A DNA stretch of 64,000 nt from assembly GCF_000153765.1 (NCBI RefSeq), contig NZ_DS022296.1, positions 1 through 64,000 on the forward strand, written 5' to 3'. The notes under the pieces were generated by a model that saw only the letters and a program-made list of their open reading frames with translations, searched no databases and was not told where the DNA came from. Of this stretch, positions 1-64,000 are shown in pieces; position 1 is the stretch's first letter, and the number at the start of each line of letters is the position of its first letter. Source of the DNA: Mariprofundus ferrooxydans PV-1 (GTDB lineage Bacteria; Pseudomonadota; Zetaproteobacteria; Mariprofundales; Mariprofundaceae). Both the position numbers and the translations under genes were made by a program.

Positions 1-676
1 ACATTGCGCCGCCAGCACCAAAGAAGCGTACGCGCACCACATCACCGGTTTTCAGGCGAATCGGTTGGGTATATGGAAATGAACGCCCGTTGACTGAAAA
101 GTAATCCTCAACATCGTATGGTGTTGAACCTGTACCGTATTTATCCGCATTGGCGGATTCCCAGGTAGAGAGCATCATCAACACATTTTTAGTCACTGTT
201 TTTTCCAGCGCAGTAGGATTGGCCGGATCAATGATAATCGGCCCCCACATCCCGCGTATACCCACATGCTCATTTACATTCACATGGCAGTGATACCACA
301 GTGTACCCGGTCGATCCGCTTTTATTTTATAAGTAAAGGTCGTACCCGGCTTGATAGGCTCCTGGGTAATACCCGGCACGCCATCCATTCGCCAGGAGTT
401 CATCTGATGGAAGCCGTGCCAGTGAATGGTATGGGCCAGTGACGTATTGTTGGTAACATGAATAACGAGGTCATCACCCTCTTTAGCATGAATAAGAGGA
501 CCGGGAACCTGACGGTTAAATGCAAACACCTTGTAGTTAAGGTCAGGAGCAACGGGAAGCGTCACCTCATCAATGGTCATATTCATTTCGCGGGTCTCCG
601 CCTGAGCGGTCGACACCATTGCCAACCAGGCAAATGCCAGCATCAACAATGAAACTAGTTTGCTAAACGTTATCAT
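1..676 (-). CDS. multicopper oxidase, N-terminal part (runs off the window)
   Basis: The frame is open from an ATG at 676 to the window edge, giving 225 codons of a periplasmic copper protein. A signal peptide is visible (hydrophobic residues about 8-22, AQA cleavage site), followed by a cupredoxin domain. It carries the copper ligand motifs HWHGF and WYHCHVN, typical of the type 2/type 3 copper sites of laccase-like and CopA-like oxidases. A second domain begins near residue 160. The RBS is very strong (GAGGAGGAGG a few bases upstream). The C-terminal type 1 copper ligands lie outside the window, so a three-domain oxidase cannot be separated from a two-domain enzyme or a nitrite reductase relative. 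The copper-type TonB receptor at 25133 and the respiratory genes next door fit a copper-handling or respiratory role. Confidence 0.85.
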   Translation of the reverse strand, partial: MITFSKLVSLLMLAFAWLAMVSTAQAETREMNMTIDEVTLPVAPDLNYKVFAFNRQVPGPLIHAKEGDDLVIHVTNNTSLAHTIHWHGFHQMNSWRMDGVPGITQEPIKPGTTFTYKIKADRPGTLWYHCHVNVNEHVGIRGMWGPIIIDPANPTALEKTVTKNVLMMLSTWESANADKYGTGSTPYDVEDYFSVNGRSFPYTQPIRLKTGDVVRVRFFGAGGAM

Positions 677-700
677 TATAATCCTCCTCCTCTGAGCCTC

Positions 701-733
701 CTTAATTATTAAGGAAACTTAATATTAATGCAA
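701..733 (-). promoter_or_regulatory. candidate promoter and palindromic operator for the multicopper oxidase gene
   Basis: On the reverse strand TTGCAT (728-733) is followed after 17 bp by AATAAT (705-710), a fair -35/-10 pair. Two AT-rich palindromes overlap it: CTTAATTATTAAG at 701-713 over the -10 and TTAATATTAA at 719-728 in the spacer. This arrangement suggests a repressor site. The regulator is unknown. Confidence 0.4.
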
Positions 734-866
734 ACCTTAGCCATATTGCCTAAAGATGTAAAGAGGATATATAATTGAAGAGTGACACCTTAAACTACAG
801 ACATAACGCCCGGCTTCATCGCATGCAGTGCTTGCCAGCGCTGGCGCGGGAAATCATCATACGGAC

Positions 867-1055
867 ATGAAAGAGTTACTCGTTTACGGCACCAGTGGCA
901 TCGCATCCCTGTTTATTTTCGGCTATTGCGTGCATATCTTTGTAGGAGGCCTGGTCAGTGAGCAGACCGAGATCATACTCATCGGAGCCGTCGTTACACT
1001 CGGCGCTGCCGCTATCGCCTGGCTGGCATGGGACACTCTGCGCCGCAGCCGCTGA
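867..1055 (+). CDS. small two-helix membrane protein, unknown function
   Basis: Sixty-two residues form two likely membrane helices (about residues 6-26 and 32-54) and end in a basic tail (RRSR). I chose the ATG at 867. An in-frame GTG at 828 would add 13 residues that do not look membrane-like. It runs divergently from the multicopper oxidase gene. I recognise no family. The RBS is weak, so expression is not certain. Confidence 0.5.
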   Translation: MKELLVYGTSGIASLFIFGYCVHIFVGGLVSEQTEIILIGAVVTLGAAAIAWLAWDTLRRSR

Positions 1056-1132
1056 CCTAAAGAGATTCATTTATCAAAGGGGTGCCAGAAGCACACGCTG
1101 ACTAACGCGCCTCTAGATCGCCCGGCACTCGT

Positions 1133-1597
1133 TTATTTATAGCGTTCGAGTGCCTTTTCGATCGCCTGAAAAGTCTCCTCATCAAACTGCTTGCGATGGA
1201 AGACGTACTGGCACTTAGCACCCTGGTTATCGGTACCAGTCAGGCCGAATGATTTACCCGCATGATCGGTAAAGAAACGAATCTCTTTCACCAGCGCTTT
1301 GACATTACCGTTTTTCAATGTCAGTCGGATACGCTCACGATTAATATCCAGCGCGACCGGCGCTGTCGGGTGAATGAGCAGGCGCCGCATAATCCGACCG
1401 CCACCAACCATCAGAAAGAAAAAACCAAGAAACATCAAGCCGTAACCCATCCACGCCTGATCATCACCGGCATACCAGAGCTTCAGCCCCCACAGCAGCA
1501 GAAATCCGACTGTCGGCACATACAATACCAGATCCCAAAGCACACCTGCACGATCCGGCTGCAGTCGACACTGCAATTCATCCCAAGGTTTAGCCAT
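1133..1597 (-). CDS. membrane protein, unknown function
   Basis: A 154-residue protein with two hydrophobic helices (about residues 20-38 and 48-68) and a soluble C-terminal domain of about 85 residues that looks mostly beta. It is the last gene of a four-gene reverse-strand run and its start overlaps the end of the thioredoxin-like lipoprotein gene (1590), so the two are probably translationally coupled. Its neighbours (thioredoxin-like protein, CcoN-like protein, cytochrome c) suggest a role in assembling or anchoring a respiratory complex. That is inferred from position only. Confidence 0.65.
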   Translation of the reverse strand: MAKPWDELQCRLQPDRAGVLWDLVLYVPTVGFLLLWGLKLWYAGDDQAWMGYGLMFLGFFFLMVGGGRIMRRLLIHPTAPVALDINRERIRLTLKNGNVKALVKEIRFFTDHAGKSFGLTGTDNQGAKCQYVFHRKQFDEETFQAIEKALERYK

Positions 1598-2174
1598 TCT
1601 GCTTCACTCCACCGTCACTGCCCTGCTTTTGCTTTGGCTCTGCCTTTGGCTTACTCTTCTTTACAGAGGTCACATCAGCCAGCACCGGGTCAATCTCCTG
1701 GTACAACATGCGCCCGGGGTAAACTTCCTTCACCACACCGGTCGCATCAATCACAAATGTCCACGGCTCGCCGCGCACCTGAAACGCATCATAGGCTTCC
1801 GGATTGTAATACTGATCCATATGCAGAAACTGCACCTGAGGATATTTATCCATCATCGCCTTCAACATCTGCAACTGCTGATCACACTGCGTACAGTGAC
1901 CCGGCGTGGCAAACTCCAGCACAATCGGCTTATGCTTCTTGAGCGCATCATCAAATGAGATCTGATACATACGAGGATCGGGATAGCGATAACTGGTGAT
2001 CTTGGACATATCGCCACCAACATCTGCCAGCGTCTTGGTCTTTACTGACGGCGCTTGTTTACCCTCGAGAAAAACCCCGCCGCCACCGACACTGCCGAAA
2101 TCAGCATTGCATGCCGATAAACCGGCAGCCAGCAACACCAGCAACCCGAGGCGTTTTACCAATTCTTTCTCCAA
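1590..2174 (-). CDS. thioredoxin-fold lipoprotein with a CxxC motif
   Basis: The N-terminus is a lipoprotein signal with lipobox LSAC. The mature part has a thioredoxin-like fold with the motif CTQC in the expected place after a beta strand (VLEFATPGHCTQC), and a later G-E-P-W-TFVID stretch resembles the cis-Pro region. The tail is rich in Lys and Gln. It probably works at the membrane as a thiol-disulfide or metal-delivery protein. Lying next to a cytochrome c and an oxidase-like subunit, it may serve heme or copper insertion, like Sco- or ResA-type proteins. It lacks an obvious Sco copper histidine, so the Sco label is not justified. Confidence 0.75.
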   Translation of the reverse strand: MEKELVKRLGLLVLLAAGLSACNADFGSVGGGGVFLEGKQAPSVKTKTLADVGGDMSKITSYRYPDPRMYQISFDDALKKHKPIVLEFATPGHCTQCDQQLQMLKAMMDKYPQVQFLHMDQYYNPEAYDAFQVRGEPWTFVIDATGVVKEVYPGRMLYQEIDPVLADVTSVKKSKPKAEPKQKQGSDGGVKQNG

Positions 2175-2668
2175 CCGGCACAGGTACGGAAAATATTATA
2201 AGCCCAGATACAGTTAGCCAGCAGCACAATAGAGCCGAATATCCCCATCACAGCCAACCAGGGACGCACGAGCAACTCCACATCGGCCGGCGGCAGTGTC
2301 TGACTGGCAATACCACCAATAATACCGGCGGTAGTAAAAAACACGACCATGCCAATCAAACCGAAGTTATGTGTCCAGAAATGGACCTTGACCAGTTTCA
2401 AACTGTAGATCGGCCGCTTGGCCAATCGAGGTACGACATAGTAGACGGCAGCAAAAATTGCCATTTCCACCCAGCCAAGCAGATTGATATGGGTATGAGC
2501 GCGGACAATCAGCTTGCCGAACATGCGGTGATCCACGAAATGGCGAAAATCATGAATCCCTCCCATCAGGGCACCCCATGAAAAACCAATAATACTGTAT
2601 ACAACGCAGGCAAATATGAACCAGAGCGTATATTTTACATACTCTTCATCTTCCCAGGGCTCTCTCAT
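2156..2668 (-). CDS. short cbb3-oxidase subunit I-like membrane protein
   Basis: A 170-residue protein with about four membrane helices. The stretch from FGKLIVRAHTHINLLGW to YYVVPRL resembles the helix II region of CcoN (cbb3 oxidase subunit I), where a histidine binds low-spin heme b. Further histidines lie in DFRHFVDHRM and KVHFWTHNF. Real CcoN has 12 or more helices and about 470 residues, so the active-site copper and heme ligands are absent. It is therefore a stand-alone relative, perhaps a heme b electron-transfer subunit for the cytochrome c encoded just upstream, which it overlaps by 4 bp. Confidence 0.7.
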   Translation of the reverse strand: MREPWEDEEYVKYTLWFIFACVVYSIIGFSWGALMGGIHDFRHFVDHRMFGKLIVRAHTHINLLGWVEMAIFAAVYYVVPRLAKRPIYSLKLVKVHFWTHNFGLIGMVVFFTTAGIIGGIASQTLPPADVELLVRPWLAVMGIFGSIVLLANCIWAYNIFRTCAGWRKNW

Positions 2669-3279
2669 TTTGCCTTGTCTCCTGCATTCTGATTCTGAGC
2701 TGGCTTAGGATTCTGCTTGGTACGCACATCCGGATATTTTTCCTGCCACTCCTTTGGCGCCCATGTTTTGGCCATACTGTCGATAAACGGCGAGTCACCC
2801 TTAGGCGGTATCGCGGAAGAAGATGAACCCTGATCTGATTTCAACTCAGACAGAAATACGGCAATCGCATGCAACTCTTTTTTCGGCAGCAGCGCCACAT
2901 AAGCGGCTGAACGCTGGCCGGCACGATGATCCATTGTTACATCGCCGTACGTTTTTTCCGGTTCAGTGAGGAAAGTATAGATCCACTCAGCACTTCGACT
3001 CGAGCCAATACCATCAAGATTGGCCGTTCGTCCCATATTGGTACCATTGAGCAGAGCCCGATGACAGGTCGTACAGCCACGAGTGCGAAACAGGGCCGAT
3101 CCTGTCTGCCCCTCGGGTGACAGATTATCATGAACCCTTGTTTCAAACACAGGCTTATCCGAGCGAGCGATAACGAACTGCATAATGATAAAGGCAATAA
3201 CAGCAAAGACGACGAAGGCGCCGGCTACGGTGAACAGGATCTTTTCACCTGGTTTGAGTGGTTGTGAGTTTTCAGTCAT
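2665..3279 (-). CDS. membrane-anchored monoheme cytochrome c
   Basis: A 204-residue protein with one N-terminal membrane anchor (about residues 15-37) and a periplasmic cytochrome c domain. The heme motif is CTTCH and a possible distal ligand is Met in the VTMDH stretch. This is the layout of NorC and CcoO-type subunits. The C-terminal tail is charged and low in complexity (NPKPAQNQN). It is the first gene of the run with the CcoN-like gene, suggesting a two-subunit b/c electron-transfer unit. The terminal acceptor is not apparent. Confidence 0.8.
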   Translation of the reverse strand: MTENSQPLKPGEKILFTVAGAFVVFAVIAFIIMQFVIARSDKPVFETRVHDNLSPEGQTGSALFRTRGCTTCHRALLNGTNMGRTANLDGIGSSRSAEWIYTFLTEPEKTYGDVTMDHRAGQRSAAYVALLPKKELHAIAVFLSELKSDQGSSSSAIPPKGDSPFIDSMAKTWAPKEWQEKYPDVRTKQNPKPAQNQNAGDKAK

Positions 3280-3381
3280 GGTGCCGCATTATTCCCCATG
3301 CCACCCACTTTGCAAGTGGCACAGCCATGCTTGCCAAGCCGACAGCGGTTCATAGCATCGCATCCCCACCGGAGGTCCATT

Positions 3382-3795
3382 ATGAAACGAATCCTGATTT
3401 TGTTGATGCTGCTGCCTATGCTCTCCGGCTGCCCGAGCCAGGCCGACCATGGCGATGAGGCCAATAAGCTGGTCACCGCCGCGCATCAGGCCATTATAAC
3501 CAAAGACTGGCACTCGGTTATACCACTCTACGACAAGGAATTTCTGAGCACCCACTCCCCTGCGGCATGGGAGCGTCAGGTAACGGAAATGACTGCACCA
3601 ATGGGCAAACTGAACAATATCAAGTCAACATTTGAGCGCTATGACCCCCGCGTTAGTGGCGATTACTACCAGTATGGCTTTATCCTGCAATTTGAACACG
3701 GCAGCATCTCCGAGACACTGACCGTATATAAACCCAGCGATAAAGACCCGATGACCATCTCCGGCCACAACCTGAAAATCTTGAGGCACTCATGA
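3382..3795 (+). CDS. lipoprotein, unknown function
   Basis: A 137-residue lipoprotein (lipobox LSGC). The mature domain resembles small alpha/beta secreted domains of the DUF4019 or NTF2-like kind, a resemblance only. The ATG at 3382 is chosen because GGAGG lies at 3371-3375. A longer reading from 3298 adds residues with no signal peptide. Its stop overlaps the start of the next lipoprotein gene by 4 bp, so they form an operon. Confidence 0.7.
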   Translation: MKRILILLMLLPMLSGCPSQADHGDEANKLVTAAHQAIITKDWHSVIPLYDKEFLSTHSPAAWERQVTEMTAPMGKLNNIKSTFERYDPRVSGDYYQYGFILQFEHGSISETLTVYKPSDKDPMTISGHNLKILRHS

Positions 3796-4163
3796 TAAAT
3801 CGTGCCACGATTCTGGCGCTCATATTTACGCTGTTGACCCTCAGTGGATGCATGGGCGGCGACAACCCTGTACCTGCAACAACGATCACACAGCTTAATG
3901 GTGAATGGTTGCAGGACGACGGATCAGCCCGCGTGCGTTTCTATGAGGATGAGACCGTCAAACTGACGATGCCGGACGAGAAACCGCCCTTGCGCCTGCT
4001 ATCGATACTGGAAGTAATCAAGGATGACCAGATCGGTTTCGGCGTTAATGATCGCTGGAACGGGCCAGTGCATGTCGTACTTGCCAAAGACGGGCGCTCC
4101 CTGCAACTGATTTTCCCGGGCGACCCGGATCGCACGCTGAATTTTCACCTCGCAAGCGAGTAA
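3792..4163 (+). CDS. lipoprotein, unknown function
   Basis: A 123-residue lipoprotein with lipobox LSGC. The mature part looks like a small beta-rich domain (LNGEWLQDDGSARVRFYEDETVKL) such as those that bind lipids or ligands in the envelope. It is coupled to the upstream lipoprotein gene. I recognise no family. Confidence 0.65.
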   Translation: MINRATILALIFTLLTLSGCMGGDNPVPATTITQLNGEWLQDDGSARVRFYEDETVKLTMPDEKPPLRLLSILEVIKDDQIGFGVNDRWNGPVHVVLAKDGRSLQLIFPGDPDRTLNFHLASE

Positions 4164-4164
4164 C

Positions 4165-4250
4165 ACACGGCACGAATTCTATGCGCCGTGTATTAACGCT
4201 CGGATAACGCTTCAGGCTCAAGCATGCCGGAAAGAATATTCCGGCATGCT
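4165..4250. repeat. two stem-loops between the lipoprotein operon and clpB
   Basis: The first stem has ACACGGC (4165-4171) pairing with GCCGTGT (4185-4191), directly after the lipoprotein stop codon. The second has a perfect 12-bp stem, 4221-4232 with 4239-4250, and loop AGAATA. Neither is followed by a T-run. The genes on either side converge here, so these may end or stabilise both transcripts. Confidence 0.5.
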
Positions 4251-4314
4251 CATCAACCACAAGGTCTTCATATAACGAAAACCCAAGGAAGACACTGACC
4301 ATACACAAGTATGA

Positions 4315-6924
4315 TCAGGCTGCTTGCGCTGGTTCGCAGACGAACTTGAGCCCGCCATCCACCACCTCTACCCGAATCGTGCTGCCGGGCATGGCACTAC
4401 CCGCAATCAGCAGACGTGCCACCGGCGTCTCCACCTGCTGCTGGATAAAGCGCTTCAAAGGACGGGCGCCAAAGACAGGGTCATACCCCTCACGACCCAG
4501 CCACAATGCCGCCTCGGCATTCAACTCCAGCAACACCTGCTGATCTGCCAGACGCTTTTTCAGCTCGGCAAGGAACAGACCGGCAATGGTAGCTACATCC
4601 TGCTCTGAAAGCGGCTTGAACAGCACGGTATCATCCAGCCGATTGAGAAACTCCGGCCGGAAATGCGCATGCAGAGCTGTCATCACCTGTGCTCTCGCAG
4701 ATTCGGAAATATGACCATGCGCATCAATACCACCAAGCAAATAGTCACTGCCTATATTGCTGGTCATGATCACGATCGTATTGAGAAAACTCACGGTACG
4801 TCCATGGCTGTCGGTAATACGTCCGTCATCAAGCATCTGCAACAGGATATTGAACACGTCCGGGTGTGCCTTTTCAATCTCGTCGAACAGCAGTACGCAA
4901 TAGGGCTTACGCCGTACCGCCTCAGTCAACTGACCGCCCTCTTCAAAACCGACATAACCCGGAGGAGCACCAACCAGTCTCGATACGGCATGCTTCTCCA
5001 TATATTCGGACATATCAATGCGCACCATATTATGGTCGCTGTCGAACAGGGTGCGTGCCAGTGTGCGCGCCAACTCCGTCTTGCCAACGCCCGTCGGTCC
5101 CATAAACAGAAAGGAACCAATCGGTTGATTCGGATCCTGAATACCGGCGCGTGCGCGCAGCACGGCATCAGCCACAACCTGTACCGCCTCATCCTGACCA
5201 ATGACCCGCTCATGCAGCACAGACTCCAGCTTGAGCAACTTCTCCCGCTCACCCTCGAGCAGCCTGGTCACAGGAATACCGGTCCAGCGCGCCACCACTT
5301 CGGCGATCTCCTCTTCGCTGACCTCTTCACGCAACAGTGTTTTTTCTGTGGCATTCGCCTCGATCATGGCCAACTTCTTTTCCAGTTCGGGCAGCTTTCC
5401 GTAGCGCAGCTCGGCCACCTGCTCCAGCTCATACTTTCGTTCGGCCTGCTCTATTGCCAGACGGGTCCCCTCGATCTGCTCACGCAAAGCGTGCACATCG
5501 CCGAGCGCACCTTTCTCGCTATCCCAACGGGAGCGCATGGCATCGCGACTCTCTTTCAAATCGGCCAGCTCACGCCGCAACGCCTTTAAACGTTCGATGC
5601 TGGCGGCATCCTTCTCTTTTTTCAGTGCCGTCTCTTCAATTTCCAGACGCATGACCTTGCGCGTCACCTCATCCAGCTCCGCCGGCACCGAATCCATTTC
5701 CGTACGAATCGAGGCACAAGCTTCATCCACCAGATCAATCGCCTTGTCCGGCAGAAAACGATCGGAGATATAACGATCCGACAGCGTCGCCGCAGCTACA
5801 ATTGCCGCATCAGCAATGCGTACGCCGTGATGCAGCTCAAAACGCTCACGCAGGCCTCGCAGGATGGAAATGGTATCCTCAACATCCGGTGCATCGACCT
5901 TGACCGGCTGAAACCGGCGTTCGAGTGCTGCATCCTTTTCGATATAACGGCGATATTCGTCCAGCGTGGTTGCGCCGATACAGTGCAATTCACCGCGCGC
6001 CAGCATGGGCTTAAGCATATTGCCCGCATCGGCCGACCCTTCGGTCTTGCCTGCACCGACAATGGTGTGTAACTCATCAATAAACAGAATAATCCGACCC
6101 TCTGCCTCCTTAATCTCCTTGAGCACCGCCTTCAAGCGCTCCTCGAATTCACCCCGATATTTGGCTCCGGCCATCAGCGCCGTCATATCGAGCGAAAACA
6201 CGGTTCGCTCCTTCAATCCTTCAGGCACATCACCGGAAACAATACGCTGTGCCAGTCCCTCGGCGATAGCCGTCTTACCCACGCCCGGCTCACCGATCAA
6301 CACGGGATTGTTTTTGGTCTTGCGTGAAAGAATACGAATGACCGCGCGGATCTCGCTATCGCGTCCTATGACCGGATCCAGTTTCCCGGAGCGGGCCATT
6401 TCCACCAGATCGCTGCCATATTTTTTCAGCGAATCGTACTGCCCCTCCGGATTGTCCGTGGTTACTCGCTGGTGCCCGCGCACAGCATCCAGCGCCTGCA
6501 GGAAACGCTCTCGAGTAAGCCCCTGATCCGCACATATCCGGCCTGCATCGGTTTTGCTACCTTCATCAATAAAGGCCAACAACAGATGCTCAACCGAAAT
6601 ATATTCATCCTTGAGTTTTGTCGCTTCATCACCGGCATGGACCAGTAGCTGCTGTAAACGCTGGGTGATATACACCTTGTCCGCTTCAACACCGCTACCC
6701 TTTACTTTCGGACGCTTAGCCAATACTTGCTGCAATTGCGTCTGCAGTAGCGGCAGTGATGCCCCTGCCTCTTCGAGCAACCGCGGCGCCAAGCCATCCT
6801 GCTGGGCCAGCAGTTCAGTCAGCAGATGTTCTCCATCCACCTCCTGATGTGACAAACGCACCGCCAGTGTCTGACTGGCGGCCAGCGCTTCATTCACTTT
6901 TTGTGTCATGCGGTTCATATCCAT
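4315..6924 (-). CDS. clpB: ATP-dependent disaggregase ClpB
   Basis: A full-length 869-residue Hsp100 chaperone that works with DnaK to pull proteins from aggregates. It shows the Clp N-domain, the first AAA+ domain (Walker A GEPGVGKT, Walker B IILFIDE), the long middle coiled-coil domain (about residues 400-530) typical of ClpB rather than ClpA, and the second AAA+ domain ([18 protein letters not shown]). The pore motif KYRGEF is present. AGGAG precedes the ATG. A sigma-32-like promoter lies about 70 bp upstream. It appears to be transcribed alone. Confidence 0.97.
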
Positions 6925-6991
6925 ATCTGCACTCCTGATATTACTTACAAGCTATGCCAACCTGCTCATAAGCGCCACAGCTTTCAGTACA

Positions 6992-7021
6992 TCTATGGGG
7001 TTTTTCTTCAGTCAATCCAAG
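6992..7021 (-). promoter_or_regulatory. sigma-32 (heat-shock) promoter of clpB
   Basis: On the reverse strand CTTGGAT (7015-7021), a 14-bp spacer, then CCCCATAGA (6992-7000). This is very close to the RpoH consensus of CTTGAAA and CCCCATnTA at the usual distance. The clpB start codon is about 70 bp downstream. Confidence 0.75.
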
Positions 7022-7042
7022 TGCGTAACATTCAAACCGCCG

Positions 7043-7438
7043 TTATTGATGGGGCAGCTCAACAACAATGACGGAGACCCGGGCGCTTGATACCGGATTG
7101 GAGTTGGCAATTTCTACAATCAGGTCCTCTGTTCCCTGCGGATTATCAAAGCGACTGTGAAATTCATGATTCCCCGCCGTATAACTACGTGATTGAGCCA
7201 GTGTGACCTCTTTCTCGTCATGCACACGTACAACGCGAAAGGTCAACGGACCGGTACTTTCCGATACCAGCGTCACCTCATACACGCCCGGCCGGTTCGG
7301 CATATCGAAGAATTCGCGCGACTCCTGAAATGGCGGCACAATGGCATCGCGATAATAGAGGTAATCCTTATCGGAAGCCTGAGCCGGCAATGCCGCAGAC
7401 AGCAGCACAACCAGCATCGGGTAGAGGAGCCACCTCAT
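7043..7438 (-). CDS. secreted protein, unknown function
   Basis: A 131-residue protein with a clear signal peptide (cleavage near AQA at about residue 21) and a beta-sandwich-like mature domain (GVYEVTLVSESTGPLTFRVVRV). Its start overlaps the stop of the response regulator gene by 4 bp, so it is co-expressed with the two-component pair and may be an output or periplasmic sensing partner. I recognise no family. Confidence 0.65.
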   Translation of the reverse strand: MRWLLYPMLVVLLSAALPAQASDKDYLYYRDAIVPPFQESREFFDMPNRPGVYEVTLVSESTGPLTFRVVRVHDEKEVTLAQSRSYTAGNHEFHSRFDNPQGTEDLIVEIANSNPVSSARVSVIVVELPHQ

Positions 7439-8847
7439 GAGTTGTCCGCAACCTCAATATCATATTTGTCACACAGGTAGCGCATCTTGTCCTTGGCACG
7501 GTCTCCAAAGCCCAGCCAGCGACCTGCACGGGCCTTGATATGCTGGTTACGTTCCAGCGCCTCTTCCACCAGCTGACGCTCGAAATCAGCGACCGCTTTT
7601 TCCGCCCGAATGCCGCTGTCAGGCAACTGCTGCAACCACAACGTCATTGGGTCAACATCACCACTGGCCGGTTGCGGTCCGCTCAGTGAAGGGATCGATT
7701 CCACCACATTATCTGCTGCCAGCACCACTGAGCGCTCAATAACATTTTCCAACTCACGCACATTACCCGGCCAGCTGTATCTCTCCAGCTGTTCGAGAAC
7801 CGGCTCATCAAACGCTTCTATACGCTTGCCGCACATCGCCGCCTTGCGCAGCAGGATCGCATCGGCCAGTAGTGGCAAATCCTCAATGTGCTCACGCAGC
7901 GGCGGCACCTCAATTTCCACGACGTGGATGCGATAATAGAGATCGTCGCGAAAAGAGCCTGCGGCAACCCGCTGCTCCAGATCTTCGCGTGTTGAACAGA
8001 TCAGACGGACATCCGAGCTGATAATCGCGTCGCCACCGAGTCGGGAAAACTCGCCGGACTCCAGCACCCTGAGCAACTTGGCCTGCACCGACAATGGCAA
8101 ACCGGCCACCTCATCAAGAAACAGCGTACCCCCGCCGGCCCGTTCAAACCAGCCCAGCTTGCGCTTTCCCACACCGGCAAAAGCACCTTTTTCATAACCA
8201 AACAACTCAGACTCCAGCAACTGCTCGCTCATAGCTGCACAGTTAATGGCAATAAACGGATGCCCCGATCGCGGACTGGCCTCATGCAGCTTGCGGGCCA
8301 CCAGCTCTTTGCCTGTTCCTGTTTCCCCACGAATCAATACCGTGGATGGTGCTCCCGCCACTTTTGCAATCACCGCACGCAGCGCCTGCATCGCAGCCGA
8401 CTCGCCCAACAATTCACTGTTAACGCGTGTCTCCAGTGCCCGGTGCATCTCCTGCTCACGCATGGCCTGCCAATGCGCTTCCATACTGCGATCAATAGTG
8501 TTTTTCACCTCGTCCGGATCGAAAGGCTTGCCGAAAAAGTCCTGTGCCCCCAACTTCTGTGCCCGCAGGGCCAGCGCTCGTTCGTCATGGCCGGTAATCA
8601 CCACCACGGGCGTATCGGGACTTTCACTACGCAGCTTTTCCAGATAACCCATGCCGATCTGCGGATTATCCGGCTCCGGCGGCAGCGCCAGATCCAGCAC
8701 CACCAGGTCCACGCGATTGCCCGAAAGCGCCGCATCCGCTGCATCCAGATCGCCGGCCTCCAGCACGCAATAATCATCCTTGAGCAGCAGCTTCAGGTTC
8801 AAGCGGTTGATATCATTATCATCCACGACCAGCACAGTCCGTTTCAT
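7435..8847 (-). CDS. PrsR-like response regulator with AAA+ domain and altered GAFTGA loop
   Basis: A 470-residue NtrC-type regulator. The receiver domain (about 1-120) has phospho-acceptor Asp52 (VVLDLALP). The AAA+ domain (about 145-385) has Walker A GETGTGKE at 174 and Walker B TLFLDEV at 241. A C-terminal Fis-like helix-turn-helix follows. The family layout matches PrsR of exosortase/PEP-CTERM exopolysaccharide systems. The sigma-54 contact loop, normally GAFTGA, reads GAFAGV at 221-226, losing the key Thr. The start at 8847 is set by AGGAGGAG just upstream and nearly abuts the kinase gene. No exosortase is in this window. Confidence 0.8.
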   Translation of the reverse strand: MKRTVLVVDDNDINRLNLKLLLKDDYCVLEAGDLDAADAALSGNRVDLVVLDLALPPEPDNPQIGMGYLEKLRSESPDTPVVVITGHDERALALRAQKLGAQDFFGKPFDPDEVKNTIDRSMEAHWQAMREQEMHRALETRVNSELLGESAAMQALRAVIAKVAGAPSTVLIRGETGTGKELVARKLHEASPRSGHPFIAINCAAMSEQLLESELFGYEKGAFAGVGKRKLGWFERAGGGTLFLDEVAGLPLSVQAKLLRVLESGEFSRLGGDAIISSDVRLICSTREDLEQRVAAGSFRDDLYYRIHVVEIEVPPLREHIEDLPLLADAILLRKAAMCGKRIEAFDEPVLEQLERYSWPGNVRELENVIERSVVLAADNVVESIPSLSGPQPASGDVDPMTLWLQQLPDSGIRAEKAVADFERQLVEEALERNQHIKARAGRWLGFGDRAKDKMRYLCDKYDIEVADNS

Positions 8848-8849
8848 CT

Positions 8850-10193
8850 CTACTCCTCCTGTTGGTGTCCAGACTGCCACAGCGGCAGACATATGCTGAA
8901 GGTGGAACCTTTACCCGCACCCTCGCTTTCTGCCGTAATCGTTCCGCCATGCGCCTCGACAATGCGACGGCTCAGATAGAGACCAATGCCAAGCCCATTA
9001 CTCTTACTGGTTGCAAACAGATGAAACAGCCGCTGGCGGATAAAGTATTCACTCATGCCTGCGCCCTGATCCACAACCTGAATCTGAGCCATCGGCACAT
9101 CACTGGCCGTACCAGCTTCAAGCAACCGGGCACGAACGGTAATCACGCCCTGTCCCTGCATGGCCTGAACCGCATTATCATACAGATTTTCAATAACACC
9201 CTGCAACAGGTCGGCATCACCCGCTACCGCTGGTAGCGGGTCAAAACACTGGTCAATCGTGATCGCCTCCGGCCACAGGCGATCGCGAATACTTGATCGC
9301 AGTATTGCCACCAGATCCAGCGGCGCCAACACCGGTTCAACCGGTGCATTCGGGTCAGACATGCGTTGCATCAGCGTCTGCATACGCCCAGTCACCTTGC
9401 GAATCGCAGCCAGCATACGCTGCACGTCCTCATCATCAAGTTTGCCGGAGCCCAGGTGATGGGCAAGAAATGACAGATCATGCAACCGGTTTTTCAAGTC
9501 ATGTGAGTGGAGTTGCTTGGTCACCCTGGAGAGTGAATCCAGACGTGCCGCTTCCGACTGATGATGCGTCAGCCGTGCATGCTCAAGGCTCATGGCTGCA
9601 AACTTGGCCAGCGAGTCCAGACTGGAACGCTCTTCAGCGTCCATGGGAGATCCGTCTATCCGCGGCCCCAGCCACAGCCAGGCCTCACCGGAGGCAGCAG
9701 GCAAGGGCAAACAGAGCGCATAGCCCTCATGCCCGCCGGACGCATCATCCGCATCGGTTTTCGGAGCATCGGCTGGAAAGGAGTACCAGCCACCTTCCGG
9801 CAGTTGTCTCTCATCGAGCGCCGCATAGCGGCGGTAGCAGACCTTGCAAATACGCTCCAGTAGGGCCCGCTCCACATCCTGTTCCGGCAACTGTGCCAAA
9901 TCACCCGCGCCGAGCTGACGGATAGCAGCCAGCGTATCGAGCTGATGGCGAAAGAACATACGATCGAGCATGCGCTGCATCGCCTGTACCAGCGGGGCAT
10001 AACCAAAACCCGCCGCAATAGCTGCAATCACCATCGACCAGAGCGATACAGGCTCACCAGTAAGCGCATAGACCAGAGATTCAGCCAGCATCAACACCAG
10101 TGCAAATACGGCAACCGCCACCAGCGTAGCGATAAAATAGGCAAAGGAGTGTACGATGCGCCTGAAACTGAACACCATACGCAATGATGACAT
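8850..10193 (-). CDS. PrsK-like sensor histidine kinase, short N-terminal form
   Basis: A 447-residue kinase with two membrane helices (about 12-38 and 48-66), a GAF-like region (about 100-215), a phospho-acceptor motif SHDLKNRLHDLS with His231, and a HATPase domain (N-box ENLYDNAVQAM, G1 VDQGAGMS, G2 NGLGIGLYLS). The HDLKN box is typical of PrsK of PEP-CTERM systems. Known PrsK proteins are close to 700 residues with a many-helix N-terminus, missing here. The downstream partner is the response regulator at 7435. dapA lies 7 bp upstream on the same strand. Confidence 0.75.
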   Translation of the reverse strand: MSSLRMVFSFRRIVHSFAYFIATLVAVAVFALVLMLAESLVYALTGEPVSLWSMVIAAIAAGFGYAPLVQAMQRMLDRMFFRHQLDTLAAIRQLGAGDLAQLPEQDVERALLERICKVCYRRYAALDERQLPEGGWYSFPADAPKTDADDASGGHEGYALCLPLPAASGEAWLWLGPRIDGSPMDAEERSSLDSLAKFAAMSLEHARLTHHQSEAARLDSLSRVTKQLHSHDLKNRLHDLSFLAHHLGSGKLDDEDVQRMLAAIRKVTGRMQTLMQRMSDPNAPVEPVLAPLDLVAILRSSIRDRLWPEAITIDQCFDPLPAVAGDADLLQGVIENLYDNAVQAMQGQGVITVRARLLEAGTASDVPMAQIQVVDQGAGMSEYFIRQRLFHLFATSKSNGLGIGLYLSRRIVEAHGGTITAESEGAGKGSTFSICLPLWQSGHQQEE

Positions 10194-10200
10194 TACATGC

Positions 10201-11100
10201 TCAGCGATCGGCTAACTCCAGTTTCTCGTCCACCCCGGAAAAACCCGCCATCACATCGCGTAACAACTGCAAGGGCGCTCCCGTCAGCGGCAACAGCGGC
10301 AGTCGCAATTCATTACTCATCCAGCCGAGTAAATAACAGGCCGCCTTTACCGGTATCGGATTGGACTGCATAAACATCACCTGATTGAGCTGACGCAGGG
10401 AAAACTGGGCGACTCTCGCCTGATCCGGTCGGTTGCTACGCATGGCTGCAGTCAGTGCCAGCATGCTTTTCGGCGCGACATTCGAAACCACAGAGATTAC
10501 GCCATGTCCGCCAAGCGCCAAAAAGGGCATGACCGTGGCATCATCGCCGGAATAAAATTCAATCCGCCCTTCGCAGGCTGCGATGGTATGAACCAGCTGT
10601 TCCATATCAGCCGTCGCGTCCTTGATGCCTACGATATTGGCTACATGCGACAACCGCCCCACCGTTTCCGGCAGGATATTTGAGTTGGTACGACCCGGCA
10701 CATTATAGATCACCTGCGGCAGGTGCACGGCATCGGCAACCGCCTTATAATGATGATAAATACCATCCTGAGTCGGCTTGTTGTAATACGGTGAAATCAG
10801 CAGTGCCGCATCGGCCCCCAGATCCTTGGCTGCCTGTGTTAGCTCAACAGATTCGGCAGTGTTATTGCTGCCTGTACCGGCAATCACCGGCACACGCCCG
10901 GCAACCTGCTCTACAGCAATGCGAATCACCTGCTTGTGTTCGGCAAACGACAGCGTTGCAGCCTCACCGGTTGTTCCGGCCGGCACCACACCATCAACAC
11001 CCGCTTCCACCTGTCGCTCCAGATGGGCGCGAAATGCTTCCTCATCTATCTTTCCGTCTGCAAAAGGTGTGACCAATGCGGTCATCGTGCCGTGAAACAT
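10201..11100 (-). CDS. dapA: 4-hydroxy-tetrahydrodipicolinate synthase
   Basis: It condenses pyruvate with aspartate semialdehyde in the lysine and diaminopimelate pathway. The protein is a 299-residue TIM barrel with GTTGE (residues 42-46), catalytic Tyr132 in YNVPGRT and Schiff-base Lys160 in GIKDAT. The length is normal for DapA. It lies immediately upstream of the kinase gene, so they may share a transcript although their functions differ. Confidence 0.96.
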   Translation of the reverse strand: MFHGTMTALVTPFADGKIDEEAFRAHLERQVEAGVDGVVPAGTTGEAATLSFAEHKQVIRIAVEQVAGRVPVIAGTGSNNTAESVELTQAAKDLGADAALLISPYYNKPTQDGIYHHYKAVADAVHLPQVIYNVPGRTNSNILPETVGRLSHVANIVGIKDATADMEQLVHTIAACEGRIEFYSGDDATVMPFLALGGHGVISVVSNVAPKSMLALTAAMRSNRPDQARVAQFSLRQLNQVMFMQSNPIPVKAACYLLGWMSNELRLPLLPLTGAPLQLLRDVMAGFSGVDEKLELADR

Positions 11101-11201
11101 GCAAGCCTCCGTGATTGTACGTGCAGAACTATAACCGCTACACGCAATCGAGAAAGCAGATATCTCAGATGGGTGCTGATATTTACATTTTCGACAGGCT
11201 C

Positions 11202-11525
11202 CTAGCTCCGTCCTTTCAACAAGAGATCCAGTCCGGCAAACGGGTTGTGGGTTCCGGCAACCGGTTCTTCACGCTGAATATCCCCTTGCGCATCAGCCTC
11301 CATATAGCGTTGATGTTCATTGTCATGACAGTAGATACACAACAGCTCCCAGTTACTGCCATCAGAGGGATTATGATCATGGTTATGATCCTTGTGATGA
11401 ACGGTCAACATGCGCAACTGCTTGCCGCCAAACTCGCGCGCACAACGTGCGCAAACCCACGGGTAGAGCTTAAGCGCCTGCTCCCTGTAATTATCACCGC
11501 TCTCGTACGGCTTTCTGCCTGTCAT
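11202..11525 (-). CDS. yajD: HNH endonuclease-like protein (YajD type)
   Basis: A 107-residue HNH domain protein. It has zinc-type cysteine pairs CARC and CIYC and the HNH core TVHHKDHNHDHNPSDGSNWELLC with a C-terminal HDNEHQ. This matches the small stand-alone YajD family, whose cellular role is not clear. The ATG at 11525 has GGAGGG just upstream. It lies downstream of the 11570 gene, with 44 bp between them. Confidence 0.8.
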   Translation of the reverse strand: MTGRKPYESGDNYREQALKLYPWVCARCAREFGGKQLRMLTVHHKDHNHDHNPSDGSNWELLCIYCHDNEHQRYMEADAQGDIQREEPVAGTHNPFAGLDLLLKGRS

Positions 11526-11569
11526 CCGTACCCTCCGCCAATGCCGCGACTTAAGCGGCAAAGCTGCAC

Positions 11570-12382
11570 TCAGGAAAGTTTATCCAGCCCCTGATATTCT
11601 TCAACCTCAACATAGACGCAGGACGGATAGACGGGGCCGACATCGACAATCACCCATGCGTCGCCACGCATGCCGAGCTCCAGATCGAACACATCACCAA
11701 CCTCAATCATGCCCAGAATCGGAGCGGGCAGGATGACCGGGCCAATCAACTCATCCTGATGATGAAAACTGAACTGCAACGAGTTCTCCGCAAGCGTAGA
11801 CACCTGAGCATGGCCCTCAACAAAACGGGAAAATCGCTGACCACGCATGCGGGGGGGAACCCCGCCACCGGAGCGAATAAAGTGAAACAGAACCCTCGAA
11901 ACGCGCGCCACCCGCACGGCCTCCGGCGTCACCTCTTCGAGCACTTCGATGAAGCCCAGGTAGACATCATGCTTCCACCAGCCTCGCGCCAAAATAAAAT
12001 CAACCCACGCGCGCAGCGTATCGGAATAGGCTTGCAACAATTCGCCATCACTGGTTTCACGCAGGACAAACCAGCCCAGAAAATCACGCATATGCTCCGG
12101 ATCCAGTGCTTCCAGCGGCAGATTACCCAAATGCCCGACTGCTTCCACATCGCCCTCAAGCAAAGCGCTCATATGATTATCAAGCCCCTCCTCCCAGTCA
12201 GCAAAGTCGGCCGGCTCCTCTTCACTCTCCATTTCATTAAACAGATCCGAATAGTGAACCAGATACTGGCTCAACATCTCCAGACACTGATCGGGCGTCG
12301 CCTGCGCGTCGGACTTCTCAACTGTATCGGCGTAACGCACAAAGTCGTCTATCGCCGTCTGCACTGTAGTCGGGGACATCAT
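11570..12382 (-). CDS. conserved-looking hypothetical protein
   Basis: A 270-residue soluble acidic protein. The first 180 residues are helical and rich in Asp, Glu and aromatic residues. The last 70 are beta-like (DELIGPVILPAPILGMIEVGDVFDLELGMRGDAWVIVDVGPVYP). No signal peptide or membrane helix is visible. I recognise no family. It is divergent from efp across a 140-bp gap. Confidence 0.6.
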   Translation of the reverse strand: MMSPTTVQTAIDDFVRYADTVEKSDAQATPDQCLEMLSQYLVHYSDLFNEMESEEEPADFADWEEGLDNHMSALLEGDVEAVGHLGNLPLEALDPEHMRDFLGWFVLRETSDGELLQAYSDTLRAWVDFILARGWWKHDVYLGFIEVLEEVTPEAVRVARVSRVLFHFIRSGGGVPPRMRGQRFSRFVEGHAQVSTLAENSLQFSFHHQDELIGPVILPAPILGMIEVGDVFDLELGMRGDAWVIVDVGPVYPSCVYVEVEEYQGLDKLS

Positions 12383-12522
12383 CCCAGCAACCGCAAATGA
12401 AACATGAAACCTCCATCATAAAGCGCGCCGATTCTTGCCCGAAAAGCGACAAATGGCTATGTTTGCGACCCATTTACCATATCGCACCGTTTTAATTCGA
12501 ACAACAATCGAGAGGAACCGCC

Positions 12523-13083
12523 ATGTTAATCAATGTCACAAGCGTTCGCGTTGGCAACATTCTGGAATGGAATAACGCCCTTTGGCGCATTTTAAAAACC
12601 CAGCACGTGACACCGGGCAAGGGCGTGGCATGTATGCAGTTGGAGATGCGCAATATCGAAGTCGGCACCAAAACCAACAAACGATTTAACTCCAGCGAGA
12701 AAGTTGAGCGTGTCGTGCTGTCACAGCGCGATATGCAGTACCTGTATGCCGACGGTGACGATTATCATTTCATGGATATGGAAACCTACGATCAGATCAC
12801 GCTTGGCTCCGATATGCTGGAGCATGTATTGCCCTATATGCTGCCTGAGATGCAGGTGACAGTAGAGTTTCACGATGAGCGTCCGCTGAATGTCAGACTG
12901 CCGCAGGCCGTCGTTCTGGAAGTGGTGGAATGTGATGCCGCCATCAAGGGCCAGACAGCGACCAGCTCCTACAAACCGGGCGTGCTGGAAACCGGCGCGC
13001 CGATTATGGTACCACCATATCTCGAGTCCGGCACCAAGGTTAAGGTCAACACCGAAACCGGGGAATATATGGAGCGCGCCTGA
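12523..13083 (+). CDS. efp: elongation factor P
   Basis: A 186-residue protein that rescues ribosomes stalled on proline runs. It has the KOW-like N-terminal domain with the modification loop TPGKG (Lys33, the position of the lysylated residue in enteric EF-P) followed by two OB domains ending in the typical KVNTETGEYMERA tail. The gene stands alone. The lysylation genes epmA and epmB are not in the window, so the type of modification is open. Confidence 0.96.
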   Translation: MLINVTSVRVGNILEWNNALWRILKTQHVTPGKGVACMQLEMRNIEVGTKTNKRFNSSEKVERVVLSQRDMQYLYADGDDYHFMDMETYDQITLGSDMLEHVLPYMLPEMQVTVEFHDERPLNVRLPQAVVLEVVECDAAIKGQTATSSYKPGVLETGAPIMVPPYLESGTKVKVNTETGEYMERA

Positions 13084-13242
13084 TCGCTACAGTTCAGGTG
13101 CTTGTCGGTCGATTCAGTGAGGTTTGCCCGGCTCCGGCCACAGCTTCACAAAAAGCCGCTTTGCCTCTTCGCTGATTTGCGGCCGAATGATACGCATTCA
13201 TTCTACCACTGTAACCGGAGCCACCGAAAACAAGGAAGCCCC

Positions 13243-14724
13243 ATGAAAACGCTGTTTTATTGCACCATCATTGCTGCGACCACCATGGCTACCACATGCT
13301 CTGCTATCGCTTCAGACAGCATGAGTCTGAAACAGATCGTAACTGTCGTCCTGAAAAATCACCCCGACCTTCAGGTCAGCCGCATTGATACCGCTATCGC
13401 CGAAACCGGAAAGCAGCGTATTCAGGGCATGCTCGATCCGAGTGTTTCGGCTAGCATCATTGCCAGCGAGGAGAAGACGCCGGTCTCCAGTGACTTCCAG
13501 GCGGCAGAAACAAGAACCGGTCAAATTACCGGCGGCATTAACAAGCCACTGTCAAACGGCGATACGGTCAGCGCCAACTTTGCCTACAGCCGCATCAGTC
13601 AGGCCTACAACTCCCCATTGGCGGCCCAACTCTCCCGTTTCAATCCGGCCTATCGCAACCAGATCAACCTCAGCTATCGTCACCCGCTACTGAAAGGTGC
13701 AGACAGACCCGATTATCATCAGTCACTGACCGTCGCCGATGCCGACATCGAAGCTGCTGACATGCAACGACAGCAACGCGCACACCAGATCATACTGCAG
13801 GTCGTCAATGCCTGTTTTCAGCTCGCATCTGATGACATCAATATCCGCATTGCGGCTCAGGCCGTAAAACGCGCAAAAAAACTGCTCGCCTATCAACGCT
13901 CGCGCGAGCGCTTCGGCCTGATTGAAAAAGCCGACCGCCTGCAGGCTGAAGCACTGCTTGCAGCGCGCAATACAGATCTCCAGAGGGCTCTGTCGATGCG
14001 CATGAACAGCCAAACCAGCCTCAATCGCATGATGTTGCGGAGCGGCGAAGCGGAGCTGGCCGTTCACCTGCAAACGAGTGAGCCGGCAAGCACCCCCTCC
14101 ATGGATGATGCGCTGAATCAGGCCGAGTCGAAACGTCCCGAAATGCAGCTACTAACAGCGCAGCTGCAGGCGGCAGAAGCCCGCCTGGCCATCAGCAGAG
14201 ACGCAGACCAGATGCAACTGGATCTGATAGCCGAAGCAGGCTCCCGCGCACTGGCCAACAATGGCGCAACCGCTGCCGCCAGAGGCTTCACCGTCAAGGA
14301 TCATTATGCGGCTCTGTCGTTTGAACTCTCCGATGTATTGACGCGTAACAGTGCCAATGCGGATATCCGCAAAGCCGAGTTGCAACGTGAGCGGGTGGCC
14401 GCTGAGCGCATCAGGACACATGAACAGATTAAAAGCGATATCTCTGCTGCCATCACAGCCATCCATGCCGGCCGCCCCATGCTTGTCGTTGCCCGCAAAC
14501 AGGCGATCGCTGAAAAACGGAAATTCGATGCGGAAATGCAGCGCTACCGCGAAGGACGTTCGGATACAGCCACGCTCGTTCAGTTTGAAGGAGAGCTGCG
14601 CAATGCCGAACTCAATGCGAACCTGCAAGCACTAACTCTGGAGCTTGCTGCTCGCCAACTGTCCTGGGCCAGAGGCACGCTACGCGATGAACTCGGCTTG
14701 ACCGACATCAGTGCAGGACAATAA
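13243..14724 (+). CDS. TolC-family outer-membrane efflux protein
   Basis: A 493-residue outer-membrane channel protein. It has a signal peptide (cleavage near AIA-S) and two repeated halves with long alpha-helical coiled-coil stretches rich in Ala, Gln and Arg, the pattern of the OEP domain. The start at 13243 is preceded by AAGGAA. A longer reading from 13102 has no signal at its N-terminus. Only 2 bp separate it from the RND pump gene, so they are one operon. Confidence 0.85.
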   Translation: MKTLFYCTIIAATTMATTCSAIASDSMSLKQIVTVVLKNHPDLQVSRIDTAIAETGKQRIQGMLDPSVSASIIASEEKTPVSSDFQAAETRTGQITGGINKPLSNGDTVSANFAYSRISQAYNSPLAAQLSRFNPAYRNQINLSYRHPLLKGADRPDYHQSLTVADADIEAADMQRQQRAHQIILQVVNACFQLASDDINIRIAAQAVKRAKKLLAYQRSRERFGLIEKADRLQAEALLAARNTDLQRALSMRMNSQTSLNRMMLRSGEAELAVHLQTSEPASTPSMDDALNQAESKRPEMQLLTAQLQAAEARLAISRDADQMQLDLIAEAGSRALANNGATAAARGFTVKDHYAALSFELSDVLTRNSANADIRKAELQRERVAAERIRTHEQIKSDISAAITAIHAGRPMLVVARKQAIAEKRKFDAEMQRYREGRSDTATLVQFEGELRNAELNANLQALTLELAARQLSWARGTLRDELGLTDISAGQ

Positions 14725-14726
14725 CC

Positions 14727-17700
14727 ATGCGTAATCTGATCGCTTTTTTTGTTAAACGCGGCGTACTGGTCAACCTGACCTCAATTATTCTGCTGACCGG
14801 CGGCATCTATGCCGCTATGAACATGCAACGCGAAGCATTCCCCAGCATCAATTTCGATATCATTGCCGTCTCCGGCGCCTATCCGGGTGCTGCTCCCAGA
14901 GAAGTAGAACGTCTGATGCTGGCGCCGATTGAGCAGGAGCTGAAGGGTGTCGACGGCATTAACGTCATCCGCTCCACGGCCTATTCAGGCACCATGCAAA
15001 TGACCATTGAGGTCGACCCCAATTTCAAGGATCGAGCACGTTTGGTCTCCGACATCCAGCAGGCTATCAATCGGGCCGATCTGCCCGCCGACCTGCCTGC
15101 CGACCCTGTTATTATGGAGGTAAAATCGGAGCAGGCACCGGTGCTCACATTCTCCATCTCCGGTAATTTCCAGCCACTGGAACTCAAGCACCTGAGCAGC
15201 GCTATCGAAGATGATGTACGCAATATCGGCGGTGTCGCCAATGTCTTTGTGCAGGGGGACCTGAAAGAGGAAATTCGCATTGTGCCCGATCCGGTCAAAA
15301 TGCGCAGAAACCGGGTCTCGGTCAATGATATTATCGCACTGGTTAAAGGATGGAATATCAATGCGCCCGGCGGCCGCCTTAAAGCGCATGATGGTCAAAG
15401 CATTATTCGCATCACCGGTGAGTTCAGCTCGGCAACAGATGCCGGGAATCTGGTACTGCGCGCCAATGAACAGGGGCAGTCCCTGTATCTGAAAGATGTC
15501 GCAAAAGTAACTGAAACACTCGAGCGCCCCTATAAATATGTCGGCGCCAAAGGTGAGCCGGCCATTACCATGATCGTGGTCAAAAAAGGTGACGCCGACA
15601 TTATCAACCTGGTAGACCGCGTACGCGCCTACCTGGCCACTATCCCCAAAAATTACGGCGCGGGTGTGCATGTCAGCGCCTATAATGACCTCTCCACGAT
15701 TACCCGTCTGAGGCTGGGCGTGCTGACTAATAATGGCATGATCGGTCTGGCGCTGGTACTGGTACTGCTGATGCTCTTCCTGCGTCCGGCTGTGGCACTG
15801 ACCACCGCCTGGGGACTGCCTATTATCTTCTTCTCCGGTATTGCCGTACTTTATATCACCGGTATTACGCTGAACCTGCTGGTCATGTTCGGCTTTATTA
15901 TGGTACTCGGCCTGATGGTTGATGACGCTATCATCATCGGTGAAAATGCGACCTATCACATGGAGAAAGGCCTCTCGCCGGAAGAGGCTGCCATCGAAGG
16001 CACTTACGAGCTGATCGGACCGGTCACGGCCACGGTACTAACCACAGTCGTCGCCTTTCTGCCGTTAATGTTTATGGACGGCATTATCGGTAAATTTATC
16101 GCCTCGATTCCGGTTGTCGTGGTTGTACTACTGACATTCTCATGGTTTGAGGCGATTTTCATACTGCCCAACCATATCCGCGACGTTGCCAACGCGAATA
16201 AACACCCGAAAGAGCGCATGCTGTTCATCTGGATCACTAATATTTACACATGGCTGCTCGAAAAGGCCGTGAAACTGCGCTACCTCACAATCCTGATTAC
16301 CATCGCAGGACTGCTGGGCTCCTTCGCACTGGCATCGACCATGAAATTTCAGTTATTCCCGTCCGGAGCAGAGAGCACCTTCTATCTGAGGGTAAATATG
16401 GCGACCGGTACAACACTGGAAGAGATGCGCAATGCGCTTAAATCGCTGGATGTCGAAGTACGCAAGCGTATTGATCCGACTCTGCTGGAAACCACCACCA
16501 TGATCGCCGGTGAAAACAGTGCCGACCAGCGCGAAGCACTAAAGCAGATCGGCGATCGCTTTGGTTTCGAGCGGGTTATTTTGACACCCTTTACCGAACG
16601 CAGCGTCAAAGCCTACGACGTCATGGGCAGGCTCGAAAAAGAGATACCGCCGCTGTTTCCGAACATGGAAATCAGCTTTGCCATGGAGAGATCGGGGCCA
16701 CCTGTCGGACGCGCCCTGCAGGTGGAGCTCACCGATGCGGATGAAGCCACCATGACACGGGTGGCAACACGGTTGATTGCGATGCTGGACAACATCAAGG
16801 GCGTTTATGCTGTGGAGAGCGACCTGGAGCCGGGCGATCCCGAGATTCGCATTGTCATGGACAGAAGCCTTGCCGCTTATGCCGGCATTGATCTGGCAAC
16901 TGCCAGTACCCATATCCGTGCAGCCTTCGATGGCCTGCGCGTATCCACAATTAAACGCGGCAAGGAAGAGATTGATGTCACCATCCGTTATCCCGATCGC
17001 GCCCAGCATGATATCAACACGCTGATGAATCTTGAAATTCCGAATAAAACCGGAGGATTGGTACCGCTCCACCGGATTGCGCACCTGGTACACAAGGCCG
17101 GCACCAGCAGTATTCGCCACAAGGATGGCCGGCGCATCATCAATGTCTCGGCCGAAGTGAATCAGAAAGATATCACATCCAAAGAGGTTAACGCCCTGAT
17201 CAAGAAGCGCAGCAGCGAATGGCTCGGTGATGATGCCGGGAAAATACGTGTTAATTACGGCGGTGAGGAGGAGAAAACACAGGAGTCTGTCAGAGGCCTT
17301 GTTTTCAGTTTTGTGTTTGCCCTGTTGGGCATCTTCGCCATTCTGGCCGTTCAGTTTAACCGCATCGGCTATCCGATTCTGGTGATGCTGGCCATTCCAT
17401 TCGGCATTATCGGTATAATTGTCGGTTTTTTCCTGCATGGGGCGCCGATCTCATTCATGGCGATGATGGGTTTTGTGGCGCTCACCGGCGTGGTCGTCAA
17501 TGCCTCACTGGTCATGGCCGTTTTCATCCAGCGACAGATTCTTGATGGCGTACCGTGGCGGCAGGCCATCATTGAGAGCGGCAGACGTCGTCTGCGCGCG
17601 GTACTGCTGACCGCGATTACTACGGTTGTAGGCCTGTTGCCAACCGCCTACGGATGGGGTGGCTTTGATCCGTTCGTCGCTCCCATGGCGTTGGCACTCT

Positions 17701-17819
17701 CGTGGGGACTGATGTTCTCTACCGTCATAACCCTGTTTTCAATACCGGCAGCACTTGGTATCGCTTTGGACTGTAAATATATGCTACTACGCCTGTTCAG
17801 CATCAAACAGAAAGGTTAA
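14727..17819 (+). CDS. RND-family efflux permease
   Basis: A 1030-residue inner-membrane proton-driven pump. The N-terminal helix is followed by a large periplasmic loop, six helices, a second loop and six more helices, as in the AcrB/MexB superfamily. The proton relay pair is seen in GLMVDDAIII in helix 4, and the duplicated half has FVALTGVVVNASLVM. The protein starts with MQREAFPSINFD, typical of the broad permease subfamily rather than AcrB itself. No periplasmic adaptor (HlyD/AcrA type) gene is adjacent, which is unusual. Confidence 0.9.
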   Translation: MRNLIAFFVKRGVLVNLTSIILLTGGIYAAMNMQREAFPSINFDIIAVSGAYPGAAPREVERLMLAPIEQELKGVDGINVIRSTAYSGTMQMTIEVDPNFKDRARLVSDIQQAINRADLPADLPADPVIMEVKSEQAPVLTFSISGNFQPLELKHLSSAIEDDVRNIGGVANVFVQGDLKEEIRIVPDPVKMRRNRVSVNDIIALVKGWNINAPGGRLKAHDGQSIIRITGEFSSATDAGNLVLRANEQGQSLYLKDVAKVTETLERPYKYVGAKGEPAITMIVVKKGDADIINLVDRVRAYLATIPKNYGAGVHVSAYNDLSTITRLRLGVLTNNGMIGLALVLVLLMLFLRPAVALTTAWGLPIIFFSGIAVLYITGITLNLLVMFGFIMVLGLMVDDAIIIGENATYHMEKGLSPEEAAIEGTYELIGPVTATVLTTVVAFLPLMFMDGIIGKFIASIPVVVVVLLTFSWFEAIFILPNHIRDVANANKHPKERMLFIWITNIYTWLLEKAVKLRYLTILITIAGLLGSFALASTMKFQLFPSGAESTFYLRVNMATGTTLEEMRNALKSLDVEVRKRIDPTLLETTTMIAGENSADQREALKQIGDRFGFERVILTPFTERSVKAYDVMGRLEKEIPPLFPNMEISFAMERSGPPVGRALQVELTDADEATMTRVATRLIAMLDNIKGVYAVESDLEPGDPEIRIVMDRSLAAYAGIDLATASTHIRAAFDGLRVSTIKRGKEEIDVTIRYPDRAQHDINTLMNLEIPNKTGGLVPLHRIAHLVHKAGTSSIRHKDGRRIINVSAEVNQKDITSKEVNALIKKRSSEWLGDDAGKIRVNYGGEEEKTQESVRGLVFSFVFALLGIFAILAVQFNRIGYPILVMLAIPFGIIGIIVGFFLHGAPISFMAMMGFVALTGVVVNASLVMAVFIQRQILDGVPWRQAIIESGRRRLRAVLLTAITTVVGLLPTAYGWGGFDPFVAPMALALSWGLMFSTVITLFSIPAALGIALDCKYMLLRLFSIKQKG

Positions 17820-17875
17820 CAAGCTTTAATGACCGGTTAACAAGAGCATCATAGCGCGCCCCTACTGTATTGCGT

Positions 17876-17952
17876 GTCTGGTGTCCCCCTCCTCCCTCCC
17901 TTTGGACATCAGGCCCAGACAAAAAGGCTCCGTTATACGGAGCCTTTTTTTG
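17876..17952 (+). ncRNA. candidate small RNA 1, pyrimidine-loop hairpin plus terminator
   Basis: An 11-bp stem pairs 17876-17886 with 17904-17914, including two G-U pairs. It encloses a 17-nt loop of only C and T (CCCTCCTCCCTCCCTTT), which is complementary to Shine-Dalgarno sequences. A strong terminator follows at 17923-17952. The stem is nearly identical to that of candidate 2. A weak -10 (TACTGT at 17863) would start the RNA at the stem, but the promoter is not resolved. It could also be only an elaborate terminator of the RND operon. Confidence 0.6.
17923..17952 (+). terminator. rho-independent terminator
   Basis: AAAGGCTCCGT (17923-17933) pairs with ACGGAGCCTTT (17937-17947) around a 3-nt loop, and the T-run continues to 17951. 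The A-run on the other side makes it usable in both directions. Confidence 0.9.
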
Positions 17953-18160
17953 TTGCACTTGCACATACTTACCTCCCACTACCCCTGCAGCTCATCCACT
18001 TTCTTTCCGACTTTGTGTGAGCTGGCGCACAGATCCTGTGATGCTATCAGGCATTCTTAATGCCTGTACCGGAAGCAAATCAGTTCGACTGTTTAAAGTT
18101 GTACGACATAGATCCGATAGTTATTGCTAAATAGCTTTATTAAACCTGACTATTCCCCTC

Positions 18161-18235
18161 GGTCTGGCGTCAACTCCCCCCTTCCCCTCGACGTCAGACC
18201 AATAAAAGGCCCTGCAATGCAGGGCCTTTTATTTT
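18161..18235 (+). ncRNA. candidate small RNA 2, sibling of candidate 1
   Basis: A perfect 11-bp stem pairs 18161-18171 with 18190-18200, with an 18-nt pyrimidine-rich loop at 18172-18189 (AACTCCCCCCTTCCCCTC). A terminator follows at once. The stem core matches candidate 1 except for one base pair, which changes from T-A (17882/17908) to C-G (18168/18193), so pairing is kept. A possible -35 TTGCTA (18124) and a weak -10 near 18147-18153 would place the RNA start at the stem. Confidence 0.6.
18204..18235. terminator. bidirectional rho-independent terminator
   Basis: AAAAGGCCCTGC (18204-18215) pairs with GCAGGGCCTTTT (18219-18230), followed by ATTTT. The A-run on the other side means it can also end the antiporter transcript coming from the right. 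Confidence 0.9.
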
Positions 18236-18266
18236 AATTCAAAACTCACCAATCGTCATCTGAACA

Positions 18267-19661
18267 TCAGTGTAAACCGGCCTCTTCCTCTTCCCGTACC
18301 TCTCTGGCAAAAGCTTCCTTATTCACTGCAATAATCGCCAGCAGAATGCCGGAGTAGATAAACGTTGAGAGCAGAACAACACCGATCACCACAGCCTTGA
18401 ACATCTCCAGGTGCTCGAAACCAACAGGAATCATCATTAGCATCACGATAGAGAGTCCACCCTTGATGCCGGCAAAGGTCAGTATGCCCCACCAACGAAA
18501 ATTGACGTTGCTCATGCGCGTGGTCCGATTGGTGATCACGGCAAACTTGGCCATCATCAGCGCGCGAATAATCGTTGTCGCAACAAACATGGCGAGGATT
18601 TCCGTTTTGTAATGCCAAAGCAGTGACAGATCAACTATTTCAGCCATTGCCACAAACAGAATCGTATTAGCCACCAGAGCCAGCAGTTGCACATCCTCCT
18701 TGGTACGCACATGCCTGTCCCGCTCTTCGATAGAGATACGAATACGTCCGAGCACATTGGCAATCATGTTACGTGAAGAGGGTTCATTTTGCGCCTCCTG
18801 CTGTATGCACTCCACATCGTCACCCAGCCGGGCGTCCTCAGCCTCGATACTGCGGGTCATCAAATGGTGAATCGTAATGGTCGCAAAAATACAACTGAGA
18901 ATACCGGACAAGTGCATATGGGAGTGCGAACCAAACAGGTTAAGCAGCGTATAAAAGTGCTCCGACAATTCAAATGCGCCATAGCCGGCGATGATGATCA
19001 TCATCATTTCGGCAATCCGGTTTTCCGTGGTCTTCAGTGCGGCAATGCCGAGCAGGCCGATGACAAAACCAAACAACGCCGAGCCCAGCACAACAATCAG
19101 ACTGGTTTCAGTCACATATGCCGTGGAAATTTCACCACCATCCAGAGCATACAGGCCGATAAAGACAAAAACGATCAACGCAGTGGCATCGTTGAACAGA
19201 CTCTCACCTTCAGCCAGAATTTTAAGCTTGTGGGGCAGCTCAAACTTGGAAAAAATGCTGACAACCGATACGGGATCTGTTGCCAGTACCATAGCGAACA
19301 ACACGATGATGGCCGCAACCGACAAATGATACTGGCCAAATAACCAGTCGGCGGTAAAAATCGCCAGCACAACTGATAGCCCAACCGCCACCACCGCCAG
19401 GTAAAACAGGCTTAAACCGTGCTCCTTCAGGTCCGACAGCTTCAATTCCAGAGAATCGGCAATCAGCAGTATCGGTAGCAAAAAAATAACCAGCTCGGCA
19501 AAATGCTCCGTATCACCGGTCATGATAGGCACCTGTTGAAACAGGTAATGCACCAGAAAAGAGAGCCCGATCAAACCAAGCGGCGAAGGCAGGCTGAGCT
19601 TGTCTTCCAGTTGCAGCGCCAGATAAAGAATGACTGCGATTACCAGCAATGTCGTGATCAT
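18267..19661 (-). CDS. Na+(K+)/H+ antiporter, CPA1 type
   Basis: A 464-residue inner-membrane protein with about 12 helices. The CPA1 signatures are present: ATDPVSVVSIF, EGESLFNDATALIVF with the conserved Asp, and a late GIKGGLSIVMLM stretch. A cytoplasmic loop rich in charged residues lies near 285-330 and the C-terminus is acidic (EEEEAGLH). It would exchange Na+ or K+ for protons, useful in a salty habitat together with ectoine synthesis. The start at 19661 is set by GGGAG. The reading from 19703 adds an unlikely soluble stretch. Confidence 0.88.
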   Translation of the reverse strand: MITTLLVIAVILYLALQLEDKLSLPSPLGLIGLSFLVHYLFQQVPIMTGDTEHFAELVIFLLPILLIADSLELKLSDLKEHGLSLFYLAVVAVGLSVVLAIFTADWLFGQYHLSVAAIIVLFAMVLATDPVSVVSIFSKFELPHKLKILAEGESLFNDATALIVFVFIGLYALDGGEISTAYVTETSLIVVLGSALFGFVIGLLGIAALKTTENRIAEMMMIIIAGYGAFELSEHFYTLLNLFGSHSHMHLSGILSCIFATITIHHLMTRSIEAEDARLGDDVECIQQEAQNEPSSRNMIANVLGRIRISIEERDRHVRTKEDVQLLALVANTILFVAMAEIVDLSLLWHYKTEILAMFVATTIIRALMMAKFAVITNRTTRMSNVNFRWWGILTFAGIKGGLSIVMLMMIPVGFEHLEMFKAVVIGVVLLSTFIYSGILLAIIAVNKEAFAREVREEEEAGLH

Positions 19662-19790
19662 CAATAACTCCCTGCTATTACCACCAATGTCATCTGCCGC
19701 CACAGGTGCATTGGCAACTCAACTTATGACAAACATGCATTCACGCGGCACGCGCAATTATTACGCCAATTCCCCGTAAAAACATAAGAC

Positions 19791-20801
19791 CTAATACAAT
19801 ATAACCACTGCCACAAACAACAGGTACAAGCCTGCATTAAGCAGCAACGCTATCGGCCTGAACCAGCTGGCTCGACTGATGAGCCACAACCACGCCACTC
19901 CGAGCACCGCAAGCAAGACCGCCGCAGCGGCATGAATGTCGCTAAAATGCCATGGCATCAGCAACATACCTGCAGCCGGAATGATGGTGCTCTGAAACAC
20001 CATTGCCCCGGTAATATTACCAAAAGCCAGCGTATCCCTGCCTCGTCTGATCCACAGAATCGAATTCACCTTCTCCGGCAATTCAGTCGCTACCGGCACA
20101 ACCAGCAGCGCAATCACGAGCGCGGAAACACCGAACAAGGCACTGGCCTGCTGCACCCCATCGACAAAAACCCTAGCCCCGACTACCAGCAACGTAAGAC
20201 CGCATAGTAGCTGCAGCACCACTGCAGGCATACCATCCCCGAGCAGCCGCGATACATACAGGGGCGAATCAGCTTCCGTCGAATGCCCCTCATCCACCAG
20301 CGCGCGACTAGCCTGGATAGTTTTCAGCACATACAGGAAGTAGGTCAAAAACAGGGCTGTCGCGAAAGCGATCTTGGCTGATTCCCAGCCTTCCGGGAGC
20401 AGGGCCGCCCCGATCACCAGAGAAAAAGCAAGCATAAATACGCGCAAATCGCGATTTAACCCGCCGGATTCGGGCTTAAAGCGTGCATGCCAGCCCCGTT
20501 TTCTGCCTGCAAAGAATGCCATCAAACCGAAGCTGAGAGTACCTAACATGAACGGCGCACCAAGTATTGCACCAAGGCCCACGTCACGGTTAACCGATTC
20601 AGCGGCGCCTCCGGCCAGAATCGCCACCATAGGTACAATGGTCTCGGGCATGGCCGTACCGACGGCGGCAAACACAGAGCCGGTAACCCCCTCGGAAACA
20701 CCCAGCCGCTCGCCAATATGTTCCAGTGCGTTGGTAAACAGCTCGGCCGCCAGATAGACAATCCCGAGTGCCAGCAGCAGTAGCATCACAGTTGCAGTCA
20801 A
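19791..20801 (-). CDS. Ca2+/Na+ exchanger-like protein (CaCA family)
   Basis: A 336-residue membrane protein with about ten helices in two inverted repeats. The alpha-1 motif is SVFAAVGTAMPETIVP and the alpha-2 motif is VVPVATELPEKVNSILW followed by GNITGAMVFQST. This is the cation/Ca2+ exchanger family, including YrbG. The first codon appears to be TTG at 20801 with AAGG upstream. An ATG five codons later is the alternative. The ion is not predictable from the motifs. Confidence 0.88.
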   Translation of the reverse strand: MTATVMLLLLALGIVYLAAELFTNALEHIGERLGVSEGVTGSVFAAVGTAMPETIVPMVAILAGGAAESVNRDVGLGAILGAPFMLGTLSFGLMAFFAGRKRGWHARFKPESGGLNRDLRVFMLAFSLVIGAALLPEGWESAKIAFATALFLTYFLYVLKTIQASRALVDEGHSTEADSPLYVSRLLGDGMPAVVLQLLCGLTLLVVGARVFVDGVQQASALFGVSALVIALLVVPVATELPEKVNSILWIRRGRDTLAFGNITGAMVFQSTIIPAAGMLLMPWHFSDIHAAAAVLLAVLGVAWLWLISRASWFRPIALLLNAGLYLLFVAVVILY

Positions 20802-20858
20802 AACATCGCCTTCAACAAGCGCCGTTTATCGTGCACAGGTTGTTGTACGAGGCGGTTT

Positions 20859-21329
20859 TTACTTGTGGCTACCTGACATAAATGACATCAGCTTGACCTG
20901 ATCGGCCTTCAGGCCGCGAATCATGCGTGACTGATACAATAACATATAGGTAAACAGCGCGAACACCAGCTCATGGCTGGTCTGCATCAGACGGGCAAAG
21001 CCGGCGCGATCCATCGTGTAGACGATGCTGTCCTCTGCTGCCACAACAGTCGCCGTCGCCAGCTCACCGGACAGAAAAGTCACCTCACCGATCATCGAGC
21101 CTTCACCCAGACCTGCCAGACGCTGCACCTGACCATCCAGATCCTGAAAAATATCCACGCAACCGGAACGAACCAGATACAGTATGCCGCCCTTTTCACC
21201 CTCTTTAACGATGGTGTCACCTTTTTTGATGGCGACTGCACGAACGACACCCTCCAGCTGCTGATGTTGTTCATCACTCAACTTTGTTTTAATGATGTTG
21301 TTTTCAATCCATGCGACTTCGATGTCCAC
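20859..21329 (-). CDS. cyclic-nucleotide-binding domain protein without DNA-binding domain
   Basis: A 156-residue protein made of one CNMP beta-roll domain (ILYLVRSGCVDIFQ, then GEGSMIGEVTFLSGELATATVVA with the phosphate-binding cassette) and a short helical tail. It has no helix-turn-helix, so it is not a Crp-type regulator. The cassette lacks the Arg of the classical RxA motif (ELATATV), so cyclic nucleotide binding is uncertain. The start is GTG at 21329 with GGAGGGG upstream. It lies 57 bp downstream of the CaCA exchanger start and points the same way. Confidence 0.75.
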   Translation of the reverse strand: MDIEVAWIENNIIKTKLSDEQHQQLEGVVRAVAIKKGDTIVKEGEKGGILYLVRSGCVDIFQDLDGQVQRLAGLGEGSMIGEVTFLSGELATATVVAAEDSIVYTMDRAGFARLMQTSHELVFALFTYMLLYQSRMIRGLKADQVKLMSFMSGSHK

Positions 21330-21490
21330 AGGGCCCCTCCGATCATACCATTTTCGAAATTCAGATTGCAGACTATCGACTGATTCGACACAAGTCTACG
21401 CGAGTATTGATGCTCCTTTCAGGCATCGCCAGCCCCATCAATATTCAAGGTAAACTGGTATAATGTGGCCATTCCTGCTGCAATACGGCC

Positions 21491-22696
21491 ATGCAAGCAG
21501 GCAGCTCCTCCCCAATCAGCGCAACCGAGAAGTGGCGCCAGCACTTCACCATCGACCTGCCCGTTACTCAAACCGGCTGCATATGGGTACATGCCTGCTC
21601 TGTAGGAGAGGTAGGCTCGGTCACCCCATTGATTCAAGCGCTGCTGAATCAGGGCCATAGCGTCCATTTAACTGTTGTTACCGCCACCGGTTTTGAACAT
21701 GCGCATCGTCTGCTGGGCAACCGCATCAGCACCTCTTTCCTGCCATGGGATCTGCCCGGCGCCATGTCCCGCTATGTCGCACGTTTGCAACCGGCGCTGA
21801 TGCTGTTGACCGAAACCGAATTCTGGCCCGGTATGCTAAGCGCCTGCCAGCGGAAAAATATCCCTGTCATCGGTATCAACACACGTATTTCCGACCGCTC
21901 CTTTCCCCGCTATCTGGCATCGCGCTGGTTATGGCGGCACTGGCTTAAACCTGTTTCACTGTTTCTGGTCCAGAGTGATACGGATGCCAAGCGCCTGACA
22001 GCCATCGGCGTGCCTGCGTCAAGAATCAAAGCCTGCGGCAACCTGAAATATGCCCTTTCGGCTCCGGAGGTCGACAGTCAGCATCTGCGTGAACGCGTCG
22101 ACAGCACAGGCCGCAGACCGATATTGCTGGTTGCCAGCACTCATCAGAGAGAAGATGAACGCATCCTCAAACTATGGGAGCAGTGGCATGCTGCATGCCC
22201 GGATCTGCTGATGCTTGTCGTGCCACGCCATCCGGAGCGATTCGACAGTGTGGCCGAACTGATTCTCGCACGTGGTCACAGCCTGTCACGCTGGTCGTCT
22301 GATGAAGTGCAAACGGCTGCTGATATTGTTCTGGTCGATGCCATGGGTGTACTGACCGGCCTCTACTGCATTGCCGACCTCGTCATTATCGCCGGCAGTC
22401 TGGAGCCTGTCGGCGGCCATAATCCGCTGGAAGCTGCGGTCTGCGGTCGCGGTGTCGTTACCGGTCCGCATGTGCAGAACTTTCGACAGGTGATGCATGA
22501 AATGCAGCAGTCAGGCGGTGCTATTGTCACGCATGATGACGATGAACTGGCAGCCGCGACTACCCGCCTGCTGCATCACCCTGAAGAGCTGAGAGAGTTA
22601 CACACCAATGCTACACGCTTCATGCAGGATAAGGGCCATGCACTGGAGAACATGCTGGCTGCAATACAGCCATGGCTGCCCGAGCCAAGGCCATGA
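21491..22696 (+). CDS. waaA: Kdo transferase (3-deoxy-D-manno-octulosonic acid transferase)
   Basis: It adds Kdo to lipid IVA in LPS core synthesis. The 401-residue protein has family motifs VHACSVGEVGSVTPLIQAL, TETEFWPGML, the nucleotide-binding GSLEPVGGHNPLEAAVCG and GPHVQNF. The usual N-terminal membrane anchor (LLW-R...YRxRWxERFG) is mostly missing: the frame is closed by a stop at 21461 and the only ATG is 21491. The better RBS (AAGG at 21449) serves an ATG at 21463 in another frame. lpxK follows 24 bp later. Confidence 0.88.
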   Translation: MQAGSSSPISATEKWRQHFTIDLPVTQTGCIWVHACSVGEVGSVTPLIQALLNQGHSVHLTVVTATGFEHAHRLLGNRISTSFLPWDLPGAMSRYVARLQPALMLLTETEFWPGMLSACQRKNIPVIGINTRISDRSFPRYLASRWLWRHWLKPVSLFLVQSDTDAKRLTAIGVPASRIKACGNLKYALSAPEVDSQHLRERVDSTGRRPILLVASTHQREDERILKLWEQWHAACPDLLMLVVPRHPERFDSVAELILARGHSLSRWSSDEVQTAADIVLVDAMGVLTGLYCIADLVIIAGSLEPVGGHNPLEAAVCGRGVVTGPHVQNFRQVMHEMQQSGGAIVTHDDDELAAATTRLLHHPEELRELHTNATRFMQDKGHALENMLAAIQPWLPEPRP

Positions 22697-22720
22697 AGCT
22701 ATACATACTGAAGCGCCCGC

Positions 22721-23716
22721 ATGGCTAACATCCATGCCTGGGTGGAGAGGATTTGGTGGTCCCAAGCCCGGCCTCCGCTGCTGCTGCGTTTGCTGGAGCC
22801 GGCCTATGCCGCGATCAGCCGCCGCCATTTAAGCAAACGCAGCAGAGCTGTAATCAAACCGTCCATTCCGATGATCTCCATCGGCAATATCACTGCCGGC
22901 GGTAGCGGTAAAACACCGTTTGCCCTGTGGCTGGCCACCGAGCTGAAAGCACACGGATACCAACCAGTCATCCTCTGTCGTGGTGACGGCGGAAAATCCG
23001 GAAAAGCTGCACTGGTGGAAGCGCGAGCCGATGCCAACAGCGTCGGTGATGAGGCATGCATGCTGGCTGACCTGGCCCCCTGCCCCGTGATCGCCGCACA
23101 GGATCGGGTAGCCGGCAGCCAGCTGGCGGCCGGGATAGGGAATCTGCTAATCCTCGATGACGGCTTTCAGTATCGCCAGCTGGATCGTTGCTGCGATATT
23201 GTGCTGGTGCCTGCCGAAGGTATCGGTAACGGCCATCAAATTCCGGCAGGACCACTGCGGGAGCCTGTTGCTGCCCTGCAGCGCGCAGATATCGTGGTTC
23301 GCACATCCAACCGGCCCCAAGCCCGGATCGATCCTGTCTGGTCGCACAAAGAGTGGCGCTGGCAAGCCAAAGCCGGCGAGCTGATCGATATTCGCAATAC
23401 CGGCGCACCCGCACCCGCACAAGTATGCGCGGCTACGGCCATCGCCCGACCTCAGCGCTTTTTCGATGACCTGGCATCAACCGGCATCGCCCTGCTCTCG
23501 ACACAAACATGGCCGGATCATTACCGCTTTACCAAACAGGATACAGCAGCGTTGCTGGCGCTTAACACCCCAGTTGCGGTAACGGCTAAAGATGCCGTCA
23601 AACTTGTCCGCCTGTGGGCTGCTGATCGCCCCCTGTGGGTGCTGCAACAACGCGCCGAAGCCGAAGAGGGCCTGCTCAATGCTATTATCCGGCAAATACA
23701 ACACCCTGAGCAATAA
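22721..23716 (+). CDS. lpxK: tetraacyldisaccharide 4'-kinase
   Basis: It phosphorylates the lipid A precursor at the 4' position at the inner membrane. The protein has 331 residues with an N-terminal amphipathic segment, P-loop NITAGGSGKTP, Walker B-like LLILDDGFQYR and catalytic-type ADIVVRT and VTAKDAVKL. It is in an operon with waaA, the next step of the pathway. Confidence 0.95.
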   Translation: MANIHAWVERIWWSQARPPLLLRLLEPAYAAISRRHLSKRSRAVIKPSIPMISIGNITAGGSGKTPFALWLATELKAHGYQPVILCRGDGGKSGKAALVEARADANSVGDEACMLADLAPCPVIAAQDRVAGSQLAAGIGNLLILDDGFQYRQLDRCCDIVLVPAEGIGNGHQIPAGPLREPVAALQRADIVVRTSNRPQARIDPVWSHKEWRWQAKAGELIDIRNTGAPAPAQVCAATAIARPQRFFDDLASTGIALLSTQTWPDHYRFTKQDTAALLALNTPVAVTAKDAVKLVRLWAADRPLWVLQQRAEAEEGLLNAIIRQIQHPEQ

Positions 23717-23814
23717 AATTCCACCGGCTTGGCATGGAAGGTGCTTATCTATCACTCCAGGCAAAATGAAGCCTATACACTGTTAAAACCATTGATAAAC
23801 CGGGGGATTGAGCA

Positions 23815-24018
23815 ATGTCAGAACTCAGCAAATCAGCAGTACAGTTAAATACCATGATAAAAACAGCTATTCATGATGAGAAAATCACGCCGTGGGAGCG
23901 TGAGCAGATCATGATGCTTGCTGATGAGGATGGTATTATAGACAGTCATGAGAAAGCGCTTCTGGGCCAGTTGCAGGATATGATTCAAAGTGGAGCCATC
24001 AAACTGATGAAGGAATAG
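23815..24018 (+). CDS. small EF-hand-like protein
   Basis: A 67-residue soluble helical protein with a strong GGGGG RBS. Residues 41-53 (ADEDGIIDSHEKA) resemble an EF-hand loop with Asp, Asp-Gly, Ile, Asp and Glu at positions 3, 5-6, 8, 9 and 12, but Leu at position 1 in place of Asp. Calcium binding is possible, not shown. Downstream at about 24039-24064 an imperfect GC-rich stem (GCCGGG against CCCGGC) may act as a terminator. Confidence 0.6.
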   Translation: MSELSKSAVQLNTMIKTAIHDEKITPWEREQIMMLADEDGIIDSHEKALLGQLQDMIQSGAIKLMKE

Positions 24019-24232
24019 CCTGCCTAGGCTGCACTTTCGCCGGGGGTCTCATCATGACCCGGCTTAAATCTGAATATGTCTGAATGCTCAGACTGCCCTG
24101 GCGGTCGAAACAGCGTGTCTGGTGCCATAACCCGGCAGGTACAATCCGCTGAAAGCTGATCCCGCTCGTCCGGAGCAATATCGCAGGGTGCCAGCTTGAC
24201 ACCCTGTTGTGCTTTACCTAGCAAGGGTTGCT

Positions 24233-24838
24233 ATGGATCCCTTCCTGAAGTCCCTGACTCTCTTTCTCGTTCTATTCAACCCTTTCCTGATGAGTATTTA
24301 CCTGCTCGACCTGATCCAGGATCTGGATAGAGGCACTTTTTTCAAGGTTCTGTTTCGTGCCACGCTCATTAGCGGCTCGGTGTTTCTGGTCTTTGCCTGG
24401 GGAGGCGATGCGATCTTCACCGATATCCTGCAGGTTCAGTTTTCATCCTTTCTGATCTTCGGCGGCATTGTCATCTTTATCATTGCCCTGCAAATGATGT
24501 TCACCGGCAGCGACGCGATCAAGAAAATGCGCGGCGGCGATCCCGCCCACCTCTCCGGCTCCATTGCCATGCCATTCATGATCGGACCCGGGACCATCAG
24601 TGCCAGCGTTATTACCGGCACCACCCTCAGCTATCCGCTGGCATTAGCCGCGATCACCCTGTCGCTTATATTGACTGTGCTGATGCTGATGGTGCTGAAA
24701 TACGCCTTTGATATTATCAAGGTACGCAATGCCGATCTGCTTGAGCGCTATATTGATATCACCGGCAGGGCCAGCGCCCTGCTGACCGGCACAATCGGCG
24801 TCCAGATGATACTGCAGGGCATCCACAAGGCGCTCTAA
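24233..24838 (+). CDS. MarC family membrane protein
   Basis: A 201-residue protein with six membrane helices and the family stretch AMPFMIGPGTISASVI. MarC-type (UPF0056) proteins have no settled function. The ATG at 24233 with AGGG upstream gives the usual N-terminus. A reading from 24209 adds eight residues. It appears monocistronic. Confidence 0.85.
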   Translation: MDPFLKSLTLFLVLFNPFLMSIYLLDLIQDLDRGTFFKVLFRATLISGSVFLVFAWGGDAIFTDILQVQFSSFLIFGGIVIFIIALQMMFTGSDAIKKMRGGDPAHLSGSIAMPFMIGPGTISASVITGTTLSYPLALAAITLSLILTVLMLMVLKYAFDIIKVRNADLLERYIDITGRASALLTGTIGVQMILQGIHKAL

Positions 24839-24869
24839 CCCATAAACCTCAGCCCGCCGTTAGCCAGCC

Positions 24870-25007
24870 TGAATGACAAATCATCAGGACAGATGATTTG
24901 CACGTATTACGCCTGAAAGGTGAAGGCCATGGATGGTCTGAATAACAAATCGGCAGGAGAGCCGGTTTGCACACTTTGCGCCCGAAGGGTGAGGGCACGG
25001 ATGCCTC
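24870..25007 (+). repeat. two tandem copies of a hairpin repeat with GGA loops
   Basis: Period 69 bp. In each copy a 9-bp stem encloses a 6-nt loop. Copy 1 has arms CAAATCATC (24877) and GATGATTTG (24892) around AGGACA. Copy 2 has arms CAAATCGGC (24946) and GCCGGTTTG (24961) around AGGAGA. Bases change on both arms so pairing is kept. A second small hairpin with loop TGGA or CGGA ends each copy (near 24926 and 24994). Related copies lie at 42704-42988. Confidence 0.75.
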
Positions 25008-25077
25008 GACCGGCGGAAAAGGTGGTTCACCCAATTGCGTGCGATTCAATATGAGCAACACTTAAAAAACACCACAT

Positions 25078-25110
25078 AAAAAAGCCCAGCCGCACAAAGT
25101 ACGGCTGGGC
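25078..25110 (-). terminator. terminator of the TonB receptor gene
   Basis: On the reverse strand GCCCAGCCG (25102-25110) pairs with CGGCTGGGC (25084-25092) across a 9-nt loop, followed by a T-run (25078-25083). It lies 22 bp past the stop codon. Confidence 0.85.
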
Positions 25111-25132
25111 GAGAATATGGAACGATTCGTTG

Positions 25133-27421
25133 TTAAAGGTCGATGGTAACCCCTGCAAAGATGGAACGGCCCATGCCCGGTACCGCGATACCCCAGGGAA
25201 CAGCGGTACCCATGGTTGCGCCCTGACCAAGATATGCGCCACCCAGCGGATGGTTGTAGAAGCGATCCAGGAGGTTGCTTACGCCGACATCAAGGCGGAC
25301 CTGCTTCCACTGGTAGGTGCTATGCAGGTTCACCAGTGTGTAGCCCCCCGTCACCATTTCATTTCTGACCTTCGACACCTTCTTCTTGGCTGCAACCATC
25401 TCAACATCAACACTGCTGCTCCATCCACCCAGAGCATGCTCAAGGATCATATGCCCATTCAGAGGCATGATATTGTAAAGGTTTTCTCTGGTTACCTTGT
25501 TTTTGCCGCGAACGTAATTCATCAGGCCTTTGGCGGTTACACTGCCGTAGCTATTATCGCTAACGAGGAGATCTCCTGATAAATCGACACCGTACAGATG
25601 GGCTGACTGGTTGACGAACTGCAGGTAGACGAATGAATTGGTCGCTGTCTGGTTTGCCGCACCACAGTTGGCGTTGGCAGAGCTACAACGTGCTGCATCG
25701 ACATGGTCGCTGATGTAGGTGTAGTAAGGTGACACCTTCACTCCCCACTGCTTCTTGCCAGCATCATGGAGGTCAACCGTGGCACTTATCGTATGGGAAG
25801 TTTCCGGCTTCAAATTTAGATTGCCAACGTAACCATTGCCATCACCGGCCATATTCACCATGCGCATCATCATACCGGCAGTGGACCATGTGTAGCGTTC
25901 ATAAAGATTCGGAGAGCGGGTCTTCATCGCGTAACCGAACTCAATGGTCTTGTTCTCATCCGGGGTAAAGCGTACCAGCGCAGTCGCATCAATATTGTTA
26001 TCGACCTTTTTGCGATTTGTGGCATTAAAAGCGGCGGATTCTGCGCCCTGGAAGGCCATCATCGTATTATATCCCTGAACAGCACCTGTATTCATATCAA
26101 CACGCTCGAATCGCAGGCCCAACTGACTCAGCCAGCTACTGCTTATCTGGGACTCCCACTCACTGTAAACCGCCATTCGATCGCGTTTGCCGCCATTGAT
26201 GTTCCAGAAAACGTTCGGTGCCATCATTGCTCCACCGGAAGGATTCCACCAATCATCCAGTCGGTACTGCTGATACTCTGCACCGACCCGCAGCAGATCA
26301 GCAGACGATAGGTCAATGTTTGCTTTCAGAGAGGCACCAAGGTTTTTACCCTCGGTATCCATAGGCATACCGCGTGCAACCCCTCCGTAAAGAAACTGTT
26401 TGTCCTGACCAAACTGCATGGAGTGTTTTGTATTTTCGAAGTAGACTCGCGACTCCAGGTTGCCCCAATCGAACTCACTGGTCACACCCAGATTTGCCTG
26501 AATGCTCTTATTGCCAGTCATATCCATGCGTTGATTTGTCCAGCCCTGTTTAGGGATGTCCTGAAGACCGAGTTTCAGATCGATCATGTTGTCGCCGTTT
26601 AACACATCGACTGCAAGAGCGTGGTTGGTCGCTTCGTACATGCTTGAGCCAACCTCATCGCCTGCCAACCACCCTCGATCTACCGCGGCAAGACCCGCTG
26701 GCTTGAAGGCTGCAGCAGCCTTGTAATTCTTTGCTTTCACAGTGGAGCCGTTATATCTGACGCTGGCCGTTTCGGTAGCGGCCGTTGCAGAGGCACTGCC
26801 TCCCACGACATTGCCGTTGCTACGATAGAATGCACCGATTTGACCCTTTAAGAGCGTGCCTTCACCGGGCTTGGCAAATTCAGGGCTTTCAGATTTGACC
26901 AGAATTGTTCCACCAATACTGTCTCCCCCCATACTTACCGGTGAAATACCGGCAAAAACCGTCGCACTGCCTACATTGCTCGGATCGATGTAGGAGAGTG
27001 GCGGGTTCATATGGTTGGCACAGGCGGATACCAGGTCCATCCCATCGACTTTGATACGAAGTCGATCATCAGCCAAGCCGTGGATCGTTGGCAAACTGGA
27101 AACACCGCCGCCACTCTGAAGATTCACCCCGGGTGTGTTTTTCAGCAGGCCAGCGGTGTCGCTCGTCGCGATAGACTTCGATTTCACTTCATCCTTGCCT
27201 ACCACTGTGCAATCGGCTGCCTGCGTGTCGGCTGGAGCCGCATTGACCTTGATGGTCGGCAGATTCTCTTCGGCCCATGCATGACCTTGCGCCATACCGA
27301 TGGCTAGCACAGAAAACAGCAGGTGCCTCACACGGAATGACGATGTTGCAGCTTTATCCATTTTTCTGTTTCCAGAAAAGATATGCCCTTCTTCACTGGA
27401 AAAGAGCTTTTTGAAAATCAT
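25133..27421 (-). CDS. TonB-dependent copper receptor (OprC/NosA type)
   Basis: A 762-residue outer-membrane beta-barrel with plug domain (TIKVNAAP near the TonB box, LLKNTPGVNLQSGGGVSSLPTIHG) and C-terminal IDL ending. The barrel segment from SPNLYERYTWST through MMMRMVNMAGDGNGYVG is typical of the copper receptor subfamily, and the protein is rich in Met and His. It would import copper. The start at 27421 has GGGGGG upstream. An ATG at 27361 (MDKAAT) gives a more ordinary 30-residue signal peptide, so the start is not settled. Confidence 0.9.
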   Translation of the reverse strand: MIFKKLFSSEEGHIFSGNRKMDKAATSSFRVRHLLFSVLAIGMAQGHAWAEENLPTIKVNAAPADTQAADCTVVGKDEVKSKSIATSDTAGLLKNTPGVNLQSGGGVSSLPTIHGLADDRLRIKVDGMDLVSACANHMNPPLSYIDPSNVGSATVFAGISPVSMGGDSIGGTILVKSESPEFAKPGEGTLLKGQIGAFYRSNGNVVGGSASATAATETASVRYNGSTVKAKNYKAAAAFKPAGLAAVDRGWLAGDEVGSSMYEATNHALAVDVLNGDNMIDLKLGLQDIPKQGWTNQRMDMTGNKSIQANLGVTSEFDWGNLESRVYFENTKHSMQFGQDKQFLYGGVARGMPMDTEGKNLGASLKANIDLSSADLLRVGAEYQQYRLDDWWNPSGGAMMAPNVFWNINGGKRDRMAVYSEWESQISSSWLSQLGLRFERVDMNTGAVQGYNTMMAFQGAESAAFNATNRKKVDNNIDATALVRFTPDENKTIEFGYAMKTRSPNLYERYTWSTAGMMMRMVNMAGDGNGYVGNLNLKPETSHTISATVDLHDAGKKQWGVKVSPYYTYISDHVDAARCSSANANCGAANQTATNSFVYLQFVNQSAHLYGVDLSGDLLVSDNSYGSVTAKGLMNYVRGKNKVTRENLYNIMPLNGHMILEHALGGWSSSVDVEMVAAKKKVSKVRNEMVTGGYTLVNLHSTYQWKQVRLDVGVSNLLDRFYNHPLGGAYLGQGATMGTAVPWGIAVPGMGRSIFAGVTIDL

Positions 27422-27538
27422 TATATATCCCCCCTCAATTGCAGACATCCTGTCGACTGAAAGCCTCTGACTGCATTCGGTATCATTTGCTTGGCGGCGG
27501 ATGTTACTGACGGGGAGTTTTCGTAAAATGTGGCATAA

Positions 27539-27565
27539 TGTCGCAGAGATATTGCGACAGGTCGC
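27539..27565. promoter_or_regulatory. candidate operator upstream of the TonB receptor
   Basis: Perfect inverted repeat: TGTCGCA (27539-27545), 7-bp spacer, TGCGACA (27553-27559). A further GTCGC at 27561-27565 forms a second inverted repeat with GCGAC at 27554-27558. It lies about 118-144 bp upstream of the receptor start, so a regulator, perhaps metal-responsive, may bind here. Confidence 0.5.
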
Positions 27566-27813
27566 GCATTGTGTGCTTATCACTAATCAAATAGCCGAGT
27601 AACCTGCAGTTATCACTGTTATCTTAAAACTCTTGAGTGGGGGTTAATGAATCTACCTAGGGGTGCTCAGTGTCATCACGCAACCTCAAACCGTCCAAAG
27701 ATAATTCTAAAGTTAACACAAGGGTGCTATTGGCAGCTCATAATTGATTTGAAAGAAATGTGCTGGATTCTGTCTCAAACCGACTCTGTGACGGTTTGGC
27801 CTCCGAACAGACA

Positions 27814-27837
27814 GAAAAAACCGCCACAAGAGCGGCT
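27814..27837 (-). terminator. terminator of the ectABC-ask operon
   Basis: On the reverse strand GCCGCT and the following GCGG form a short stem (27821-27836 region), followed by a T-run (27815-27820). It lies about 58 bp past the ask stop codon. Confidence 0.7.
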
Positions 27838-27894
27838 TATCTGTTACTTCGTTTACTTTACTGGCTATGATCATCGGAGCGCAGCCTGTGAGCA

Positions 27895-29340
27895 TCAGCC
27901 GGGTGGTGCCGATATGCACTTGCCGTGATCGTGAATCTCAACCAGCACGCCGTGCAGACTCTTGACCGCCAACTCGTAATCCTCTTCGTTGACGACAAAC
28001 TGCATGTCGACCTGACGCATCGACTGATGCATCGCCAGAACACTGATGTTATTAGCAGCGAGCGCGCCGACGGTTTTGGCGAGGATACCGGGCACCTGCA
28101 TATCACTGCCGATGGCCGAAACGATAGCAACCTTCTGCTGATCAAGCTCGGCATCCGGATAGCACTGCTCAAGCGCGGTACGGATACGGCGCACCGTCTT
28201 CAGGTTGGTAAACAGGTAGTGGGTGATGGTGTTGGCATTGATGTCCTTGGAGACAATATGCGCCCTGAAACGGCGGATTGTCTCGAGAATCTGCCGATCA
28301 TATAGGTCGATACTGCCGGTCATGTCCTGATCGAAGAGCTCCAGCGCATAGACTCCCTTACGTCCGGCGATGATCTCCACGCACGGCCTGCTACTGCGAT
28401 AGTCGCTGGTGATCAGCGTGCCGGGGTGATCCGGTTCGAAGGTATTCTTGACACGCAGCGGAATATTGCGATGCCTCAGCCCCTTCGCCGCCTTCGGATG
28501 GATCGCCTCCATACCGAGATTGGCCAGCTGGTCGGCGACATCGTAGTTGGTACGCCCTATCGGTACGGCCTTATCTTCACCCACCAGCCGCGGATCGGCA
28601 CTGCTCAGGTGAAATTCCTTGTGAATAATGGTCTCGCGCGCCTCTGTCAGCACAGCAATACGGCTGAAAATCATCTCGCTGTAGCCGCGATCGAAGGTGG
28701 ACATCACACCGCTGTCACTATGCGCATAACCGGTAACGATCGGCACTTCACGCTCAAGATCAATCGAAGCGAAGGCGTCGATAATACGCTCATCAAGCGA
28801 GGTGTGGCACGTAGCACGCCAGCCGGTGAGATCGACAAAGCAGGCATTGATACCGTCACGCTTTAGCAACTGGGCCGTATTCCAGGCACTGTGCGCTTCT
28901 CCGACGCTGGCCAGCATCTCGCGCACTTCGGCCAGGTGTGACTCCAGTGCAAAATGACCATGGCGACAAAGGCTCTGCAGGTCCGAAAGACAGCGCTCGG
29001 CATCTTCGAGCCGCTCACTGATAAATGCATTCGCCCGGGTCAACAGCTCTGTATTGCCAAACAACGAACTGTTGATGGCGAAGAACTCATCCTTGACCGC
29101 GTGCAGCATCTCGCGCCAGCTGTCATCATTGACAGCGTCGGCAAACAGGGCGTAAACGCCCGGTTTACCGCTCTTCTTATGCTCCAGCAGCTGGTTGGTG
29201 ATGCCGCCGTAAGCCGATACGACAATAATTCGCTGGCAGCGACTCTCACCAGCCCCCGGGCGCAGTATAATATTGTCGCGCACGGCAACATAGTTGCTCA
29301 TCGACGTGCCGCCGACCTTCTCTACACTGTGGTTGTTCAT
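27895..29340 (-). CDS. ask: aspartate kinase of the ectoine operon
   Basis: It phosphorylates aspartate to supply aspartate semialdehyde for ectoine. The protein has 481 residues, an amino-acid kinase N-terminal half (VEKVGGTSM, GYAHSDSGVMSTFDRGYSE, STADPR-like SSADPRLV) and C-terminal ACT domains (ASVSAIGSDM-like AIVSAIGSDMQ). The VEKVGGTSM start is typical of the specialised Ask_Ect enzyme rather than LysC. It follows ectC by 15 bp and is the last gene of the operon. Confidence 0.92.
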   Translation of the reverse strand: MNNHSVEKVGGTSMSNYVAVRDNIILRPGAGESRCQRIIVVSAYGGITNQLLEHKKSGKPGVYALFADAVNDDSWREMLHAVKDEFFAINSSLFGNTELLTRANAFISERLEDAERCLSDLQSLCRHGHFALESHLAEVREMLASVGEAHSAWNTAQLLKRDGINACFVDLTGWRATCHTSLDERIIDAFASIDLEREVPIVTGYAHSDSGVMSTFDRGYSEMIFSRIAVLTEARETIIHKEFHLSSADPRLVGEDKAVPIGRTNYDVADQLANLGMEAIHPKAAKGLRHRNIPLRVKNTFEPDHPGTLITSDYRSSRPCVEIIAGRKGVYALELFDQDMTGSIDLYDRQILETIRRFRAHIVSKDINANTITHYLFTNLKTVRRIRTALEQCYPDAELDQQKVAIVSAIGSDMQVPGILAKTVGALAANNISVLAMHQSMRQVDMQFVVNEEDYELAVKSLHGVLVEIHDHGKCISAPPG

Positions 29341-29355
29341 CGCTGTGTAGCTGGC

Positions 29356-29757
29356 TTAGCTGCCTGCCTCAGCACCCGGGCAGTAGGCACCATCAGCATC
29401 GTGCTTTTCACTGCCGGTTACCGGTGGATTGAATACGCAGACCATGCGCATGGTTGTTCTGGCCCGCAGCCAGTGGCGCTCGTTGCCATTGAGCAGATAA
29501 ACGGAGCCGGCCTTGATTTTATAAACCTCGCCGTTATCTGTTGTCTCAACTTCACCTTCACCCTCGATACAGTACACCGCCTCAATATGATGCTTATACC
29601 AGAGCAGGGTTTCCGTACCGGCGTGAATGATTGTATCGTGCAGCGAAAAGCCCACGGCATCATTATTAAGAATCAGCCGGCGGCTCTCCCAGTTACCGTT
29701 TTTCGCGTGCACATCACGCTCGCTATCGATGATATCGTTCAGGTGGCGAACAATCAT
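29356..29757 (-). CDS. ectC: L-ectoine synthase
   Basis: It closes the ring of N-gamma-acetyldiaminobutyrate to form ectoine. The protein is a 133-residue cupin with the typical opening MIVRHLNDIIDSERDVHAKNG, metal-type residues in WYKHHIEAVYCIEGEGE and the late RHWLRARTTMRMVCVFNPPVTG. It overlaps ectB by 4 bp. Confidence 0.97.
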   Translation of the reverse strand: MIVRHLNDIIDSERDVHAKNGNWESRRLILNNDAVGFSLHDTIIHAGTETLLWYKHHIEAVYCIEGEGEVETTDNGEVYKIKAGSVYLLNGNERHWLRARTTMRMVCVFNPPVTGSEKHDADGAYCPGAEAGS

Positions 29758-31031
29758 ACCAGCACCCCTTCACGCAGCCCCTGACGCACCTTCAACACGG
29801 CCGCAATCGAATCATCGATAATCTTCAGCCCCTCTTCAATAAGCGCTTCATCAATGGTTAGTGCGGGCAGGAATTTCAGCACCTGACCGTTGGCACCGGC
29901 TGTTTCGATGATCATATTGCGGCTAAATGCCTCCTCAGAGATACTGCTGGCAAAACCGGCATCGGAAAAGTCGATTCCCCAAACCATGCCTACACCGCGC
30001 AACTCACCGCAGGCCTCCGGATGCTTCTCAAGGATTGCCTTCAATCCTTTCTCAAACAGGCCGCCCTTGTAAGCAATACCTTCGGCAAAATCAGGCGTAT
30101 CCCAGTATTCCAGGGCCTTGGTAGCGGCAACGAAAGCCAGATTGTTACCACGGAACGTACCGGTATGTTCACCGGGCTTCCATTGATCCAGTTCCGGACG
30201 CATCAGCAACAGCGACATGGGTAAGCCGGTGCCGATTGATTTGGAAACCGTCACCATGTCCGGCATAATGCCGGCGCGCTCAAAGCTGAAAAAGGTTCCT
30301 GTGCGCCCATTACCCATCTGGATATCATCGATAATCAGCAGAATATCGAATTCACGGCAAATCGACTCCAGCTCCTGCAGCCATTCATCACGCGCCACAT
30401 GGATGCCACCCTCACCCTGAACGGTTTCGACAATAATCGCAGCCGGCAGGTCGACGCCGCTGCTCTGGTCGGTAAGCAGCTTACGCAGGTAAGCCATGCT
30501 GTCGAAACCCGATCCGAGGTAACCATCAAACGGGATAAAAGCGCTGTTGGCGCGCACGCCATAAGACTCATCGCGATAGAAGGAGTTGCCGGTAACAGCC
30601 AGTGACCCCATGGAGAGGCCATGATAGGCATTGGTAAAAGCGATAATATTGGAGCGCCCCTTAACCATGCGCGCCAGCTTCAGTGCTGTTTCCACAGAGT
30701 TCGTGCCTGTAGGGCCGGTAAACTGAACCTTGTACTCCATGTTGCGCGGCGCAAAAATCGTATCGCGTAACTTCGTCAGAAAGGCCTGCTTGGCCAGAGT
30801 GGCTTTATCCAGTCCATGGACAATACCATCATGCTGGAGATACTCGATCAGCGCCTCCTTGATAGCAGGGTTGTTGTGACCGTAGTTGAGAGATCCGGCG
30901 CCGGCAAAAAAATCGATATAGCGGTTATCGTGCTCATCAAATATCTCAGAGCCTCTGGCAACATCGAATACGGCAGGAAAGGAACGGATATAACCCCGAA
31001 CCTCGGATTCCATCTCTTCAAAAATTCTCAT
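29754..31031 (-). CDS. ectB: diaminobutyrate-2-oxoglutarate transaminase
   Basis: It forms diaminobutyrate from aspartate semialdehyde with glutamate as donor. The 425-residue class III PLP aminotransferase begins MRIFEEMESEVRGYIRSFP, as EctB does, and has PLP Lys264 in TVSKSIGTG and the IIDDIQMGNGRTG stretch. The gap to ectA is 7 bp. Confidence 0.97.
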   Translation of the reverse strand: MRIFEEMESEVRGYIRSFPAVFDVARGSEIFDEHDNRYIDFFAGAGSLNYGHNNPAIKEALIEYLQHDGIVHGLDKATLAKQAFLTKLRDTIFAPRNMEYKVQFTGPTGTNSVETALKLARMVKGRSNIIAFTNAYHGLSMGSLAVTGNSFYRDESYGVRANSAFIPFDGYLGSGFDSMAYLRKLLTDQSSGVDLPAAIIVETVQGEGGIHVARDEWLQELESICREFDILLIIDDIQMGNGRTGTFFSFERAGIMPDMVTVSKSIGTGLPMSLLLMRPELDQWKPGEHTGTFRGNNLAFVAATKALEYWDTPDFAEGIAYKGGLFEKGLKAILEKHPEACGELRGVGMVWGIDFSDAGFASSISEEAFSRNMIIETAGANGQVLKFLPALTIDEALIEEGLKIIDDSIAAVLKVRQGLREGVLV

Positions 31032-31038
31032 GTTTCTA

Positions 31039-31581
31039 TTATCTCCCGATTAAGGTTTTGCTTACCGAAGTAATCGGACCCACGCGAATCAGGTTCTCCT
31101 GTTCATGATTTTCGCCGAACATGTCGGCCGGAAAAATAAGTGATTCATGAATCGTGCTTTTGCACTCGTTAGCCAGCCCTTGAAACAGGGAACGCGATGC
31201 GTCATTGGAAGGATTTACCGTCGCTTCGACATGGCGTATGCTCTTGAGATTACGGCGCGACAGTAGATGTCTGAGCATCTTCTTGGCCACGCCGCGTCCG
31301 CGCAGTCGCGCATCTACAGCCACCTGCCAGACAAACAGCGTGTCACGTCGTTCGGGCGGAATATAGGCAGTAATAAACGCAACCACGGCATTGTTCTCTT
31401 CAACAACCACACAGGTTGAAGAGAAGTGTTCGCAGAGGATTAAATAACAGTACCGGGAGTTGACGTCCAGCGGTTTACAGCGCTCAACAAGCGCATGTAT
31501 CTCCGGACCGTCATTCGCAACTGGTGCACGAAAAGACAAACGGCCTGCTTCCTTAGTTTCCAGATTGTTTCCGGTAAGCAT
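31039..31581 (-). CDS. ectA: diaminobutyrate acetyltransferase
   Basis: First gene of the ectoine operon. It acetylates diaminobutyrate. The protein is a 180-residue GNAT fold with SRYCYLILCEHFSSTCVV, the acetyl-CoA loop DARLRGRGVAKKML and VEATVNPSNDASRSLF. The ATG at 31581 (MLTGNN) with AGGG upstream is preferred to 31638. No ectR-like regulator gene is next to it. The salt-responsive promoter must lie in 31582-31768, where I find no clear -35/-10 pair. Confidence 0.94.
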   Translation of the reverse strand: MLTGNNLETKEAGRLSFRAPVANDGPEIHALVERCKPLDVNSRYCYLILCEHFSSTCVVVEENNAVVAFITAYIPPERRDTLFVWQVAVDARLRGRGVAKKMLRHLLSRRNLKSIRHVEATVNPSNDASRSLFQGLANECKSTIHESLIFPADMFGENHEQENLIRVGPITSVSKTLIGR

Positions 31582-31768
31582 TGGCGGGTACCCTAGACGC
31601 CAGATCTCAAAATGCAAATCAGCCCGGGAAAGAGACAAACATCAAACTCCAGCAGTCGGGAGCAGTACGCCTGCCACAGCTCGCATGGCCGGACACATAA
31701 ACCACAGGCTACATTCGGCGCTATGGCTAACATGAATACATACCTCCCACCCTTGTATATCAGGCATA

Positions 31769-31795
31769 AAAAAACCGCCACGCGGGCGGTTTTTT
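31769..31795. terminator. bidirectional terminator between ect and ppiD
   Basis: AAAAAACCGCC (31769-31779) pairs with GGCGGTTTTTT (31785-31795). The flanking A and T runs allow use in both directions. It ends ppiD, which stops at 31817. Confidence 0.88.
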
Positions 31796-31816
31796 CAATC
31801 AGATCAGAGCAGCAAC

Positions 31817-33727
31817 TTACTTGTAGCGGTCCAACTCTTTCGGATTGGTTGTAATCTCATAACGGTCACGTACCGATGCCATCCAGCGGGCAAAACGGGC
31901 AGCGCCCTTGGCCTTTCTTACTTCTGCAGCAATCTGGTCTTTTTGCTTGTTGTATTCAGCTTCGGAGGCAGCAATCACCTGCTGCACACGCACCGCAGCA
32001 TAGCCCTGAGGCACATGAACAGACTGATCAACCCATGCACCCGCCTTCGTGGAAAATGCCTGCTTAAGCAGCGCCTGACTCAACCATGAAGCATTATCGC
32101 CCTGACCGTTACTGCGTACCGGCTTGGAAATATACTTTGCCTGACCATACTGCTGTGCCAGCTCATCCAGTGACTTACCTGTACTGTGCCGGATCTCATC
32201 AGCTATGACGGCTGCCTGTTTGGCCGCCGCATCCAGCCTGGCATCGGTCAACACACGACGAGCCACCTTGGCATAAGGTAATACATCCGGCTCCACCCGC
32301 TCAGTCACTTCCACCGCAACATAGCGGCCGTCACTTGTTTCGACGATTTCAACAGCTTGCCCCGGCAGTGTGGAGAATGCCTTGGCAGCAATTTCGGGAT
32401 CAGACAGCACGGGTACAGCCAGCGCTTCATCACGACTTACCAGCCCTGAATTGATTGTTTTAAGGTCCAGGGACGTGGCAGCAGCTTTCAGAGAGTCTTC
32501 CATTCCCAGAGCCTCATCCAAATCCTGAGACAACTTGTATGCTTCCTCCGCTGCACGAGCCTTGACGAGGTCCTGTCGGATACCATCCTTAACATCATCA
32601 TACGATGCTTCATGCGCCGGACGAATATCCTCCAGCCGAATCAGGTGATAACCGAACGGGGTTTCAACAATATCGCTGACTTGCCCCTTATCCATAGCAA
32701 ATACGGCCTGATCAAATGCCGTCACCATCGAACCCTGCTTGAACCAGCCCAACTCACCACCGCTGGAAGCCGTTCCATCTTCGGACACTGCTTTAGCCAC
32801 CGCAGAGAAATCTTCACCAGCCTTGATGCGCGCCTGTGCAGCTTCAATCTTTTTACGCGCCGCCGCCCTCACGGCTTCCGGAGCGTTCTCGGCAACCTTG
32901 ATCAGGATATGCTGTGCTTTCCGCTCTTCAGGCCGGCTGAATTCAGCCTTGCGTTTCTCAAATGCCTTACGCACTTCAGATTCATCCACCTGCACGTCCT
33001 CCGCCAGTTTACGCGGATCGATTTCGACAGTGTTCACATTGATACGCAATGGTGACTTGTAATTCTGCTTATGCGCTTCATACCAGGCTTTAGCCTGCTC
33101 ATCACTGACCTTAACCTTGTTCAACTGAGTCGCCGGATCCACGACAACGGCAGCCAGTACCCGCTGCTGATAATCGTGATTAAAACGATCACGAATTTCA
33201 GTCTCACTGACATGTACAGAGTCGACCAGCGCTTTATGCAGCGCATCCACCATAATATTCAAACGCAGATCATTCTCATAATCCTGAGCGGAACTGAAGC
33301 CCATATTACGGGTCAGGGCATGATAGCGCTGGACATCAAAGCCACGGGCAGACTGAAAAGAGGGATCGCTATGCACTGTCGCCAGCACCACGGATGCGGG
33401 TGCCGCCAGATGCAGCTGCTGTGCCGTATCGAGCATGATGCGCCGATTAATCAGCGTCTGCAGCGTTGTCTCCTTAACACCCAGAGAGTCCATCAATGCA
33501 CTGGAATACTGTTTGCCCAGCATGGAGCGGTAAGCATTGAGCTGGCGCTCATAGGCCTGATAAAATTCAGCACCGCCAATGGCTTTGCCGTTTACCGTTG
33601 CTATAGGTTCAGTTTTGCCACCGAGGAAATAATCACCGACACCCCACAGCACAAACGACAGCGCAATACCGCCGAGTATAATTTTTGCAATCCAGCCTTG
33701 TGCGTGACTACGCATCGATTCGAGCAT
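31817..33727 (-). CDS. ppiD: peptidyl-prolyl isomerase PpiD
   Basis: An inner-membrane-anchored periplasmic folding chaperone near the Sec exit. The protein has 636 residues: a cytoplasmic start, one helix (about 13-33), a SurA_N-like domain, a parvulin domain (about 265-365: AQHILIKV, GELGWFKQGSM, PFGYHLIRLEDI) and a degenerate second PPIase-like C-terminal part. Length and order match PpiD. Confidence 0.93.
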   Translation of the reverse strand: MLESMRSHAQGWIAKIILGGIALSFVLWGVGDYFLGGKTEPIATVNGKAIGGAEFYQAYERQLNAYRSMLGKQYSSALMDSLGVKETTLQTLINRRIMLDTAQQLHLAAPASVVLATVHSDPSFQSARGFDVQRYHALTRNMGFSSAQDYENDLRLNIMVDALHKALVDSVHVSETEIRDRFNHDYQQRVLAAVVVDPATQLNKVKVSDEQAKAWYEAHKQNYKSPLRINVNTVEIDPRKLAEDVQVDESEVRKAFEKRKAEFSRPEERKAQHILIKVAENAPEAVRAAARKKIEAAQARIKAGEDFSAVAKAVSEDGTASSGGELGWFKQGSMVTAFDQAVFAMDKGQVSDIVETPFGYHLIRLEDIRPAHEASYDDVKDGIRQDLVKARAAEEAYKLSQDLDEALGMEDSLKAAATSLDLKTINSGLVSRDEALAVPVLSDPEIAAKAFSTLPGQAVEIVETSDGRYVAVEVTERVEPDVLPYAKVARRVLTDARLDAAAKQAAVIADEIRHSTGKSLDELAQQYGQAKYISKPVRSNGQGDNASWLSQALLKQAFSTKAGAWVDQSVHVPQGYAAVRVQQVIAASEAEYNKQKDQIAAEVRKAKGAARFARWMASVRDRYEITTNPKELDRYK

Positions 33728-33812
33728 GATGAACCTCAGAATTCAGAGTCGGGGTAAGGCTATAGCAGCCAGATCACCCCATTATTTGGGACTCGGCACG
33801 CTACCGAAGCAA

Positions 33813-34075
33813 GCATAGCAGAGCAATGGGCGTTGCTCTGCTATGCGCGATAAGCAAGGCCTCCAGAGTAATGGGGTTGCTCTGGAGGACCGCGATAGTA
33901 GCAAATAAGTAAGAGCCGTGGGTGCGGCTCTTACTTATGCGGTAGCTCAAAACAACCAGAACCGTGGGTGCGGCCCTTACTTATGCGGTAGCTCAAAACA
34001 AACCAGAGCCGTGGGTACAGCTCTTATTTATGCGATAGCCAAAAACAACCTGAGCCATGGCCTCTACTATTCGCC
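33813..34075 (+). repeat. tandem hairpin array with conserved TGGG loops and unit-specific stems
   Basis: Unit 1: perfect 14-bp stem 33813-33826 with 33833-33846, loop TGGGCG. Unit 2: stem 33860-33871 with 33877-33888, loop TGGGG. Unit 3: perfect 14-bp stem 33905-33918 with 33925-33938, loop TGGGTG. Units 4 (about 33955), 5 (about 34003) and 6 (about 34049) are decayed. Each stem is followed by a tail like GCGRTAGC and A-rich DNA. Stem sequences of units 1, 2 and 3 are unrelated to each other. Confidence 0.75.
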
Positions 34076-34084
34076 AGCACCCAA

Positions 34085-34121
34085 CAAAAAAAGGGCGGCC
34101 CTTTCGGAACCGCCCTTTCAT
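34085..34121 (-). terminator. terminator of groESL
   Basis: On the reverse strand AAAGGGCGG and CCGCCCTTT pair around a 12-nt loop (34091-34119 region), followed by a T-run (34085-34091). It lies just past the groEL stop at 34174. Confidence 0.85.
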
Positions 34122-34173
34122 CTTGTTGCAAATCTACCCGTGCACGACCGTAAGGCCGCACTCCGGCAAATCC

Positions 34174-35826
<1,653 letters not shown>

Positions 35827-35908
35827 CTATTTATCTCTTTCATATTTCTGCGCCTGCCCACCGGAACCGGCTGGCAAAACGGCAATAATCTGCGTTTTAT
35901 AAAACGAA

Positions 35909-36205
35909 TCAGTCTTCGATTACGCCCAGGATGTCGTCTTCACGCATCATCAGGAAATCGTCGCCATCAAGCTTGATTTCTGTACCGGCGTACTTGGAAA
36001 AAATCACCTTATCGCCTGCTTTCACGTCCAGCGGGCGCACATCGCCGTTTTCCAGGATCTTGCCTTTACCGGCAGAGATAACCTCGCCTTCAAGCGGCTT
36101 TTCTTTAGCTGAATCCGGGATAATAATACCACCAGCAGACTTCTCTTCTTCGTCCAAACGGCGGACAATGACGCGATCGTGCAAGGGACGAACTGTTGTT
36201 GCCAT
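35909..36205 (-). CDS. groES: co-chaperonin GroES (Hsp10)
   Basis: A 98-residue cap of GroEL. It begins [16 protein letters not shown], has the mobile loop [19 protein letters not shown] and ends [15 protein letters not shown]. The start at 36205 has AAAGGAG upstream. The longer frame from 36337 overlaps the promoter and is not used. Confidence 0.97.
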
Positions 36206-36241
36206 CGATGTTTCTCCTTTCGTAATGTTGTTGGAAACTGT

Positions 36242-36271
36242 TATATAGGAACCGGTCGGAACCGATTCAAG
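36242..36271 (-). promoter_or_regulatory. promoter of groESL, sigma-70 and sigma-32 compatible
   Basis: On the reverse strand TTGAAT (36265-36270) and TATATA (36242-36247) are separated by exactly 17 bp. The same bases read as CTTGAA and CCTATATA with 16 bp between, a fair RpoH site. No CIRCE element (TTAGCACTC inverted repeat) is present, so HrcA control is not supported. Confidence 0.6.
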
Positions 36272-36340
36272 CCCCTTGTGGGGCTCAGTCAAATCGATTT
36301 CAACCCCCGGATGTAATTTGTTTACATCCCGGGCCACGGC

Positions 36341-36799
36341 TTATGGTCGATAACTTAGCTGCATTCCGGCAAGAAAGTTGCGCAGGATCTGATCCCCGCA
36401 ATCGCGATAATGTTGATGGTCAGGCTTCCGGAAAAATGCGCTCAATTCGTGTTTACTCAGACGCACGCCGACACGGTTCATCATGGTCAGTATATCGTCA
36501 TCCTGCAGGTTCAGTGCAATACGCAGTTTTCTGAAGATGATATTATTATTGAGCCGCTGCTCAGCCACCGGCTTCACCCCCTCGCGTTTACCGCGCCTGT
36601 CGTTGATCAACCCGTTGAGGAAGGTGGCCAGCTCGACATCGCTGCATGGCTGAAATGCGGGGTCATCATCTTTTTTCAACCAGTCACTGATCTGTGCTCG
36701 CGTAACATTGCAATCCGCCAGCGCAAACAGTGCCATCATTTTTACATCGTCAAAATCAAAGGCATAGCGGATTCGGCGTAATATATCGTTATTTATCAT
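36341..36799 (-). CDS. DUF1456 family protein (YehS-like)
   Basis: A 152-residue protein made of two similar repeats (about 3-70, NNDILRRIRYAFDFDD; and 85-150, NNIIFRKLRIALNLQDDD), each ending in a helical segment with a conserved LSxxFRKPxH-like core. This is the YehS/DUF1456 arrangement. The function of the family is unknown. It ends close to the groES promoter region. Confidence 0.85.
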   Translation of the reverse strand: MINNDILRRIRYAFDFDDVKMMALFALADCNVTRAQISDWLKKDDDPAFQPCSDVELATFLNGLINDRRGKREGVKPVAEQRLNNNIIFRKLRIALNLQDDDILTMMNRVGVRLSKHELSAFFRKPDHQHYRDCGDQILRNFLAGMQLSYRP

Positions 36800-36967
36800 G
36801 ACGCTACCTTACGGATTCCGGCTTCAGAGACAACGTATATCAAAACAGGGGGAGATGTCGTGCTTTATCGGCGGCCAGACACATCCTCCCCTTCTGAGCA
36901 TGGCGGTGCCCGGCTGTTTGTGCAACGATACGCTTAACACCACACTCAAAACGACAGGAGAGAGAGT

Positions 36968-37702
36968 ATGCAACTGGCACTGAGCACATGGCAGGAGGTC
37001 GAGCGTTACCTGGAGCACTCCACCGGCATCATCATTCCGATCGGATCAACCGAACAACATGGCCCGAACGGCCTGATCGGTACCGACGCCATCTGCCCGA
37101 CACGTATTGCCGCTGGCATCGCTGAGCAGGAGCAGATTCTCATCGCACCGACCATCAATTATGGTATGTCGCAGCATCATATGGCTTTTCCCGGCACCGT
37201 CACGCTGCGCCCCACCACCCTGATTCAAGTCGTCATTGATGTTGTTACATCCCTGCACCGGCACGGCTTCACCCACTTCTACTTCGTCAACGGCCACGGC
37301 GGCAATATCGCGCCTGTCACCACCGCTTTTTCGGAAATTTATGCTGACCTTCAGGGAGACATTTCACATCCAGTGCGCTGTAAACTGGCAAACTGGTGGC
37401 GCAATGATGCCATCACCCGTCTGGCAAAGGAGTTATACGGCGATGCAGAGGGTTATCACGCCACCGTCAGTGAAGTGTCATTGAGTTATTATGCCCATCC
37501 CGAAGCGGTCAAGGATATGCCGATCCATCCTGCCATCGCACCGACCGGGGATATTTATACGGCAGCCGATTTCAGACGCCAGTTCCCGGACGGACGCATG
37601 GGTTCCAGCCCGCAGTTGGCCAGCATCGCTGCCGGCGAACAGTTCTGCAATCTGGCCGTTGATGCATTGACCGCTGACTACCGTCATTTCCTTACATGCT
37701 GA
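36968..37702 (+). CDS. creatininase family amidohydrolase
   Basis: A 244-residue metal-dependent hydrolase fold with family motifs IPIGSTEQHGPNGLIGTDA (metal-binding Glu, His, Asp), GMSQHHMAFPGTVTL, NGHGGN and a late Glu in SEVSLSYYAH. The real substrate is uncertain: family members include creatininase and enzymes that open cyclic amides in cofactor pathways. An imperfect stem (GGGGGAGATGT at 36848 with ACATCCTCCCC at 36881) lies upstream. Confidence 0.85.
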   Translation: MQLALSTWQEVERYLEHSTGIIIPIGSTEQHGPNGLIGTDAICPTRIAAGIAEQEQILIAPTINYGMSQHHMAFPGTVTLRPTTLIQVVIDVVTSLHRHGFTHFYFVNGHGGNIAPVTTAFSEIYADLQGDISHPVRCKLANWWRNDAITRLAKELYGDAEGYHATVSEVSLSYYAHPEAVKDMPIHPAIAPTGDIYTAADFRRQFPDGRMGSSPQLASIAAGEQFCNLAVDALTADYRHFLTC

Positions 37703-37803
37703 GGAAAACCGGTGATCGTCAAAGCCGGCGCGCAGGGCCTGACCCGAAATAAATATCAACGCTTAACAATGGATTTCACCGTACCATGAAAAATGCCGGC
37801 GCA

Positions 37804-38982
37804 CTAGACGCTTTTGCGCACGACCTCTTTGCCACCATTAAAGCGCACCGTTTGCATATGGCGCTCCAGCCCGGTGAGCGGCAGATCCGCTTCCAACTCC
37901 GCCACCATATCACGCTTGCCATGCGTTTCAGGATGTTTGGCAATCAGAAATGAGCAGATATCGCAATACTCTTCGATAGAGATTTCATAGGTACCGATGC
38001 GCTTTGCCAGCGCGATGATCTCTTCCTTATCCCATGCGATCAGCGGCGACAGCAGCGGCAGATCCGAGGCATCATAAATGGCATGGATATTGGCCAGCGT
38101 CTGACTGGCCACCTGACCGAGGGAGTCACCTGTTACCAAGGCCTGCGCGCCTGCATCTGCAGCAATGGCAGCGGCAGAGCGAATCATCTGGCGTTTATAG
38201 ATGATCATCCGGTATTCAGCATCGACCTTGGCGATGGCATGACGCTGAAACTCTTCCAGATCAATCATATGCAGCGTCAAACGTCCCTGATACAGCGATA
38301 ACTGGCGCGCCAGATCCCTGATCTTGGCAAAATCGCGATTGATCGTGCTGTTATAGAGATGCACCAGCACCACCTCCATACCGCGTTTCATCATGCTGTA
38401 GGCGGCAACAGGCGAATCGATACCGCCGGAGAAGAGCACCACGCCACGGCCGGAGGAACCTATGGGCAGACCGCCAATCCCGGTAATCTTGCGGGTATAG
38501 ATATAGGCGGCATTGGCCCCGACTTCAACGCGCACATCAATTTCCGGCGCATCCAGATTCACGCTGAGATTCAGGTGGCGCTTCAGGTAGCCGCCTATCT
38601 CGAAATTCATCTCCGGCGTGGTCAGGGCGAAGCGCTTGTTACTACGCCGACAACTAACCCTGAAGGGACGCCCCGCGACGTTTTCGCCGTAGGCCGCAAA
38701 CACCGCCTCAGCAGCCGTGCGCTGCATGACTTCCAGATCCAGCTCACACTCGTGAACCAGCGACAGGTTACGGATACCCGGCGTCAGCGTCAGCTGTCTG
38801 AGCAGCTCATCAGAGAGCTCATGCACATCGGCCAACATGCGCCCGTGTTCCCGATAGAAACCGTTGGGCTTAAGTTGGTCGCCCAGTACGCGCCTGATAT
38901 TGCGCGCCATACGGTCTTCGAAGGTGTGGCGATTTTTGCCCTTGAGAGAGAGCTCGCCGAAATGGAACAGTATTTTTGCCAT
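37804..38982 (-). CDS. thiI: tRNA 4-thiouridine synthase ThiI without rhodanese domain
   Basis: It thiolates U8 of tRNA and can serve thiamine synthesis. The protein has 392 residues: an NFLD/THUMP region (about 1-165) and a PP-loop ATPase domain with FSGGIDSPVAAYSMMKRG and TGDSLGQVASQTL. The C-terminal rhodanese domain of the enteric enzyme (482 residues) is absent, as in Bacillus-type ThiI, so sulfur must come from a separate carrier or desulfurase. Confidence 0.92.
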   Translation of the reverse strand: MAKILFHFGELSLKGKNRHTFEDRMARNIRRVLGDQLKPNGFYREHGRMLADVHELSDELLRQLTLTPGIRNLSLVHECELDLEVMQRTAAEAVFAAYGENVAGRPFRVSCRRSNKRFALTTPEMNFEIGGYLKRHLNLSVNLDAPEIDVRVEVGANAAYIYTRKITGIGGLPIGSSGRGVVLFSGGIDSPVAAYSMMKRGMEVVLVHLYNSTINRDFAKIRDLARQLSLYQGRLTLHMIDLEEFQRHAIAKVDAEYRMIIYKRQMIRSAAAIAADAGAQALVTGDSLGQVASQTLANIHAIYDASDLPLLSPLIAWDKEEIIALAKRIGTYEISIEEYCDICSFLIAKHPETHGKRDMVAELEADLPLTGLERHMQTVRFNGGKEVVRKSV

Positions 38983-39077
38983 AGGCCGGCAAGCTAGGAG
39001 TCTGGCACACTCAGGGCAACAATCCTGCGCGACTTACAATCACCTGAAATAACCAGATCCACGGATAGGCAGAAATA

Positions 39078-39104
39078 AAAAAGGCCTGCATAGCAGGCCT
39101 TTTT
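39078..39104 (-). terminator. terminator of tRNA-Asn
   Basis: AAAAAGGCCTGC (39078-39089) pairs with GCAGGCCTTTTT (39093-39104) around a 3-nt loop. On the reverse strand it directly follows the tRNA. Confidence 0.88.
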
Positions 39105-39108
39105 AAAA

Positions 39109-39184
39109 TGGCTCCCCGGGCCGGACTCGAACCAGCGACAGGGTGATTAACAGTCACCTGCTCTACCAACTGAGCTACCGGGGA
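39109..39184 (-). tRNA. tRNA-Asn (GTT)
   Basis: Seventy-six bases with a complete cloverleaf. The acceptor stem is TCCCCGG with CCGGGGA, the D-arm contains AGCTCAGTTGGTAGAGC, the anticodon loop is CTGTTAA with anticodon GTT, the T-loop is GGTTCGAGTCC, and CCA is encoded (39109-39111). It stands alone, divergent from the kinase gene. Confidence 0.96.
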
Positions 39185-39422
39185 ATAAGGTGGCGCGAAC
39201 CGTAAGGATGAGCCCATATACTGTCAATAGTCAGTTCAACGACCTGTTAAAATGACAGCAAACAGAGGCCATACACGCCGAACTATTGCACTGAGCAGGC
39301 AGAATTGCCACTATGCCTGACCGGTATAACAAGCTGTTAATTGAAAGCACCGATTTATTGCATAGATCCTTATTGGTAACATCAGAGATAATAGATAAAT
39401 AGAAAATCCTGGGGAGGTATAA

Positions 39423-41831
39423 GTGGAGGGTGGTACATTCTGGAAATCGGACTGGTTCTTCGGCGTCTGCCTCACCCTGCTGCTCCTGCTGGCTCACAGT
39501 TTTGCACTGGAACCTGTACAGTATCTGGATCGCAGCTTCTACGATCTGGGCGCCCGCATCAACGCACTACAAGCCGATGATGATATTGTCATTATCAATC
39601 TGGACAAAAAATCCTTAGACACCATCGGCGATCATCCGCAAGAAGCCGTTGCGGAAACAATTGCCCGGCTCTCTGCTGCGGGTGCCCGTCTGATTGCGCT
39701 GGATCTCTTCTATGGTCAGCCGGACAAAGACAGGGATGGCGAAACTACACCACTCACGCTGCCCGATGCCGTGCGTGCATCCGGCAACACTCTGCTACCA
39801 ATTTACTTTCTTACCGGCACTGTCAACACCCGTTTAAACGCCGACATTCCTGATTATGTTCGTCGCGCGTCAATCGGCCATATCAATGACAGCGAGGGCG
39901 TCAGTAATCCGATAAACGGCACCTACCTGCGCGCCCCCTACGCAAAACTGACACGCTCTGCAGCCGGGCTCGGACACCTGAACATACATCCCGATGATGA
40001 TGGCATCGTACGCTCAGAGCCACTGGCGATCTTGTATTCCGGCCACTACTTTCCATCCATGTCGCTAAGCCTCGCTGCCGGGGCATTACACATTTCCATG
40101 AATGATATCCGCATCAATATCGGACGTTCCATTGAATTGGGACCGATCAATATTCCGGTCAATGATCGCATTCAAATGCTACCTGCCTTTCATAAACATG
40201 GCTTCCAGACCTACTCATTTGCAGCCGTGCGTTCCGGCGCAGTGCCGGCTGAATCATTCAGCGATAAAATCGTCCTGATCGGCATGACGGGTAAAGGTTC
40301 GGGGAACGGCTTCGCCACGCCGTTTTCCACCCACATGAGCACAGTTGAGTTTAATGCACATGCTCTACAAAGCATTCTGAAAGAGGAGTCGATCAGTCGC
40401 CCGTCCTGGGCAAGCATGGCCGAGACAGGCCTGTTGCTGCTGATCGGCCTGTATCTGATTCTTCTTCTGCCACGCATACCGGTCCTCATCAGTGCGGCTG
40501 CATCTGTATTGCTGCTGATCCTGATTACCGGGGCCGACACGCTCCTGCTGAGCAGCTATGCAGTGTGGTTTCAGGCCATGGCTGCAGTCCTGTTGCTGAT
40601 CATCGGTCATGCGGGGCTGGCACTGAAACACTATTATTCAACCCGTCATCACACCCGTAAAAGCAATGCCTCAAGCGTGGATGAAACCAACAAGATGCTT
40701 GCTTTCTCCTTCCAAAATCAGGGTATGCTGGATCAGGCATGTGAGAAATTCATGGCCTGTCCGATGAATGAGGAGATCGCATCCTACATGTACGAACTGG
40801 CACTCTCATTTGAACGTAAACGCCAGTTCAGCAAAGCTGTCAGCATTTACGAATACATCAGCGAATATCAAGCCGATTACAAAGACATCCAAACCAGGAT
40901 CATCTCCGCCGGGAATGCCAATGACGCCCTGTCCGGCAGTGATGATAAAAACAGCGGTCTCTCCGCGCTGCTGCTTACCGGTGAGAACAAGCCGACATTG
41001 GGGCGTTATGAAATTCTCAGCGAACTGGGAAAAGGAGCGATGGGCACCGTGTTTCTGGGGCGTGACCCAAAAATAAATCGTCAGGTTGCAATCAAAACCA
41101 TGGCTCTGTCTGAAGAGTTTGAGGCCGACGAACTGGAAGAGGTTAAATCACGTTTCTTTCATGAGGCTGAAATTGCAGGCATGCTCAATCACCCCAATAT
41201 TGTCACGATATTTGATGCCGGCGATGAACATGACCTGGCCTATATTGCCATGGAGTTTCTTGATGGCATTGATCTGATTCCCTACACCAAAAAAGACAGA
41301 CTACTGCCGATACAAACCACGCTAAAGATCATAGGCAAGGTGGCCGAAGCACTGCAATATGCTCATAACCACGGTGTCATTCACCGCGACATAAAACCGG
41401 CCAACATCATGATTCTGAAAAACAAAACGGTAAAAGTAACGGATTTCGGCATCGCCCATATTGCAGAATCAACCAAGACCAAGGCGGGGGTTGTACTCGG
41501 CACACCGTCCTATATGTCTCCGGAACAACTCTCCGGCAAGGAGCTCGATGGCCGCTCCGATCTGTTTTCACTTGGTGTCATGCTCTATGAGCTGACATCC
41601 GGGGTACGTCCGTTTCGGGCGGAATCGATTTCCAAACTCATGCTAAAGATTGCCAAAGAGCCACATGTCCCTGTGCAGGAACATAATCCGGATATACCTG
41701 ACTGTGTTGCCGCTCTGATTGATCATTTATTGGCAAAGAAATCACAACAACGGTTCAACTCTGCCAGTGATGTGCTGGAAGAAATAAGTCGCTGCCTGCG
41801 AGATATGAACAGACCAGGAGGTCAACCATGA
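39423..41831 (+). CDS. CHASE2-domain serine/threonine protein kinase
   Basis: An 802-residue membrane receptor kinase. An N-terminal helix (about 9-29) leads to an extracytoplasmic CHASE2 domain (about 30-315, with DIVIINLDKKSL, LIALDLFYG, DKIVLIGMT), three helices (about 320-410), a TPR-like linker (about 430-500) and a Hanks-type kinase domain (about 525-790: GKGAMGTVFLG, AIKTM, HRDIKPANIM, DFGIAH, GTPSYMSPEQ). All catalytic residues are present. The start is GTG with GGGGAGG upstream. It overlaps the phosphatase gene by 4 bp. The signal sensed is unknown. Confidence 0.92.
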   Translation: MEGGTFWKSDWFFGVCLTLLLLLAHSFALEPVQYLDRSFYDLGARINALQADDDIVIINLDKKSLDTIGDHPQEAVAETIARLSAAGARLIALDLFYGQPDKDRDGETTPLTLPDAVRASGNTLLPIYFLTGTVNTRLNADIPDYVRRASIGHINDSEGVSNPINGTYLRAPYAKLTRSAAGLGHLNIHPDDDGIVRSEPLAILYSGHYFPSMSLSLAAGALHISMNDIRINIGRSIELGPINIPVNDRIQMLPAFHKHGFQTYSFAAVRSGAVPAESFSDKIVLIGMTGKGSGNGFATPFSTHMSTVEFNAHALQSILKEESISRPSWASMAETGLLLLIGLYLILLLPRIPVLISAAASVLLLILITGADTLLLSSYAVWFQAMAAVLLLIIGHAGLALKHYYSTRHHTRKSNASSVDETNKMLAFSFQNQGMLDQACEKFMACPMNEEIASYMYELALSFERKRQFSKAVSIYEYISEYQADYKDIQTRIISAGNANDALSGSDDKNSGLSALLLTGENKPTLGRYEILSELGKGAMGTVFLGRDPKINRQVAIKTMALSEEFEADELEEVKSRFFHEAEIAGMLNHPNIVTIFDAGDEHDLAYIAMEFLDGIDLIPYTKKDRLLPIQTTLKIIGKVAEALQYAHNHGVIHRDIKPANIMILKNKTVKVTDFGIAHIAESTKTKAGVVLGTPSYMSPEQLSGKELDGRSDLFSLGVMLYELTSGVRPFRAESISKLMLKIAKEPHVPVQEHNPDIPDCVAALIDHLLAKKSQQRFNSASDVLEEISRCLRDMNRPGGQP

Positions 41832-42631
41832 CATCAATGGAAATGTATGCTGCCACGGATGTCGGCAGGCGAAGGAAACACAATGAAGACTGCGTTAAAA
41901 TAACGCCTTCACACGGCATTGCCGTGCTGGCAGATGGCATGGGCGGCTACAATGCTGGTGAAGTGGCCAGCGCCATGGCTATCGACATCATCACCGAAGA
42001 GCTGAAACAAAACCTACTGTCGATGCCAACAGCCGCCATCGACAGCGCAACCGGCTTTACGGGCGAGTCGATCCTGCTTCGCAACGCTATTCGTCACTCC
42101 AATGATGCGATCTATCAGGCTGCCCGTACAAAAACAGAGTGCGCCGGCATGGGCACCACCGTGCTGGCTGCAGTTTTTTATGCCGACCGTGTTACCGCAG
42201 CACATGTCGGGGATTCACGCATGTATCGCCTGCGTGACAACATCCTGAGCCATGTCACTGAAGATCACTCCCTGATCCACGAACAGGTCCGCCGTGGTCT
42301 GGTCACCGCTGCAGATGCGCGAAACTCCTCAATCAAAAATCTGGTGACACGGGCACTGGGCATCGAACAGGGCGTAGATCCGGATATTGTCGAAGATACA
42401 GTACTCCCCGGTGATCTGTACCTTTTGTGCTCGGACGGCCTGACCGATGTCGTTGCCGATGACCAGATTCAGCAGACAATGACCCGGCACCGTAATCATC
42501 TGGAGAATTTAGCGGCACAACTGATCCAACTGGCCAATGAGGCCGGCGGCCCGGATAACATCTCCATCATCCTGGCCTGCGCCAAAGCAGCGCCAAAGCG
42601 CGGCTTCTTCTCCCGTCTGATGGGTAAATAA
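41828..42631 (+). CDS. PP2C-family protein phosphatase
   Basis: A 267-residue metal-dependent Ser/Thr phosphatase with the expected motifs: RKHNEDC, LADGMGGYNAGEVAS, GMGTTVLAAVF, AHVGDSRMYRL, EDHSL, CSDGLTDV and GGPDNISIIL. It is translated as a unit with the upstream kinase, forming a reversible phosphorylation switch. Targets are unknown. The C-terminal tail is basic (KRGFFSRLMGK). Confidence 0.93.
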   Translation: MTSMEMYAATDVGRRRKHNEDCVKITPSHGIAVLADGMGGYNAGEVASAMAIDIITEELKQNLLSMPTAAIDSATGFTGESILLRNAIRHSNDAIYQAARTKTECAGMGTTVLAAVFYADRVTAAHVGDSRMYRLRDNILSHVTEDHSLIHEQVRRGLVTAADARNSSIKNLVTRALGIEQGVDPDIVEDTVLPGDLYLLCSDGLTDVVADDQIQQTMTRHRNHLENLAAQLIQLANEAGGPDNISIILACAKAAPKRGFFSRLMGK

Positions 42632-42985
42632 TTGCAGCGACCTATCGCCCTCTTCTTACCTGACGCTGTCTTGCTCATCTGAAAGGTAGATCAAATTACA
42701 TCACAATTTGGCACGATCGCCAAATTGAACGCCGCTTTTGCGGCGGCCCGAAGGGCGAAGGGCAGGATGCCCTGGGTACAAATCTACAGGACACCTTATT
42801 TCATGGAGTGCATCCGTGCACTCCCCTCTTGCAGGGCGATAAATCGTGCCATTGTGCTCTCCTGCACAATGGTGGACGCCCTACGGGTGTTGCCTCCCTA
42901 CGAAGGTGCTCTACATCACAAATCAGCAGGATAGCCAGATTGGACGCACTTTAGTGCGCCCTGCGGGTGTAGGCACACGAAGTGC
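42632..42985. other. 354-bp intergenic region of hairpin repeats
   Basis: It lies between the phosphatase and priA genes, which converge on it. Apart from about 70 bp after the phosphatase stop it is made of repeat copies listed at 42704-42988. Small frames inside it are by-products of the repeats. Confidence 0.8.
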
Positions 42986-42988
42986 CTA
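42704..42988. repeat. cluster of 9-6-9 hairpin repeats in both orientations
   Basis: Perfect forward hairpin: arms CAATTTGGC (42704) and GCCAAATTG (42719) around ACGATC. Then CGCCGC/GCGGCG (42730/42740) and AGGGCA with TGCCCT around GGA. An inverted copy, read on the reverse strand, has arms CCATTGTGC and GCACAATGG around AGGAGA (42849-42872) and a second stem GAGTGCA/TGCACTC around CGGA (42806-42823). Decayed copies lie at about 42779-42802 and 42919-42942 (loop AGGATA). TAGGCAC/GTGCCTA at 42970-42988 reaches the priA stop codon. The layout matches 24870-25007. Confidence 0.7.
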
Positions 42989-45103
42989 CATCATATCCTG
43001 CGGATCGACATCCACACGGCGACGTACACCGGATGGAACCTTCAGCGAATCCAACACCGGTAATAACTTCCACGGCAGTAGCTGACGCGTAGTGTCACGC
43101 AGCAGCACTTCAAAACGAAAACGGCCGGCCAGCCGCTCCATCGCACAAGGCATGGGCCCGCTCACCATCAACTCCGAAATAGCCCGGCAACTCTCGGCAA
43201 AGGCTGCGGCAGCCTGATCCGCCCGCTCCGCCCGCATAGCGGAAAACACCACCCTGACCCAGCGTGCAAACGGCGGGTATTGCAACATTTCACGTAACTC
43301 AAGTTCAGCCGTCATTGTCGCTTCGGCTTGCGCCTCTGCAATACGCTGCAACCATGCCGCATCCGGCATACGCGTCTGGATCAGCATCCTGCCAGCTTTT
43401 TCACCCCGGCCTGCGCGGCCGGTCACCTGCGTCATCTGCTGCCACCAGCGCTCCCCTGCCCGGAAGTCCGGCATATTCATGCCCTGGTCTGCATTCACCA
43501 CACCGACCAGTGTGACATGCGGAAAGTCATGCCCCTTGACCAGCATCTGAGTACCAAGCAGACAATCAAGCTCACGGCGTTCGAATGCGGCCAGAATCTC
43601 GCTCAGGCGGGCATGACTGGTTACAACATCCCGATCGAAGCGCGAAAAGCGTAAGTCGGGTATATGCTGCTGCAGCCACTCTTCAATCCTTTCCGTCCCC
43701 TCACCCATCGGCATGAGAGCCGCTTCACCACAACACTCGCATGAACGTGGAGCGCGTCTGATGAACCCGCAACTGTGACAGCGTAACTGACCGGCCCGCC
43801 GATGCAGTGTCAGACTCAGGGAGCAGGCCGGACACTGGGGCACATCACCACAGGCCGTACATTGCAGCGACGGCGAATAACCGCGCCGGTTAAGGAAGAG
43901 AATCGTCTGATCGCCGGCGGCCAGCGTCTGCTGCATAGCCGCGAGCAGGGCCGGTGATACAGGCCCGTCGACAGCACGCATATCGATAATCTCCGGCTTG
44001 ATCTGCTGCGTGTGATCGGCAATCCGGGATGGCAGGTCTATACGCTGATAAAGCCCTGCCAGAGCCTGCCGCCAGCTCTCCAGGCTCGGCGTGGCCGATC
44101 CGAGTACAATCGGAATATCCAGTTGCTGTGCCAGCAGCACAGCCATATCACGGGCTGAATAGGCCATGCCATCCTGCTGTTTGAAACTGCCGTCATGTTC
44201 CTCATCAACAACAATCATTGCCAGATCCGGCAACGGCAGGAACAGGGCAGAGCGTGTACCGATCAGAATATCCGTCTGTGCCAGATGCTGACGCACCGCC
44301 AGACGATCCCGTTCGGTAAGTGCCGAATGCCATACAGCCACACGCGCAAAACGCGACTGCAGGCGTGCTATCCACATCGGCGTCAGGCCGATCTCCGGCA
44401 CCAGCACCAACACCCGGCCACCGCGCCGGATCGACTCGCTTGCAGCCCGCAGATAGACCTCGGTTTTACCGGAGCCGGTGCGCCCGAAGAGCAGAAAGGG
44501 TTGAAAACCACGGGCATCAACCAGCATCTGAACTGCCGAGGCTTGGGCGTCCGTCAGGGTAAGAGCTGCCGGTATACTTTCATTCTGCTGCAACAGTGGC
44601 TCATGAAGCACCTCTTCCAGCAAACCGGCCTGACAAGCCGTATTAAGGCAATGGCGCAGTGCACAAGGCTCAATCCTGGCTGCAATGGTTTTCAGTGATA
44701 GCGCTCTCCTGCTGGTGAATACAGCGGCCAGAGCAGGAGCTGCCTTGGCCAGCACCGCAACATCCGGACAACGAAAGGCGCGCACCTGGTCATGGGCCGC
44801 CCATGCCAGCGCCGTCTGCCACGCATCGCCGGAACTGGCCAGATAATAGCGCCGTACCCGCTCCACCCATTGTATCCGAGAAGCATCATACAGTGGCGAT
44901 ACGTCCAGTCGATCCGCCACAGGCTTAAGCTCAACGCTATCAGGCAAGGTATCAGAGAGTCGCAGCACTACACCGATTCGCGTCCCCTTGCCGAATGGCA
45001 CCTGTACACGTATCCCGACAGCCGGTTCACCAAACTCGGGCGGCCAGCTGTAGCTAAAGCAGCCCGGCAGGGGTGAAAAAACAGCAACCTCAATGCATAG
45101 CAC
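42986..45103 (-). CDS. priA: primosomal replication-restart helicase PriA
   Basis: A 705-residue superfamily 2 helicase that reloads the replisome at broken forks. It has the 3'-DNA-binding N-domain, Walker A LLFGRTGSGKTEV, DEEHD box, a zinc-binding region with paired cysteines (CTACGDVPQCPAC, CHSC, CECCGE), GTERIEEWLQ and GRAGR. The start codon is GTG at 45103. The end of the gene touches the repeat cluster. Confidence 0.95.
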   Translation of the reverse strand: MLCIEVAVFSPLPGCFSYSWPPEFGEPAVGIRVQVPFGKGTRIGVVLRLSDTLPDSVELKPVADRLDVSPLYDASRIQWVERVRRYYLASSGDAWQTALAWAAHDQVRAFRCPDVAVLAKAAPALAAVFTSRRALSLKTIAARIEPCALRHCLNTACQAGLLEEVLHEPLLQQNESIPAALTLTDAQASAVQMLVDARGFQPFLLFGRTGSGKTEVYLRAASESIRRGGRVLVLVPEIGLTPMWIARLQSRFARVAVWHSALTERDRLAVRQHLAQTDILIGTRSALFLPLPDLAMIVVDEEHDGSFKQQDGMAYSARDMAVLLAQQLDIPIVLGSATPSLESWRQALAGLYQRIDLPSRIADHTQQIKPEIIDMRAVDGPVSPALLAAMQQTLAAGDQTILFLNRRGYSPSLQCTACGDVPQCPACSLSLTLHRRAGQLRCHSCGFIRRAPRSCECCGEAALMPMGEGTERIEEWLQQHIPDLRFSRFDRDVVTSHARLSEILAAFERRELDCLLGTQMLVKGHDFPHVTLVGVVNADQGMNMPDFRAGERWWQQMTQVTGRAGRGEKAGRMLIQTRMPDAAWLQRIAEAQAEATMTAELELREMLQYPPFARWVRVVFSAMRAERADQAAAAFAESCRAISELMVSGPMPCAMERLAGRFRFEVLLRDTTRQLLPWKLLPVLDSLKVPSGVRRRVDVDPQDMM

Positions 45104-45117
45104 GGGTGCCTGCCGCT

Positions 45118-46980
<1,863 letters not shown>

Positions 46981-47057
46981 GGGAAGCCATGCTTCATAAA
47001 AATGAAGGCGCGGCAATCTCTATTCATGATGTGCCGCGCCTCGGGAATCAGAGACAT

Positions 47058-47348
47058 TCAATTCGCTGAATTAGCGTCACCACCAACCTCTACCGAACCC
47101 CTGATCTGCTCTAGCTTTTTCTCGCCAATACCTTTGACATGAACCAATGCATCCACAGATTTGAAAGGCCCATGAGCCTCCCTGTACGCTACAATCTCCG
47201 CGGCAGTCTTCTTTCCTATGCCGTTGACAGTTTGCAGTTGTTCAACGGTGGCTGTGTTGACATCGACATGACTATCACCAGCAAATACTGCGGAAGTCCC
47301 CATCATGATTGCCAGGCAGATTGATGCCATTATCTTTCTTATTTTCAT
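47058..47348 (-). CDS. ComEA-like helix-hairpin-helix DNA-binding protein
   Basis: A 96-residue secreted protein: a signal peptide (cleavage near VFA-G) and a double helix-hairpin-helix domain (VNTATVEQLQTVNGIGKKTAAEIVAYRE, then VHVKGIGEKKLEQIRG). ComEA binds incoming DNA in the periplasm during transformation. It sits inside the glycan locus, beside the WbpM-like gene. I recall the same adjacency in pseudomonads. No other competence genes are in view. Confidence 0.88.
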   Translation of the reverse strand: MKIRKIMASICLAIMMGTSAVFAGDSHVDVNTATVEQLQTVNGIGKKTAAEIVAYREAHGPFKSVDALVHVKGIGEKKLEQIRGSVEVGGDANSAN

Positions 47349-47485
47349 GATATCCTCCAGAAATATAAATTTCTGTCATCAAGACACTCCTGTTCCAAAC
47401 AACAGTGAACTTTATAATAGCATATCAAAGTTATTATTTCTGAACACACGTATTATCATGCATTCTGGACTGGCCAGACGACTAA

Positions 47486-48760
47486 TCAGACGTCCTGCGA
47501 GAGGGGTTCAGACAAACCTGTTGCCAATAAAATAAGGGCAAAAATAGTGGAAAAATGTTCCTCCAGGCTTGCTGTTGACAAGCCATCGACAAGCAGAGCG
47601 ACGCCAGTCAGTGTAACCAGAGGCAGAGCCACTCTGTCCCGCCACGGGGAGGCGGTACCGGTCCGAATCCAGAAACAGAGTAGCGCCAGCAGTGCCAGCA
47701 GGCCAACCACACCCCAGCGAACCATGGAAAGCAAATATTGATTATGGGGGTGCACAAGCGGCACGGCGAACTCCATACCTGTCATATGGCCCGCCTGCCA
47801 GTTTGCTGAAGCCTTAGGAAAGCCACCTGTACCAACCCCCAGAAGCGGCTGTTCAAGCCAGATATTGTAACTCATTTTCCACCACTCCAGGCGGGCAGTG
47901 GCAGAAGAAACAGCGACCATTTGATCTGAGTTCAACTTACCCTGTGCGGTGCCAGTCAGTGCTTCCCATGTTCCCAGCACACGCTCCTTGCCAGGCCCCA
48001 AAGCAGCAAACATGGACAGCACCAACAGCACGAATGCAAATGAAACAAACATCCTTCTGCCTCCTACCTCCTGCAACCACTTTACAGCAACAAGCAAAAA
48101 AGCCACCAGCGTAACAATATAACCACTTTTCCCCTGTGCCAGAAAGACCATCACTACCGCCCATGAAGCCAACCCCCACAGCAACCAGCGAGTGTTATTT
48201 CGACAAATTAACCCCATGTGCAGCAGCCAGGCCGCCCAGACACCATAGATAAATCCAAAACTGGTATGCCCGATATGTCCTGTCGCATTACCCACTGCTG
48301 AACCGGCAACTGCCGGGCTTTCAATCAGGCCATTTGCTTGTAGCACACAAAACGCCAAGTTGACAGTCAGACCAAAGCTTGTCGTAACAAGGAATATATT
48401 TCTGTTACGCTCAGACGATAACGCCATAGTAACAACAGGCAGCAACATCCAGAACCAATGTCTGGCCAAAATCCGCTGCCCCCATTCCAGGTCAGAACTC
48501 CATAACAGGCCTAAAGGAACAAGAGCCAGATAAAGCATCATGGCGATAAACAATAAGCGGTAATTATGCCAAAGGTCCCTGACACCACTCCACCATAGAC
48601 CACTAAGTATGCCCGTTGCCAGCGTCAAACCAAGAAATATATTAGTGACCGCGACAGAAAATGGAAAGCAGACCATAGCCAGACACAACAGAATCAGCAC
48701 CACTGATTTTGTACCCTGCCATACAGGAAAAGTCTCAGCCCACTGCACGTTCAAATACAT
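47486..48760 (-). CDS. O-antigen ligase or polymerase family membrane protein
   Basis: A 424-residue protein with about 11 helices and a large periplasmic loop (about 270-340) containing ARLEWWKMSYNIWLEQPLLGVGTGGFP and VPLVHPHNQYLLSMVRWG. The HPHNQYL motif is typical of the Wzy_C/WaaL family. Members attach O-antigen to lipid A core (WaaL), polymerise repeats (Wzy) or transfer glycan to proteins (PglL). Its place next to the bacillosamine genes keeps the PglL option open. It overlaps the aminotransferase gene by 26 bp. Confidence 0.8.
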   Translation of the reverse strand: MYLNVQWAETFPVWQGTKSVVLILLCLAMVCFPFSVAVTNIFLGLTLATGILSGLWWSGVRDLWHNYRLLFIAMMLYLALVPLGLLWSSDLEWGQRILARHWFWMLLPVVTMALSSERNRNIFLVTTSFGLTVNLAFCVLQANGLIESPAVAGSAVGNATGHIGHTSFGFIYGVWAAWLLHMGLICRNNTRWLLWGLASWAVVMVFLAQGKSGYIVTLVAFLLVAVKWLQEVGGRRMFVSFAFVLLVLSMFAALGPGKERVLGTWEALTGTAQGKLNSDQMVAVSSATARLEWWKMSYNIWLEQPLLGVGTGGFPKASANWQAGHMTGMEFAVPLVHPHNQYLLSMVRWGVVGLLALLALLCFWIRTGTASPWRDRVALPLVTLTGVALLVDGLSTASLEEHFSTIFALILLATGLSEPLSQDV

Positions 48761-49898
48761 CCCTTACTACTGCAATTGTTTTTTCAATATGTTCATCTCG
48801 CAATGTCGGATGCAATAATAAGGCCATGCTGGTTCTGCTGGTGAGCTGTGCGTTTGGGAGCGGGTAACGATCCTGTTTGAGCTGATCAAATGCTTTCTCA
48901 CGGTAAATCTCACTGCAACTGCCATGAAAACAGGGCACGCCTTCAGCAGCAATCGCTTCGATGATACGATCCTGATTCCAGCCTTCCTGCAGCAGCTCTG
49001 AATCAATGCATGCATAAAACCTGTACCAGGCATGCAGAATGCCTTCATCAGGCAACCAAACATTCAGTCCGACAAGGTCTGACAGCCCTTCAGCAAGAGT
49101 CTGCGCAGAGCGGCGGCGCGAGGCCAGCCATGAGGGCAACTTCTTCAACTGAATACGGCCAATAGCCGACTGCATTTCAGTCAGCCGCCAGTTACTCCCG
49201 AATGTAGTACACAACCAGCGGTGGCCGGGGCCATGCTGACTGTGAAACACCTCGTCATAATCGCGCCCATGATCTTTCAATGACCACACTTTACGCCAGA
49301 CATCCTGATCATCCGTCACCAGCATACCGCCTTCGCCGCCAGTGGTGATAATTTTGTCCTGACAGAATGAAAATGCTGAAGCATGGCCGAATGAGCCAAC
49401 TTTTCTTCCATCGATTTCAGCACCATGTGCCTGGGCACAATCCTCAATCACCTTCAGCCCGTGCAGTTCCGCATAGGCCATAATCCGGGGCATATCACAT
49501 GGCCAGCCGCCAAGATGCACGACAATGATTGCCTTTGTATTTTCAGTACGAGCTGCATCTATAGTGTCTACAGTCAGGTTTCCACTACGCAGATCAATAT
49601 CGGCCACCACCGGTACAGCACCACGCATCACCACACTACTGGCTGTCGCGATAAATGTTCTGGCCGGCACAATCACTTCATCATCAGGTCCGATACCCAG
49701 CGCATACAGTGCCGCCTCCAGCGCCAGAGTCCCATTGGCCAGCGCAATCGCGTATGAAGTGCCGGTAAAGGCTGCAAACTCCATCTCAAAACAACTTCCC
49801 TGATCACCGCTCCAGTAATTCACCTTGCCTGAGCGTAACACTGCTTCTACAGCTGCAATCTCATCCTCGGCATATTCAGGCCAAACAGGAAAACTCAT
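48735..49898 (-). CDS. DegT-family sugar aminotransferase, PglE-like
   Basis: A 387-residue PLP enzyme that adds an amino group to a 4-keto sugar nucleotide. It has SxSTxAL-like IALANGTLALEAAL, EDCAQAHGAEIDGRKVG, the Schiff-base Lys in FSFCQDKIITTGGEGG, and WRLTEMQSAIG. With PglF- and PglD-like neighbours its likely product is UDP-4-amino-4,6-dideoxy-GlcNAc. ATG 49898 with GGAG upstream is preferred. A GTG two codons earlier would overlap pglD. Confidence 0.85.
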   Translation of the reverse strand: MSFPVWPEYAEDEIAAVEAVLRSGKVNYWSGDQGSCFEMEFAAFTGTSYAIALANGTLALEAALYALGIGPDDEVIVPARTFIATASSVVMRGAVPVVADIDLRSGNLTVDTIDAARTENTKAIIVVHLGGWPCDMPRIMAYAELHGLKVIEDCAQAHGAEIDGRKVGSFGHASAFSFCQDKIITTGGEGGMLVTDDQDVWRKVWSLKDHGRDYDEVFHSQHGPGHRWLCTTFGSNWRLTEMQSAIGRIQLKKLPSWLASRRRSAQTLAEGLSDLVGLNVWLPDEGILHAWYRFYACIDSELLQEGWNQDRIIEAIAAEGVPCFHGSCSEIYREKAFDQLKQDRYPLPNAQLTSRTSMALLLHPTLRDEHIEKTIAVVRDVFERAVG

Positions 49899-49900
49899 TG

Positions 49901-50536
49901 TCACTCCATCCCTCTGGATATGCCTCTGGCCGGCACTCCGACAACCGTCATAGCATCTCCAATGTCACTAATCACTGCAGCGCCCGCCCCGACAGTCACA
50001 TGACTGCCGATACGCACCCCCTGAATCACCGAACAACCGATACCGAGCCAACTGCCGTGGCCGATAATTACTTCGCCGCCAAGGCTTGCCCCCGGGCAGA
50101 TATGCACACCATCGCCTATGCTGCAATCATGATCGACACTTGCGCCTGTGTTCACAATAGAGCCGCGCCCCAAGCGAGCATCCGCCTGCACGGTAGCATT
50201 GGCCATCACGACACAGCCTTCGGCCAACGATGCCGAAGGACTAACCCAGGCAGCCGGATGAATCAGTGTCGGAATGCAAAAGCCCAAACCGGCCAGCATA
50301 TCAAGCCACTCAAGTCTTCGTTTGCTATCGCCCACAGCTACGGCAGCATGTGAATACTCAGAGACAAAATGCCCAGCCCGTTCAATGCTCGCCAGCACAG
50401 GCCAACGCAGCGTACCATCAAGCAATGCATACCGGTCATCAAGCAGCGCGATATGTTGCCACGCACCTTGAGCCTCTGCTGCTTCAGCCATCACCTTGCC
50501 ATGTCCGCCTGCACCAAGAATGAGCAACTGATTCAT
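49901..50536 (-). CDS. pglD: sugar N-acetyltransferase, PglD-like
   Basis: A 211-residue protein: an N-terminal Rossmann-like domain (LLILGAGGHGKVMAEAA) that binds the UDP-sugar, and a left-handed beta-helix C-terminal domain of hexapeptide repeats (GSIVNTGASVDHDCSIGDGVHICPGASLGG). The His in SVDHDC matches the catalytic base of PglD. It would acetylate the 4-amino group to give UDP-N,N'-diacetylbacillosamine. It overlaps pglC by 4 bp. Confidence 0.87.
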   Translation of the reverse strand: MNQLLILGAGGHGKVMAEAAEAQGAWQHIALLDDRYALLDGTLRWPVLASIERAGHFVSEYSHAAVAVGDSKRRLEWLDMLAGLGFCIPTLIHPAAWVSPSASLAEGCVVMANATVQADARLGRGSIVNTGASVDHDCSIGDGVHICPGASLGGEVIIGHGSWLGIGCSVIQGVRIGSHVTVGAGAAVISDIGDAMTVVGVPARGISRGME

Positions 50537-51126
50537 CTGGAGTTCCCCCGGAATTTTTCCATCGTCACATGACCGGACTGAGCCACGCCCTCTGAGCGCA
50601 CCACCTTTAGCAGCGTTTGCCAGAGGATCTTCAAATCAAGCAGAAAAGAGTGGTGATCCACATACCATACATCGTAAGCAAATTTTTCTTCCCAGCTGAT
50701 AGCATTGCGTCCGTTCACCTGCGCCCAACCGGTGATTCCCGGTCGGACATCATGGCGCCGTGCCTGATCTGCGTTATACAACGGCAGATACTCCATTAAT
50801 AACGCTCTTGGTCCAACCAGACTGATATCACCCTTGATCACATTAAGCAGCTGCGGCAACTCATCCAGACTGAACCGCCGCAAAAAAACACCAAACGGGG
50901 GTAAGCGTTCAGCATCCGGTAATAGCTTACCATCAGGCCCCCTTTCATCGGTCATACTGCGAAACTTGTAAATATAAAACGGTTCCCCATGCAACCCCGG
51001 TCTCTGCTGCCTGAACAACACCGGTGAGCCCAGCTTGATTCTCACCAGCAGAGCCAGCAACAACAGTATCGGCCACAACAGGCACAGGCCGCTGATTGCG
51101 GCGACAAGGTCAAACAAACGTTTCAT
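50533..51126 (-). CDS. pglC: phosphoglycosyl transferase PglC
   Basis: A 197-residue monotopic membrane enzyme that transfers phospho-bacillosamine to undecaprenyl phosphate. It has an N-terminal re-entrant helix, YKFRSMTDERGPDGKLLPDAERL with the catalytic Asp-Glu, SLDELPQLLNVIKGDISLVGPR, RPGITGWAQVNGRNAISWEEKF and a GHVTMEKFRG tail. The tail and the short length match Campylobacter PglC closely from memory. It overlaps the downstream pglD and the upstream glycosyltransferase gene by 4 bp each. Confidence 0.93.
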   Translation of the reverse strand: MKRLFDLVAAISGLCLLWPILLLLALLVRIKLGSPVLFRQQRPGLHGEPFYIYKFRSMTDERGPDGKLLPDAERLPPFGVFLRRFSLDELPQLLNVIKGDISLVGPRALLMEYLPLYNADQARRHDVRPGITGWAQVNGRNAISWEEKFAYDVWYVDHHSFLLDLKILWQTLLKVVRSEGVAQSGHVTMEKFRGNSR

Positions 51127-52265
51127 TGCAAACCATCATAGTAATCCAGCCATGCCTGAACCAGACGTTTTGTTGAAAAATCATCACGCGCACGTTCAAA
51201 AGCGGCTTTTCCCATCTGACTGCGCAACGTTGAATTTGTGGCCAACTGTTCTATCTCCTTCGCCAACTGGTCGCTATTGCCAGCTTCGAACAGCAGGCCA
51301 GTCTGTCCTTCTCTGATCGCATCAGAGATCCCGTATATTCTCGAACCGATTGCGGGGACACCGCACGCAGCTGCTTCAATAATAACGCTGCCAAAGCCTT
51401 CCCTGTAACTTGGCAGACAAAATATATCGGCCGCCGCAAAGCAGGATTCGGGTTTGTCGGTATAATCAATAAAATGGACACGTTGCACAAATTCAGCGCT
51501 GGTTGATTTCACAGCATCCTGCAAGTTCCCCTCATCAGGACCGACAAACAACAGATGCAAGCGGGGCAGTTTCACAGCGATTTTGGCAAATGCCGCAGCC
51601 AGATCGAGCACACCTTTGTCACGATTCAGCCTGCCCAGAAACAGCAGAAGTATTTCGCTTTCACTGATACCGACCTGCTTTCGCAAATCGGAACGGGCGC
51701 TACTGTTCGGCATAAACCTGTCGACATCCACTCCGCTGATAGACCCGTCGGCTAGCACGCTCAGCTTTTCTGCGCCGGTAACCTTCTGATCGATCAGGAA
51801 CTGTCGTTGAGTAAAGCTGTCCGTCAGCAGATGTGTCGCCGATGCAGCCAGCAAGCGATCCATGCTTTTCAGCAGCAATCTTAAAAAGCCATTTCTTGTT
51901 GCCCATACCTGGCCGGTAAAGGTGTGCAGTCGAAAATGCACACCGGCAATTTTCCCCGCCAACATGGCAAGCAGTCCTGCCTTTGGTGTAACAGAATGCA
52001 CAAGATCAAAATGATGTTGCCGGAATATGTGAGTTAATCGAAAAAGAGCCTGTAAGTCGGCCACAGGATTAATGGTTCGCTCGATAACAAGGGGGATAAC
52101 TTTGACCGACAGGTCATTCTGCCCGGCGAAATCTGCTTGTTGAGTGTTCACAACAAGCGTCACATCATAATGTTCACTTAATGCAATAATATGCTGTTTC
52201 AGAAACGCTTTCACAGTCATTTCGCTTGCAACCACAAAGCAGATCTTGTTAAGGCTTTGCATCAT
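51123..52265 (-). CDS. glycosyltransferase family 4-like (PglA-like position)
   Basis: A 380-residue GT-B enzyme: N-terminal acceptor domain (DLVHSVTPKAGLLAMLAGKIAGV) and C-terminal donor domain (LLFLGRLNRDKGVLDLA, LPSYREGFGSVIIEAAACGVP with the EX7E pattern). Directly upstream of pglC, it probably adds the second sugar to lipid-linked bacillosamine, as PglA does. The donor is not predictable. Confidence 0.87.
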   Translation of the reverse strand: MMQSLNKICFVVASEMTVKAFLKQHIIALSEHYDVTLVVNTQQADFAGQNDLSVKVIPLVIERTINPVADLQALFRLTHIFRQHHFDLVHSVTPKAGLLAMLAGKIAGVHFRLHTFTGQVWATRNGFLRLLLKSMDRLLAASATHLLTDSFTQRQFLIDQKVTGAEKLSVLADGSISGVDVDRFMPNSSARSDLRKQVGISESEILLLFLGRLNRDKGVLDLAAAFAKIAVKLPRLHLLFVGPDEGNLQDAVKSTSAEFVQRVHFIDYTDKPESCFAAADIFCLPSYREGFGSVIIEAAACGVPAIGSRIYGISDAIREGQTGLLFEAGNSDQLAKEIEQLATNSTLRSQMGKAAFERARDDFSTKRLVQAWLDYYDGLQ

Positions 52266-53130
52266 TTTTTCCAGCGTCCATCACTTCAAATCGACGCCAT
52301 ATTGTTTGCCATGCTGACATTTCCGCTGCTGACATTTGGCGCAAACTGTTTCGCATGCCGGCCACCCCAAAGACCAGATTCAGCATATCAGCGGCAACCT
52401 TAAGCAATGCATAGCATGCCACTTTAATCGTCATACCATAACGACCTTCAACGGCAAACTGTCGCATGTAGGCTCGTGCAAATATGTGGCGTGCCCGAAA
52501 CATTTTTTTCAGTGACCTGACACCTTCCCGATAAGCCAGAAGTGGCTCACTAAGACATGCATAATGGCTATCCCGATACGAACGCAGGAGAAGCTGCTGG
52601 TCTTCCGCACCATCTGCTGATGAGTCATACCTGTGCTGACGAAACCAGTCAGTTCTGCCCATCCATGTCGGGTGCGGCATATGAAAGCCATTCCAGGGGC
52701 GAGCACAAATTTTATCATGTGCGTTTTGCACAGGCAGACATCCCAGAGCTTCGCCTGCACCTCGAAACACTGTTGTGGCAGTTGCCAGTAAATCTATCCT
52801 GGGATGATGTTTCAAATACTCCAGTTGTTTCTCAATACGATGCGGATAACTGACATCATCCTGATCCATACGGGCAAAATAATCACCTCTGGCCAAATCA
52901 GCAGCCATATTCAGGCGTGCAGACAAACCCAGGTTGCTTTCCCCTTCCACCAGACGGATGCGCGAATCATCAAAGGAGCGCATTACCTCCAGGCTATTGT
53001 CTGTTGATGCATCATTAAGAATGATCAACTCCCAGTCTGTGAAGCTCTGCTGCAAAATGGAGTGAACAGCGAGCTTCAACGTGGCTCCACCGTTATATAC
53101 AGGCAGAGCAATCGTCACTGTTGGCTTCAT
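52249..53130 (-). CDS. glycosyltransferase family 2
   Basis: A 293-residue GT-A enzyme with ALPVYNGGATLKLAVHSIL, LNDASTDNSLEVM and the metal-binding DQDDVSYPHR. The C-terminal part has a membrane-associated helix region (about 225-265). It overlaps the next gene by 17 bp. It adds one sugar of the repeat unit; acceptor and donor unknown. Confidence 0.87.
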   Translation of the reverse strand: MKPTVTIALPVYNGGATLKLAVHSILQQSFTDWELIILNDASTDNSLEVMRSFDDSRIRLVEGESNLGLSARLNMAADLARGDYFARMDQDDVSYPHRIEKQLEYLKHHPRIDLLATATTVFRGAGEALGCLPVQNAHDKICARPWNGFHMPHPTWMGRTDWFRQHRYDSSADGAEDQQLLLRSYRDSHYACLSEPLLAYREGVRSLKKMFRARHIFARAYMRQFAVEGRYGMTIKVACYALLKVAADMLNLVFGVAGMRNSLRQMSAAEMSAWQTIWRRFEVMDAGKNDAKP

Positions 53131-53173
53131 TGCCAGAACAATCCTGATGAAGCACTGTGCGTATATGCTCGCA

Positions 53174-54085
53174 TCACAACGTCCTCAACCATTGCAGTTG
53201 CTCGTTAATGCCAGCGGAAAGTGAAATTTCGGGCTGCCATGCGAATGTCTCCTTCGCACGGCTGATATCGAGCACTACCTCTTTTACGTCAAAGGTCCGA
53301 CCCTCACAGTAATTTACCTGCAACTCCTCACTCATGATATCGCGAATCAAGCCAATAATATCGTTGATTGAATGCCCCTCGCCGCTACCAGCATTAAACA
53401 CGCCACTGTGCCCACTCTCCAGCGCTGCCACAGATAAACGGGCAAGATCGCTGACATGCATATAATCACGAATGACAGAACCATCGCCCCAGATTTCGAG
53501 CGTATCGCCCGACAGCGCTCTGGCAAGCAGGGTTCCGATCAAGCCCTGCACGCCGGCATGTCCCTGTCTGGAACCGTAAGGGTTGGATGGGCGCAAAATA
53601 ATCGGCTCAAAACCATACAACTGCTGATACATATTCATGTATTTTTCGATCGCCACCTTCACAACACCGTACGAGCTAATCGGGTTCAGCGGATGACTTT
53701 CGCTAATCGGGAACTGTTGCGGGTTTCCATATACTGTACCGCCGGATGAGAGATATAAAATTCTGTGCAAATCTTTATTTCTCATCTGCTCAAGTAATGA
53801 AAGTGTATTGATCAGATTGCTTTGCACATCAGCGACAGGATCAAGGTTGGATGTGCCGGGCACCGTGGTGCTAATCAGATGACAGACAGCATCCATGCCT
53901 TGCAATGCCTCAGCCACCTGAAATGTATCGTCAAAAGCACCAAGCCTGTATTCAACTTGCTTTAAAGCAGTTCGATAACGCTCCGGCGCGCGATCAAATA
54001 CTCGTACCTTGTGGCCAGCTGCAAGCAGATGATCCACCACATGCGAACCGATAAACCCGCTACCACCCAATACCAGAACATTCAT
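53174..54085 (-). CDS. NAD-dependent sugar epimerase/dehydratase
   Basis: A 303-residue extended SDR: VLGGSGFIGSHVVDHLL at the N-terminus, catalytic Ser/Tyr/Lys as YLSSGGTVYG and SYGVVKVAIEKY, and substrate-loop RPSNPYGSRQG. It is close to UDP-glucose 4-epimerase in style and could make UDP-Gal, UDP-GalNAc or a related sugar for the glycan. Confidence 0.88.
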   Translation of the reverse strand: MNVLVLGGSGFIGSHVVDHLLAAGHKVRVFDRAPERYRTALKQVEYRLGAFDDTFQVAEALQGMDAVCHLISTTVPGTSNLDPVADVQSNLINTLSLLEQMRNKDLHRILYLSSGGTVYGNPQQFPISESHPLNPISSYGVVKVAIEKYMNMYQQLYGFEPIILRPSNPYGSRQGHAGVQGLIGTLLARALSGDTLEIWGDGSVIRDYMHVSDLARLSVAALESGHSGVFNAGSGEGHSINDIIGLIRDIMSEELQVNYCEGRTFDVKEVVLDISRAKETFAWQPEISLSAGINEQLQWLRTL

Positions 54086-54125
54086 ATCAACTCCCGTCTA
54101 GTTGCAAGGCTAGCAGACTATGCAT

Positions 54126-55349
54126 TTAACTCTCTTTGTAAAAAATTCGCCCCGCCCAGTTCGTTGCAGAATAAGTTTTTTTTCCCATGTATCGCCAGCT
54201 GAACTCAAACAGGAAGCGCCTTGCTGCTCGAGGACCACGCTGCTTCCCCCACACCAGCAGGCACGGCAGCAATACCAGAACTTTTAGTAGGTAAAGTAAA
54301 AATGTTGGCCGGTACAACTTCGCGATGTTTTCAAACCGGCAAAAATCAATCCCCTGCTTTGCTGCAGCAGGACGGTTAGCTCTTCGCTCAACAGCCAGTT
54401 TAATTAGAGGGCCGAAACGAGACTCATAGCTGTGCTCGGCTTTGGTTCTTGCATACCCGGCTTGTGCAATGGCATCACGCCTGTCCGGATGGGCAAGCAG
54501 GTATTCAGTTTTTTCAACCAGATCGTCGATATCATCGAAAACAATAATCTCTTCGCCCGGCACATAATATTCATCCAAGTGCTCTGCTTTTTCTGTAACC
54601 AGCAGGCCACCCGCTCCGGGCACTTCAAAGACACGTGCCTTGATCTGCCGACTGCGCACTGGCTTACCATCCTCAATCACCACGCCTGAATCACCGAAAT
54701 TCAGACTGACCTGAGACTCTCGCATAATCCCGGCAATATCTTCGGCTGCCACCGGCCCATTAGGCCAGCCGTAACCGAATGCATCCACATGGATACCTCG
54801 CTGCTTCAACAACTCAACCCACTGTTTCCGATTGCCATACGTGGAGCCGACAAAACTGACCGGGTAACGACACAGGTCTGCCCTGAGAGGAGGGGTCATG
54901 CGGGATGAGTCCGCGGCCCACTGACTAAGGACAAAGTTATCCAGCCCGTCCTTTTCCGCTTTTGCCATGGCTGAGGGGTAAGTCGTAGCATGGAGGTCGA
55001 ATAACGGAGCCAGAAATTTTGATGCCTGCTCATATTTCCATGAGTCATCTGTCGCCCAGTGTATCAGGGCTGCATCACTGCCTTCTCGGACCAGTTGCAG
55101 TGTCTCCAACCAGATTTCATAGGTCATCAACACGCAGAAGATCAGGTCTGGCTTTTCCGCTTCGACCAACTGTAGCAACTTCCGGTTCATCTCTGCATAA
55201 TCGGAGTATGCCGCCTTGTTCAGGCTTTCAAAAAACAACACCTCATGGCCAAGGTTCTTCAGCGCGGGCATAAAATTTGTGTATTCATACCCCAAGCCGC
55301 GCACCGGATCACCATAATTATGTTGTCCGAAGACACAGAGGACTTTCAT
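54126..55349 (-). CDS. CgeB-like glycosyltransferase
   Basis: A 407-residue GT-B protein: N-terminal MKVLCVFGQHNYGDPVRGLGYEY, a central LNFGDSGVVIEDGKPVRSRQIKARVFEVPGAGGLLVTEKAEHLDEYYVPGEEI-type domain (CgeB/GT1_2 pattern) and a hydrophobic C-terminal helix region (about 345-365). The start at 55349 is chosen. The gene's first 23 bp lie inside the duplicated block, and a stub of it is found at 58628-58663. Confidence 0.8.
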   Translation of the reverse strand: MKVLCVFGQHNYGDPVRGLGYEYTNFMPALKNLGHEVLFFESLNKAAYSDYAEMNRKLLQLVEAEKPDLIFCVLMTYEIWLETLQLVREGSDAALIHWATDDSWKYEQASKFLAPLFDLHATTYPSAMAKAEKDGLDNFVLSQWAADSSRMTPPLRADLCRYPVSFVGSTYGNRKQWVELLKQRGIHVDAFGYGWPNGPVAAEDIAGIMRESQVSLNFGDSGVVIEDGKPVRSRQIKARVFEVPGAGGLLVTEKAEHLDEYYVPGEEIIVFDDIDDLVEKTEYLLAHPDRRDAIAQAGYARTKAEHSYESRFGPLIKLAVERRANRPAAAKQGIDFCRFENIAKLYRPTFLLYLLKVLVLLPCLLVWGKQRGPRAARRFLFEFSWRYMGKKTYSATNWAGRIFYKES

Positions 55350-55368
55350 ATGTACGTAATGGCAAAGC

Positions 55369-56097
55369 TCATTTCGGCTTATAACCAATAGCAATCATCG
55401 AACGGGACCAGATTGCCGGAGGACGCATACCCAGTGCAATGCAGAAACCGTCTGCCAGCAGTTTTGCCGGGAAAAAGACCAGCCAGCGCAGGGTATCCAC
55501 GATACCCCCCGGTTGCGGCCGTTCATCAAGAATCCTTACCTGCTCAAAACCATGCATCTCAAGCAGGGTACGCACAACATTGGAGGTCATACCCCACTGA
55601 TGGGTCAGATCATTCCATGCATCATGGGCACCGAATGGACCATCACCGCACGGCGCCCTGAGGATTATTGTCCCGCCTGGCTTCAGACCATCGTATATGA
55701 GTGATAGAAATTCGAGCACTTTGCCTTTATCCAGATGTTCAATGAAATCAAGAGAAGTGACCAAGTCGAACGAAGCTCCTTCACCGGACAGGATTTGAAA
55801 GGCATCGCCCTGTTCGGCGGGTAAGCCAACCAGTTTCGCCAGCTCCACCTGCTTTGAGTCCAGATCAATGCCCTGAATATTTTGATATCCCTTGCCTTTC
55901 AGGAAGTAAAGAAAATTCCCAAAGCCACACGGCACATCCAGACACCTGGCCTGTTTATCCACGGGCAAATAGCGCTTCAATCTTCCGTCATACCATTTTC
56001 CCAGCTTCCTGAATCGGGCTAACAAACTATCTTCAGTCAGCAGACCTCGTGCCTGGGTCTGGTAGTCGTAATAGGCCTTTTCATATGGTTCCATCAC
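55369..56097 (-). CDS. class I SAM-dependent methyltransferase, copy 1
   Basis: A 242-residue methyltransferase with motif I CLDVPCGFGNFLYFL, an acidic GIDLDSKQVELAK, FDLVTSLDFIEHL and LKPGGTIILRAP. It probably methylates a glycan sugar or a lipid-linked intermediate. It is followed by the CgeB gene (overlap) and preceded without a gap by the FkbM-like gene. Identical to the copy at 58683 except Ile229 here. Confidence 0.9.
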   Translation of the reverse strand: MMEPYEKAYYDYQTQARGLLTEDSLLARFRKLGKWYDGRLKRYLPVDKQARCLDVPCGFGNFLYFLKGKGYQNIQGIDLDSKQVELAKLVGLPAEQGDAFQILSGEGASFDLVTSLDFIEHLDKGKVLEFLSLIYDGLKPGGTIILRAPCGDGPFGAHDAWNDLTHQWGMTSNVVRTLLEMHGFEQVRILDERPQPGGIVDTLRWLVFFPAKLLADGFCIALGMRPPAIWSRSMIAIGYKPK

Positions 56098-56925
56098 TTA
56101 CTTCAACTGCTCCCGCACAAAGTCCTTGGCCTTTCTAATCAGGTCATATACCGGCCGCAACAGGGTAGAGTGAAAGCTGATTCTTGTATGCTCTCCGATA
56201 AGTTTCCCTTTGTAAGGAAAGGATGCACCATAAGCTAAATCTGTTTTAGACAAAACATATTCACCTGAGTAACTGGTGATGAAGTATGTAACGTAGCGGT
56301 CATTCTTTATTTTTTCCAAACGCGTTTCATAATCTGCAAACAATTCCTCATACTCGTTCAATACAAAGAAGCTGTTCGTTTCGGTCACTGCAACCAACTT
56401 ATATCCCTTCGACTCTCCCACTCTGACCAGCGCAGAAACAGAACATCCGAAGTAGTTGTTTTCTGCCGCGACCAGATCAATCTCAGCTGGAATAGTTGGA
56501 TTATGCTCGCACACAACCACTCTCGGGCGAATCGTTTTAAGGCTCTCAAAGATATAGTAGTCATTGCCATCAATATCGATGGAAAGCAGATCAATCTGCT
56601 CCGTGACCCCTTCTTTATCCAATAAGGCTTCCAGAGTTGAATCACCCGAACTCTGCACAAATGCACAAATACAGCTGCAGTTATATTCACTAACATTTTT
56701 CAGCAGCCGTTTATAACGCCTTTGATTGCCTTCAATCAACACCCCTCTCCAGGACTTTGTCCAGAGATTCGCAGTGTTGGCCATATGAAAACCGTCCCAG
56801 GCGCCAAACTCAACACACAGCTTCGACTTCGTACCAATAGTTTCGAAAATTCGCTCAATAATACCATCCTCTCCAAACTGGGAGTAAATGTTTGAACGAT
56901 AATCAACTAGCTTTTGCATATTCAA
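56098..56925 (-). CDS. FkbM-like methyltransferase, copy 1
   Basis: A 275-residue protein with SQFGEDGIIERIF, CVEFGAWDGFHMANT (SAM-binding pattern), VLIEGNQRRYKRL and LLSIDIDGNDYYIFESL, the FkbM family set. FkbM-type enzymes methylate sugar or polyketide hydroxyls. Identical in sequence to the copy at 59412. Confidence 0.88.
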   Translation of the reverse strand: MNMQKLVDYRSNIYSQFGEDGIIERIFETIGTKSKLCVEFGAWDGFHMANTANLWTKSWRGVLIEGNQRRYKRLLKNVSEYNCSCICAFVQSSGDSTLEALLDKEGVTEQIDLLSIDIDGNDYYIFESLKTIRPRVVVCEHNPTIPAEIDLVAAENNYFGCSVSALVRVGESKGYKLVAVTETNSFFVLNEYEELFADYETRLEKIKNDRYVTYFITSYSGEYVLSKTDLAYGASFPYKGKLIGEHTRISFHSTLLRPVYDLIRKAKDFVREQLK

Positions 56926-56939
56926 CCTTCATCGGGTAA

Positions 56940-57059
56940 TTATTCGGAAAATATTTGACGTACTTTATAGGGAGCACTGACCATCACTACCTTATCAAGA
57001 AAATGCTCCGTATTTTCCACATAGCCAATATAGTAGTTAATCCGGTCCATCATTAATAC
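56940..57059 (-). pseudogene. C-terminal remnant of a family 2 glycosyltransferase
   Basis: Thirty-nine codons and a stop read VLMMDRINYYIGYV and onward, clearly related to the C-terminus of the glycosyltransferase at 60243 (VLMMDRIRYYVGHI). It is diverged along its length and an in-frame stop lies directly before it. The rest of the gene is gone. It shows that a second, different GT2 gene once stood upstream of methyltransferase copy 1. Confidence 0.8.
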
Positions 57060-57127
57060 TTAATTCAATATTTTGATATGTTTGACCCCGCAATGACTGG
57101 ACTGACTTACCACACAAGAGGCCAGCC

Positions 57128-58438
57128 TTAGTCATTAAACAGATCACCTCTCTGCTTCTGCAACAAACTGGATAAACATGCGACCGCAAATCCACTGAGG
57201 AGGAATAGAGGTAAGCTTCTGAATGATCCTAACTGACTTTGGGTCATATTTAAAATAAGGTAAAATAGCAGCAGGAACACTATCGAGACAGTAACGGCTT
57301 GGTTCTGCGCAAGCATTTTAGGAAAATTCCTCAAGACACAGTTCATAAGAAACAAAAAAAATATAACCAGCGCCATTGCTGATGGAAGCCCAAACAGTAA
57401 TGCCGACTCAATTATTACGTTATGCGGATGAGGATCCTTGTAACTCCATGACCTTGCGCCAATACCTAGCACAGGGTTGTTTTTGATATTCTCCCATGCC
57501 CTAGCCCACAAAACCAGCCTGACAGCAGCGCTATTTGTAGGATCCACTTCACCATACCCATACCCATGAGGAACCCCTTGGAGTTCAGCAGCCTTCACAA
57601 GATCGGCTACATCCCACTGTCCGTAGAAACGCTTGGTGTTTTCCGGTGCCGTAATATATGCCAAAGCCACGCCAGCTATAATCGCAGCAATAATCCAAAG
57701 TTTATTAACGTTATCGGCCCGCCTCCAAGGCAACACCATCATTGATAATATAACCGCAATCATTGCAAACACTACCGATCTGGAAGAGATCAGTAGAGAC
57801 AGGCTGGTTGTGGCTGCAATAACGCTCAACAGACCGACAAACAATGTTCGATAATTCTTAACAATTGAAGTAAACAGAATTAAGCCTGTCGCCAAGATAG
57901 AAAGACTTCCCATGACAACGTCCATCCCCCCCACTGTACTTACTTTCCCATACAAAATGGGGTGCTGTAACCATGGCATGGATTCCCATTGATAAAACAA
58001 CTCCGGCAAAGATACAGTAAAGAAGACTAAGGCCAATAAGGCAAACAAAGCAATATACACAAAAGCCGAATCCTGCTCTTCTGCTGGCGTGAATCGCCCA
58101 ATAAGATATGGCAACAAATTCAGAACCGTAAAATAAAGTAATATATTACTTGTCCCATCTACACGAAGGTAACCAACAAGGGCAAAAACAAAGAACAGCA
58201 GCATAGCACTATCAAACCGTGTCCATTTTACACCCTGCAATTTATATGGTCTGGTTTTATAAAACCAAACAACAAAACACACAACAATAACCGTCCGAGT
58301 TACCCATGGCTGAGCAGGAGAGTTACCAAAAACCAGATACACCATGCCAAGAAAGGGAAAAATACAAACAAGAACAGCTAAGATCAAAGCAGACCATCGT
58401 ACGGGCCAAGCTATTTCAAGCCAATTATGTAAATTCAT
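57128..58438 (-). CDS. O-antigen polymerase (Wzy) or ligase-like membrane protein
   Basis: A 436-residue protein with about 12 helices and a periplasmic loop (about 270-330) containing AVRLVLWARAWENIKNNPVLGIGARSWSYKDPHPHNVIIESAL. The HPHN motif marks the Wzy_C family. With Wzx at 61140 it is the better candidate for the chain polymerase. It lies alone between the two copies of the duplicated block. Confidence 0.78.
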   Translation of the reverse strand: MNLHNWLEIAWPVRWSALILAVLVCIFPFLGMVYLVFGNSPAQPWVTRTVIVVCFVVWFYKTRPYKLQGVKWTRFDSAMLLFFVFALVGYLRVDGTSNILLYFTVLNLLPYLIGRFTPAEEQDSAFVYIALFALLALVFFTVSLPELFYQWESMPWLQHPILYGKVSTVGGMDVVMGSLSILATGLILFTSIVKNYRTLFVGLLSVIAATTSLSLLISSRSVVFAMIAVILSMMVLPWRRADNVNKLWIIAAIIAGVALAYITAPENTKRFYGQWDVADLVKAAELQGVPHGYGYGEVDPTNSAAVRLVLWARAWENIKNNPVLGIGARSWSYKDPHPHNVIIESALLFGLPSAMALVIFFLFLMNCVLRNFPKMLAQNQAVTVSIVFLLLFYLILNMTQSQLGSFRSLPLFLLSGFAVACLSSLLQKQRGDLFND

Positions 58439-58627
58439 TAATCATCCTAAATGCAACGCGATTTTGGAAAACGCAAAACATGCTTGTTTATCTTTCTAGC
58501 CTTTGACAACAAGCCTTCTGAACTCAAATAGCTTAAGAGTATAGTTAACAGTATATTTTCTTACAACTATAGTTCCCATCAATGCCGTCAATAGTTGCCA
58601 CTGCATTAATGTTTCGGCACCTCATAA

Positions 58628-58663
58628 TTAATTTTTCTTCCCGAAGACACAGAGGACTTTCAT
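58628..58663 (-). pseudogene. truncated start of a CgeB-like gene
   Basis: The first eight codons of the CgeB-like gene (MKVLCVFG) are repeated here at the end of duplicated block 2. The reading then runs KKN and stops at 58628-58630. It marks the duplication breakpoint. Confidence 0.9.
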
Positions 58664-58682
58664 ATGTACGTAATGGCAAAGC

Positions 58683-59411
58683 TCATTTCGGCTTATAACC
58701 AATAGCAATCATCGAACGGGACCAGGTTGCCGGAGGACGCATACCCAGTGCAATGCAGAAACCGTCTGCCAGCAGTTTTGCCGGGAAAAAGACCAGCCAG
58801 CGCAGGGTATCCACGATACCCCCCGGTTGCGGCCGTTCATCAAGAATCCTTACCTGCTCAAAACCATGCATCTCAAGCAGGGTACGCACAACATTGGAGG
58901 TCATACCCCACTGATGGGTCAGATCATTCCATGCATCATGGGCACCGAATGGACCATCACCGCACGGCGCCCTGAGGATTATTGTCCCGCCTGGCTTCAG
59001 ACCATCGTATATGAGTGATAGAAATTCGAGCACTTTGCCTTTATCCAGATGTTCAATGAAATCAAGAGAAGTGACCAAGTCGAACGAAGCTCCTTCACCG
59101 GACAGGATTTGAAAGGCATCGCCCTGTTCGGCGGGTAAGCCAACCAGTTTCGCCAGCTCCACCTGCTTTGAGTCCAGATCAATGCCCTGAATATTTTGAT
59201 ATCCCTTGCCTTTCAGGAAGTAAAGAAAATTCCCAAAGCCACACGGCACATCCAGACACCTGGCCTGTTTATCCACGGGCAAATAGCGCTTCAATCTTCC
59301 GTCATACCATTTTCCCAGCTTCCTGAATCGGGCTAACAAACTATCTTCAGTCAGCAGACCTCGTGCCTGGGTCTGGTAGTCGTAATAGGCCTTTTCATAT
59401 GGTTCCATCAC
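58683..59411 (-). CDS. class I SAM-dependent methyltransferase, copy 2
   Basis: Same 242-residue protein as at 55369 with Thr229 in place of Ile. All motifs are intact, so both copies may be active. Downstream lies the CgeB stub, so this copy has lost its original partner. Confidence 0.9.
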   Translation of the reverse strand: MMEPYEKAYYDYQTQARGLLTEDSLLARFRKLGKWYDGRLKRYLPVDKQARCLDVPCGFGNFLYFLKGKGYQNIQGIDLDSKQVELAKLVGLPAEQGDAFQILSGEGASFDLVTSLDFIEHLDKGKVLEFLSLIYDGLKPGGTIILRAPCGDGPFGAHDAWNDLTHQWGMTSNVVRTLLEMHGFEQVRILDERPQPGGIVDTLRWLVFFPAKLLADGFCIALGMRPPATWSRSMIAIGYKPK

Positions 59412-60239
59412 TTACTTCAACTGCTCCCGCACAAAGTCCTTGGCCTTTCTAATCAGGTCATATACCGGCCGCAACAGGGTAGAGTGAAAGCTGATTCTTG
59501 TATGCTCTCCGATAAGTTTCCCTTTGTAAGGAAAGGATGCACCATAAGCTAAATCTGTTTTAGACAAAACATATTCACCTGAGTAACTGGTGATGAAGTA
59601 TGTAACGTAGCGGTCATTCTTTATTTTTTCCAAACGCGTTTCATAATCTGCAAACAATTCCTCATACTCGTTCAATACAAAGAAGCTGTTCGTTTCGGTC
59701 ACTGCAACCAACTTATATCCCTTCGACTCTCCCACTCTGACCAGCGCAGAAACAGAACATCCGAAGTAGTTGTTTTCTGCCGCGACCAGATCAATCTCAG
59801 CTGGAATAGTTGGATTATGCTCGCACACAACCACTCTCGGGCGAATCGTTTTAAGGCTCTCAAAGATATAGTAGTCATTGCCATCAATATCGATGGAAAG
59901 CAGATCAATCTGCTCCGTGACCCCTTCTTTATCCAATAAGGCTTCCAGAGTTGAATCACCCGAACTCTGCACAAATGCACAAATACAGCTGCAGTTATAT
60001 TCACTAACATTTTTCAGCAGCCGTTTATAACGCCTTTGATTGCCTTCAATCAACACCCCTCTCCAGGACTTTGTCCAGAGATTCGCAGTGTTGGCCATAT
60101 GAAAACCGTCCCAGGCGCCAAACTCAACACACAGCTTCGACTTCGTACCAATAGTTTCGAAAATTCGCTCAATAATACCATCCTCTCCAAACTGGGAGTA
60201 AATGTTTGAACGATAATCAACTAGCTTTTGCATATTCAA
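59412..60239 (-). CDS. FkbM-like methyltransferase, copy 2
   Basis: The protein is identical to that at 56098. Here the full glycosyltransferase gene (60243) stands upstream with a 3-bp gap, which may be the older arrangement. Confidence 0.88.
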   Translation of the reverse strand: MNMQKLVDYRSNIYSQFGEDGIIERIFETIGTKSKLCVEFGAWDGFHMANTANLWTKSWRGVLIEGNQRRYKRLLKNVSEYNCSCICAFVQSSGDSTLEALLDKEGVTEQIDLLSIDIDGNDYYIFESLKTIRPRVVVCEHNPTIPAEIDLVAAENNYFGCSVSALVRVGESKGYKLVAVTETNSFFVLNEYEELFADYETRLEKIKNDRYVTYFITSYSGEYVLSKTDLAYGASFPYKGKLIGEHTRISFHSTLLRPVYDLIRKAKDFVREQLK

Positions 60240-60242
60240 CCT

Positions 60243-61082
60243 TCATCGAACCACCATGCGAAAAATATTGGAAACGACTGCTTTCACATATTTCAAGGGC
60301 AACAATAACACTATAACCAACTTATCAATAACATGGCTGGCTTCTGCTATATGGCCCACATAATATCTTATTCGATCCATCATTAAGACTGAATTCAGAA
60401 CTTTCGTTCTCAAAGAAAATTTTCCCTGATTTTCCGGCGGCATACGCTTATAAAACACTGTAGACGGATCAATATGTACCGTACCGTAATTCAAACAGTG
60501 GAATACAAACAACATATCAGAAAAGTTATTCACATTAAAATCAACAAAGGATTTATTTTGATTCAGGAAAGAGGTCCTGAACAGGCCGTATATCAGGCAG
60601 GCTTTGCCACTATACTCTTCCATCCAAAAATATTTAATAAGCCTTTGTAGTCGATCCTTCGAAAACACATACGTACCACAATCACGGATTGTGCTTCCAG
60701 TCTCATTAACCGCTACTACCTTGCCAAAGGACAATACGACTCCCTGTGTTTCAAAGCCCTTAACCATCCTTTCTAACCAGTGTGAATCCCAAATGTCATC
60801 ATAAGCAGCCCACATAAAGTATTCACCTGTCGCTTGCTTTAAGACAAAGTCAAAATTTGCAACTGCACCTAAATTCGTTTCATGCCTGTAATAGCGAATC
60901 CGGGAATCCTTAGCTGCCAACGACACCGCAAGTTCATCCGTTCTGTCAGTCGAAGCATTGTCCGCAATAATCAGGTCAAAATCAGTAAAACTTTGACCGA
61001 GAAGCGATTCTATAGCCTGTACCAAGTGAGCTTCGCCGTTATAAACAGGCATGCCGATAGAAATACTATGTATTTTAGACAT
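60243..61082 (-). CDS. glycosyltransferase family 2
   Basis: A 279-residue GT-A enzyme: IGMPVYNGEAHLVQAIESLL, IADNASTDRTDELA, metal-binding AAYDDIWDSHWLE, and a C-terminal segment with VIDKLVIVLLLPLKYVKA. The ATG at 61082 (MSKIHS) gives the usual N-terminus; the longer frame starts at 61115. It adds a sugar of the repeat unit. Confidence 0.87.
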   Translation of the reverse strand: MSKIHSISIGMPVYNGEAHLVQAIESLLGQSFTDFDLIIADNASTDRTDELAVSLAAKDSRIRYYRHETNLGAVANFDFVLKQATGEYFMWAAYDDIWDSHWLERMVKGFETQGVVLSFGKVVAVNETGSTIRDCGTYVFSKDRLQRLIKYFWMEEYSGKACLIYGLFRTSFLNQNKSFVDFNVNNFSDMLFVFHCLNYGTVHIDPSTVFYKRMPPENQGKFSLRTKVLNSVLMMDRIRYYVGHIAEASHVIDKLVIVLLLPLKYVKAVVSNIFRMVVR

Positions 61083-61139
61083 TTTCAACCAACTCCAATT
61101 GAAACACAATACCACCTTAGCATAAAAATAAGATTCGGG

Positions 61140-62636
61140 TTAAACAGTGCTATGGTACCATCTTATCAAATCTCTTCTCACCGCCGAGGCGGCCATTAAT
61201 GCCACGGATACAGAAAGCAATCCCGTCATGAGAATCCAAACAATTCGCTGCCATTGCACTAATGTATCCGGCATTACCCACCAACTAAAAATAACAGCCA
61301 CAAATGACAGCAGCGCAGGCACCGCAAAATCTTCGATCACCCAGCTAGCCAGTTCATCAGTCATTATTTTCCTATGCATAAAAATAAGTCCAAACAGTAT
61401 ATAGCCTACATTCAGACACACCCAGATCAGAGCACCGCCTATAGCACCAAGTGCGTTCACAGCAACAATCAATCCCGGAATCAATACAATCAGTGCGGCC
61501 CCATTTATGTATACAACCAGCCTTGTCCACCCATACGCCAGTTGGAGTGCGTAGGGAATATTCATCATTCCATTCAATGATGTACCGATAATCAGCAGGC
61601 TCAAAATAGGAGCCGCCTTGTGTGCAATCTCTTCATTCTGAGTCCAAATCAAAAGCAAATCAGTCGAGAAAACGCACACTACAGCAGCTACGGGCATCAC
61701 AAGCACTGTCATAAATTGACAGCTTTTATGATATAACCGAATCAAACCCTGCTCTTCACCAGCTGATACCATCTGAGAAAACCGTGGATACACAGCTGCA
61801 AAAACAGGTCCGACAATCACATATAACCCCATCGCCACTGTAGATGCGAGCATGTAATAACCGAATTCCTGCAGAGGCAACAACTTGCTCAATAAAACTT
61901 TATCTGACTGCATCAGGACAACGGACAATATTGCTATGACACTCATACCTGCAACAAATTGCCATAAGCGGTGAAAAATGGACCAGTGGAAGCTAGCCTT
62001 TAAAGCAGCAAGCGGAAGACTCTTCCATAGCGCCACAGCCACCCACACTGTACCTGCAGCCGTGATAGCCAGTTGCCACTGAAAAAACGCCACAATCGAC
62101 GAACTCGCCAACCAGAGTACAAACACAACACCACCACTGCGTAATGTCTCCACAACCACCTTGATTACATTTAGCAACGTCTGTCGCTGTAACCCAAGCA
62201 ATCCGCCCCCATAGAAGCCATAGGGCATACGCAGGGCAATCATTGCCCCCATCAACATCAGTGATAGCTGTACAGTTTCTTCCGACAATGTACTGGCATT
62301 AAGCCACTCTCTTGCAATCCACGGCGCCAGCAAGCCAATGAGAACAACAATGACAATCGTAATGCCCCAGTACACCAATTCAAGCGTGCGCACCAAGTCA
62401 TGCATATCCTGCCTGTCATCTGTAGCAGATAAGCGAGCAAGCTCCCGGGACACTGTTGCCGTCAAACCCATATCCAAAACAGCAAATACAGCCTGCAGAG
62501 TCAGATAAAACCCAACTAACCCGTAAGACTCCACCCCCATAAAATGGATATATAGAGGAACAAACGCTATAGACATCAAGGCCACCCAGCTGCTTCCTAA
62601 CAGGTTGGCGATGATATTCTTCCTGACCAGGGACAT
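61140..62636 (-). CDS. polysaccharide flippase (Wzx-like, MOP superfamily)
   Basis: A 498-residue membrane protein with 12-14 helices, starting MSLVRKNIIANLLGSSWVALMSIAFVPLYI as flippases of the polysaccharide-synthesis family do. It would turn the lipid-linked oligosaccharide made by PglC and the glycosyltransferases to the periplasmic face, for Wzy/WaaL-type enzymes. Confidence 0.9.
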   Translation of the reverse strand: MSLVRKNIIANLLGSSWVALMSIAFVPLYIHFMGVESYGLVGFYLTLQAVFAVLDMGLTATVSRELARLSATDDRQDMHDLVRTLELVYWGITIVIVVLIGLLAPWIAREWLNASTLSEETVQLSLMLMGAMIALRMPYGFYGGGLLGLQRQTLLNVIKVVVETLRSGGVVFVLWLASSSIVAFFQWQLAITAAGTVWVAVALWKSLPLAALKASFHWSIFHRLWQFVAGMSVIAILSVVLMQSDKVLLSKLLPLQEFGYYMLASTVAMGLYVIVGPVFAAVYPRFSQMVSAGEEQGLIRLYHKSCQFMTVLVMPVAAVVCVFSTDLLLIWTQNEEIAHKAAPILSLLIIGTSLNGMMNIPYALQLAYGWTRLVVYINGAALIVLIPGLIVAVNALGAIGGALIWVCLNVGYILFGLIFMHRKIMTDELASWVIEDFAVPALLSFVAVIFSWWVMPDTLVQWQRIVWILMTGLLSVSVALMAASAVRRDLIRWYHSTV

Positions 62637-62645
62637 GCGAGGAGC

Positions 62646-63410
62646 TTACCTCTTGCGCAACCAAGCTCCCGGCCAATGCGTGATATTTTCAGACAGCTCA
62701 CTTTCATTAAACGGCCAAGCAGGCTGTTCAACTACAAAATCAGGGTGAGCCGCGGCAAATTCCTTGGCTGCATCTGTAGGGTGGTTCCAGTCCCAGTCAG
62801 TCTCACCGCGCGGCACATCATGCAGATCATACATGATGCCGTCGGTCGCCACGATATAGGAACCTGGAGTCACCAACTCATGGTATGCTTCCAGTTCATC
62901 CGCCACATGCTGCTTGGTGTGGCAGGAATCCAGAATGATAAGTACGGTTTCTCCCGGCTTAACCAGCGACTTCACTTGGGCAACAATATCTGGGGCTGTT
63001 GAGCTGCCTTCAATCATGGTAATAAACTCAGCCATCGGGTGTGCCTCAACAGCAGCACGATTATGCGGGCGAATTTCAATATCCACACCAATGACACGCC
63101 CCTTGCCCATCGCCTTGCACAGGCTGGCGTTATAAATAAGGGAGCCGCCATGCGCGATGCCCGTTTCAATAATCACATCCGGCTTAACATTCCAGATCAC
63201 TTCCTGGGTACGAATCATATCTTCCGGCAACTGGATAATAGGGCGCCCCATCCAGCTAAAGCTGTACTGGTACTTCTCGTTCCAGCCAACGCGCACCCAC
63301 TGGCGGCTGATCTCTTCAAAGGCCTTCTTGCTGTACAACGGCAGCTCTACGGACTCACCGTTCTCCTCGCGGGTCAGTGTATTGTTGTCTGTATCAATGA
63401 TTAATTTCAT
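62646..63410 (-). CDS. cephalosporin hydroxylase (CmcI)-family protein
   Basis: A 254-residue methyltransferase-fold protein with IIETGIAHGGSLIYNASLC, VIGVDIEIRPHNR, LIILDSCHTKQHVADELEAY and IVATDGIMYDL, the CmcI family pattern. In glycan loci such proteins probably modify sugars, most likely as methyltransferases. The name reflects one antibiotic-pathway member, not the role here. Confidence 0.82.
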   Translation of the reverse strand: MKLIIDTDNNTLTREENGESVELPLYSKKAFEEISRQWVRVGWNEKYQYSFSWMGRPIIQLPEDMIRTQEVIWNVKPDVIIETGIAHGGSLIYNASLCKAMGKGRVIGVDIEIRPHNRAAVEAHPMAEFITMIEGSSTAPDIVAQVKSLVKPGETVLIILDSCHTKQHVADELEAYHELVTPGSYIVATDGIMYDLHDVPRGETDWDWNHPTDAAKEFAAAHPDFVVEQPAWPFNESELSENITHWPGAWLRKR

Positions 63411-63416
63411 AGCACC

Positions 63417-64000
63417 CTACTCTATCATATTCAGGCTAATTCCAGCCTGTTTTAAAATTATCTGATTCTCATCCCGGTAGTTCGGATTCATCAGCACCAC
63501 ATCCGTCACTCCCCGCTCCCCAAGCTGCAGCGGATCAACTATAGCATGACCGCTTCCCGCCACATACTTTCCCTGCTTGTTTGGGTTCAAATCAACAAGG
63601 CAGTCAATCAGCTCACATCCCGGATCAATAAGATTGGCGAATGTAACACCTTTTGCACCAGCACCCCACAAGGCTACGCGTCCAGTTCGGGCATAGCCCG
63701 CAATTCTACCTTGCCAGTCACGATACAGCAGCTTCTCCTCGCTGGAAAAAGAGGCTGCCAGCTCCGATATCCTCGCCCCATCCAGCGTAACTACAGACGC
63801 AACCGGACTTGCTTCCAACCACAGATACTGCCCGCCAAAAATATGTCGCACCTCATCTACACGGAAACCAGCGATCTCGAATGCGGTTGAAAGCGATTCT
63901 GCAGTAAACAGGGAACAGTGTTCATAAAAGAAATCCCATACCACACCATTACTCAAAATCCACTCCACGCACGGTGTTTCAAAATAGACCTTGGCACTGC
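63417..64000 (-). CDS. sugar C-methyltransferase-like protein, C-terminal part
   Basis: The frame is open to the window edge, giving about 194 codons of the C-terminal half. It reads KVYFETPCVEWIL near the edge, then FYEHCSLFTAESL, WGAGAKGVTFANLIDPG, LVDLNPNKQGKYVAGSGHAIVDP and ending NQIILKQAGISLNMIE. These are the marks of the C-methyltransferase C-terminal domain (Methyltransf_14), as in NDP-sugar C-methyltransferases. The SAM-binding part lies outside the window. Confidence 0.85.
   Translation of the reverse strand, partial: SAKVYFETPCVEWILSNGVVWDFFYEHCSLFTAESLSTAFEIAGFRVDEVRHIFGGQYLWLEASPVASVVTLDGARISELAASFSSEEKLLYRDWQGRIAGYARTGRVALWGAGAKGVTFANLIDPGCELIDCLVDLNPNKQGKYVAGSGHAIVDPLQLGERGVTDVVLMNPNYRDENQIILKQAGISLNMIE

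Follow-up and report, generated by a model that had tools for sequence, protein, structure and literature searches.

The intergenic region between an AcrB-type RND pump gene (14727-17819, + strand) and the convergent gene of a Na+/H+ exchanger (antiporter; 18267-19703, - strand) of Mariprofundus ferrooxydans PV-1 carries two hairpin-plus-terminator modules, M1 and M2, and raises the question of whether these are genes for small RNAs (sRNAs) and, if so, of which kind. Coordinates refer to the window, the whole stretch of 64,000 nucleotides that was analysed. The initial annotation had described the modules as a pair of sibling sRNAs with anti-Shine-Dalgarno (anti-SD) loops, and both, each with a strong terminator, were indeed found where it had placed them on the + strand.

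The whole M1 module spans 17876-17951 (+ strand). Its stem-loop at 17876-17914 (GTCTGGTGTCC-CCCTCCTCCCTCCCTTT-GGACATCAGGC), delimited by folding, covariance-model matches and covariation, consists of an 11-bp stem and a pyrimidine loop of 17 nt that includes an exact copy of the anti-SD 9-mer CCUCCUCCC, with the core CCUCC. An intrinsic terminator (hairpin and T-run) follows at 17921-17951 (+ strand), as seen from the fold and from the conserved covarying helix 4. The M2 stem-loop at 18161-18200 (+ strand; GGTCTGGCGTC-AACTCCCCCCTTCCCCTC-GACGTCAGACC), deduced from its fold and from an alignment of seven positional counterparts, also has an 11-bp stem, closing an 18-nt loop with the core CCCCCCUUCCCC and without CCUCC; the anti-SD character ascribed to both loops holds for M1 and not for M2. 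The M2 terminator (18201-18240, + strand) is nearly symmetrical, as apparent from sequence and fold, and is strongly conserved among M2-type copies. Folding z-scores against dinucleotide shuffles were -7.3 for the M1 module and -10.9 for the M2 module, and the window contains 2 hairpins with C-rich loops, versus a mean of 0.1 in Markov-resampled windows.

A compensatory difference between the two stems, T-A (17882/17908) in M1 and C-G (18168/18193) in M2, had been taken as a sign of selection on RNA structure. The pair was confirmed, and the covariation in relatives goes well beyond it. The alignment comprised 82 distinct rows, of which one is a weak match on the opposite strand; standard pairs occupy 97% of cells, and changes on both sides occur somewhere in 22 of the 23 pairs. 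Double-change cells numbered 250, versus 54 in shuffles, and pairing fell to 38-55% in slid controls; fitting the alignment to the model favours structure, and the shuffled and slid controls both lie far below the observed values.

A DNA search of relatives detected the module in many genomes, at times in tandem, and these genomes fall together in the genus and family to which that of the window belongs. Covariance model R1 was used first, and then R2, which combines promoter and stem-loop. The search of relatives with such a model, proposed earlier as a check, recovered the M1 family in 72 of 78 Mariprofundales genomes, including all 39 of good quality (R2), with 1-6 copies per genome; M. erugo and M. 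micogutta are among the species in which loci were detected. No R2 match was obtained in 321 sampled other Pseudomonadota, the large searches having been run with Infernal's stricter filters, which may miss weak relatives elsewhere. The sole R1 match outside the order (genome G368) is a GC-rich repeat without a C-rich loop and does not belong to the family; R1 matches below about 42 bits are mixed, with many opposite-strand terminators and some true divergent siblings. Neither the modules of the window nor 12 homologous loci gave a match at or above the gathering threshold in Rfam 15, and no paper describing them was found in the literature searched, which agrees with the earlier remark that they had no prior description. 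Judged from sequence, the M1 family is an undescribed sRNA family, specific to Mariprofundales as far as sampled, and its structure, promoter motif, terminator and copy number are defined at the same level.

Five copies are present in M. ferrooxydans PV-1. One is M1 itself (C2:17815), beside the RND pump gene, and the other four lie between ilvC and an aminotransferase gene (C3:1028160), near uvrA (C3:1288232), adjoining tex (C4:1194351) and between hisS and ffh (C4:1399160). M1 has siblings, then; it is its pairing with M2 that did not stand, because M2 is divergent and lacks both the promoter of the family and CCUCC. As the siblings adjoin unrelated genes, their arrangement argues for action in trans and not in cis. 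The copy at C4:1194351 and its counterparts in relatives (loci L232, L210 and L211) represent a sub-type with a second small hairpin whose loop, UCCUCCUC, is anti-SD-like; this hairpin is a possible step toward the multi-hairpin RNAs of the cuckoo type.

While the stems vary, CCUCCC in the loop of the conserved stem is kept in 86 of 86 promoter-bearing copies, a set chosen partly for C-richness. Homologues that keep the terminator and lose the pyrimidine loop, an outcome which the initial annotation had set against its own reading, did not occur. The pyrimidine run of the loop measures 12-29 nt (median 19), and the exact 9-mer is present in 23 of the 86 copies, M1 among them. A family with several copies, in which a single loop motif is strongly conserved while the stems vary freely, would fit a protein-binding site equally well, the C-rich loop then acting as a sponge or scaffold for an RNA-binding protein, in the manner of CsrB-type RNAs with G-rich loops. 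This is improbable, given that strong SD sequences are matched exactly by the complement of the conserved core, that LhrC RNAs with CUCCC motifs have been shown to pair (PMC4132741, PMC5880928) and that no candidate binding protein was identified here. The same C-richness could matter at the level of DNA, if the G-rich complement of the loop formed a G-quadruplex affecting transcription. Four runs of at least three C occur in 41 of the 86 copies, but the remaining 45, M1 included, do not fit, versus CCUCC in all 86, and the compensatory stem changes, the terminator and the oriented promoter point to RNA; a G-quadruplex function is scarcely credible. The function preferred here is pairing of the loop with SD sequences.

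Upstream of M1, four direct repeats with an 11-bp period (17815-17852, + strand), a predicted OmpR/PhoB-type site, were recognized by a position weight matrix (PWM) and by their fixed register in homologues: GTTAA at 17815, TTAAT at 17826, TTAAC at 17837 and ATCAT at 17848, the first overlapping the RND pump stop codon. With a PWM score of 28.9 bits, this is the only site in the window above 9 bits. A predicted -10 element, TACTGT (17863-17868, + strand), aligns with the conserved TAATGT/TATAGT of homologues, and the position of the promoter places the predicted transcription start at about 17875-17876. The four-repeat site lies about 22 bp before the stem, in fixed register and followed by the -10 element, in 75 of 82 copies, with the consensus ATAAA-N6-TTAAT-N6-TTCAY-N6-MTCAY. 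Searching nine genomes with the repeat pattern alone disclosed additional siblings. A relaxed pattern gave 16 sites in the PV-1 genome, of which five score 26-30 bits, each preceding a C-rich sRNA, and the others score below 9. Every site of at least 16 bits in 1.2 Mb of scanned sequence lies before a family sRNA, the scanned sequence being mostly flanks of family loci and the matrix having been trained on the same loci.

With a conserved promoter, a predicted start and a terminator, M1 has the layout of an independent sRNA gene, as originally proposed. The modules might instead be 3'-end elements of the neighbouring genes, either processed 3' UTRs or double-hairpin terminators, since they sit between convergent genes and the nearly symmetrical M2 terminator abuts the antiporter stop codon. 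The conserved promoter that M1 has of its own, and the siblings beside the unrelated ilvC, uvrA, tex and hisS/ffh, make this explanation very unlikely overall; M2 itself may be such an element. M2 has no four-repeat promoter, and its match to R1 is partly due to its presence in the training set. In six relatives the counterparts at this position show related stems, for the most part like AGATCTGGCACC, and loops that mostly carry CTTCCC/CTTCCCC units; their terminator is very conserved, and the upstream sequence is not clearly common among them. M2 is best regarded, on these alignments, as a divergent relative of M1 at the same locus, and its terminator probably also ends the convergent antiporter mRNA. 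A stem similar to this nearly palindromic terminator (18201-18240) recurs at C4:834246. Inspection by eye also disclosed a sigma-54-like spacing upstream of two M2-type copies, which is absent from the other M2-type copies.

For M1, read as an sRNA gene, the promoter bears on the nature of the regulator. An 11-bp direct repeat before the -10 element is typical of OmpR/PhoB-type response regulators, and the repeats of the sRNA promoters resemble a site of this type. They are not the organism's own Pho box: the pst/phoB regions carry TGTCAY-N5-TGTCAY instead, and no sRNA-motif site above 9 bits was present in them. Zetaproteobacterial Pho boxes in phoB-pstS regions (L191-L203) have this TGTCAY-N5-TGTCAY form, close to that of E. 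coli. At L293 (C3:1125500-1131500) a CpxA/CpxR-like pair is divergent from a CpxP/Spy-like gene, and the repeat between the Cpx-like divergent genes is GTAAA-N6-GTAAA (reverse complement TTTAC). Control by Cpx is unlikely, because none of repeats 2-4 of the sRNA site ever has a T as its third base. No site of the sRNA type was found at the CopR-like, PmrA/PhoP-like or Cpx-like response-regulator loci examined.

The Hfq profile PF17209 gave no match over its cut-off in 13 Mariprofundales genomes, and TIGR02383 gave none in 78; the searches returned only three weak fragments (17-18 bits) in unrelated-looking frames, and the positive controls matched in E. coli, B. subtilis and others. As neither profile matched while the controls did, Hfq seems to be absent or unrecognisable in Mariprofundales. 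For Zetaproteobacteria, the literature searched yielded no paper dealing with sRNAs or with Hfq.

Several known systems share parts of this design. The csRNAs of S. pneumoniae are five sibling sRNAs induced by one response regulator (CiaRH regulon) through a CiaR box, the 11-bp-period direct repeat NTTAAG-N5-TTTAAG, which precedes the -10 element by about 10 nt; they have an SD-complementary stretch, and streptococci are without hfq (PMC3091779). The Mariprofundales sRNAs are alike in their multiple copies, the 11-bp-period promoter repeat, SD complementarity and the failure to find Hfq, but the complementary stretch of csRNAs is unpaired between two stem-loops, whereas here it is a C-rich hairpin loop. 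The CiaR box is not found either, the repeats being of TTMAY type and in four units; a G after the A occurs in 0 of repeats 2 and 3 and in 11 of 75 of repeat 4. The csRNAs belong to unrelated bacteria, and no sequence relationship is claimed. LhrC1-5 of Listeria monocytogenes are five copies that all require one response regulator (LisRK); they bind the SD region through CU-rich motifs (CUCCC) that are redundant, and Hfq is dispensable for their stability and for lapB regulation (PMC4132741, PMC5880928). Each LhrC RNA has three CU-rich sites, including the terminator loop, whereas the Mariprofundales RNAs normally have one long C-rich loop, and the host of LhrC, unlike that of the present family, belongs to the Firmicutes.

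The closest likeness in the loop is to the cuckoo-type RNAs SmelA075 and SmelA099, with hairpin loops carrying the anti-SD motif CCUCCUCCC on variable stems (PMC3927594), since this motif equals that of M1. The related CcsR1-4 of R. sphaeroides are processed from a precursor that also carries the DUF1127 gene ccaF1, with an RpoHI/RpoHII promoter (PMC10253847). Cuckoo and CcsR RNAs have several C-rich hairpins each, whereas those of Mariprofundales have one, with their own terminator and their own promoter of response-regulator type. Membership was rejected on hairpin number and on gene context: there is one C-rich hairpin and a terminator without CCUCCUCCC, and co-transcription with DUF1127 as for CcsR is not seen, the neighbours being the RND pump gene, ilvC, uvrA, tex and hisS/ffh. 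NgncR_162/163 of Neisseria are neighbouring sibling sRNAs that obstruct ribosome-binding sites and in this way repress mRNAs; they have three stem-loops and are Hfq-bound (PMC9973317), compared with a single C-rich hairpin and a terminator in Mariprofundales, where Hfq was not found. Because the CiaR box, the several CCUCCUCCC hairpins and the DUF1127 co-transcription that define such families are not found, the M1 family appears to be a separate one working like them, and the comparison indicates that the Mariprofundales sRNAs are most likely convergent with csRNAs, LhrC and the alphaproteobacterial cuckoo/CcsR RNAs.

It is proposed that an OmpR/PhoB-type response regulator would bind the four 11-bp-spaced repeats before each copy, and that this one regulator would switch on all sibling copies together. 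Transcription would start at the foot of the stem and end at the terminator, and in the resulting RNA, about 75-110 nt long, the stem would present the pyrimidine loop with CCUCCC; this loop would pair with the G-rich SD regions of a subset of mRNAs and block ribosome binding without Hfq. Duplex energies of the loop with 54 approximate window genes cover a wide range, the best being -26.7 kcal/mol at 12172-11570, and largely track ordinary SD strength (correlation 0.68). As the energies follow SD strength, the expected targets would be mRNAs with long G-rich SDs. For the M1 family, the class of regulator, expression and the block of translation are what we infer from the genomes. M1 is likely one of five response-regulator-induced, Hfq-independent, trans-acting anti-SD sRNAs, with M2 a neighbouring divergent module.

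In the literature searched, there appears to be no description of sRNA biology for Zetaproteobacteria, which oxidise iron in marine settings. A broader, tentative and rather doubtful extension is that an order apparently without Hfq mounts a post-transcriptional response through 1-6 sibling anti-SD RNAs under a dedicated regulator with essentially all its promoters at sRNA genes, as the RNA-only output of a two-component system. The promoter motif of the sRNAs offers a handle for finding this regulator and its signal. If the proposal is true, the family, order-wide, with a uniform promoter of two-component type and with Hfq not found, would add another, apparently independent instance of the streptococcal and Listeria design, which points to long C-rich loops controlled by response regulators as a recurrent route to Hfq-free riboregulation in trans.
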